32,842 nucleotides of DNA from a virus, in the IMG/VR virus record IMGVR_UViG_3300009068_000105, positions 1-32,842 of that record; one strand, given 5' to 3'. Position numbers and translations under genes: made by a program. Below are positions 1-32,842 of the stretch, in pieces. Numbering within the stretch: position 1 is the stretch's first letter; each line of letters begins with the position of its first letter. The notes beneath the pieces are model-generated. The model ran no database searches and was not told the DNA's origin. It saw nothing but the letters and a program-made list of their open reading frames with translations.

Positions 1-1
1 A

Positions 2-799
2 ACAGGGTATGGTTATGATATTGGATTTGGTGGTAGTGCTTCAATAGCACCTAATAGCTTTTATATTTATGGTGGAAGTTCTGCAAGTGTAAAGTTTTTA
101 GTTGACTCAGCAGGTAATGTAGGTATTGGTACAAGTAGTCCAACCGCTTACGGAACAAAAAATTTAGAAGTTAATGGAAGTGGCTCAGCTTATGTTACTG
201 TTAAAGGTTCTTCTAATGCAGTAATTGGAGAATTAGCAGCTGATGGTGAAGTTTATTTAAGTTCTAAAACTGCCAATGCTATAATTATTAGAACAAGTGA
301 TGTAGAACGAATGCGTATTACAAGTGGGGGTATGGCATTAATTGGTTTGACTTCTAATCCTGCTTCTGCAAGATTAGCTTTAGACGCTATTGGTATGGCA
401 GTTTATGACGGCGGCAATTATAGGCAATGTTATATGAATGGTAATTATATGTATTGGTTTAATGGCTCTAATCAAGGTGGTTTAACAAATGCTGGTGTTT
501 GGCAAAGCGCATCTGACATATCTATTAAAAAAGATATTATTAATATTCAATATGGGCTAGATACAGTATTAAAGCTAAAGCCAAGAAGCTATAAAATGAA
601 AGACGATGATTTAGAGCAAATTGGTTTTATAGCACAAGAAGTTGAAGAAGTAATAAAAGAATTGGTAACAACAGATAATAAAGGAATGAAAGGTTTGTCT
701 TATGGTAACTTAACTGCGGTATTAACCAAAGCTATTCAAGAGCAAAACCAAACCATCCAAGAACTATCTAATAGATTAATCAAACTAGAATCAAAGTAG
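2..799 (+). CDS. Tail fibre, C-terminal part with S74 self-cleaving chaperone (5'-partial)
   Basis: The frame is open from base 2 with no start, so this is the 3' part of a gene entering from the left edge. It begins with low-complexity Gly/Ser/Ala fibre sequence, including the NVGIGTSSP motif typical of Bacteroidetes phage fibres. It ends in a peptidase S74 intramolecular chaperone domain: SASDISIKKDI carries the Ser and Lys expected for autocleavage, followed by LKLKPRSYKM, IGFIAQEVEEV, LSYGNLTAVLTKAIQEQN and a terminal coiled coil. In this family the domain trimerises the fibre, then cuts itself off. An in-frame ATG at 311 exists but would cut into the fibre stalk, so it is not a credible start. 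The N-terminal half is most likely the gene beginning at 31729, if the genome is circular. Confidence 0.85.
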   Translation, partial: TGYGYDIGFGGSASIAPNSFYIYGGSSASVKFLVDSAGNVGIGTSSPTAYGTKNLEVNGSGSAYVTVKGSSNAVIGELAADGEVYLSSKTANAIIIRTSDVERMRITSGGMALIGLTSNPASARLALDAIGMAVYDGGNYRQCYMNGNYMYWFNGSNQGGLTNAGVWQSASDISIKKDIINIQYGLDTVLKLKPRSYKMKDDDLEQIGFIAQEVEEVIKELVTTDNKGMKGLSYGNLTAVLTKAIQEQNQTIQELSNRLIKLESK

Positions 800-820
800 C
801 TACAAATAAATAATAATACA

Positions 821-828
821 TACATTTG
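821..828 (+). promoter_or_regulatory. Candidate promoter -7 element of the lysis cassette
   Basis: TACATTTG fits the Bacteroidetes -7 consensus TAnnTTTG and lies in the only gap (800-844) between the fibre gene and the lysis genes, 16 bases before the ATG at 845. No good TTTG or TTG -33 element is present at the expected distance, so it may need an activator or be weak. Confidence 0.45.
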
Positions 829-844
829 TAAAAAAAATATATAT

Positions 845-1003
845 ATGATAACAATCAATGAACAACAATTAAAAGACCTAGAAGCATTTATTAACACAAT
901 TCCAACTGCTTATGGCTTACCATTATTGCAGTTTTTGGGTAAATTAAATGCAGAGCAAAATCCTAAAGAAGATGCTAAAGTCGTAAATTTAAAAGAAGAT
1001 TAG
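845..1003 (+). CDS. Small hypothetical protein (52 aa)
   Basis: A 52-residue frame starts MITINEQQLKDLEAFINTIP and ends in a charged tail, with the stop directly abutting the next start (TAG then ATG at 1004). It fills the gap between the fibre gene and the membrane-protein genes and follows a candidate promoter. It has no membrane segment or signal peptide. It looks like a helical protein with an acidic/lysine-rich end. Function is not recognised; position suggests it is co-transcribed with the lysis genes. Confidence 0.6.
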   Translation: MITINEQQLKDLEAFINTIPTAYGLPLLQFLGKLNAEQNPKEDAKVVNLKED

Positions 1004-1195
1004 ATGACACAGGATAGCAGTAATGCCTTAATTAATACCGGAGTTTCAATGACTGCGGCTACAATTACAATCACACAAGTACAGCCTATAATAACAATGA
1101 TAGCAGGTTTAGTCGCTATTTTTTCTGGTATTATGGCTATTCGTTATTATTATAATGCAACTAAAAAAGTAAAAAATGATGAAGTTTCTAAATAG
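1004..1195 (+). CDS. Small single-span membrane protein (holin or antiholin candidate)
   Basis: This 63-residue protein has a polar Thr-rich N-terminus, one hydrophobic segment around residues 28-48 (ITMIAGLVAIFSGIMAIRYY) and a lysine-rich cytoplasmic-type tail. Size, single span and charged C-terminus are compatible with a small holin or antiholin. The main support is position: it precedes a second small membrane protein, a spanin-like lipoprotein and an endolysin. Its 3' end overlaps the next start by 20 bases. Other roles for a small membrane protein are not excluded. Confidence 0.65.
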   Translation: MTQDSSNALINTGVSMTAATITITQVQPIITMIAGLVAIFSGIMAIRYYYNATKKVKNDEVSK

Positions 1196-1367
1196 TATTT
1201 ATGGTTCTTGGGTAAAAGTCTTTGTTTCAGCAGTCTTAACAATGATTGTAATGAAAGGAGATATTTATTTAATAACATGGAAAGATTGTTTAAATGCCGG
1301 CATTATCTCAATTTTGCCTATTATCATTAATTTCTTAAATCCATTAGATAAAAGGTATGGCAAATAA
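1176..1367 (+). CDS. Putative holin (two-span membrane protein)
   Basis: A 63-residue protein with two hydrophobic stretches, roughly residues 12-26 (VKVFVSAVLTMIVM) and 40-55 (NAGIISILPIIINFL), and a basic C-terminus. Two spans, small size and immediate linkage to spanin and endolysin genes fit a class II-like holin, which forms the membrane lesion that releases or activates the endolysin. ATG codons at 1176 and 1179 are both possible starts. The gene overlaps the preceding and following frames, consistent with translational coupling in a lysis operon. Confidence 0.6.
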   Translation: MMKFLNSIYGSWVKVFVSAVLTMIVMKGDIYLITWKDCLNAGIISILPIIINFLNPLDKRYGK

Positions 1368-1848
1368 ATTGTTATTAATATTTTTAGTATTCGCGCTAGG
1401 CTGTAACCCAATAAGGAAGGCAGAGAAACGAGTATTAAACGATAAAGAAAGCAGCGAACGAGTATTTAGAGAACTAGAAAAAACTAGACCTTGTGCGAAC
1501 GATACAACCTTAATAACTAAATATGACACTACCTTACTTACTGATACCATTACTAACTATCAAAGAGATACAGTTACTATTAATGGCAAAGAATACATAA
1601 CAATCAAAGAGGCTGCTAAAACTATAGTTAAGACAGTTAAGGTAAAAGAAATACACACAGGCTTTGTGGTAGATACACGAGCAATAGGGATAGCGCTTGA
1701 TTCTGTGCGATATTACAAGGTCAACGCGCAAATGAATAAAGAGACTAGCAATAAGTGGAGAGGTCGGTTTTGGGCTTTATTAGGGGTTTTAATTGGATTT
1801 ATAACCATTAAAAGACTTATATGCAAATTTCAGAACATCTTAGCTTAG
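1357..1848 (+). CDS. Putative unimolecular spanin (lipoprotein with C-terminal membrane anchor)
   Basis: The 163-residue product starts with a lipoprotein signal: hydrophobic residues 4-13, then the lipobox FALGC with the acceptor cysteine at residue 16. The middle is polar, Thr-rich and probably beta/coiled. A hydrophobic segment close to the C-terminus (about residues 135-158, FWALLGVLIGFITI) would anchor the other end in the inner membrane. A lipoprotein N-terminus plus a C-terminal span is the u-spanin layout known from phage T1 gp11, which fuses the inner and outer membranes in the last step of lysis. Its place between holin candidate and endolysin supports this. No sequence match was tested. 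Confidence 0.65.
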   Translation: MANKLLLIFLVFALGCNPIRKAEKRVLNDKESSERVFRELEKTRPCANDTTLITKYDTTLLTDTITNYQRDTVTINGKEYITIKEAAKTIVKTVKVKEIHTGFVVDTRAIGIALDSVRYYKVNAQMNKETSNKWRGRFWALLGVLIGFITIKRLICKFQNILA

Positions 1849-2282
1849 CCGAGTTAATTCGTAGTGAATCGGCAAAGCGCAATGGCATTAGTAATATGCC
1901 ACCGCCAGAGCATATAGCAAACTTGAAGCTATTAGCAGAACATATCTTTGAGCCTATTAGAGTTAATTTTAGATGCCCTATTTTAATTTCTAGTGGATAT
2001 AGGTCAGCAGAATTGAATGCAGCCATTAAGGGCAGTAGCAAAACCTCACAGCATAGTCTAGGTCAGGCAATAGATATAGATATGGATGGCACTACCTATG
2101 GAGTTGAAAACGAAGAAATATTTTATTACATAAAAGATAAGCTACCTTTTGACCAATTAATTTGGGAGTTTGGAAATGATAAAAACCCAGATTGGGTTCA
2201 CGTTTCTTACTCAGATAGACACAGAAGGCAGGTATTAAAAGCAACAAAACTAAATGGAATAACTAACTACAAAAATATATAA
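1821..2282 (+). CDS. Endolysin, M15-family peptidoglycan peptidase
   Basis: The 153-residue product carries the M15_3 (D-Ala-D-Ala carboxypeptidase-like) zinc-peptidase pattern: SxHxxGxAxD with His78 and Asp85, and WVHVSY with His127 as third metal ligand. SSGYRSAELNAAI before the first motif is also typical. It would cut peptide bonds in host peptidoglycan. There is no signal peptide, so it needs a holin for release. It overlaps the spanin-like gene by 28 bases and abuts the exonuclease gene, with ATG at 2282 sharing the last base of its stop. Length is complete for a single-domain lysin. Confidence 0.88.
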   Translation: MQISEHLSLAELIRSESAKRNGISNMPPPEHIANLKLLAEHIFEPIRVNFRCPILISSGYRSAELNAAIKGSSKTSQHSLGQAIDIDMDGTTYGVENEEIFYYIKDKLPFDQLIWEFGNDKNPDWVHVSYSDRHRRQVLKATKLNGITNYKNI

Positions 2283-3016
2283 TGTTAAAAACAAAACGCA
2301 GAAGGCTATACTTTGATATTGAAGTTTCGGCAAATGTGGGTTTATTTTGGCAATCAGGTTACAAACTACAAATTGGTACAGAAAACATTATAAAAGAAAG
2401 AGCAGTAATTTGCATCTGTTATAAGTGGGAAGATGACAAAGATGTATATTACCTGCAATGGGATAGCAAACAAGATGACAAAAAGTTATTACAAGAGTTT
2501 ATTAATGTTGCAAATACTGCTGATGAATTAGTAGGGCATAATGGCGACAAGTTTGACTTAGCTTGGATTCGTACAAGATGCTTGTTTCACAATATACAAA
2601 TGTTCCCTACATATAATACAATAGATACATTAAAGGTAGCTAGGTCTAAATTTAGATTCAATTCAAACAGACTAGACTACATTGGTAAGTTCTTAGGGCT
2701 AGGACAAAAGAATCATACAAACTTTGATTTGTGGAAAGATATTATGCTTAAAAATTGTAAAAAGGCTATGAATACAATGATTGACTATTGCATTCAAGAT
2801 GTTGTTTTATTAGAGCAAGTACATAAAGCATTGAACAATCACATACCGGCTAAAACTCATTATGGAGTTATATTCGGCCAGGATAGAGGCAGTTGCCCAG
2901 AATGTGGTAGTGATGATATTGTTATAAATAAAAGAAGAACAACAGCATCAGGAGTTAAAAAGATTCAATTTATATGTAAGACCTGTTTTAAAATGCACAC
3001 AAAAACTGACAAATGA
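2282..3016 (+). CDS. DnaQ-like (DEDDy) 3'-5' exonuclease with C-terminal zinc ribbon
   Basis: The RNase H-like exonuclease motifs are present in order: FDIE with Asp12 and Glu14, VGHNGDKFDLAW with the motif II Asp around 89-92, and YCIQD with Tyr169 and Asp173 (the YxxxD of DEDDy enzymes). A C-terminal zinc ribbon follows, with Cys205, Cys208, Cys232 and Cys235 (CPEC...CKTC). It probably trims DNA or RNA 3' ends during phage replication or recombination. It is not part of a polymerase, since no polymerase domain is present or encoded next to it. It follows the endolysin by a 1-base overlap and overlaps the next gene by 4 bases. Confidence 0.8.
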   Translation: MLKTKRRRLYFDIEVSANVGLFWQSGYKLQIGTENIIKERAVICICYKWEDDKDVYYLQWDSKQDDKKLLQEFINVANTADELVGHNGDKFDLAWIRTRCLFHNIQMFPTYNTIDTLKVARSKFRFNSNRLDYIGKFLGLGQKNHTNFDLWKDIMLKNCKKAMNTMIDYCIQDVVLLEQVHKALNNHIPAKTHYGVIFGQDRGSCPECGSDDIVINKRRTTASGVKKIQFICKTCFKMHTKTDK

Positions 3017-3216
3017 GTAAACTAATGTATTCAATTATTGATGATTTGCTATATAGAGAAGAGAAGGGCAAACTAGAATATGGTACAACGATGGATAGGA
3101 AAGACCTAACCGAAGAACAATGGCTACAACACGCATACGAGGAAGCCTTAGACTTAGCTATTTATTTAAAGAAAATAATTAAAACTAAACAAAATGAAAA
3201 CACCAAAGGGATTTAA
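3013..3216 (+). CDS. Small helical protein, possibly MazG-like
   Basis: A 67-residue product with the segment EEQWLQHAYEEALDLAIYLK. The EExxDxxxYL pattern after an ExxxxHA helix resembles part of the all-alpha NTP pyrophosphatase (MazG-like) helix, and KYGTTMDRKDL-type sequences recur in phage proteins of this size. It is shorter than catalytic MazG domains (about 100 residues), so it may be a half-domain or an unrelated helical protein. ATGA-type overlap with the exonuclease gene suggests translational coupling. Confidence 0.55.
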   Translation: MSKLMYSIIDDLLYREEKGKLEYGTTMDRKDLTEEQWLQHAYEEALDLAIYLKKIIKTKQNENTKGI

Positions 3217-3379
3217 CAAAATGACAATACAAGAACAAGAGAGTTGGTTAGTTAAAGAGTTTGAGAAAGTATGTGATTTGCAAAGTGAAATTAGTAGAAT
3301 GTTAGCCAAGATTAGAGGCGGTACTAAGATGGTTGTAAAGGAGATTGAAAGACCAGATGAGGCACTTTTAAAGTCGTGA
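3194..3379 (+). CDS. Small hypothetical protein (61 aa)
   Basis: A charged 61-residue product, mostly helical, with residues 11-40 predicted by eye as a coiled or amphipathic helix. Its ATG at 3194 is preceded by AAACAAA, the A-rich context seen before many starts here. It overlaps the previous gene by 23 bases and its TGA is overlapped by the GTG start of the following gene. Function not recognised. Confidence 0.55.
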   Translation: MKTPKGFNKMTIQEQESWLVKEFEKVCDLQSEISRMLAKIRGGTKMVVKEIERPDEALLKS

Positions 3380-3645
3380 AAATTAAAGTCATATATAGAA
3401 AACTTGGTAAGCAACAGGCTTACGGAATTTCTTCTAGTGATGGGGTAATAGAGATTGATGAAAGGCTGCGTGGAAAAAAGGCTATGGAAATTTTAATACA
3501 CGAGTTAATGCACCTTACAAACCCTAAAGATTGCGAAAAAACTATTATCAGAAAAAGCATAATTCTGACTAAAATTCTATGGCAAGAAGGCTATAGAAAA
3601 ATAGATGATACAATAGACCTGCCCTTACAAGATGGCAGCATTTAA
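3376..3645 (+). CDS. Small HExxH metallopeptidase-like protein
   Basis: An 89-residue product containing IHELMHLTNP, an exact HExxH zinc-binding motif in a helix with a nearby Asp/Glu-rich stretch that could give the third ligand. It is much shorter than typical SprT or ImmA/IrrE proteins, so it is a minimal putative zinc peptidase or zinc-binding remnant. The start is GTG at 3376, overlapping the previous stop by 4 bases; no ATG lies nearby in frame. It is the last gene before a regulatory gap. Confidence 0.6.
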   Translation: MKIKVIYRKLGKQQAYGISSSDGVIEIDERLRGKKAMEILIHELMHLTNPKDCEKTIIRKSIILTKILWQEGYRKIDDTIDLPLQDGSI

Positions 3646-3660
3646 CTAAATTCTTTAGTA

Positions 3661-3694
3661 TGTCCGGTTATCTGTCCGGACAAAATATCGGACA
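3661..3694 (+). promoter_or_regulatory. Palindromic operator-like array (TGTCCGG repeats)
   Basis: TGTCCGG at 3661-3667 is followed by the perfect 10-bp palindrome TGTCCGGACA at 3673-3682 and the half-site CGGACA at 3689-3694. The array is GC-rich in an AT-rich gap and lies just upstream of paired direct repeats and a strong promoter. It also follows a weak hairpin (ACTAAA/TTTAGT, 3645-3659) at the end of the previous gene. It looks like binding sites for a dimeric regulator, though a DNA-structure role is possible. Confidence 0.5.
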
Positions 3695-3696
3695 AA

Positions 3697-3726
3697 TACC
3701 GCTTATCCTTGATATTTACCGCTTAT
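3697..3726 (+). promoter_or_regulatory. Paired TACCRCTYAT boxes, copy A
   Basis: TACCGCTTAT occurs at 3697-3706 and again at 3717-3726, start to start 20 bp (two helical turns). The same paired element, with TACCACTCAT, occurs at 15890 and 15910. The spacer also matches between copies (CCTTGATATT here, CATTGATTAT there). The downstream box begins 38 bp before the -33 TTTG. Probably a binding site for an activator or repressor shared by both promoters. Confidence 0.6.
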
Positions 3727-3754
3727 AATATTATGTAAAAATTAGTGCATAATA

Positions 3755-3786
3755 TTTGGATAGTATGTATATATGATGTAGATTTG
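3755..3786 (+). promoter_or_regulatory. Bacteroidetes-type promoter of the replication block
   Basis: TTTG at 3755-3758, a 20-bp spacer, then TAGATTTG at 3779-3786, an exact match to TTTG-N19-21-TAnnTTTG. The start site should be near 3793, giving a leader of about 18 bases before ATG 3811. The core TTTGGATAGT followed by GTATATAT recurs at the 15949 promoter. No rho-independent terminator separates it from the following genes through about 6000. Confidence 0.7.
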
Positions 3787-3810
3787 CTTCATAAACAAAC
3801 TAAAAAAATT

Positions 3811-4011
3811 ATGAAAAAAGTAGAATTTATTCAACAGACAGCACATTATGATAACAACAAAATGTGGTATTTTACAGTCATTGATGGTTCTTATGTAAGT
3901 GATTCAGGGCATTATGACAAAGATATTGCCTATGAAAGATTTACTGTACTTTCAAATGGCGGAAGTCTTGAACCTGTAAAAACAATTTTAGAAACTAAAA
4001 CTATTGACTAA
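3811..4011 (+). CDS. Small hypothetical protein (66 aa), first gene of the replication block
   Basis: ATG 3811 (MKKVEFIQQTAHYDNNKMW) is preferred because it sits just after the promoter at 3755-3786 and is preceded by an A-rich stretch. The frame could be read from GTG 3745, but that codon is upstream of the promoter. The product is acidic, with many aromatic residues and a probable beta-sheet pattern (MWYFTVIDGSYV). Function not recognised. Its stop overlaps the next ATG by one base. As first gene of an early transcript, it may be a host-takeover or regulatory protein, which is inference only. Confidence 0.6.
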   Translation: MKKVEFIQQTAHYDNNKMWYFTVIDGSYVSDSGHYDKDIAYERFTVLSNGGSLEPVKTILETKTID

Positions 4012-4244
4012 TGGACTATCAATTAATGAAATTAGGTGACAACCTAGACTATTGGAGATGGAAATATAAGAACTGCCATAAATTTTTTAAGGCAGAGTAT
4101 TATATAATGTACGAAAAAGCTAAGGATGAATTTAGCGAATATTATAAAGTTAAATATCCAGATGCTAAAGTAGAGCCACAAGTAGCTAGACCTTTTATTA
4201 GGTTAAGTGATATGACAGAGGTATTTGAAGAACATCAATTATAA
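4011..4244 (+). CDS. Small hypothetical protein (77 aa)
   Basis: A 77-residue, aromatic- and charge-rich protein (LDYWRWKYKNCHKFFKAEYY in the N-terminal half) predicted by eye to be helical. The start overlaps the preceding stop by one base, and the ERF gene follows after 17 bases. No known motif was seen. Linkage to the recombination gene suggests a helper role in DNA metabolism, but that is only positional. Confidence 0.6.
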   Translation: MDYQLMKLGDNLDYWRWKYKNCHKFFKAEYYIMYEKAKDEFSEYYKVKYPDAKVEPQVARPFIRLSDMTEVFEEHQL

Positions 4245-4261
4245 ATTATAAAAACAAACAA

Positions 4262-4807
4262 ATGAACTTAGTAAAAATTCAAGCAGAATTAAAAGCACCG
4301 AAAGGTCAAACAAACAACTTCGGCAAATACAAGTACCGAAGCGCAGAGGACATTATTGAAGCAGTAAAACCTATTTTACATAAATACGGAACTGCTCTGG
4401 TAGTAAGTGATGAAGTAGTACAAGTAGGTGATAGAATCTACATTAAGGCTACAGCAACTCTATTAGATGGCACAGATGACCACATCTCGGTATGTGGTTG
4501 GGCTAGAGAAGAAGAAGTAAAAAAGGGAATGGATGCAGCACAGATTACAGGTGCAGCTTCATCTTACGCACGAAAGTATGCTCTAAATGGTTTATTTGCC
4601 ATTGATGATACAAAAGATGCAGATGCTAATAATGAGCATAAGGATGAAGTAGGCGAGGTTAAAAGAATGGAGTTAATATCTTTACTTGAAGGCACTACCT
4701 GGGATGAGGATATGAAGCAAAAGGTAGCTATCAAGATAAGTGCTATAACTTCTATAGAGCAATACAATAAGGCTTTAAAATCTATTAATCAAAATCAAAT
4801 TAAATAA
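4262..4807 (+). CDS. erf: ERF-family single-strand DNA annealing protein
   Basis: The 181-residue product has the ERF superfamily pattern. Its N-terminal KAPKGQTNNFGKYKYRSAEDI is followed by the hallmark AQITGAASSYARKYALNGLF (about 93-112) and IDDTKDAD. ERF proteins (P22 Erf type) anneal complementary single strands for phage recombination, for example end joining or circularisation. The C-terminal 50 residues are a helical extension. It begins at an ATG preceded by AAAACAAACAA and sits with HTH, SSB-like and DnaA-like genes, which fits a recombination-dependent replication module. Confidence 0.85.
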   Translation: MNLVKIQAELKAPKGQTNNFGKYKYRSAEDIIEAVKPILHKYGTALVVSDEVVQVGDRIYIKATATLLDGTDDHISVCGWAREEEVKKGMDAAQITGAASSYARKYALNGLFAIDDTKDADANNEHKDEVGEVKRMELISLLEGTTWDEDMKQKVAIKISAITSIEQYNKALKSINQNQIK

Positions 4808-4809
4808 CA

Positions 4810-4989
4810 ATGGGATACTCAACTTGCTGCGGAGCAGAAACCGATATGGAGGAAGTAGGCATTTGTCCTGAGTGTATGGAACATTGTGATTTTGAAGAAG
4901 ATGAAGAAGAAGAAGCGACACCAGAAGAAAAAAAGTTAGATGAAGAAACAGAAAGAGCAATAGAAGATGAACAATTAAATAAAATATAA
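4810..4989 (+). CDS. Small acidic zinc-finger-like protein (59 aa)
   Basis: ATG 4810 lies three bases after the ERF stop. Residues 5-26 carry cysteines in TCCGAE...CPECMEHC, a treble-clef or rubredoxin-like zinc site, followed by a very acidic tail (EEDEEEEATPEEKK). The acidic tail may mimic DNA or bind a basic partner. No enzyme motif is seen. The gene fits precisely between its neighbours (stop 4989, next ATG 4992), and the spacing supports it being real. Confidence 0.7.
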   Translation: MGYSTCCGAETDMEEVGICPECMEHCDFEEDEEEEATPEEKKLDEETERAIEDEQLNKI

Positions 4990-4991
4990 AT

Positions 4992-5189
4992 ATGGAAAAT
5001 AATTGGGGAATCAAAATAAGTAGAATAGCTTTACCGGATAAGAAATTAACCGAACAAGAGTGGTTTAATAAGCTAAAAGTATCTAGTAATTATCGTAGTA
5101 ATCATACTGATAATTCATATTCTTTAAACAATCAATACAATTTTTCTAAATTAAAAAACAAAAATGAGTCAACAAACCCAGGTGCTTAA
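4992..5189 (+). CDS. Small hypothetical protein (65 aa)
   Basis: A 65-residue product starting MENNWGIKISRIALPDKKLTEQEWF, with an Asn/Ser-rich, probably disordered C-terminal half. It overlaps the next gene by 26 bases. No motif was recognised. The start is supported by two-base spacing from the previous stop. Confidence 0.5.
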   Translation: MENNWGIKISRIALPDKKLTEQEWFNKLKVSSNYRSNHTDNSYSLNNQYNFSKLKNKNESTNPGA

Positions 5190-5376
5190 TCACCTTAAAA
5201 AAGAACCGCTTACACCATTAGTGGCATTAAGAAAATATGGTACATTAAGATTAGCTGCAATAGTATTTAACCTTAGAGATGAAGGGCATAACATTAAAAC
5301 AGATATTGTTAATGTAGGAACGAAACGTAACACTAAATATGTTGCAAAATATTCACTTTTAAAAAATAAAAACTAA
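5164..5376 (+). CDS. Helix-turn-helix DNA-binding protein (HTH_39-like)
   Basis: The 70-residue product matches the small phage HTH_39-type pattern: QVLNHLKKEPLTPLVALRKYGTLRLAAIVFNLRDEGHNI. Helix 2 is around PLVALRKYG, the recognition helix around LRLAAIVFNLRDEG, then a short beta wing with basic residues (GTKRNTKYVAKY). It is the only clear small HTH regulator in the window, so it is one candidate binder of the repeated TACCRCTYAT boxes. It could equally be a replication accessory protein. It is one base overlapped with the next gene. Confidence 0.7.
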   Translation: MSQQTQVLNHLKKEPLTPLVALRKYGTLRLAAIVFNLRDEGHNIKTDIVNVGTKRNTKYVAKYSLLKNKN

Positions 5377-5585
5377 TGTCAGAAGTTAAAAAGAAGTATG
5401 GCGCTTGGAAAAAGCAGACTGCTAAAGGCGAAGTAATTAGCTTTACTATTGAAGATAAAAAATATTCTATGTGGGTTAACACTTACAAGACAGAAAGTAA
5501 ACATCCAGATTACCAAATCTACGAGGATAATTTTAAACCAAAAGAAGAAAATCAACCATTGGTTAAATCTGACTTACCATTTTAA
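5376..5585 (+). CDS. Small protein with SSB-like C-terminal tip
   Basis: A 69-residue, beta-rich product (KGEVISFTIEDKKYSMWVNTYK, then HPDYQIYED) ending in LVKSDLPF. The acidic-hydrophobic DLPF terminus resembles the C-terminal tip by which bacterial SSB recruits replication and repair enzymes. The body is too short for a full OB fold and does not clearly match one. Together with ERF and the DnaA-like protein next door, a ssDNA-binding or SSB-mimic role is plausible but unproven. Confidence 0.6.
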   Translation: MSEVKKKYGAWKKQTAKGEVISFTIEDKKYSMWVNTYKTESKHPDYQIYEDNFKPKEENQPLVKSDLPF

Positions 5586-5587
5586 TT

Positions 5588-6013
5588 ATGCAAACAATAG
5601 AAGCAAACATCTTAGATTATTATCAAGCACAAAAGAGTAATTTAAAAAAATTAAAAAGCACTCTGGTAGCTTATAATATTCTTGACAAAGATGAGCCAAA
5701 AATAAATGAGAATAAATTGACTGTAAAAAAGTTAATTGGCTTAGTAGAGGATATTTTTGATACAGAGGTATTGCAAAAGAATAGACTGCAAAACACAGTT
5801 TTTGCCAGGAAAGCTGCGGCTTATGTATTAAGGAAGCATACTAATTTATCTTTATCTGAGATTGCTCCTTACATAGGTGTAAAAGACCATACTACAGTTC
5901 ATTATAACGTAGCTACCGCCAAAGACCTAATACAGACTGAGCAATGGTATAAAAATAAAATAAATGAAATTGAGGATGAAATCAAAAAATTTATTACCTT
6001 TGTACAGAATTAA
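5588..6013 (+). CDS. DnaA domain IV-like DNA-binding protein
   Basis: The 141-residue product has a helical N-terminus followed by the DnaA C-terminal DNA-binding pattern: ARKAAAYVLRKHTNLSLSEI (about 73-92), then YIGVKDHTTVHYNVATAKDL. The DHTTVHY signature at 100-106 corresponds to the DHTTV box of DnaA domain IV. There is no AAA+ ATPase domain, so it is not an initiator by itself. It may mark a phage origin or interfere with host DnaA. It ends in a C-terminal coiled coil. A promoter for the next gene lies inside its 3' end. Confidence 0.8.
   Translation: MQTIEANILDYYQAQKSNLKKLKSTLVAYNILDKDEPKINENKLTVKKLIGLVEDIFDTEVLQKNRLQNTVFARKAAAYVLRKHTNLSLSEIAPYIGVKDHTTVHYNVATAKDLIQTEQWYKNKINEIEDEIKKFITFVQN
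5970..6002 (+). promoter_or_regulatory. Promoter upstream of the methyltransferase leader
   Basis: TTG at 5970-5972, 22 bp, then TACCTTTG at 5995-6002, within the TTG-N17-23-TAnnTTTG range known for flavobacteria. A start near 6009 would make a leader of about 98 bases containing the whole structured element at 6025-6103. The 10-mer TACCTTTGTA is identical to that at 14339. Confidence 0.55.
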
Positions 6014-6024
6014 ATAATAACTAT

Positions 6025-6103
6025 GTCGCATATAGTTTAACAACAATACTAGGGGGAGGATGAACTGCTAATGCGACTAGCAGGAATTCCAAACCCTATT
6101 TTT
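6025..6103 (+). ncRNA. Candidate structured leader RNA (pseudoknot) before the methyltransferase
   Basis: Hairpin CTGCTA (6065-6070) / TAGCAG (6078-6083) has the 7-base loop ATGCGAC (6071-6077). That loop is the exact reverse complement of GTCGCAT at 6025-6031, so loop and upstream strand can form a pseudoknot. TAGGG (6050-6054) can pair with CCCTA (6094-6098), enclosing the hairpin and followed by TATTTTTATT directly before ATG 6107. An alternative longer pairing of 6025-6035 with 6068-6077 (one bulge) would disrupt the hairpin. The element could control termination or translation. It did not match a known riboswitch by eye. Confidence 0.5.
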
Positions 6104-6106
6104 ATT

Positions 6107-6991
6107 ATGAAAATAAATACAATATATAATGAATCTTGTCTAGATACATTAAAAAAAATGCCAAATGATTTTTTGGATTGTGTAATAACCTCACCTCCAT
6201 ATTGGCAACTAAGGGATTATGGGTATAATGGCCAATGGGGATTAGAACCAACATTCAATGAATATCTTGAACACCTGTGGGAAATGATGGATGAGATTTA
6301 TAGAGTTTTAAAGCCAACAGGAACTTGTTGGATTAATTTAGGAGATACATATAATACAATATCAGGAGGTATTAGAGGATTAGAAAGAGCAAAAGAAAAT
6401 AATAATGTCCGTTCTATTTCAAAAAAAAATATAATAGGACAAGGATTTCAACAACAAAAATCTAAAGAAATTGCTGAAAAGTGTTTATTATTATTACCAC
6501 ATAGATTTGCTATTGGATGTATTGATAGAGGTTGGATTATGAGAAATGATATTATATGGGCAAAAAGAAATGGTATGCCTGAACCTGTTACAGATAGATT
6601 TACTAAAAAACACGAGTACATTTTTTTAATGACAAAGTCTAAAAAATATTACTTTGATTTAGATATAATAAAAGATAGACTTGTAAATGATAATGATTTT
6701 GAATTAAAAGGTAAAAATCCCGGAACTGTATCAGATTTTTGGGATGTTAATACTAGACCTTCCTCTTTAAAACATTTTGCATCTTATAATGTTGATTTAA
6801 TAACTAAACCTATTTTAGCAGGATGTCCTGAAGGTGGATTAATATATGACCCTTTCATGGGTAGTGGTACAACAGCTATACATTCTATAATGAATAATAG
6901 AAATTTTATTGGTAGTGAAATGAGTAAAGAATATTTAGATATTGCCAATAAAAGAATTTCAGATATATCTTTACAACAAAAATTATTTTAA
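6107..6991 (+). CDS. Site-specific DNA methyltransferase (cytosine-N4 type)
   Basis: The 294-residue product has catalytic motif IV TSPPYW (about 28-33) and SAM-binding motif I DPFMGSGTTA (from about 248). Motif IV before motif I is the beta-class order, and SPPYW favours cytosine-N4 over adenine-N6 methylation. No restriction endonuclease is adjacent, so it is an orphan enzyme likely protecting phage DNA from host restriction. ATG 6107 is chosen over the in-frame ATG 6071 because 6071 lies in the loop of the structured leader and homologous enzymes begin close to the MKINTIYNESCLDTL segment. Confidence 0.85.
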   Translation: MKINTIYNESCLDTLKKMPNDFLDCVITSPPYWQLRDYGYNGQWGLEPTFNEYLEHLWEMMDEIYRVLKPTGTCWINLGDTYNTISGGIRGLERAKENNNVRSISKKNIIGQGFQQQKSKEIAEKCLLLLPHRFAIGCIDRGWIMRNDIIWAKRNGMPEPVTDRFTKKHEYIFLMTKSKKYYFDLDIIKDRLVNDNDFELKGKNPGTVSDFWDVNTRPSSLKHFASYNVDLITKPILAGCPEGGLIYDPFMGSGTTAIHSIMNNRNFIGSEMSKEYLDIANKRISDISLQQKLF

Positions 6992-7001
6992 AAAATATAT
7001 T

Positions 7002-7688
7002 ATGAAAAACAAATCTTATTATTTTAGCCACGATTATAACGCAGCTAACGATACAAAGGTGCTTTTTTTAAGGCATCAATTAGGGATGGAAGGTTATGGT
7101 ATCTATTGGTTTTTAATTGAAAAATTAGCCGATGCAGGAGGTAAAATGCCATTAGATTTAATACCTATATTGGCTATGCAAATGCAATCAAGTGATACAA
7201 AAGTTAAAGGAGTTATAACTCAGTTTGATTTATTTAGTATTAATGAGGGTGAATTTTGGTCAGATAGACTAAATGACCATCTTGGATTAAGGGAAAAACT
7301 AAGCCAAAGTGGTAAAAATGGTGCTATAAGTAGATGGAAAAATGGGGAGGCTAATGGGGTGGCCATTGGGAAGGGTAATGCAAATAAAAGAAAAGAAAAA
7401 GAAATAAAAGAAAATGAAAGTAAATTAAATACTAAAGAATTATTTATAAATATGATAGAAGAATATAAAGAACAATTAACAGATTCTTACAATGATTTTT
7501 TAGAATATTGGACTGAACCTAATAAAAATGGTAAATTGCGATATGAATTAGAAAAGTTCTTTGATTCAAAAAGAAGAATAAATACTTGGTTAAAAAATAA
7601 AAAAACTTATGGAAATTCAAAAACATTTAGCCCAACCGCTGCAAGTACTTCAAGAATGGAAAACCTTGCCGAGTGGGTCAATAGCTGA
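7002..7688 (+). CDS. Replication-initiation-like protein (Lin1244/Lin1753 N-terminal domain)
   Basis: From ATG 7002 the product is 228 residues. The N-terminus KSYYFSHDYNAANDTKVLFL, then GMEGYGIYWFLIEKLA, matches the DUF4373 / Lin1244-Lin1753 domain common in phage replication proteins, which resembles DnaD-like winged helices. A low-complexity Lys/Glu linker follows (about 125-145), then a helical domain ending with a basic WLKNKKTYGNSK segment. It probably acts in origin opening or helicase loading. The upstream in-frame codons to 6942 overlap the methyltransferase and are not used here. Confidence 0.75.
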   Translation: MKNKSYYFSHDYNAANDTKVLFLRHQLGMEGYGIYWFLIEKLADAGGKMPLDLIPILAMQMQSSDTKVKGVITQFDLFSINEGEFWSDRLNDHLGLREKLSQSGKNGAISRWKNGEANGVAIGKGNANKRKEKEIKENESKLNTKELFINMIEEYKEQLTDSYNDFLEYWTEPNKNGKLRYELEKFFDSKRRINTWLKNKKTYGNSKTFSPTAASTSRMENLAEWVNS

Positions 7689-8349
7689 TAATGAGATACT
7701 TAGTTGTTTTAATGGGGATAAGCTAAACTTAGTTTCACCAATAATTTTAAAAGAAAATTTAGCATACATATTCACTTTGCTAGGATTTAAAAATTATCCA
7801 GACAAGCAAGAAATGGTAGTTATAGAAGATTTTATACGTACAAGTTATCCAAAATATACCGTACAGGAATTTAGAATAGCATTTAAAATGGCAGTACAAG
7901 GAAAGATTGACTGCTCAACAGAACACTACGAAAAGTTTAGCCCAAAGTTTATAGGCCAGGTTATGTACGCATACACAAAAAAAGCTAATGAGGTACGAAA
8001 AATGGTTAAACCTATTTTAAAGGAAATTGAGCCACCGAAATTAACTGATGAGGAGATTGTCTTATTCTCACAAAAAGAGTGGCTAGAATCGGCTAGGAAT
8101 GACTTTAATAGGGTTTTTAACGCAGACAAGGTATTCGGAATTTTACTAAAGGATGGAAAACTAAAGTTTGAGCCTAGCGAAATGCTTGAAATTATCAAGA
8201 CTGTTAGACTAGATAATCAGTACAGACTAAACAAAATGAGTGTACTAGATGGGAAGGAATTTAGCAAACTAATAAAGGATGATACATATTTAGATTCTCA
8301 ATGTAAAAAACTAGCTTTAAAAAGATACTTTGAGAGTTTATCAGGTTAA
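7609..8349 (+). CDS. Replication-associated hypothetical protein
   Basis: A 246-residue, mostly helical protein with no P-loop. It contains GFKNYPDKQEMVVIEDFIRT and a segment KFSPKFIGQVMYAYTKKANE. Position after the DnaD-like gene suggests a helicase-loader or primosome partner. The ATG at 7609 gives an unusually long 80-base overlap with the preceding gene. The next in-frame ATG is about 70 residues in, so either the overlap is real or a non-ATG start is used. Function not established. Confidence 0.6.
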   Translation: MEIQKHLAQPLQVLQEWKTLPSGSIADNEILSCFNGDKLNLVSPIILKENLAYIFTLLGFKNYPDKQEMVVIEDFIRTSYPKYTVQEFRIAFKMAVQGKIDCSTEHYEKFSPKFIGQVMYAYTKKANEVRKMVKPILKEIEPPKLTDEEIVLFSQKEWLESARNDFNRVFNADKVFGILLKDGKLKFEPSEMLEIIKTVRLDNQYRLNKMSVLDGKEFSKLIKDDTYLDSQCKKLALKRYFESLSG

Positions 8350-8518
8350 ATATTTAGAATACGGAATTAGGAAATGGTGCTATACTAATAACTATAAGGA
8401 CTGCTATTTATCTATACAAGATTTAAAAAACAATCATAACAGAATTTTATTTACAAAAGAATTTTACGACAAATTATGGATATATCAGCAAACGACCTTA
8501 CAAAGTGGGCAAAGTTAA
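8330..8518 (+). CDS. Small hypothetical protein (TTG start)
   Basis: A 62-residue frame fills the gap between 8349 and 8476 and overlaps both neighbours (20 and 43 bases). It would start at TTG 8330; no ATG is available. The sequence (KYLEYGIRKWCYTNNYKDCY) looks protein-like with aromatic and charged residues. No function was recognised, and the non-ATG start lowers confidence. Confidence 0.4.
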   Translation: MRVYQVKYLEYGIRKWCYTNNYKDCYLSIQDLKNNHNRILFTKEFYDKLWIYQQTTLQSGQS

Positions 8519-8817
8519 ATTTAGGTTATCTTAATGTTAGACTTAATCGAGTAAATAATATTCCATACGGAAAGCGCAAAGGTACTATTGAAAAAGGATG
8601 GGCAGACCTACAAGGCTATAACGAAGATGGTAAATATGTAATGGTTGAAATAAAAAAATTGGGAGATAAAATAAGCAAAGAACAATTTGAAAGATTTTCT
8701 GATTGTTGGAATTGTGGAAGTTTAGTCTATATTTGCACAGAAGTAGATAACAAACCTACTTTAGTAGAATGGTCAAAAATAAAATCATTGAAGAATATTG
8801 GCTTAACGAAGAAGTAA
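8476..8817 (+). CDS. PDDEXK (VRR-NUC/resolvase-like) nuclease
   Basis: The 113-residue product has the compact restriction-endonuclease-like core: GWADLQGY with Asp44, then MVEIKK with Glu58 and Lys60 (ExK), then DKISKEQFERF with Gln70. This D...ExK...Q arrangement is typical of VRR-NUC and phage Holliday-junction-resolvase-like nucleases. It probably cleaves branched intermediates made by the recombination genes upstream, or acts in packaging. The next gene starts within its last 49 bases. Confidence 0.75.
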   Translation: MDISANDLTKWAKLNLGYLNVRLNRVNNIPYGKRKGTIEKGWADLQGYNEDGKYVMVEIKKLGDKISKEQFERFSDCWNCGSLVYICTEVDNKPTLVEWSKIKSLKNIGLTKK

Positions 8818-9251
8818 ACCAGGCATTTGAAAAAATGCAACCAGAGGAGTTACAAGAAGATTTAAAAGCCGAGGTCTTTATGGTTTTACTTGAAATGGAT
8901 GAAGATAAATTATTTGGATTGTACGAAAGAAAAGAGATAAGGTTTTATATAGTACGCACTATGCTGAATATGATTAAGAGTGATAGAAGTCAGTTTTGGA
9001 AAAAATATAGGAACTACACAGAATACGAAGATAATGATATAGCAGAGGTAGAACAAAATAGTATTATTGATGTAATGGAGTGTGGCTTAGAAAAATTACA
9101 TTGGTATCAAAAAGAGATACTAAACTTATATACTTTTGAGTTTAATAAGAACGCAAAGGAATTAAGTAGAAAAACAGGAATACCTTATATGAGTATTATA
9201 AGAACATTAAAACAAACTAAAAACGAACTAAAAAAACATATTAGGAAATGA
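8769..9251 (+). CDS. Sigma-70-like RNA polymerase sigma factor
   Basis: The 160-residue product has two parts typical of small sigma factors. A helical region 2-like part is around residues 30-75 (EVFMVLLEMDEDKLF, then RKEIRFYIVRTMLNMIKSD). The C-terminal helix-turn-helix resembles region 4 (HWYQKEILNLYTFEFN, then NAKELSRKTGIPYMSIIRTLKQTKNELK). It could reprogram host RNA polymerase to phage promoters, including the two related promoters at 3755 and 15949; that link is inference. It overlaps the nuclease gene by 49 bases and the next gene by 4. Confidence 0.7.
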   Translation: MVKNKIIEEYWLNEEVNQAFEKMQPEELQEDLKAEVFMVLLEMDEDKLFGLYERKEIRFYIVRTMLNMIKSDRSQFWKKYRNYTEYEDNDIAEVEQNSIIDVMECGLEKLHWYQKEILNLYTFEFNKNAKELSRKTGIPYMSIIRTLKQTKNELKKHIRK

Positions 9252-9487
9252 TTCAAATTATTATTACAAGTGTCTGTACATCATTATTTTTTATTGTTAT
9301 CCACAACCTTCATAGAAAATGGAAACTCAACTTCAAGCCTTTCAGTTGTGGAAGTTGTTTGGCTGCGTGGGTTGGGGTCGTATTATATTTGTCACCTAAA
9401 TTAGTTGTAGATATAGCAAGTGTTGTATTTATCTCTGGATTCTTAGGTGCTATTATTGAAACCTTAATGAATAAAATATGGAACTAG
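9248..9487 (+). CDS. Small membrane protein with CxxC motif
   Basis: The 79-residue product has an N-terminal hydrophobic segment (about 2-18), a polar basic loop, FSCGSCLAAW, then one or two further hydrophobic segments (about 40-72). The CGSCLAAW motif at a membrane interface resembles DUF1360-type proteins. It is ATGA-coupled to the sigma-like gene and overlaps the next gene by 10 bases. A role in superinfection exclusion is possible, but nothing in the sequence proves it. Confidence 0.6.
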   Translation: MIQIIITSVCTSLFFIVIHNLHRKWKLNFKPFSCGSCLAAWVGVVLYLSPKLVVDIASVVFISGFLGAIIETLMNKIWN

Positions 9488-9744
9488 AACACAGAGAATT
9501 TTTAAAAGAACATTACAATAATTACGAAACTGCTGTTAGTGGTTTTATAAGAGATATAGATGCTTCTATACTTAGAAGGTATGAAGATATTTATAAAAAA
9601 TATGTTGATGCAGGATTCATTTTAACAATCTGGTGTGGTGCTTGCCGAATGGATTTGATATTAAGATTATATAGATACTACGAAAGTTTACCAATAGAAA
9701 ACATTGAACCTATTATAAAAATTAAAAAGAAAAAAAATGGCTAA
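9478..9744 (+). CDS. Small hypothetical protein (88 aa)
   Basis: An 88-residue helical protein: LEHREFLKEHYNNYETAVSG, then FILTIWCGACRMDLILRLYRYY and a lysine-rich C-terminus. The WCGAC cysteines could bind metal or form a disulfide, but no thioredoxin fold is evident. Similar short proteins are seen in Bacteroidetes phages without known function. It overlaps the hexapeptide transferase gene by 8 bases. Confidence 0.6.
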   Translation: MELEHREFLKEHYNNYETAVSGFIRDIDASILRRYEDIYKKYVDAGFILTIWCGACRMDLILRLYRYYESLPIENIEPIIKIKKKKNG

Positions 9745-10219
9745 CTTCATTCATCCAACCGCTATTATAGGCGACAACGTTGTACTAGGGGATAACAATT
9801 ACATCGGTGCTTATTGTATAATTGGTGACCCTGCAGAACATAAAAAGTATTGGAGTTTACCTTATGGTAAAGTTTTAATTGGAAATAATAATATAATCAC
9901 AGGCTTAGTTACTATTGATGCAGGTACAGAAGAAATAACTTATATAGCTGATAATTGTTTTATAATGAAACACGCACATATAGGACACGATTGTAAAATA
10001 AATGATAATGTTATTATAAGCTGTGGTGCAAAGATTGGCGGACATTCTATTATTGATAAAAATTCAAACATAGGTTTAAACGCAGTATTACATCAATATA
10101 GCCATATTAAAGAAGGATGTATGATAGGTGCAAGTGCATTCTTTAAAGGCGAAAGCGAACCATATACAAAATACGCAGGTGTACCTGCTAGAAAACTAGG
10201 AGAAAATAAACCACGATGA
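9737..10219 (+). CDS. LpxA-like hexapeptide-repeat acyltransferase
   Basis: The 160-residue product is built of left-handed beta-helix hexapeptide repeats. It begins HPTAIIGDNVVLGDNNYIGA, has IIGDPAEHKKYW (compare the GxPQxxKY region of LpxA), and continues with HAHIGHDCKINDNVIISCGA and IIDKNSNIGLNAVL to AGVPARKLGEN. It likely transfers an acyl or acetyl group to a nucleotide sugar or sugar. It is shorter than bacterial LpxA (about 260 residues) and lacks the C-terminal helical domain. Two glycosyltransferase genes follow with tiny overlaps, suggesting one glycan-modifying unit. Confidence 0.8.
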   Translation: MANFIHPTAIIGDNVVLGDNNYIGAYCIIGDPAEHKKYWSLPYGKVLIGNNNIITGLVTIDAGTEEITYIADNCFIMKHAHIGHDCKINDNVIISCGAKIGGHSIIDKNSNIGLNAVLHQYSHIKEGCMIGASAFFKGESEPYTKYAGVPARKLGENKPR

Positions 10220-10803
10220 ACGCAATAATTTATTTGAATTACGAAAATAAAAACTCCGAAACTTTTGCTAGTAATATAGAAAGAGCAGGTCAAGATATTA
10301 ATTGTAAACTTTTAATTAACGAAGAAGGTATATCAAAAGCTATTAACAAAGGGTTAAGGTTATTAAACTTTGAGCATATTGATTATGTTACCATAATGGC
10401 TAATGATATATTAGAACCAGATAATTGGTTAAACATAAGAAACCAATTTATGCAAGATAGAAGAATAGGCATTTGCTCAATACCTTTAGGTGGATTCAAT
10501 GGTGATAGCTTAGACCTAATAGGTAACTTTACAATAAGCAAAGAGGCATTACTAAAAGTAGGTGCGTTCAATGAAGAACTAGACCCATACGGAGCAATAG
10601 ACCTAGACTACTGTACTAGGGTAAGGGCAGCCGGATTGCAAACTAAATACATTGCAAATATAAAAGCCACACACATTGAACAGAATGGCATAGATGCTTA
10701 TGGTTATAACAAGATGGACTTAGTTAAAAAGACCTGGGATTTACACAATAGAAACGTTCAAGCATACACAGATGGCACTAAAACATATTACATCCCTTTA
10801 TGA
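10216..10803 (+). CDS. Family 2-like glycosyltransferase
   Basis: The 195-residue product follows a GT-A fold pattern: GISKAINKGLRLL, then DYVTIMANDILEPDNWL (the position of the DxD-type sugar-nucleotide site, here NDI), then GNFTISKEALLKVGAFNEEL, DPYGAIDLDYCTRVRAAGLQ and KATHIEQNG. It starts on ATGA overlapping the hexapeptide transferase gene. The catalytic ED-like element may be IDLDYC. The acceptor is unknown: phage virion protein, host surface glycan or modified DNA base. Confidence 0.75.
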   Translation: MNAIIYLNYENKNSETFASNIERAGQDINCKLLINEEGISKAINKGLRLLNFEHIDYVTIMANDILEPDNWLNIRNQFMQDRRIGICSIPLGGFNGDSLDLIGNFTISKEALLKVGAFNEELDPYGAIDLDYCTRVRAAGLQTKYIANIKATHIEQNGIDAYGYNKMDLVKKTWDLHNRNVQAYTDGTKTYYIPL

Positions 10804-11804
10804 GAATATTAGCAATTACAAGTAAGTTTAGCGGAGTTGGTTATCATAGAATTATGATGCCATTAGTTAATATGAAGAAAGACTATTGTATGATTACAGA
10901 TGTAATAAACGAAGCAGTAATAGATAACAATTATGATATAGTTTTATTTAATAGATTCCTAGCATACACAGAAGTAAAGATGCTAGAGGATATGAGAAAG
11001 AAATACAACTTTAAGTTAATAGTAGACAATGATGACTATTGGATTTTACCACCATCACACATACTAGCAGATAGATATAAGAATAGTGATGTAACTAAAA
11101 GAATAACAGACTTTATTAGTATAGCAGACCTTTGCACTTGTACACACGAAAGATTAGCTGATGAGATTTATAAGTACAATAAGAATGTAGAGATATTACC
11201 AAACGCATTACCTTATGGCGAGGAGCAGTTCCAGGATGACAAACTAGAATCTGAATTAGTTAGATTGTTTTGGGCAGGCTCTGGTACTCACGTTCCTGAC
11301 TTAGATATATTACGCAACCCAATGAAGAAGATTAATTTTCCTGTAAGAACTGTAATCGCAGGATATAATGATGGCGAAAAACATCTATGGGATAGAATGA
11401 TAGGAGTATTTACCAATGGCTTAAAGTTAAATCCTACTATTTATAACTACGCAGAAATAAGTAAGTATATGGGTGCTTATGCAGATTCAGATATTAGTAT
11501 TATTCCTTTAGTAGAAAATAAGTTTGGCTCAATGAAATCAAACCTTAAGGTTTTAGAAACAGCAGCAAAGCGAAACCCTGCCATTGTCAGCAACGTACAT
11601 CCTTATAAAGATATGCCTGTCTGCTATGTAAACAACCAACAAGATTGGTATTATTGGATTAAGCTATTAGTGAATGATGAGGCTGCAAGGATTGAATACG
11701 GACAAAAGCTATTTGAATACTGCAATACCAATTTTAACCTGCACACCATAAATAACAAACGTTTTGCTATTTATAATAAATTAATAGGAAATGCCAGTAA
11801 TTAA
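10800..11804 (+). CDS. GT-B (family 4-like) glycosyltransferase
   Basis: The 334-residue product has an N-terminal Rossmann-like half (MRILAITSKFSGVGYHRIMM, IVDNDDYW) and a C-terminal half with VRLFWAGSGTHVPDLDIL, RTVIAGYNDG and a donor-site region ISIIPLVENKFGSMKSNLKV followed by LETAAKRNPAIVS. These are GT4 family landmarks. Translation is coupled by a 4-base overlap with the previous gene. With the LpxA-like and GT2-like proteins it forms a three-gene glycan cassette. Confidence 0.8.
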   Translation: MRILAITSKFSGVGYHRIMMPLVNMKKDYCMITDVINEAVIDNNYDIVLFNRFLAYTEVKMLEDMRKKYNFKLIVDNDDYWILPPSHILADRYKNSDVTKRITDFISIADLCTCTHERLADEIYKYNKNVEILPNALPYGEEQFQDDKLESELVRLFWAGSGTHVPDLDILRNPMKKINFPVRTVIAGYNDGEKHLWDRMIGVFTNGLKLNPTIYNYAEISKYMGAYADSDISIIPLVENKFGSMKSNLKVLETAAKRNPAIVSNVHPYKDMPVCYVNNQQDWYYWIKLLVNDEAARIEYGQKLFEYCNTNFNLHTINNKRFAIYNKLIGNASN

Positions 11805-12519
11805 ATGTAGCAACGGAAAATATCGAATTGGAACAGGTTCTTGTATATATGATACACAAGAAAAGGCTGCCGAAGTATGGGCTGCTATTTTAGCAAGTGG
11901 TAAATACGCAGGTAAAAAAGTAAGTTACGATTATGATGGAGTGTTAAGTACAGATATAGGCAAAGAAAAAGCTAAAAGAGATATAGCACAAGGTAATTTA
12001 GTTTATATTATATCTGCTAGAGGTGATAAAGAATCAATGCTAGGAATTGCAAGAGACTTAGGCATACCTAGTGATAGAGTTTATGCAACAGGTTCTAATA
12101 AAGCTAAAGTAGAAAAAGTTAGTTCACTTGGAATAGAAATACATACCGATAATAATCCTGATGTAATAAAAGAAGTAAATGCATTACCAAAAGCAAGAGG
12201 AGTTAAGTTTGAATTTGAAGAAACTTATAATGACTATCCACAATCTGCTACTAATAATGCAAAGAAGGCTTTAAAATGGGTAGAAGAAAATGGATGGGGT
12301 GAATGTGGAACAGCAGTAGGTAAAGCAAGAGCAAACCAATTAGCTAATAAAGAAAATATTTCAAGAGATACTATAGCAAGGATGGCTTCATTTAAAAGAC
12401 ATCAACAAAATAAAGATGTACCATACTCAGAAGGTTGTGGTGGTTTGATGTGGGATTGTTGGGGTGGCACTTCTGGTATTGAATGGGCAATTAATAAACT
12501 AAAAGAAATAGATAATTAA
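11791..12519 (+). CDS. Three-domain fusion: phage small domain, HAD-like phosphatase, C-terminal phage domain
   Basis: Residues 1-35 form a short Cys/Gly domain (CSNGKYRIGTGSCIYDT, then WAAILASG). Residues 43-130 are HAD-like: SYDYDGVLST with Asp47 and Asp49, IISARG with Ser75, a lysine near 104-109 and HTDNNPDV with Asp120. Residues 150-240 are a phage-specific domain (GECGTAVGKARANQLANKEN, then ISRDTIARMASFKRHQ and GLMWDCWGGTSGIEWA) that also occurs at the ends of phage portal and protease proteins. The HAD part may dephosphorylate a nucleotide or sugar phosphate; the glycan genes before and packaging genes after leave its role open. Confidence 0.7.
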   Translation: MPVIKCSNGKYRIGTGSCIYDTQEKAAEVWAAILASGKYAGKKVSYDYDGVLSTDIGKEKAKRDIAQGNLVYIISARGDKESMLGIARDLGIPSDRVYATGSNKAKVEKVSSLGIEIHTDNNPDVIKEVNALPKARGVKFEFEETYNDYPQSATNNAKKALKWVEENGWGECGTAVGKARANQLANKENISRDTIARMASFKRHQQNKDVPYSEGCGGLMWDCWGGTSGIEWAINKLKEIDN

Positions 12520-12772
12520 AAATCACACTAAAGTATATTGTTCCCATTTTGGTTACATCCTAGATGAGTTTATACCTTGTGAGGTTTGTGGTTCTAGGGC
12601 TGTAGACATACATCATATAGAAGCTAGAGGAATGGGTGGTACTAAAAAGCTAGATACGATAGAGAATTTAATGGCATTATGTAGGCATTGCCACGTTGTA
12701 ATGGGGGATACTAAAACACATATGGAATATTTAAAAGCGAAACATAAAGATAAATTAGATGGCAAAAGGTAA
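12515..12772 (+). CDS. HNH endonuclease with ATT start
   Basis: An 85-residue frame encodes NHTKVYCSHFGYILDEFIPC, then CEVCGSRAVDIHHIEARGMGG and ENLMALCRHCHVVMGD: CxxC, DIHHI and CRHC give the HNH zinc nuclease. HNH proteins beside terminase stimulate DNA cutting during packaging in cos phages such as HK97. No ATG, GTG or TTG precedes the zinc motifs in frame. ATT at 12515 (then KNHTK) is the best start because related HNH proteins begin M-x-NHTK. The gene overlaps the previous one by 5 bases and the next by 14. Confidence 0.75.
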   Translation: MKNHTKVYCSHFGYILDEFIPCEVCGSRAVDIHHIEARGMGGTKKLDTIENLMALCRHCHVVMGDTKTHMEYLKAKHKDKLDGKR

Positions 12773-12881
12773 AAACGATGTAACCAAAGTTTCATTTGGA
12801 AAAAGAAAAAACGGAAAAGCAAAAAAATCCTACAATAAAAATGACAGAAAAGAACGCAACTACAGAGGTCAAGGTCGTTAA
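12759..12881 (+). CDS. Small highly basic protein (40 aa)
   Basis: A 40-residue frame, MAKGKNDVTKVSFGKRKNGK, continuing through KSYNKNDRKERNYRGQGR. The KSYNKxDRKxRNYRGQGR ending is a recurrent tail in tiny basic proteins beside phage packaging genes. It is strongly positively charged and suited to nucleic acid binding. It overlaps the HNH gene (14 bases) and the start of the methyltransferase gene (41 bases) in another frame. Confidence 0.6.
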   Translation: MAKGKNDVTKVSFGKRKNGKAKKSYNKNDRKERNYRGQGR

Positions 12882-14349
12882 GATTAATGACATTAAATCT
12901 AACCCTAATAACCCTAGAATTATTAAGGATGATAAGTTTAAGAAGTTAGTAGAAAGTATTAAATCATTCCCAGAGATGGCTAATGTTAGACCTATTGTAG
13001 TTAATAAAGATATAATTGTCTTAGGTGGCAATATGAGATTAAAGGCAATGAAGGAAGCAGGTTGGAAAGAAGCACCTATACAAATAGTAGATTGGAATGA
13101 ACAAAAACAAAAGGAATTTATAGTTAAAGATAATGTAGGATATGGCGAATGGGATTGGGATGACCTAGCTAATAATTGGGATGCACAGGAAATAACTGAT
13201 TGGGGTTTAGATATACCTAACTTTGATGTAAACAATTTAGAAGCGGAAGAAGATGAGTTTTCAGTACCAGACGGAGGTATTGAAACAGATATAGTTTTAG
13301 GGGATTTATTTGAAATAGGTGAACACAGATTGCTATGTGGGGATAGTACAGATAGCGACCAAGTGGCAAAGCTAATGAACGGACAAAAGGCAGATATGGC
13401 ACATAATGACCCACCATACGGAATGAAGAAAGAAAAAGAAGGAGTTTTAAATGATAATTTAAACTATTCAGATTTACTTGATTTTAATAGTGAATGGATT
13501 GATACACAATTTATGTATTTAAAAGATAACGGAAGTTGGTATTGTTGGGGTATTGATGAACCATTAATGGATATTTATAGCGAAATATTAAAGCCATATA
13601 TTGCAGAACAAAAGGCAACATTTAGAAACTTAATTACTTGGGATAAAGGACATGGACAAGGTCAAAATTCAGAGAATACAAGAAGCTATGCAATAGCAGA
13701 CGAAAAATGTTTATTTGTTATGATGGGAGTACAAGGATTTAATAATAATGCAGATAATTATTTTAATGGTTGGGATAGCATTGTTAATTATTTAGATGAA
13801 GAAAAAAATAAAGCAAAGTTTACTATTAAGGATTGCAAAAAACTAGCAGGTCATAGCGAAAAAAGTGGTTGTCATTGGTTTGATAAAAGTCAATGGATGA
13901 TGCCTACTAAAGAAACTTATGATAGCTGGAGAAATAATTGCATTGAAAATAATATAGACGCATTTAAAAAAGAATATGAGGAACTTAAAAAAGAATATGA
14001 GGAACTTAAAAAAGAATATTATTCTACCCGTGCCTTTTTCAATAATATACACGATAATTTTAACAATGTATGGAAATTTGATAGGCATTTAAGACAAGGA
14101 GATGAAGGTGGACACGCAACTCCTAAACCTATACCATTATGCGAACGAGCAATTAAATCAAGTTGCCCTGATGATGGATTAGTTTTAGATGTATTTTTAG
14201 GCAGTGGCTCAACAATGATAGCTTCACATCAACTTAAACGCAAATGCTATGGTATGGAATTAGACCCTAAGTATTGCCAAGTTATTGTGGATAGGATGCG
14301 TAAACTTGACCCAACATTGGAAATCAAGAAGAACGGAATACCTTTGTAA
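12841..14349 (+). CDS. ParB-like nuclease domain fused to DNA methyltransferase
   Basis: The 502-residue product starts with a ParB/sulfiredoxin-like domain (IKSNPNNPRIIKDDKF, then VVNKDIIVLGGNMRLKAMKE). This is followed by a beta-class adenine-N6-type methyltransferase: DPPYG at 190-194 and LDVFLGSGSTM near the C-terminus. Phages often place this fusion next to terminase. It likely methylates phage DNA and may mark it for packaging. A 21-bp repeat encodes a small KKEYEEL coiled insert near residues 375-393. ATG 12841 is chosen over the TTG 15 codons upstream, whose extra residues would be low-complexity lysine. Confidence 0.85.
   Translation: MTEKNATTEVKVVKINDIKSNPNNPRIIKDDKFKKLVESIKSFPEMANVRPIVVNKDIIVLGGNMRLKAMKEAGWKEAPIQIVDWNEQKQKEFIVKDNVGYGEWDWDDLANNWDAQEITDWGLDIPNFDVNNLEAEEDEFSVPDGGIETDIVLGDLFEIGEHRLLCGDSTDSDQVAKLMNGQKADMAHNDPPYGMKKEKEGVLNDNLNYSDLLDFNSEWIDTQFMYLKDNGSWYCWGIDEPLMDIYSEILKPYIAEQKATFRNLITWDKGHGQGQNSENTRSYAIADEKCLFVMMGVQGFNNNADNYFNGWDSIVNYLDEEKNKAKFTIKDCKKLAGHSEKSGCHWFDKSQWMMPTKETYDSWRNNCIENNIDAFKKEYEELKKEYEELKKEYYSTRAFFNNIHDNFNNVWKFDRHLRQGDEGGHATPKPIPLCERAIKSSCPDDGLVLDVFLGSGSTMIASHQLKRKCYGMELDPKYCQVIVDRMRKLDPTLEIKKNGIPL
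13964..14019 (+). repeat. 21-bp tandem repeat inside the ParB-methyltransferase gene
   Basis: Two perfect 21-bp copies and a 14-bp partial copy (13964-13984, 13985-14005, 14006-14019) encode LKKEYEE repeats. The unit length keeps frame, so copy-number change would lengthen or shorten a coiled insert without breaking the enzyme. Confidence 0.8.
14317..14346 (+). promoter_or_regulatory. Promoter of the terminase genes
   Basis: TTG at 14317-14319, 19 bp, then TACCTTTG at 14339-14346, matching TTG-N17-23-TAnnTTTG. It overlaps the end of the methyltransferase gene and would start transcription near 14353, about 20 bases before ATG 14374. Confidence 0.55.
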
Positions 14350-14373
14350 TAACAAAGAGATAAATAAGAACAT

Positions 14374-14736
14374 ATGGCAAACGAACAAAATTTAATACCT
14401 GTACAAAAAGGTGAGATAAGGAATCCGAATGGCAGACCTAGAAAATATGTCAGCTTACTTAAAGAACAAGGCTATAAGCTAAGCGAAATAAACGATACAA
14501 TCCAGGTAATGATGTCAATGGATGTAGCTGAATTAAAATCTGTATTTGACAATCCAAAGGCAACAATATTAGAAAAAACTATTGCCGGTGCAATGAACAA
14601 GAGCCTACAAAAAGGTAGCCTATATTCATTAGATACTTTACTTACGAGAGTTTATGGTAAGCCTAAAGAACAGATGGATATTAAAACAGATAATAAAATA
14701 GAGGTTATCTTTGTAGATGGTAAAACCATTCTTTAA
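14374..14736 (+). CDS. Terminase small subunit-like protein
   Basis: The 120-residue product has RNPNGRPRKYVSLLKEQGY near its N-terminus, the NPxGRP basic element common in small terminase and DUF5681 proteins. A helical body follows with LEKTIAGAMNKSLQKGSLYS. It directly precedes and overlaps the large terminase by one base. It is expected to recognise phage DNA and form a ring that regulates the large subunit. No clear HTH was seen, so identity rests on position and the N-terminal element. Confidence 0.7.
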   Translation: MANEQNLIPVQKGEIRNPNGRPRKYVSLLKEQGYKLSEINDTIQVMMSMDVAELKSVFDNPKATILEKTIAGAMNKSLQKGSLYSLDTLLTRVYGKPKEQMDIKTDNKIEVIFVDGKTIL

Positions 14737-15887
14737 TGCAGATATTTCTACCAACCCCACACATAAACCAACAAAAGATACTAGAATGCGACAAACGTTT
14801 TAGAGTGGTGATGTGCGGTAGAAGATTTGGCAAGTCGGAACTATCCCAGATACTTTCAGTTACATACGCGGTTAAAGGCTTTTCTGTGGCTTATATTACC
14901 CCTACTTATGGTTTGGCTAAGGTTTTCTTTGGTAAGCTAACAGATAGCCTAGAATTGCCTAAAAACAAGTCTGACCTTAAAATAGACTTTCCCAATGGCG
15001 GACAAATAGAATTCTTTACAGGTGAAAGATTAGATAACCTTAGAGGTAGAAAGTTCCACCTGGTAATAATAGATGAGGCTTCATTTATACCAGAACTTGA
15101 ATCAGGGTGGCAAAATAGTATTCGACCTACCCTAACAGATTACAAAGGCAAGGCAATATTCCTTTCAACCCCTAGAGGTAAGAACTATTTTTATAGCCTA
15201 TTTATGAAGGCAGGCGAAAATGATTGGGCTTCGTTTAAGTTTACTAGCTACGACAATCCGCACATAGACCCAATGGAAATAGATGAGGCTAGGATGCAAC
15301 TGCCAAACGTAGTGTTTGAGCAAGAGTATATGGCTAACCCTAGTGAGAATAGTGCTAACCCATTCGGTAACCAATTCATAACTAATTGCATTAAGCCTAT
15401 GAGCAACCAACCCATAGTAGCATTTGGGATTGACCTAGCAAAGTCTGTAGACCACACAGTTATAATAGGGCTTGACAATAATGGTAACGTGGCTTATTTT
15501 GACCGCTACCAAATGGATTGGCATAACACTAAGGAGAATATTAAAAGGCTACCCAGATGCCCTATATTAGTAGATAGCACCGGAGTAGGCGACCCTATCC
15601 TAGAAGATTTAAAACGAGATGGCATATCTATTGAGGGGTTAAAGTTTACAAGTTCAAGCAAGCAACAGCTAATGGAGGGTCTTTCAACTGCCATACAACA
15701 AGGCAGAATAGGATTCCCAGAGGGAGCAATAACAAATGAGTTACAAGTGTTTGAGTATCAGTTCACCGCCAATGGGGTTAAGTACTCTGCACCTAGCGGA
15801 TTTCACGATGACTGCGTTATGGCATTAGCTTTAGCCTGGAACAATTTCAATATGAAAAGGGGTAATGGTAGGTATACTTTTATGTAG
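14736..15887 (+). CDS. terL: Terminase large subunit
   Basis: The 383-residue product has the packaging ATPase Walker A CGRRFGKS (28-34), Walker B LVIIDEAS (Asp113, Glu114) and motif III FLSTPRG (about 143-149). The RNase H-like nuclease follows: GIDLAKSVDHT with Asp234, VDSTGVGDP with Asp281, and FHDDCVMALALAW with Asp359/Asp360. It is compact compared with many large terminases, with no extra linker. It pumps DNA into the prohead and cuts concatemers. Confidence 0.92.
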   Translation: MQIFLPTPHINQQKILECDKRFRVVMCGRRFGKSELSQILSVTYAVKGFSVAYITPTYGLAKVFFGKLTDSLELPKNKSDLKIDFPNGGQIEFFTGERLDNLRGRKFHLVIIDEASFIPELESGWQNSIRPTLTDYKGKAIFLSTPRGKNYFYSLFMKAGENDWASFKFTSYDNPHIDPMEIDEARMQLPNVVFEQEYMANPSENSANPFGNQFITNCIKPMSNQPIVAFGIDLAKSVDHTVIIGLDNNGNVAYFDRYQMDWHNTKENIKRLPRCPILVDSTGVGDPILEDLKRDGISIEGLKFTSSSKQQLMEGLSTAIQQGRIGFPEGAITNELQVFEYQFTANGVKYSAPSGFHDDCVMALALAWNNFNMKRGNGRYTFM

Positions 15888-15888
15888 T

Positions 15889-15921
15889 TTACCACTCATC
15901 ATTGATTATTACCACTCATCA
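15889..15921 (+). promoter_or_regulatory. Paired TACCRCTYAT boxes, copy B
   Basis: The 13-mer TTACCACTCATCA occurs at 15889-15901 and 15909-15921, 20 bp apart start to start. Box-to-box spacing equals that at 3697/3717, and the core TACCACTCAT differs from TACCGCTTAT at two positions. The downstream core begins 39 bp before the -33 TTTG. Confidence 0.65.
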
Positions 15922-15948
15922 CAAAGTCTAAAAATAGTTTATAAAATG

Positions 15949-15981
15949 TTTGGAAAGTGTATATATCTTACCCTATCTTTG
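15949..15981 (+). promoter_or_regulatory. Bacteroidetes-type promoter of the tail/structural block
   Basis: TTTG at 15949-15952, a 21-bp spacer, then TATCTTTG at 15974-15981. Transcription should start near 15988. The core TTTGGAAAGT then GTATATAT closely matches the promoter at 3755. It lies in the gap after terL and reads into the tail genes. Confidence 0.7.
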
Positions 15982-16011
15982 ATTTAACAAACAAACCCAA
16001 CTAAGTCAGGG

Positions 16012-16030
16012 GTGCGGCTGAACAACGCAC
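16012..16030 (+). promoter_or_regulatory. Leader hairpin before the 28-aa peptide gene
   Basis: GTGCG (16012-16016) and CGCAC (16026-16030) form a perfect 5-bp stem with a 9-base loop, followed by ATTTTATT and then ATG 16039. It could be a weak attenuator or an mRNA stability element of the transcript from 15949. Confidence 0.4.
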
Positions 16031-16038
16031 ATTTTATT

Positions 16039-16125
16039 ATGAAACAAGACAAACGATACAACTTAGAAGCTATTATCATTATTGTAGTAGTATTTCTTAT
16101 AACTGCATACCTAGAAAATATTTAA
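16039..16125 (+). CDS. Tiny membrane peptide (28 aa)
   Basis: ATG 16039 opens a 28-codon frame: a polar, basic start (MKQDKRYNLE) then one hydrophobic segment (AIIIIVVVFLITAY) and a short polar end. It is the first possible gene of the transcript from the 15949 promoter. A single-span peptide this small could be a regulator of membrane processes. It may also only be an open leader, so the call rests on the clean TM pattern and context. Confidence 0.45.
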   Translation: MKQDKRYNLEAIIIIVVVFLITAYLENI

Positions 16126-16130
16126 CTTAC

Positions 16131-16190
16131 TATCCCTGTTTAATTAAAAATTAATAACTGTTAGTGGGTTATCCTATGGGAGCAGGGATA
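16131..16190 (+). promoter_or_regulatory. Long-range inverted repeat in the leader between two peptide genes
   Basis: TATCCCTG (16131-16138) and CAGGGATA (16183-16190) are perfect 8-bp inverted repeats. Inside lies a second hairpin, TTAATT/AATTAA (16140-16154), and TATCC at 16170-16174 that could pair instead with the last GGATA. The end is followed by TTTTAAAA. Either a structured RNA or a terminator/attenuator is possible. Confidence 0.4.
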
Positions 16191-16206
16191 TTTTAAAACA
16201 AAACAA

Positions 16207-16323
16207 ATGAAAGAGACATTAGCAATCATTAAGTTCTTTGTAATTTCTGTACCGGTATTTTGTATAGTCTATTTAATTATGCTATCTTTATGCAAAATCA
16301 AAGACCTATGTGGGAAAAAATAA
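16207..16323 (+). CDS. Small membrane peptide (38 aa)
   Basis: ATG 16207, preceded by AAACAAA, opens a 38-codon frame: MKETLAIIKF, then a long hydrophobic stretch (FVISVPVFCIVYLIMLSLC) and a basic tail (KIKDLCGKK). It overlaps the start of the tail-chaperone gene by 34 bases in another frame. The start context matches other genes here. Function unknown. Confidence 0.5.
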   Translation: MKETLAIIKFFVISVPVFCIVYLIMLSLCKIKDLCGKK

Positions 16324-16979
16324 GTGTATGGCAGTACCAACAGATTTATACTGCACTTAACACAAAAGACAAAGAGGCAACAGACTTAGACTTACAGGTT
16401 AAGCTAGTAGCAATAGTTAACAATATGACTGAGATGCAAGTAGATAGCCTTTCCTTGGAGCAATATAAAGAACTAAGCAAGTCTATCAGTTTTCTAAACG
16501 AGCCGATTGTAGGTACTCCTAAGAAGTATATAAGCATATCTAAGGGCAAGAGGTACAAGATTAACTACAATGTGAACAAGATGCCATTCGCCAGATATAT
16601 TGAAAGCAAAGTATTTAGCGAGGACTTGTACGGAAACTTACACAAGTTAGCAGCCACAATGGTAATACCACAGAAAAGAAAGTTTGGTATCTGGTTCGAC
16701 CAACCCTACGATGCTAGCAAGCATCAAGAATATTCTAACGATATGTTAGAGGCTAAATTCACAGACGTATATCACTCGTTGGTTTTTTTTTATCAAGTAT
16801 ACAGAAATTGGATAGAAGTTTCACAGGATTATTTGGTGAACAAACTGATACAAGCGGGAACGAACCAGGACAAGGCGAGAGAGGTGGTTCAAAGTTTATG
16901 CACTATTTTGGATGGCAATATAGCGCCAAACTTATTGCCGATTACGAAAATTGCACAGTTACGCAAGGATATGATATGA
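16290..16979 (+). CDS. Tail assembly chaperone (gpG-like)
   Basis: The product (229 residues from ATG 16290; ATG 16308, MWEKISVWQYQ, is also possible) has WEKISVWQYQQIYTAL, KMPFARYIESKVF and KLAATMVIPQKRKFGIW. These segments recur in Bacteroidetes phage proteins that precede the tail genes. A T9 run at 16783-16791 permits a -1 frameshift into a second open frame, the classic arrangement of lambda G and GT chaperones. These chaperones bind the tape measure and tail tube protein during tail assembly. A TTG at 16260 in frame is a poor start. Confidence 0.65.
   Translation: MQNQRPMWEKISVWQYQQIYTALNTKDKEATDLDLQVKLVAIVNNMTEMQVDSLSLEQYKELSKSISFLNEPIVGTPKKYISISKGKRYKINYNVNKMPFARYIESKVFSEDLYGNLHKLAATMVIPQKRKFGIWFDQPYDASKHQEYSNDMLEAKFTDVYHSLVFFYQVYRNWIEVSQDYLVNKLIQAGTNQDKAREVVQSLCTILDGNIAPNLLPITKIAQLRKDMI
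16783..16791 (+). other. Predicted -1 ribosomal frameshift site (T9)
   Basis: Nine T residues include the slippery heptamer T TTT TTT in the zero frame (codons GTT TTT TTT TAT). A -1 slip continues as TTA TCA AGT into the frame ending at 17062. That second frame has a stop at 16754-16756 and no ATG or GTG before the slip site, so it depends on frameshifting for expression. Confidence 0.65.
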
Positions 16980-17062
16980 GTACAATGGAATGTTTAAATA
17001 TATTATCTTACTTAAAAGCAAAGACAGACTTTGACAATGAGCAGATAAAAAAGGTTCGTTAG
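16790..17062 (+). CDS. Tail assembly chaperone C-terminal extension (gpT-like, reached by -1 frameshift)
   Basis: From the slip site the -1 frame encodes about 90 residues: LFGEQTDTSGNEPGQGERGG, then HYFGWQYSAKLIADYENCTV and MECLNILSYLKAKTDFDNEQ. The only internal ATG (16898) would cut off the Gly-rich linker. Joined to the upstream gene it gives a product of about 257 residues, parallel to the lambda G-T fusion. A terminator follows at 17087. Confidence 0.6.
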   Translation, partial: LSSIQKLDRSFTGLFGEQTDTSGNEPGQGERGGSKFMHYFGWQYSAKLIADYENCTVTQGYDMSTMECLNILSYLKAKTDFDNEQIKKVR

Positions 17063-17086
17063 ATGTTTACATAGGTTTTGGTTTGG

Positions 17087-17126
17087 CTAGCCCTACCCCT
17101 AAAAAGGTGGGGTTAGTTATTTTTAG
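17087..17126 (+). terminator. Rho-independent terminator after the tail chaperone genes
   Basis: CTAGCCCTACC (17087-17097) pairs with GGTGGGGTTAG (17106-17116) over 11 bp with two G-U pairs and an 8-base loop, followed by TTATTTTTA. It probably lowers transcription into the next tail genes. Confidence 0.7.
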
Positions 17127-17146
17127 CCATAACCCTATTTATTGTT

Positions 17147-17815
17147 ATGAGCATTAGCAAAGCACAAGCATTGGCATTAGGTGATGGATTTCTTAACACA
17201 TTAGGTGATAAGCCTATGAGTGAAGGGCAGTTACCTGTTGTTGAACAATTACTCAAAGACTTTGGTGCTGACTTTATTAAACAAGCACAAGCAAATTTAA
17301 AAGCTAATAACTCAATAGCCGGTGGTAGCATCAATGACATTAGACTACAATTTACTAAGTTCGGTACAACCTATTCACTTTCATTAGGTTACCCTAAAAG
17401 CGAACCTGCATCTAAATACTTTGACTTTGTTAACAAAGGTGTAAAAGGAACTAAGAATGAAAAAGCAGATAGCAAAACACCTTACAAATTTAACCCATCT
17501 AAAAAAAGTGTGCCTGTTGCTCCAATAGAAAAGTGGCTTACTTATAACAAACTTAAGACTGTTAGTGTTAAGAAATATAATAAATTAGGAGTTGAACTAA
17601 AAGCAATAGATAGCAAAAAAAGTTTAGCCTATGTAGTAGCCAGGTCTATACATAGAAAAGGTATGAAGTCAACGCATTACTTTGACAACGCAGCAACGCA
17701 AACATTCGGTAAGAACTTCTACGAGGTAATGCAAACAGCATTAGGTAAAGACATTCAAATTAAAATTAGACAATTAGGTAAAGAAATAACAAATGGCAAT
17801 AACAATACAAAGTAG
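17147..17815 (+). CDS. Putative tail/neck structural protein
   Basis: A 222-residue protein with helical N-terminus (QALALGDGFLNTLGDKPMSE), then NNSIAGGSINDIRLQFTKFG, SLSLGYPKSEPASKYFDFVN, KGVKG and a C-terminal helical part. The combination of a YxFDFVNKGV region and Ala/Lys-rich ends recurs in small tail or neck proteins of Bacteroidetes phages, and position between the chaperone and baseplate genes fits. No enzyme motif. It overlaps the next gene by 23 bases. Confidence 0.55.
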   Translation: MSISKAQALALGDGFLNTLGDKPMSEGQLPVVEQLLKDFGADFIKQAQANLKANNSIAGGSINDIRLQFTKFGTTYSLSLGYPKSEPASKYFDFVNKGVKGTKNEKADSKTPYKFNPSKKSVPVAPIEKWLTYNKLKTVSVKKYNKLGVELKAIDSKKSLAYVVARSIHRKGMKSTHYFDNAATQTFGKNFYEVMQTALGKDIQIKIRQLGKEITNGNNNTK

Positions 17816-19019
17816 CCCTGCTCCTTATAGCAGTATGCACGATGATTTATGGTATGTATCAAGTTCAAACAATGTAGGTCAAACTTCGTTTAAATTTGTT
17901 TATGATGTTTATGTAAACGGAAGCCAGGTAAGTAGAACTAAGATATTCCCTGCTCCATCTGCCGAAGGTAGCTATGGGGTATTTAACCCATCACCAATAG
18001 TAAGGGCTTATGTATCTAATTACTTTGAGCCTTCTGGTAGTTATATTCTAGTTGCATCAAACGATAAAATTAAAGTAGCATCAACAATACAAATAGGCGA
18101 GGAATATGTAAGCGGTGGAAACATAATTACTAACTTAAACTTAGTTAGTAGTGCGTTAAGTGCTTATAACTATTATCAGCCATTGTTTGCAGACATTCTA
18201 TTTGTTAATAACAATACTCCTTTAGTATTATCTGATTATTATGATAATTTAATTATAACAAACTTTACAGATGATTGGCTAACAGAAAGAGATACTGATA
18301 ATATTACAATAGAGTATGGAGATAATTTCTTTGCTACATTCTTTAAAGTTACTGCCGGTACTTACTCGGCTTTTGTAGATGTAGTAAACGAATCAGGTGC
18401 GGTTCTAAGTACTGTAAGTGGTAATATTACACTAGCAGGTGAGATGAACTTATTTAATTGTCAAGCAGCGCATATAAATACCTTTGCAGGTTCAACATTA
18501 ATTACAGAGAATACTTATGGTTATAATGTATATTTAAAAAGAGGGGTAGCAACATCTAGGAAGTTAAAATTTGTTCAAAAGTGTTACCCTAAATACAAGC
18601 AGTACAATCTGCACTTTCTTAATAGGCTAGGCGGTTGGGATACTATGAAATTTGCATTAGTTAACAAAAGGTCAACAGAAGTTAAGAGAGCATCTTATAG
18701 AAGAAACGAATACCAACTATCTGGAAACCAAATGACTAACATAGATGTTTACAATAAATACAATGAATCAACATTGAACTATGCTATTCAGCATAAAGAT
18801 ATGTTTCATTTAATATCAGATTGGGTAAGTGAGCAAGACTATGAGTGGTTAGCACAATTATTTGCTAGTTCTATTACTTATATGGAGGTGCAAGGCGCAT
18901 ACTTCCCTGTAACTATTTCTAGCACAAATTACCAATACAAGACAGAAACCGCAGATAAGCTATTTAACTTTGAGATAGATATTGAGGTAGGTAAATATTT
19001 AACAAGCCAATTTAGATAA
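17793..19019 (+). CDS. Putative tail/baseplate structural protein
   Basis: The 408-residue product is beta-rich (AITIQSSPAPYSSMHDDLWY, FKFVYDVYVNG, repeated Val/Thr/Ile strands) and ends with FNFEIDIEVGKYL. It has no signal peptide. Its place between the tail chaperones and the large tail protein, with a one-base overlap at both sides of the following start, suggests a distal tail or baseplate component. Family not identified. Confidence 0.55.
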   Translation: MAITIQSSPAPYSSMHDDLWYVSSSNNVGQTSFKFVYDVYVNGSQVSRTKIFPAPSAEGSYGVFNPSPIVRAYVSNYFEPSGSYILVASNDKIKVASTIQIGEEYVSGGNIITNLNLVSSALSAYNYYQPLFADILFVNNNTPLVLSDYYDNLIITNFTDDWLTERDTDNITIEYGDNFFATFFKVTAGTYSAFVDVVNESGAVLSTVSGNITLAGEMNLFNCQAAHINTFAGSTLITENTYGYNVYLKRGVATSRKLKFVQKCYPKYKQYNLHFLNRLGGWDTMKFALVNKRSTEVKRASYRRNEYQLSGNQMTNIDVYNKYNESTLNYAIQHKDMFHLISDWVSEQDYEWLAQLFASSITYMEVQGAYFPVTISSTNYQYKTETADKLFNFEIDIEVGKYLTSQFR

Positions 19020-22000
19020 TGATTAGCACAGAGATATACATTGAAGATTATAAGTTAGATTTATTACAAGATATAAGCACAGAGTTTAGCTATAGCATTG
19101 ATGATATAGTAGACTTTGGCTCTAGAAATACTTCTTTTTCTAAGACAATTAATATCTCTGGTACTGCTATTAATAACAAAATATTTGGCTTTGTTTTTGA
19201 CTTAGGTAATGCTAACTTCACAGATGATACTCTACCAAATGTAAACTATAACTTTAATGCAAGTAAGTCTGCACAATGCAGAATATTCATTGATAAGATA
19301 CAAGTCTTTAAGGGTACATTAAGAATATTAGAGATAGTAATAGATGGCAAGACAATAGAATACCAATGTAGTGTGTTTGGTGAACTAGGTGGATTTATTT
19401 CTTCATTAGGCAATAATAGACTAGAGGACTTAGACTTTAGCTTTTATAACCACACATATACTCACGAGAATATAACTGCTTCTTGGGAGGTATCTGGTGC
19501 AAGAGGAACTTCTAATAGCACAACTTATGGCTCTGGATATTACTACCCATTGATTGATTATGGTAATGTAAGTACTGATAAATTAGATTACAATGTAATG
19601 ACATTTAGACCTGCTTTATTTGCCAAGCAATACATAGAAAAGATATTTGCAGGTAGTGGTTATACTTATGACTTTCCTTTGTTAGATACAGATGCTTTTA
19701 AAAGATTGATAATACCACACAATCAAAAGATACTTTCTACAATAAGCAATATTCAATTAACAGCTACTCCTAATGTTACGACTTACACAGGCTCTGGTAT
19801 TACAATACCTTTAGGATTTACAAATACAACTTTAGGTAGTTTTACTTATGCAGGAACAACATACATTTATACAGGTGCATCTAAGGTAATTAACTTAGAT
19901 TTTAAATTAGTAGGACTTTATACTGCAGGCGGAATAGCTACTCTTAACGTTAAAAAAGCAGGTGTAACAATCGGAAGCTATTACATAGGCGCGCCATTCC
20001 CAGGTCACTATTTTACTGCTAATATTAATTTAGTAGGAATAACATTTAACACAAGTGATAGCTTAACATTCTCTTTAGATTGGACTAGCGCTTCAACAGG
20101 GTATAATTTAGTTGTTCAATCAGGAGGCTCTTTAAGTTTAACTACAACAAGTAGTGATGTAGTTCCTGTTAACTATAATGAAGCAATAAAAATAAATAGT
20201 ACAATACCTAAAGGGATATTTCAAAGAGATTTCTTTTTAAGTATTTGTAAGATGTTTAACTTATATGTTTATGATGACATATACACAGACAAAAAGATTT
20301 ATATAAAACCTTATATAGATTTTTATTCTACCGGTAGTTCTACTTCTTTAGATTGGTCTAATAAAATAGACAGGTCTAAGCCATTGAGCATTAAACCAAT
20401 GAGTGAACTAAACGCAAGATACTATCAATTCAAATATAAAGATGATACGGATAATTACAATGAGAATTATAAAAAGAAATATAATGAGAACTATGCTGAT
20501 AGGCTATACGATACTGCATATGATTTTAGTAAAGATACAGAAACACTTGAGGTAATATTTGCATCAAGCCCTTTAGTACAAGCAACAGGAAGAGATAAAA
20601 GAATTACTCAAATATTAAAAATATCTGATAACAATACTAAAGAGCAATCTGTAGATAGTGTTATTAGAATAATGCAAGTACAAAAGATTACAGGTGTAGC
20701 TAGTTGGAATATAAAAAACCAAGCAGGCTCATCAAACTTAGTAACAGGAACGGCCTACGGATACGCAGGCCATTTGCATTTTAACGATGCCGGTGTACCT
20801 GACAATGATTTAAACTTTGGTGCGCCTAAAGAGGTTTACATTACTGCTACTTCATACCCTACTACAAATCTATTCAACGCATACTATAGTGACTATATAG
20901 CCGAGATAACAAGCAAGGATAGTAAACTATTAACTTGTAATGCTTTATTGAATACAATAGATATTAATACTTTAGATTTTTCAAAACACATATGGATAGA
21001 TGGTGTTTTGTTTAAGTTAAATAATATTATGGGTTATAACCCAATGGAGTACAATACTACTAAGGTTAGTTTGTTAAAAGTAATTGAAACAAATGAGCCA
21101 CCGGTAACTACAACAACAACAAGTACTACAACAACAACAAGTACTACAACAACAACAACTACTGCAGCAACAAGTACAACAACAAGTACAACTACTGCAG
21201 GTACAAGTACAACTACTAGCACAACAACAGGTGGAGGCACAACAACGACAACAACAACTATTGCGCCTACAACTACTACTACAAGTACAACAACGACAAC
21301 AACAACTTTGCCACCGGTAACTTATGACTTTAGTGCAACTTGTACAGGCATAACACAAACTATTACAATCAGTAATTTTGCAGGTGGTGATGGTACAAAC
21401 TATTATGCCAATGTCGTAACTTATGATGATGCAGGTTCAGCAGCAGCAGGTGCAACTACATTAGTAACAGGTGGAGTTAGAACATATACAGGACAACCAA
21501 ATGGTACAAGATATGTTTATGTTTCATCTGGTTCACGTTCATTAGTTAAAAATGGTGGAAATACTTGTACAACAACAACAAGTACAACTACTACTACCAC
21601 TACTATTCAACAAGTATGGTATCAATTAGCAAATTGTAACGGAGGTGGAACAGTATATTCAACAAATTATGATATTGGATATGCAGCACCTAATGATAGA
21701 GTTTTTGGAACTGTATCTGGTGTACCATCAACATTAACAGTTACAAGTGTATTGTTTAGCAATCCAGGTGGAATACAAATAGGAATAGTTAATTCAGGAC
21801 AAACAGGTTGCCCTGCTACAACTACTACGACTACAACTACTACTACACAAGCGCCTGTTAATGCTAATATTAGTTCTGTATGTACAGGAGTTACACAAAC
21901 TATAACAGTAGATAGCTTTAGCGGTGGGGATGGCTCTACATATTATGCAAGTAATACAACTTATGGAGACCCTGCAAGTGCAGCAGCAGGAGCAGTTAGC

Positions 22001-22513
22001 TTAGTATCTGGTGGTACAAGAAGTTACGCAAGTCAACCTAACGGAACAAGATATGTAAAAATAACTTCTACAATTAGAGAGAGTGTTTTATCAGGCGGAC
22101 AAACTTGTACGACAACAACTACAAGTACAACAACAACAACTACAACTCTTGCGGTATGGCCTGCTAATTTAAGAATGAGTAAATTGTCAAATACAACAGG
22201 TAGCGTAACTCTTTATGAATCAAGTGACGGAGTTACTTTTGGTTCAATAGCATCAAGAACAACAAATGGTGTTACTGCTGTAAACTTACAAAAAGGTTAC
22301 TACTATTACATCACAACAATAAGGTCTACTTGTACAGGAAGCTGCTCAACTGTTGCTCCACAATCTACTTGGTCTTATGATGGTGTAACTTATGGGCCGA
22401 ATGTAGGAGGTGCATTTAATGGTTCTTCTGTTGATAGTGATGTTTTCCAAACAGCTACATCAGGTGCAGACCCTAACTACGACTTTATAGGATATATAAA
22501 TAATCTAGTATAA
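19019..22513 (+). CDS. Large tail protein with threonine-rich tracts and duplicated domains
   Basis: The 1164-residue product has a tail/baseplate-like N-terminal half (IYIEDYKLDLLQDISTEFSY, then SRNTSFSKTINISG). From about residue 695 it has four threonine-rich tracts separating small domains. The first and third domains are homologous (TCTGITQTITISNFAGGDGT compared with VCTGVTQTITVDSFSGGDGS, both with QPNGTRYV). Each ends in an NGGNTC/SGGQTC-type cysteine. The Thr tracts are made of ACA/ACT codons and look like flexible, exposed linkers suited to receptor display or glycosylation. A glycosyltransferase gene follows after 9 bases. Confidence 0.7.
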   Translation: MISTEIYIEDYKLDLLQDISTEFSYSIDDIVDFGSRNTSFSKTINISGTAINNKIFGFVFDLGNANFTDDTLPNVNYNFNASKSAQCRIFIDKIQVFKGTLRILEIVIDGKTIEYQCSVFGELGGFISSLGNNRLEDLDFSFYNHTYTHENITASWEVSGARGTSNSTTYGSGYYYPLIDYGNVSTDKLDYNVMTFRPALFAKQYIEKIFAGSGYTYDFPLLDTDAFKRLIIPHNQKILSTISNIQLTATPNVTTYTGSGITIPLGFTNTTLGSFTYAGTTYIYTGASKVINLDFKLVGLYTAGGIATLNVKKAGVTIGSYYIGAPFPGHYFTANINLVGITFNTSDSLTFSLDWTSASTGYNLVVQSGGSLSLTTTSSDVVPVNYNEAIKINSTIPKGIFQRDFFLSICKMFNLYVYDDIYTDKKIYIKPYIDFYSTGSSTSLDWSNKIDRSKPLSIKPMSELNARYYQFKYKDDTDNYNENYKKKYNENYADRLYDTAYDFSKDTETLEVIFASSPLVQATGRDKRITQILKISDNNTKEQSVDSVIRIMQVQKITGVASWNIKNQAGSSNLVTGTAYGYAGHLHFNDAGVPDNDLNFGAPKEVYITATSYPTTNLFNAYYSDYIAEITSKDSKLLTCNALLNTIDINTLDFSKHIWIDGVLFKLNNIMGYNPMEYNTTKVSLLKVIETNEPPVTTTTTSTTTTTSTTTTTTTAATSTTTSTTTAGTSTTTSTTTGGGTTTTTTTIAPTTTTTSTTTTTTTLPPVTYDFSATCTGITQTITISNFAGGDGTNYYANVVTYDDAGSAAAGATTLVTGGVRTYTGQPNGTRYVYVSSGSRSLVKNGGNTCTTTTSTTTTTTTIQQVWYQLANCNGGGTVYSTNYDIGYAAPNDRVFGTVSGVPSTLTVTSVLFSNPGGIQIGIVNSGQTGCPATTTTTTTTTTQAPVNANISSVCTGVTQTITVDSFSGGDGSTYYASNTTYGDPASAAAGAVSLVSGGTRSYASQPNGTRYVKITSTIRESVLSGGQTCTTTTTSTTTTTTTLAVWPANLRMSKLSNTTGSVTLYESSDGVTFGSIASRTTNGVTAVNLQKGYYYYITTIRSTCTGSCSTVAPQSTWSYDGVTYGPNVGGAFNGSSVDSDVFQTATSGADPNYDFIGYINNLV
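21098..21322 (+). repeat. Thr-tract cassette flanked by 12-bp direct repeats
   Basis: CCACCGGTAACT occurs at 21098-21109 and 21311-21322, encoding PPVT on each side of a long ACA/ACT (Thr) tract. The spacing of 213 bp is 71 codons, so recombination between the repeats would delete the tract in frame. Shorter Thr tracts follow at about 21569-21605, 21818-21849 and 22109-22147. Confidence 0.75.
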
Positions 22514-22522
22514 AAAAACAAT

Positions 22523-23488
22523 ATGAAATACATTTGCACACAACCAAAGATTCTTTACTATGCCTGGCACTTAGAGGTGATGCTTACTAGCTTCAAAGCG
22601 GTAGGCATTGCTGATAGTGATATTCACGTTTTGCTGTCAGTTAGTAAAGACTTGAACGATAAGACTAATGCAGAGGAAACTACATTAATGTTTAACAGAC
22701 TAAAAGAAAAGTTTAATAATATATCTTTTTTTGAGTATAAAGATACAAGGGTTATGCCTAGTTATATTCCATCTGTTATTATGAATGCAGTTAAGCAACA
22801 TTACAAAGCATATCCTTATTTACAAAACGAGAATGTATTTTTGCACGACTGCGATATGATATTTACTAAGCAAGTAGATTTTAGCGACTTAGAGAAAGAC
22901 AATATAAACTATGTAAGTGATTCTAAAAGTTTTATTTGGAGTGATTACATATTAGAAAAAGGACAAGATGTTTACGATGATATGTGCGATATTGTTGGCT
23001 TAGATTATGAGATACCTATTAAGCATAGATTAAATAGCGGTGGTTCACAATATATTTTTAAAGGAACTGATTATAAGTTCTGGCAAAAGGTGGAATCAGA
23101 TAGTATAGCTTTATATGATTACTTTCAAAAGAGTGAACCATTAAGAGTACAAAAAAACCCTAGTTACTATGGCATTCAACAATTTACTGCCGGTATGTGG
23201 GGTATGCTTTGGAATTGTTGGTATCACGATTTAGAGGTAGAGATAACCCCTAGACTTGATTTTTGTTGGGGAACAGACCCTATTGAGAAATGGGATAAGT
23301 GCGATATATTTCACAATTCAGGTGTAACGCACGAGATAGGATTGCAACATAAAATTTTTTATAAGGGAGCATATACGGATAGATTACCTTATGAAGATGT
23401 GTTAAATACAGAATACAATCCTATGTTTGGTTCTTATAACTATATTAAAATAATGAAAGAGGTAGCATTAGATACCTGTTTAAAATAA
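22523..23488 (+). CDS. GT-A-like glycosyltransferase
   Basis: The 321-residue product has FLHDCDMIF with Asp109-Cys110-Asp111, a DxD metal/nucleotide-sugar site, then LNSGGSQYIFKGTD, GIQQFTAGMWGMLWNCWYHD and a final FHNSGVTHE. These fit a GT-A nucleotide-sugar transferase, probably of a family that reads and copies surface sugars. It is unexpectedly placed between the threonine-tract tail protein and the tape measure gene. A role in decorating the tail protein is an attractive inference. Confidence 0.75.
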   Translation: MKYICTQPKILYYAWHLEVMLTSFKAVGIADSDIHVLLSVSKDLNDKTNAEETTLMFNRLKEKFNNISFFEYKDTRVMPSYIPSVIMNAVKQHYKAYPYLQNENVFLHDCDMIFTKQVDFSDLEKDNINYVSDSKSFIWSDYILEKGQDVYDDMCDIVGLDYEIPIKHRLNSGGSQYIFKGTDYKFWQKVESDSIALYDYFQKSEPLRVQKNPSYYGIQQFTAGMWGMLWNCWYHDLEVEITPRLDFCWGTDPIEKWDKCDIFHNSGVTHEIGLQHKIFYKGAYTDRLPYEDVLNTEYNPMFGSYNYIKIMKEVALDTCLK

Positions 23489-23494
23489 ATAACA

Positions 23495-25300
23495 ATGGCA
23501 GAGAATTTAGACTTAAATATTAACGTCAATACTAGCGGTGCGGATGGTAGCATAGGTTCACTTAAAAAGCAATTTAGAGAGGCACAAGCAGAGGTTGTTG
23601 CATTATCTGATAAGTTTGGTGCAACATCAGTACAAGCAGCAGCAGCAGCAGAGAAAGCAGCAGAACTTAAAGATAGAATAGGAGATGCGAAAGCATTAAC
23701 AGATGCCTTTAACCCAGACCAAAAGTTTAGAGCATTAACTACATCTTTAGCAGGGGTAGCAGGTGGATTTGCAGCTATTCAAGGTGCTATGGGTTTATTT
23801 GGTGCAGAAAGTGATAATGTGCAAAAGACTTTATTAAAAGTACAATCTGCGATGGCTTTATCACAAGGGCTAGAAGCAGTTGGGGATAGCATAGATGCCT
23901 TTAAGAATTTAGGAACTGTAATTAAAACACAAGTTGTTAATGCGTTTAGTACATTACGAGGCGCTATTATTGCAACAGGAGTAGGTGCATTGGCAGTAGG
24001 AGTTGGTTTACTAATAGCGAACTTTGAGAAAGTAAAAGAAACATTAAATAATTTATTCCCAGGTTTAGAAGGATTTGCAAATCAAATAAAAAGTATTGTA
24101 CAAGATATTACAGATTTTATAGGTGTAACAAGTCAAGCTAAGAGAGATGCTGAATCATTAACGGAAGGAATAAATAAATATATTAAATCTTTAGATAATT
24201 CAATAAAAATATTAGAATCACAAGGTGGTAAAGAGGTTGAAATATACAATGCTAAAAAAGATAGAATTGAAAAACAATTAAGTTTAATTAAAAGTTCTAG
24301 TGATGAAGAATTACAAAAAAGAGCTGACTTAAATGCAGAGTTAACTATATTAGATAATAACGAAGCTAATAGAATTAAAAAGAATAATGAGAATGCTCAA
24401 AAAGAAAAAGAAGCAAGAGATAAAAAAAGAATAGAGGATAGACTAAAAGAGCAAGAAAGAAATGATGCAAGCATAAAAGCTAATCAAGATTTTGAAGTTA
24501 AAATACAACAAGATTTATTAAAATTAGATGAAGAAAATGCAGCTAAAAAAAGAGCAATAGAGTTTCAAAAAAATGAAGATTTAATATCTGACTTAGATTA
24601 TAAAAATGGCTTATTAGATATTGACTTTGAAGCAGACCAACAAAGACTAGCAAATAAAGAAGCATACATAGCAGAACAAAAATCTATAGAATTATCAAAT
24701 TTAGAATTATCAGAATTAGAAAGGATAGAGGTAATTTCAAAGTATTCTAAGATGGAGAGGGATATTGACAAGGATATTACTGCAAGTAAAAAAGCAGAAC
24801 AAGAAGCTAGAATAAATTTACAATTACAATATATTGGATTTGCTGAACAAGCAGGAAACTTATTAGGACAAATAGCAGGTAAAAGCAAGGCAGTAGCTAT
24901 TGCAGGATTATTAATTGAAAAGGGTGCTGCTATTGCTAAAATTATTACACAAATGATGAGTGTACCTGCTATATTACCACCAGGTATTCCAAACCCTGCA
25001 TTTGTTCCTGCAAGAATAGGTGGTGCATTATCTATTGCTTCTGTTATTGCTGCATCTGCACAAGGTATTTCATCAATAAATTCAGCAGCAGCAGGAGGTG
25101 GTAGTGGTGGTGGTATTCCTTCAATATCAACTCAATCACCAATGATTCCACAAATACCAACAGCACAAGTAACTCAATTAAATCAACAATCTATAAATGA
25201 TATAGGCAACCAAGCAGTAAGGGCTTATGTGATTGAAAGTGATGTTACAAGTAACCAACAAAGAATAACTGCAATAAGACAAAGAGCAAGATTTAGTTAA
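23495..25300 (+). CDS. Tape measure protein
   Basis: The 601-residue product starts with LDLNINVNTSGADGSIGSLK, has Ala-rich helices (VQAAAAAEKAAELKDRIGDA), and a hydrophobic stretch (ATGVGALAVGVGLLIANF). A long Lys/Glu/Asp coiled coil spans residues 210-430, then a second hydrophobic segment (SKAVAIAGLLIEKGAAIAKI) and a Gly-rich end (GGGSGGG). This is the usual Bacteroidetes-phage tape measure. At about 1.5 angstrom per residue the tail would be near 90 nm (estimate). A measured tail gene confirms siphovirus-like morphology. Confidence 0.85.
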   Translation: MAENLDLNINVNTSGADGSIGSLKKQFREAQAEVVALSDKFGATSVQAAAAAEKAAELKDRIGDAKALTDAFNPDQKFRALTTSLAGVAGGFAAIQGAMGLFGAESDNVQKTLLKVQSAMALSQGLEAVGDSIDAFKNLGTVIKTQVVNAFSTLRGAIIATGVGALAVGVGLLIANFEKVKETLNNLFPGLEGFANQIKSIVQDITDFIGVTSQAKRDAESLTEGINKYIKSLDNSIKILESQGGKEVEIYNAKKDRIEKQLSLIKSSSDEELQKRADLNAELTILDNNEANRIKKNNENAQKEKEARDKKRIEDRLKEQERNDASIKANQDFEVKIQQDLLKLDEENAAKKRAIEFQKNEDLISDLDYKNGLLDIDFEADQQRLANKEAYIAEQKSIELSNLELSELERIEVISKYSKMERDIDKDITASKKAEQEARINLQLQYIGFAEQAGNLLGQIAGKSKAVAIAGLLIEKGAAIAKIITQMMSVPAILPPGIPNPAFVPARIGGALSIASVIAASAQGISSINSAAAGGGSGGGIPSISTQSPMIPQIPTAQVTQLNQQSINDIGNQAVRAYVIESDVTSNQQRITAIRQRARFS

Positions 25301-25320
25301 TATTTAAAAAATTACTATTT

Positions 25321-25914
25321 ATGAGTATGGAATTACCTTTATATATGTTAGACATAAGTGATGACCTTAACGATGATGCAGAGGTTCAATATGTCGCTTT
25401 GGTAGATAGACCTGCCATTCAAAAAAATTGGAATGCGTTTAAAAATCAACAGAAGTTTGAAATTATTAGTGAAGATAAGCATATTATTAGCGGTTGCGCT
25501 ATGTTGGCTGATACTCCAATTTTTCGTAGTGATGTTAGCTTTGGCGACTATTATGTTGCTTTTTCTAAAGACACTATTGTTAAGATTGCTCAAAAGTATT
25601 TTAAGAAAGGATATCAGAACAACGTAAACTTAATGCACGACCCTAACCAAATCGAAAGTGGTGTAACAATGTTTGAAAGTTTTATTAGTGATAAGTCAAG
25701 AGGCATAGCACCAATGAAAGGATTTGAAGATGCACCAGAGGGCAGTTGGTTTGTTTCTATGTTAGTAGAAAATGAAGAAGTATGGAATAAAGTTAAAGAT
25801 GGTACAATTAAAGGATTCTCTATAGAAGGGATATTTAATTATACTCCAAAACAATCTAAAGATGAAGTAAAGATGCAAAAGATTAAAGACATCTTAAGTT
25901 CTATTAAGGCTTAA
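25321..25914 (+). CDS. Prohead protease (XkdF-like)
   Basis: The 197-residue product begins near LDISDDLNDDAEVQYVALVD and RPAIQKNW, the N-terminus of XkdF-type phage serine proteases. Candidate catalytic residues are His106 in NLMHDPN and Ser167 in IKGFSIEG. It would cleave the scaffold and capsid proteins in the prohead. ATG codons at 25321 and 25327 are both plausible. It precedes the scaffold and capsid genes, the expected order. Confidence 0.8.
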   Translation: MSMELPLYMLDISDDLNDDAEVQYVALVDRPAIQKNWNAFKNQQKFEIISEDKHIISGCAMLADTPIFRSDVSFGDYYVAFSKDTIVKIAQKYFKKGYQNNVNLMHDPNQIESGVTMFESFISDKSRGIAPMKGFEDAPEGSWFVSMLVENEEVWNKVKDGTIKGFSIEGIFNYTPKQSKDEVKMQKIKDILSSIKA

Positions 25915-25957
25915 GTGATAAACAATATTATTTATTAACATTTAAAGAAAAATAAAG

Positions 25958-26563
25958 ATGACCACAAAAGAGGCGATACAACAAATTAGAGCATTATTTG
26001 AAGATGTTCAACAAGTAGCACCACAAGAAGCATTAGTTGCTCCTGCTGCTGAACCTATTGCACCAGAAGTTACAAAGGTAGAAATGGCTGAATACTCTTT
26101 GGCTGACGGAACTAAGGTTATGATTTCTGCATTAGAAATCGGTGGTAAAGTAGAATTAGCAGATGGCACTCCTGCTCCAATGGGCGAGCATCAATTAATG
26201 GATGGTACTTCTATTCAAGTTGATGAGTTAGGTGTTATTATAGAAATCGCATCTCCTAAAGAAGATGTTATAGAAGAAGAACCGGTAGCACCTGCTGCTC
26301 CTGTTGCTCCTGCACAAGACACAACTGCTATGGCAGAAATGTTTGCAGAACAAAAAATAGAATTAGAAGCAAAAATTGCTGAGTTAGAGAATAAAGTAAA
26401 ACAAGGTTTTGCACAAGTAGCTGAATTAGTAGAAGCACTTTCAAATACCCCAACTGCTGAACCTACTCAAAAATCAGCAAATGCTTTTCAATCTTATGTA
26501 TCAAACAATGATACTAAGTATGATAGACTAGAAAAATATAGAAACGCAATTTTAAACAAATAA
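25958..26563 (+). CDS. Capsid scaffold-like protein
   Basis: The 201-residue product is Ala/Glu/Pro-rich. It has a helix near residues 1-20, a beta part with ADGTKV, ADGTPAPM and MDGTSIQV, a Pro/Ala linker, and a coiled coil near residues 125-160 (AEQKIELEAKIAELENKVKQ). It ends with a conserved-looking YDRLEKYRNAILNK. Such proteins between protease and major capsid protein are scaffolds in Bacteroidetes phages. It lies 43 bases after the protease gene and 11 before the capsid gene. Confidence 0.7.
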   Translation: MTTKEAIQQIRALFEDVQQVAPQEALVAPAAEPIAPEVTKVEMAEYSLADGTKVMISALEIGGKVELADGTPAPMGEHQLMDGTSIQVDELGVIIEIASPKEDVIEEEPVAPAAPVAPAQDTTAMAEMFAEQKIELEAKIAELENKVKQGFAQVAELVEALSNTPTAEPTQKSANAFQSYVSNNDTKYDRLEKYRNAILNK

Positions 26564-26574
26564 ATTAATAAACA

Positions 26575-27525
26575 ATGGCATTTTCAGTTGGTTCATTAAC
26601 AAATTATACTAAAGAGAACGAAGCATTATTGGTGACTTCTTCTGTATTAGGTGCAAAAACTGCTGCTCTTATTAAGAGTGCAGGTAACGTTATGGTTGGA
26701 GTTAAATCCGCAGAGACTATTAACATTATGGATTCAGATGCTTTCTTTCAAGCAGGTGGTACTTGCGGTTGGAATGCAAGTGGTACAACTACTTTTACTC
26801 AAAGAACAGTAACAGTAGGTAAGATTAAAGTACAAGAGGCTTTATGCCCTAAAGCATTAGAAGCTAAGTATTTACAAAAGGCTTTACCAACAGGTAGCCA
26901 ATATGATTCAATTCCTTTTGAGCAAGAATATAGCGAAAGAAAAGCGCAAACTATTGCATCTCAATTAGAGACTGCATTATGGCAAGGTGATACTGCTTCT
27001 GCTAATGGTAACTTAAACAAATTCGATGGTTTTGTTAAGTTAATCGGTGCTGCTTCTGGTGTTGTTGATGCAAACGTATCTGGATTTATTTCTGGTGCGC
27101 CTTTGACTTCTATTAGTTCAACTAACGTTATCAGTTTATTTGATGGTGTTTACAAAGCAATCCCTGCTAAAGTAGTAGCTGCTGATGATATGGTTATCGT
27201 TTGTGGTCAAGATACTTTCAGAACTTACACTATTGCATTAAAGAACGCTAATATGTTCAATTATGCTTTTGATGGTAAAGCTGATAGCGAATTTGTATTA
27301 CCAGGTACTTCTATTAAAGTAGTAGCTTTACAAGGTTTGAACGGAACAAATGATGTTTACGCAATGCGTTTAAGCAACTTGTTCTTAGGAACAGATTTAC
27401 TTAATGAAGAAGAGAAGTTTGAAATCTTCTTTGCTAAAGAAGCTGATGAAGTTCGTTTTGCAGCCGAGTTCAAAATGGGTGTAAACGTAGCATTCCCTGA
27501 TGAAATCGTTAAAGTAGCAATTTAA
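26575..27525 (+). CDS. Major capsid protein (HK97-like)
   Basis: The 316-residue product has the expected features: an N-terminal helical arm, AKTAALIKSAGNVMVGVKSA, a central domain with FTQRTVTVGKIKVQEALCPK, SQLETALWQGDTASANGNLN and AADDMVIVCGQDTFRTYTIA, and an end with FKMGVNVAFPDEIVKVA. Its placement after protease and scaffold and before a strong terminator fits the most abundant virion protein. Codon use is richer in preferred codons than its neighbours, as is common for capsid genes (by eye). Confidence 0.85.
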   Translation: MAFSVGSLTNYTKENEALLVTSSVLGAKTAALIKSAGNVMVGVKSAETINIMDSDAFFQAGGTCGWNASGTTTFTQRTVTVGKIKVQEALCPKALEAKYLQKALPTGSQYDSIPFEQEYSERKAQTIASQLETALWQGDTASANGNLNKFDGFVKLIGAASGVVDANVSGFISGAPLTSISSTNVISLFDGVYKAIPAKVVAADDMVIVCGQDTFRTYTIALKNANMFNYAFDGKADSEFVLPGTSIKVVALQGLNGTNDVYAMRLSNLFLGTDLLNEEEKFEIFFAKEADEVRFAAEFKMGVNVAFPDEIVKVAI

Positions 27526-27531
27526 TTATAA

Positions 27532-27560
27532 GGGGAGTTGAAATATACTCCCCATTTTTT
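27532..27560 (+). terminator. Rho-independent terminator after the capsid gene
   Basis: GGGGAGT (27532-27538) pairs perfectly with ACTCCCC (27547-27553), 8-base loop, followed by ATTTTTT. It lies 7 bases after the capsid stop, as expected after a highly expressed gene. Confidence 0.85.
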
Positions 27561-27581
27561 AATAAATAAAATAGACAAAAT

Positions 27582-28100
27582 ATGCCATGCGCACTTACTC
27601 AGGGATATACCCTAGATTGTCGTGATTCTTTAGGTGGAATTACGGAAGTTTATTTTATTGCAAGTTCAGATATTACCTCTACTACCGAAGCAAGTGGTGT
27701 TATTACCGCTTTAGTAAAAGCAGCAGGCAAGAGGTTCTATAAATATGAGTTAACAAAAGGAACATCAATGTTTACAGAGAATGTAGCATCAAGTGTTCAA
27801 AATGGTACTTTATATTTTACTCCTGAATTGACAATAATTTTAAATAAATTACAAGCAAATACAAGAAACGAAATTCTTTTATTGGCTCAAAATAGATTGG
27901 TTGCTGTTGCTAAAGACAACAATGGTAAGTTCTTTATGCTTGGTAAAACAAGGTCATTAGACTTAACAGCAGGTAGTGCTACAAGTGGTACTGCTGAGGG
28001 AGATAGAAGCGGATATACTTTAACCTTTGCCGGAGCAGAACCTGCTTTAGCACCAGAGGTTAATAGTGCGGTAGCTGCTGCTCTTACAACTGCAGGATAG
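27582..28100 (+). CDS. Putative virion structural protein (tail tube candidate)
   Basis: The 172-residue product has MPCALTQGYTLDCRDSLGGI, EVYFIASSDI, a beta-rich middle (ELTIILNKLQANTRNEILLL, MLGKTRSLDLTAGSATSGTA) and GYTLTFAGAEPALAPEV near the C-terminus. The late GxTLTFxGxEPxxA pattern resembles tail tube or decoration proteins. Its place between the capsid and portal genes is compatible with either. No signal peptide. Confidence 0.6.
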   Translation: MPCALTQGYTLDCRDSLGGITEVYFIASSDITSTTEASGVITALVKAAGKRFYKYELTKGTSMFTENVASSVQNGTLYFTPELTIILNKLQANTRNEILLLAQNRLVAVAKDNNGKFFMLGKTRSLDLTAGSATSGTAEGDRSGYTLTFAGAEPALAPEVNSAVAAALTTAG

Positions 28101-28127
28101 AAGTTTGTAGTTTTTCATAGTTTAGTT

Positions 28128-28161
28128 CCCCTGCTTAGTTCTCTAGGTGGGGGTTTTTTTT
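28128..28161 (+). terminator. Rho-independent terminator
   Basis: CCCC (28128-28131) pairs with the GGGGG run (28149-28153), with a possible inner CCT/AGG pairing, followed by eight T residues. It ends the capsid-side transcript before the operator-like gap at 28162-28296. Confidence 0.75.
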
Positions 28162-28174
28162 ATCCGTATTTATT

Positions 28175-28247
28175 CGTATATATACGCATATAAGTCAAAA
28201 AGTCAAGTTATTGACTTACTTTGTTATAACATAAGTCAAGTTATAAC
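28175..28247 (+). promoter_or_regulatory. Dense operator-like repeat cluster
   Basis: The gap holds a 12-bp palindrome CGTATATATACG (28175-28186), TAAGTCAA in direct orientation at 28191 and 28232 and inverted (TTGACTTA) at 28211, and the 12-mer AAGTCAAGTTAT at 28200 and 28233. The 8-bp palindrome GTTATAAC occurs at 28223 and 28240. No full TAnnTTTG promoter is obvious; TTTG at 28261 has only a weak partner. It may be an operator or a replication origin. Confidence 0.5.
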
Positions 28248-28296
28248 ATTACTATAGTGTTTTGCAAACATTCATCTTTTTACTATTTATTAATAG

Positions 28297-28671
28297 ATGA
28301 TACATTTAACAAAAGCCCAAACTAATACGATTGTGTTAACATTAACTGAAAAGCAGTTATTGACAAGCCCAAATTATTTATTTGTATTTACTAACAGAAG
28401 TACAAATTTAGAGGTTAAGTTTGTCAAGTTATTTGCTAATGATACAAGTTTGTACAAGAATAGGTACAATGAATTTAGCATTGTTACAAACACATATTTT
28501 CTAAACGAATTAGAGGGTCAATACACCTATGAAATATATGAGCAGGCAAGTACATCAAACACAAATCCTAGTGGCTTAAATAAGCTAGAAACAGGCATTA
28601 TGTGGCTTTCAGGTTCTACCCTAACCTATAATCAATATACAACAACAGACACTTATACAATTAGACAATGA
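28297..28671 (+). CDS. Small virion-associated hypothetical protein
   Basis: A 124-residue beta-rich protein (TNTIVLTLTEKQLLTSPNYL, then LFVFTNRSTNLEVKFVKLF and YTYEIYEQAST) resembling phage Ig-like or decoration domains. It follows the operator-like gap and its stop overlaps the portal start as ATGA. It is probably a structural accessory protein; exact role unknown. Confidence 0.55.
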   Translation: MIHLTKAQTNTIVLTLTEKQLLTSPNYLFVFTNRSTNLEVKFVKLFANDTSLYKNRYNEFSIVTNTYFLNELEGQYTYEIYEQASTSNTNPSGLNKLETGIMWLSGSTLTYNQYTTTDTYTIRQ

Positions 28672-30650
28672 TAGATTTAAGAGTACTAACATTCGCGGAA
28701 GCCAGACAACCTGAATTTAAAGAAAAGAAGGGTATTGATGGCGGCTACATTAAATATGGTGAGAACAACGATTACCCAGATTATATAGTTGATTTATATA
28801 ACAAATCAAGTAAGCATAGTGCTATTATTAAAAGCAAGGTACATTATATTACCGGCAATGGTTGGAGTGGCGAAGCGGATGCACAAGCATTTATAGACAG
28901 AGCTAATAGAGTTGAATCTTTAAATGATTTAACTAGAAAGGTATCTTTAGATATTGAGATATTTGGTGGTGCTTATATAGAAGTTATATGGGATTTATCA
29001 GGAAATATTGCAGAGTTATGGCATTGTGATTATACTAAGATTAGAACTAATAAAGATAATACTCAATATTGGTATAAAGAAGATTGGAAAGATAACAAGG
29101 TTAAACCAGATGTTATTCGTGCATTTAACACTAAACAACCAAATGGTAAGCAAATCCTTTATGTAAAAGAGTACAGACCTAATATTGGTATTTATGGATT
29201 GCCTAGTTATTTTGCAGCATTAAACTATATTGAATCTGACATTGAAGTATCTAAGCATATCTTAGGTAACGCACAGACAGGGTTTTCTGCTAGTAAACTT
29301 ATTACTTTACCTAATGGCGAACCTAGTGATGAAGAGAAACGTAATGTAGATAATAGATTAAGAAAGACTTATAGTGGTGCGGATGGTAAAAAGTATATGA
29401 TTGCTTTTGTAAATGATATATCTAGAAAGCCTATCGTAGATGACTTAGGTACAAGTGATTTAACTAAAGAAGATTTTGGTAGAGTAGATGCTTTAATTCA
29501 AACTAATATATTTTCAGGACATCAAGTTACTACTCCATCTATTATGGGTATTGCCGAAGCAGGTAAGCTAGGAAGCAGAACTGAGATGAGAGATGGTTAC
29601 GAGATATTTAAAAACACTTATGTTAACGCAAAACAAATGCACCTAGAAAGTGTGTTTAATATGTTAGCTAAATTAAAAGGTGTTACAAGTGAAATTAAGA
29701 TTATCCCTACAGAACCGGTTGGAATTGAATTTAGTGAACAAACTATTTCTAGTATTGCACCTAAAGAATGGATATTAGAAAAATTAGGTATTGATATGAC
29801 TAAATATGCGCCTATGCAAGATGCTTCTGTACCAATACAGAACCTATCTGTTAACGAGCATATTAAAGGTTTAAAAGGTCGTGAGTGGCAAAATATGCAG
29901 CGCATTATTCGTGAGTTTACAAATGGTAAGATTAACAGAGAACAAGCTACTGCAATGCTTAAAACAGGCTATGCTTTAAGTGATGAAGAAGTTAATACCT
30001 GGTTAGGCTCTGATGAATTAGAAGCTGAGTTTGCTGCACAAGATTTTAGTGTATTCTTTGAGTTTGGTGAGAATAAAGAATCGTTTAATGTTTGGAAATC
30101 TAAAAAACGTTTTAATGATGAGACCGACTTTTATATGTTTGCAGATGTTAACCAATTAGAATCGGACATATTAGACCAAATTAGCAAGCAAAAAGATATT
30201 ACACCGGAAGTATTGGCAGAGGTTTTAGATGAAAATGTAGATACTATAAATACAGTTCTAAAAGACTTAGAGGATAGAAAAATATTAAAGGTTAAAGAAA
30301 CTAAAATAGGTAAAGGAATTAATAGCAATATTATTGTATCAAGAGAATTAACGCAGCCATTAAGTAAGGCGGTTGGTGAAACAAAGCCACAGACTACAGA
30401 GATTTTAGTTCGTTATTCTTATGAATGGATACCAGGGTTTAATGATAGTGACATTAGTAATAGCAGACCTTTTTGTAAGGCTTTATTAGGTGCTAATAAA
30501 GTATATAGCAGAAGTGATATTGAAATGATGAGTGCAAGATTAGGCTATTCAGTATGGGATAGAAGAGGCGGTTGGTGGAACGATGGTGGTGTAATAAGTG
30601 AATCTTGCAGACACGAATGGCGCACAAATGTAGTAACAAGAAAAAAATAA
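28668..30650 (+). CDS. Portal protein with C-terminal winged-helix and Cys/His domains
   Basis: Residues 1-430 read as a portal protein: VHYITGNGWSG near the N-terminus, YIEVIWDLSGNIAELWHCDY, SDIEVSKHILGNAQTGFSAS and KPIVDDLGTSDL. About 200 extra residues follow: a winged-helix-like segment (about 495-540, DITPEVLAEVLDENVDTINT, then VLKDLEDRKILKV) and a terminal domain with SRPFCKALLGANK, GYSVWDRRGGWW and CRHEWRT. The terminal domain resembles the Cys/His end of MuF-like minor head proteins. It forms the DNA entry ring and may also dock minor head proteins. Confidence 0.8.
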   Translation: MIDLRVLTFAEARQPEFKEKKGIDGGYIKYGENNDYPDYIVDLYNKSSKHSAIIKSKVHYITGNGWSGEADAQAFIDRANRVESLNDLTRKVSLDIEIFGGAYIEVIWDLSGNIAELWHCDYTKIRTNKDNTQYWYKEDWKDNKVKPDVIRAFNTKQPNGKQILYVKEYRPNIGIYGLPSYFAALNYIESDIEVSKHILGNAQTGFSASKLITLPNGEPSDEEKRNVDNRLRKTYSGADGKKYMIAFVNDISRKPIVDDLGTSDLTKEDFGRVDALIQTNIFSGHQVTTPSIMGIAEAGKLGSRTEMRDGYEIFKNTYVNAKQMHLESVFNMLAKLKGVTSEIKIIPTEPVGIEFSEQTISSIAPKEWILEKLGIDMTKYAPMQDASVPIQNLSVNEHIKGLKGREWQNMQRIIREFTNGKINREQATAMLKTGYALSDEEVNTWLGSDELEAEFAAQDFSVFFEFGENKESFNVWKSKKRFNDETDFYMFADVNQLESDILDQISKQKDITPEVLAEVLDENVDTINTVLKDLEDRKILKVKETKIGKGINSNIIVSRELTQPLSKAVGETKPQTTEILVRYSYEWIPGFNDSDISNSRPFCKALLGANKVYSRSDIEMMSARLGYSVWDRRGGWWNDGGVISESCRHEWRTNVVTRKK

Positions 30651-30657
30651 AAAAGAA

Positions 30658-31230
30658 ATGTCATTAAATACATTATTTATATCGGTACAAAGTATCAAGG
30701 ATAGAACAGGCTTACACGCAAACGTGGATGAGAAATTAGTATTGCCAGAAATTAAGACCGCGCAAGATATGTATATAATGCCTGCTCTAGGTAGCACATT
30801 ATATAATAAATTACAAAGTGCTATTAATGGTTCTAGTTTAAATGCTAATGAAACTATTTTATTAAATAATTACATTACGGATTGTCTAGTGTATTATGTA
30901 ATGAGTGAATTACCTATGGGTTTATCATATCAATTCTATAACAAGGGATTGCTTAGAAAGAATGGCGATAATACAGAGAATCCTTCTATGCAAGATATGA
31001 TTGATGTCGCTAATAGATACAGAGCAAGAGCAGAGTTTTACAAGCAAAGAATGATAAAGTATTTAAGACAAAACAATGTTATCTACCCAGAGTATTTAAA
31101 CTTTACAAGTGGAATAGATACTGTAGTTCCTGACCTTGAAGGCTACACTTCATCTTTATATTTAGAGGATGATAGTTGTTATGATAGTAAGAACTTAGAG
31201 AAAAAATATCAAGGTAAAATAGGTTGTTAA
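30658..31230 (+). CDS. Head-tail connector-like protein
   Basis: The 190-residue product, helical in the N-terminal half (ENDEKLVLPEIKTAQDMYI-like region), has MPALGSTLYNKLQSAI and YITDCLVYYVMSELP, with an aromatic YRARAEFYKQRMIKYL segment. Size and place after the portal gene match head-tail connector proteins of Bacteroidetes phages. No catalytic motif. Confidence 0.6.
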   Translation: MSLNTLFISVQSIKDRTGLHANVDEKLVLPEIKTAQDMYIMPALGSTLYNKLQSAINGSSLNANETILLNNYITDCLVYYVMSELPMGLSYQFYNKGLLRKNGDNTENPSMQDMIDVANRYRARAEFYKQRMIKYLRQNNVIYPEYLNFTSGIDTVVPDLEGYTSSLYLEDDSCYDSKNLEKKYQGKIGC

Positions 31231-31231
31231 T

Positions 31232-31366
31232 ATGAGCAAAGAAGCTAACATTAAAAATCAAACTAAGTTAAAAGTTTATTTAGAAAAAACAAAAAAAGAT
31301 GGCATTAACACTAAATCAGTTAGTAAAACAAATAACAGCATTCGGAAACAATCACAAGCAAATTAA
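31232..31366 (+). CDS. Possible small basic protein (44 aa)
   Basis: ATG 31232 opens a 44-codon frame, MSKEANIKNQTKLKVYLEKT, then a Ser/Asn/Lys end. It lies in the 68-base gap after the connector gene, but its last 68 bases overlap the next gene, so the second half may be a shadow. Kept with low confidence. Confidence 0.3.
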   Translation: MSKEANIKNQTKLKVYLEKTKKDGINTKSVSKTNNSIRKQSQAN

Positions 31367-31739
31367 GTTTGTGTACTTTGGTGATGTTTGGGAAAGGCTA
31401 AGTAATGGTGAGATAACTTACCCTGCTATGTTTTTTACATTAACTAATGCTCAAATCTTAGCAAAGCAAATACAATACAATTTTTCTATCTATGTTATGG
31501 ATAGAATGCTAATGGAGGAAACAAACGAAACTGAGGTACTTAGTGATATGACTTTAATAGGTCAAGATATGGTAGCAAAGTTTAGAGACCCAATATATAA
31601 TTGGATAGCTAATGATAATATGCCAATTACATTTTATACTGAAAGCGACCCTGATTCATTAGCCGGAATAAAAATCGATATTACATTAACATTAAGTTCG
31701 TTAAACGACACTTGTCAAATACCTGAAAATGCAATCTAA
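31299..31739 (+). CDS. Tail terminator/neck-like protein
   Basis: The 146-residue product (FVYFGDVWERLSNGEITYPA, then MFFTLTNAQILAKQIQYNFS and LIGQDMVAKFRDPIYNW) has an alternating alpha/beta pattern of tail-terminator-like neck proteins, with a final strand IKIDITLTLS. Its stop lies within the first codons of the fibre gene (11-base overlap). Function inferred from size and place. Confidence 0.6.
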   Translation: MALTLNQLVKQITAFGNNHKQIKFVYFGDVWERLSNGEITYPAMFFTLTNAQILAKQIQYNFSIYVMDRMLMEETNETEVLSDMTLIGQDMVAKFRDPIYNWIANDNMPITFYTESDPDSLAGIKIDITLTLSSLNDTCQIPENAI

Positions 31740-32842
31740 AAAAATTAATCAATTATCAACTGACCTAGCACCAGATGCTACAGATTTAACTATAGTAGCT
31801 GACCCTACAACAGGCTTAGCTAAAAAGGTTACACTACAACAACTTGCTTTTTTATTTGGTTCTTTAGTTGACTTCTATGCAAATAGAGCTGCTTTCCCTG
31901 CAGTAGGACAAGTTAATATTTTATATTGTGCTAAAGACACAAGCAAACTTTATTTATGGAGTGGTAGTGCTTATGTAGAGGTTTTCCCTAGTCAGGCTTT
32001 GTTAAATACTTACCAATTAAGAAGTGAGATAGGAGTTTCAAATGGTTACGCATCTTTAGATAGTGCCGGTAAAGTACCTGTATCTCAGTTACCTGCAAGT
32101 CTTATGGAGTACAAAGGTATGTGGAATGCTTCAACAAATACTCCTACTTTAGCAAATGGAACAGGTGATACCGGTGATGTTTATATATGTAATGTTGCAG
32201 GTAGTGTAAACTTTGGCGCAGGTAGTATTTCTTTTGCGGTTGGTGATTATGTTATTTATAGTGGTAGTATTTGGCAGAGGTCAAGTGGTGCGATGGGAAC
32301 AGTTACTTCGGTTGCTGCTTTAACATTAGGTACAACAGGAACAGATGTTTCTTCTAGTGTAGTTAATGGTAGTACAACTCCGGTAATTACTTTAAACATT
32401 CCAGATGCAAGTGCAACTGCAAGAGGGTTAATTACAACAGGAACACAAACTATTGCAGGTGCTAAGACTTTTTCAGATACTATTGTTGCTCCACAAATAA
32501 AAGCATCTACAAGTGGAGGTTTAAGTATTAATGCTAATAGTGGAACACAGATAGCTAATTTAGGTGCTGGTGGTGGTGCTAATATGACATTGTATGGTGG
32601 ATTAAGTGGTACAAGTGCTTCATTTAGTGGTGATTTAACTATAGACACAAATACTTTATTTGTAGATAGTACAAATAATAGAGTTGGAATAAAAACAGGA
32701 AGTCCATCTTATGATTTAGATGTTAGTGGTACAGGAAGATTTACAGGAGCATTGACGGCAGCAGGATTAACTTTAACAACTGCAGGTTCTACTTCTGCTC
32801 TTATACAAGGTACAGGTACAAACGTTTATAGTTCATTGTCTT
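31729..32842 (+). CDS. Tail fibre, N-terminal part (3'-partial)
   Basis: ATG 31729 opens a frame still open at the right edge. It starts MQSKKINQLSTDLAPDATDL and TIVADPTTGLAKKVTLQQLA, a typical virion-attachment end of Bacteroidetes phage fibres, followed by Gly/Ser/Thr-rich stalk sequence (SGDLTIDTNTLFVDSTNNRV, GTGRFTGALTAAGLTLTTAG). Style, register motifs and content match the fibre sequence at 2-799, whose S74 chaperone would be its C-terminus. The junction needs 1, 4, 7 or more missing bases (1 mod 3) to keep frame; direct joining would create TAA. Confidence 0.8.
   Translation, partial: MQSKKINQLSTDLAPDATDLTIVADPTTGLAKKVTLQQLAFLFGSLVDFYANRAAFPAVGQVNILYCAKDTSKLYLWSGSAYVEVFPSQALLNTYQLRSEIGVSNGYASLDSAGKVPVSQLPASLMEYKGMWNASTNTPTLANGTGDTGDVYICNVAGSVNFGAGSISFAVGDYVIYSGSIWQRSSGAMGTVTSVAALTLGTTGTDVSSSVVNGSTTPVITLNIPDASATARGLITTGTQTIAGAKTFSDTIVAPQIKASTSGGLSINANSGTQIANLGAGGGANMTLYGGLSGTSASFSGDLTIDTNTLFVDSTNNRVGIKTGSPSYDLDVSGTGRFTGALTAAGLTLTTAGSTSALIQGTGTNVYSSLS

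Follow-up and report, generated by a model that had tools for sequence, protein, structure and literature searches.

We found that the plus strand of a virus record (about 6005-6106) probably specifies a structured leader RNA about 95 nt long, in which the loops of two small hairpins are fully complementary to each other. The RNA is apparently an undescribed class of structured RNA that many Bacteroidota-type phages carry at their replication module, and its predicted architecture is kept with almost no fixed sequence. The best explanation is that it would act in cis, as an attenuator stabilised by the loop-loop kissing interaction and gating the replication genes, and we give this reading a probability of about one half. 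The window (the whole stretch of DNA that was analysed), a 32,842-base virus record, contains a terminase gene, a gene for an Erf-like annealing protein, and virion genes. The features around the RNA are listed in Table 1.

Table 1. Positions of the RNA elements and neighbouring genes in the window
Feature	Position	Strand	Remarks
Upstream gene with DnaA C-terminal helix-turn-helix (PF08299)	5588-6013	+	3' end contains the promoter
Bacteroidota-type promoter: TTG (5970-5972), 22 nt, TACCTTTG (5995-6002)	5970-6002	+	Overlaps the 3' end of the upstream ORF
Hairpin 1: AACTAT (6019-6024)/ATAGTT (6032-6037), 6 bp; 7-nt loop GTCGCAT (6025-6031)	6019-6037	+	
Linker, single-stranded, A/U-rich	6038-6049	+	Mostly 11-18 nt in relatives, consensus near UAANAACUUWUU
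Outer stem P1: TAGGG (6050-6054)/CCCTA (6094-6098)	6050-6098	+	Surrounds hairpin 2, without hairpin 1
Internal loop strands inside P1, purine-rich	6055-6064 and 6084-6093	+	
Hairpin 2: CTGCTA/TAGCAG, 6 bp; 7-nt loop ATGCGAC (6071-6077)	6065-6083	+	
Kissing helix: loop 6025-6031 with loop 6071-6077, 7 Watson-Crick pairs	6025-6077	+	
U-tract after P1, terminator-like (U-run 6099-6103)	6099-6106	+	Start codon ATG 6107 directly after
N6/N4 DNA methyltransferase (PF01555)	6107-6991	+	Separates the RNA from the replication-initiation gene; not a conserved partner of the RNA
Replication-initiation gene (Lin1244_N PF14297; PHROG 2562 replication initiation protein)	7002-7688	+	

Structure of the leader RNA

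A sequence-only reading of this DNA had proposed a pseudoknot leader RNA after a promoter, and covariation in relatives strongly supports it. Its promoter-like TTG-N22-TACCTTTG is present, as are the TAGGG/CCCTA stem that encloses the hairpin at 6065-6083 and the U-run ahead of the methyltransferase start codon. GTCGCAT is, as it had claimed, the exact reverse complement of the whole loop of this hairpin. However, it had overlooked another hairpin, of 6 bp, whose 7-nt loop is GTCGCAT. The interaction is therefore a loop-loop kissing, and the unit is a kissing pseudoknot set between a promoter and a terminator-like end.

The relatives have TAnnTTTG in the same promoter position, usually 1-18 nt 5' of hairpin 1, and their linkers are A-rich first and then U-rich. 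A U-tract directly 3' of a hairpin, which is a feature of intrinsic terminators, is present, and this region is U-rich in 87/87 distinct members, with the caveat that the stem is often short and the U-tract is sometimes interrupted. The minimum free energy of the leader was -23.2 kcal/mol, more stable than that of shuffled sequences (z = -3.03).

The sequence-only reading had also suggested a two-state switch, based on a longer, mutually exclusive pairing of 6025-6035 with 6068-6077. This pairing is not conserved, and no conserved antiterminator pairing was found in the relatives: the complementarity normally ends at the loop borders. The hairpins are closed by U-A (hairpin 1) and A-U (hairpin 2), in 22/25 members each, and an extension of the loop complementarity to 9 nt is seen in L181-like members only.

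Two further candidates were rejected. Some members could form a kink-turn in their internal loop (GAU bulge, GAA/GGA), but the window and class A do not fit this motif. Meanwhile, positions 6061-6106 of the window include GGAGG-ATG-AAC-TGC-TAA, and the ATG in loop 2 (6071) is in frame with the methyltransferase, which points to a possible N-terminal extension. An upstream ORF or translational coupling was rejected as a general feature, since GGAGG-ATG and the loop ATG give in-frame extensions only in the window, L081, L129, and L160, and the same signals are out of frame or missing in other relatives.

Search for relatives

Using the methyltransferase protein as a query, we obtained 43 viral loci, which were scanned for two 7-nt-loop hairpins with complementary loops. 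The two-hairpin unit was present, with differing loop words, in L001-L015 and L023. Further loci were fetched with the initiator and DnaB proteins. It should be noted that most loci of the first collections were picked by loop words or protein similarity, and the frequencies in them are not a survey. In addition, the first scans required complementary loops, and therefore two loop-blind routes were used.

One route was a covariance model (R1) that includes the two hairpins and P1 without the kissing pairs. R1 matched 80/98 viral loci that had been retrieved through similarity to the initiator or helicase proteins. Among the 18 R1-negative loci, 12 were without the needed upstream DNA, four (L217-L219 and L276) were distant homologues, and two (L214 and L268) apparently have no such RNA. 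We inspected 54 R1 matches, and exact 7-nt complementary loops were found in 51 of them; the loops of L229 and L256 are 8 nt long and also complementary, and 6 pairs remain in L035.

The other route was a search for the P1 patterns TTATTGCCC-N-GGGCTTTTTT and TTTTTGCCC-N-GGGCTTTTTT. At least 133 distinct stretches were found, at least 55 of them with a TAnnTTTG promoter. Among the matches listed, the segment 5' of P1 was complementary to the interior of P1 over at least 6 nt in 53/55 promoter-linked stretches. Complementarity of at least 7 nt, involving many unrelated words, was found in 87% of the promoter-linked stretches listed vs 5.7% of shuffles. Furthermore, a general finder returned 198 matches in 4.2 Mb of fetched loci, corresponding to 87 distinct RNAs with about 28 words, and 0 matches in 4.2 Mb of block-shuffled DNA; these loci are enriched for the RNA, many of them having been fetched as relatives, and the counts are not population frequencies.

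Covariation and loop words

To score the structure, 25 distinct members were aligned with the structure of the window imposed, kissing helix included (alignment A1). We found that 97.0% of the cells were standard pairs and that 21/23 pairs were changed on both sides, which are the compensatory changes that the sequence-only reading had named as support. The covariation score was 0.89, vs 0.205 in shuffles (0/500 reached 0.89) and at most 0.195 for slid partners. In hairpin 1, 6/6 stem pairs covary and 94% of the cells are paired; in hairpin 2, 6/6 pairs were changed on both sides and 100% of the cells are paired. For P1, four pairs were scored and all were changed on both sides, with 92% of the cells paired overall, the offset of class B aside.

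The covariation is very strong in the loop-loop contact itself. All of the 175 cells of the kissing helix are Watson-Crick pairs in the 25 relatives, so that the helix is perfect in every sequence; 5/7 pairs were changed on both sides and two (U-A and A-U) are invariant. Some relatives are only one covarying step apart, for instance GTCGCAT/ATGCGAC and GTCGTAT/ATACGAC, ATTGCAG/CTGCAAT and GTTGCAG/CTGCAAC, or GTCGGAT/ATCCGAC and GTAGGAT/ATCCTAC. L013 and L011 have almost identical bodies and entirely different loop words. Furthermore, the stem cells include 18 G.U vs 3 A.C, as expected of an RNA from the plus strand; thus, the fold belongs to this strand as RNA, and the promoter and the U-tract are on the same strand. 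The comparison of relatives demonstrates the predicted structure and its kissing interaction, and the kissing-loop structure is almost certainly a selected feature.

Distribution in phages and bacteria

The RNA is carried by many viruses of Bacteroidota-type bacteria, and these phages are diverse. It is usually single-copy per genome. In a 62-kb phage record (G424), we found two RNAs, with GTGAGAG/CTCTCAC and GTCGCAT/ATGCGAC, which precede different genes (L298, G424:57500-61996, and L299, G424:1-4000); GTGAGAG/CTCTCAC is a new pair that surfaced in the loop-blind R1 route. L107 may likewise hold two RNAs (581 and 3000).

Two cultured phages have the unit. In Polaribacter phage Danklef_1, it extends from about 3526 of L519, between the NTP-PPase gene and Danklef1_42/43, with the word GGTGGAA. 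In Flavobacterium phage 11b, it begins at about 5468 of L521, before PHG11b_62/63, with the word CGGGCAGG. Both units have larger loops (12-13 nt) and a longer P1. The architecture was found once each in Danklef_1, 11b, and the window, and 0 times in 1.04 Mb of shuffled DNA. With these two members, replication gating becomes directly testable. No match was found in the first 50 kb each of Cellulophaga phages phiST, phi3ST:2, and phi10:1, or in the fetched region of Riemerella phage CRP6, and querying cultured phages with the RNA at the nucleotide level gave chance matches only. In addition, seven loci (L468, L467, L437, L507, L398, L329, and L321) look like distant members, with first loops of 10-14 nt and 8-9-nt complementary words. 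The distant members suggest a class that extends beyond the reach of the covariance model.

Of the about 790 Bacteroidia genomes sampled, R1 found the RNA in one, which is a lower bound because R1 does not reach the distant members. The single case is a Chitinophagaceae MAG (G001) whose contigs may be viral. Thus, the RNA appears to be mostly one of phages that are not prophages in the sampled genomes. The P1 pattern gave 11 scattered matches in 395 Bacteroidia genomes, and nothing was found at L517, the one that was inspected.

Genomic position

Among the loci fetched with the methyltransferase, the RNA is nearly always on the far side of this gene, right before a replication-type gene (L001-L015 and L023). 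L012 resembles the window, and in both the methyltransferase is wedged between the RNA and the replication-type gene. Since the RNA stands before the replication-type gene, we consider it an element of the replication module and the methyltransferase a passenger, inserted in L012 and in the window. The loci fetched with the initiator and DnaB confirm that the RNA belongs to the replication module. Relatives of the window's initiator begin directly 3' of the RNA in L081, L190, and L211-L213. The methyltransferase had been read as the gene served by the leader, and this link did not hold: most relatives carry the RNA 3' of a methyltransferase and 5' of an initiator, or have no adjoining methyltransferase. 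The comparison of loci demonstrates both this position of the predicted RNA and its independence from the methyltransferase, and we have very little doubt that location at replication modules is the rule.

Across diverse phages, the cultured 11b and Danklef_1 among them, the RNA precedes the replication module, in most cases with an initiator or primase gene directly after it. The genes 3' of the RNA differ. In unrelated phages, they encode proteins with HTH_36, DUF1376-like (weak match), or Lin1244_N domains or a 'replication initiation protein', and in L409 and L325 the gene resembles a primase. DnaB and other replication genes are further downstream. The ATG is mostly about 30 nt 3' of loop 2, and RNA types and initiator types combine freely.

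Several other features were observed in these loci. Homing-endonuclease-like genes (HNH or GIY-YIG) are located 3' of the RNA in L413, L427, and L401, and in L413 and L427 such a gene is directly ahead of the replication-initiation gene. In a second, 50%-identical group of methyltransferases (L026-L032), the element just upstream of the methyltransferase relative is a conserved TTGACAATT...TATACTAT promoter with a leader, not the kissing-loop RNA. Elsewhere in the window, there is a second DNA-methyltransferase-like ORF with a ParB-like start (12796-14349), and a large ORF (19019-22513) has repeated similar domains with threonine/serine-rich low-complexity linkers between them.

Possible mechanism and alternative explanations

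The order of promoter, structured RNA, U-tract, and start codon suggests that most transcripts would stop at the end of the leader and some would continue past it. Transcription would start a few nucleotides after TACCTTTG; in the cultured phages 11b and Danklef_1, the predicted short RNA would start after TATATTTG and end in the U-tract. Hairpin 1 would fold first, followed by the A/U-rich linker and then by the terminator-like hairpin, consisting of P1, the internal loop, hairpin 2, and the U-tract. The loop of hairpin 2 would then kiss that of hairpin 1 through 6-9 base pairs. Because P1 alone often has 4-5 bp, the contact between the two hairpins could decide whether the terminator holds. 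The kissing would stabilise an otherwise weak terminator hairpin, and most transcripts would end as a short RNA. Read-through into the replication module (initiator/primase and helicase), the putative gated target, would be set by the kissing complex forming or being disturbed, possibly by a second copy of the RNA, by a protein, or by the state of RNA polymerase. The U-tract is weak in some members (GGGCACTTTTATTTT), and strong termination may therefore not be what matters. The covariation fits kissing within one molecule and between two equally, and by our own estimate the linker is barely long enough for a straight stack of helices. We infer kissing in cis rather than in a dimer, as we do the transcription start, the termination, and the control of read-through.

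Control in trans, similar to that by the CI RNA of satellite phage P4 or to plasmid copy control, is possible and on the unlikely side. The short terminated RNA would pair through its loops with a leader still being transcribed, either from another genome copy or from a superinfecting phage that shares the loop word. This would shut replication-gene expression, and the words would be specificity types. The place is the same, the leader of replication genes, and a short terminated RNA is predicted. The loop words are hypervariable on similar bodies, RNA types shuffle against initiator types, and the two copies of G424 have different words. In addition, P4 CI RNA is a precedent: its pairing with seqA/seqC as an antisense RNA terminates transcription before the replication genes are reached, according to the available text of the source (PMC4825925). 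However, both complementary loops are on one RNA here, and cis pairing should win; there is no separate seqA/seqC-like target, and the window's only other copy of either loop word is inside the terminase gene. The near absence of R1 matches from the sampled bacterial genomes may also argue against prophage immunity. A somewhat more doubtful proposal is that the loop words are a base-pairing specificity code, by which the leader RNA would sense its own copies and co-infecting relatives and gate the replication module. If this is true, phages fall into RNA 'incompatibility types' of 6-9 letters, exchangeable by recombination.

It is unlikely that the unit is a stable small RNA that is merely made at the replication module and acts elsewhere, on a host protein or host RNA or as a kissing homodimer or oligomer. 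It has its own promoter and terminator, its predicted 5' end is near hairpin 1, and intermolecular kissing is known in the phage-encoded ROOL and GOLLD (PMC12286853), but the tight coupling to start codons of unrelated replication gene families across a large diversity of phages, and the lack of a conserved sequence fit for a binding site, are against it. An RNA that opens or primes a replication origin beside the initiator gene would agree with the constant location at the replication module; it seems distinctly improbable, as there are no iterons and no skew change at the locus, where GC skew is uninformative. The sequence-only reading had considered SAM or SAH sensing, and the leader with its terminator-like hairpin does precede a SAM-using enzyme in the window and L012. 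However, a riboswitch for these or other metabolites is very improbable, because the downstream methyltransferase is not conserved, the loops, stems, and P1 all vary, and no conserved ligand core was found across the relatives. Furthermore, no covariance model of Rfam 15 (SAM, SAH, purine, and other riboswitches included) matched the window or 11 relatives at gathering score. An inverted-repeat operator acting as DNA had been named as another alternative. Inverted repeats would covary too, but the excess of G.U over A.C, the strand-specific promoter and U-tract, and the lack of a conserved recognition sequence disfavour it so strongly that we give it almost no weight.

Comparison with known systems

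A literature search, partial in coverage, found no description of the kissing-loop motif. The exchangeable loop words provide a natural set of apparently orthogonal kissing pairs. In ColE1, RNA I and RNA II have fully complementary 7-nt loops whose kissing controls replication, and the two RNAs come from opposite strands. The loops found here are likewise fully complementary and 7 nt long, whereas both are on the plus strand of one unit with one promoter. The purine riboswitch is also a leader in which two 7-nt-loop hairpins touch each other; unlike in that riboswitch, the outer stem of the present RNA surrounds hairpin 2 only, and there is no conserved three-way-junction ligand core.

Among phage RNAs, IsrK of Gifsy-1 shows read-through past the terminator of a small RNA, and it shares with our unit the order of phage promoter, small RNA, intrinsic terminator, and read-through into phage genes (PMC4825925). 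However, the IsrK pathway leads to the antiterminator AntQ, the downstream genes are different, and kissing loops are not described for it in the available text of that source. The closest analogue is P4 CI RNA with seqA, seqB, and seqC. In the available account, processing of the P4 leader yields CI RNA, which pairs with two flanking targets (PMC4825925), whereas here two hairpin loops of one short RNA pair, with a single complementary partner and no flanking seqA/seqC, in phages that do not look like prophages in the sampled genomes. What the two systems have in common is an untranslated leader of a replication operon with internal complementary segments, which in P4, as far as that account goes, exerts control by premature termination (PMC4825925).
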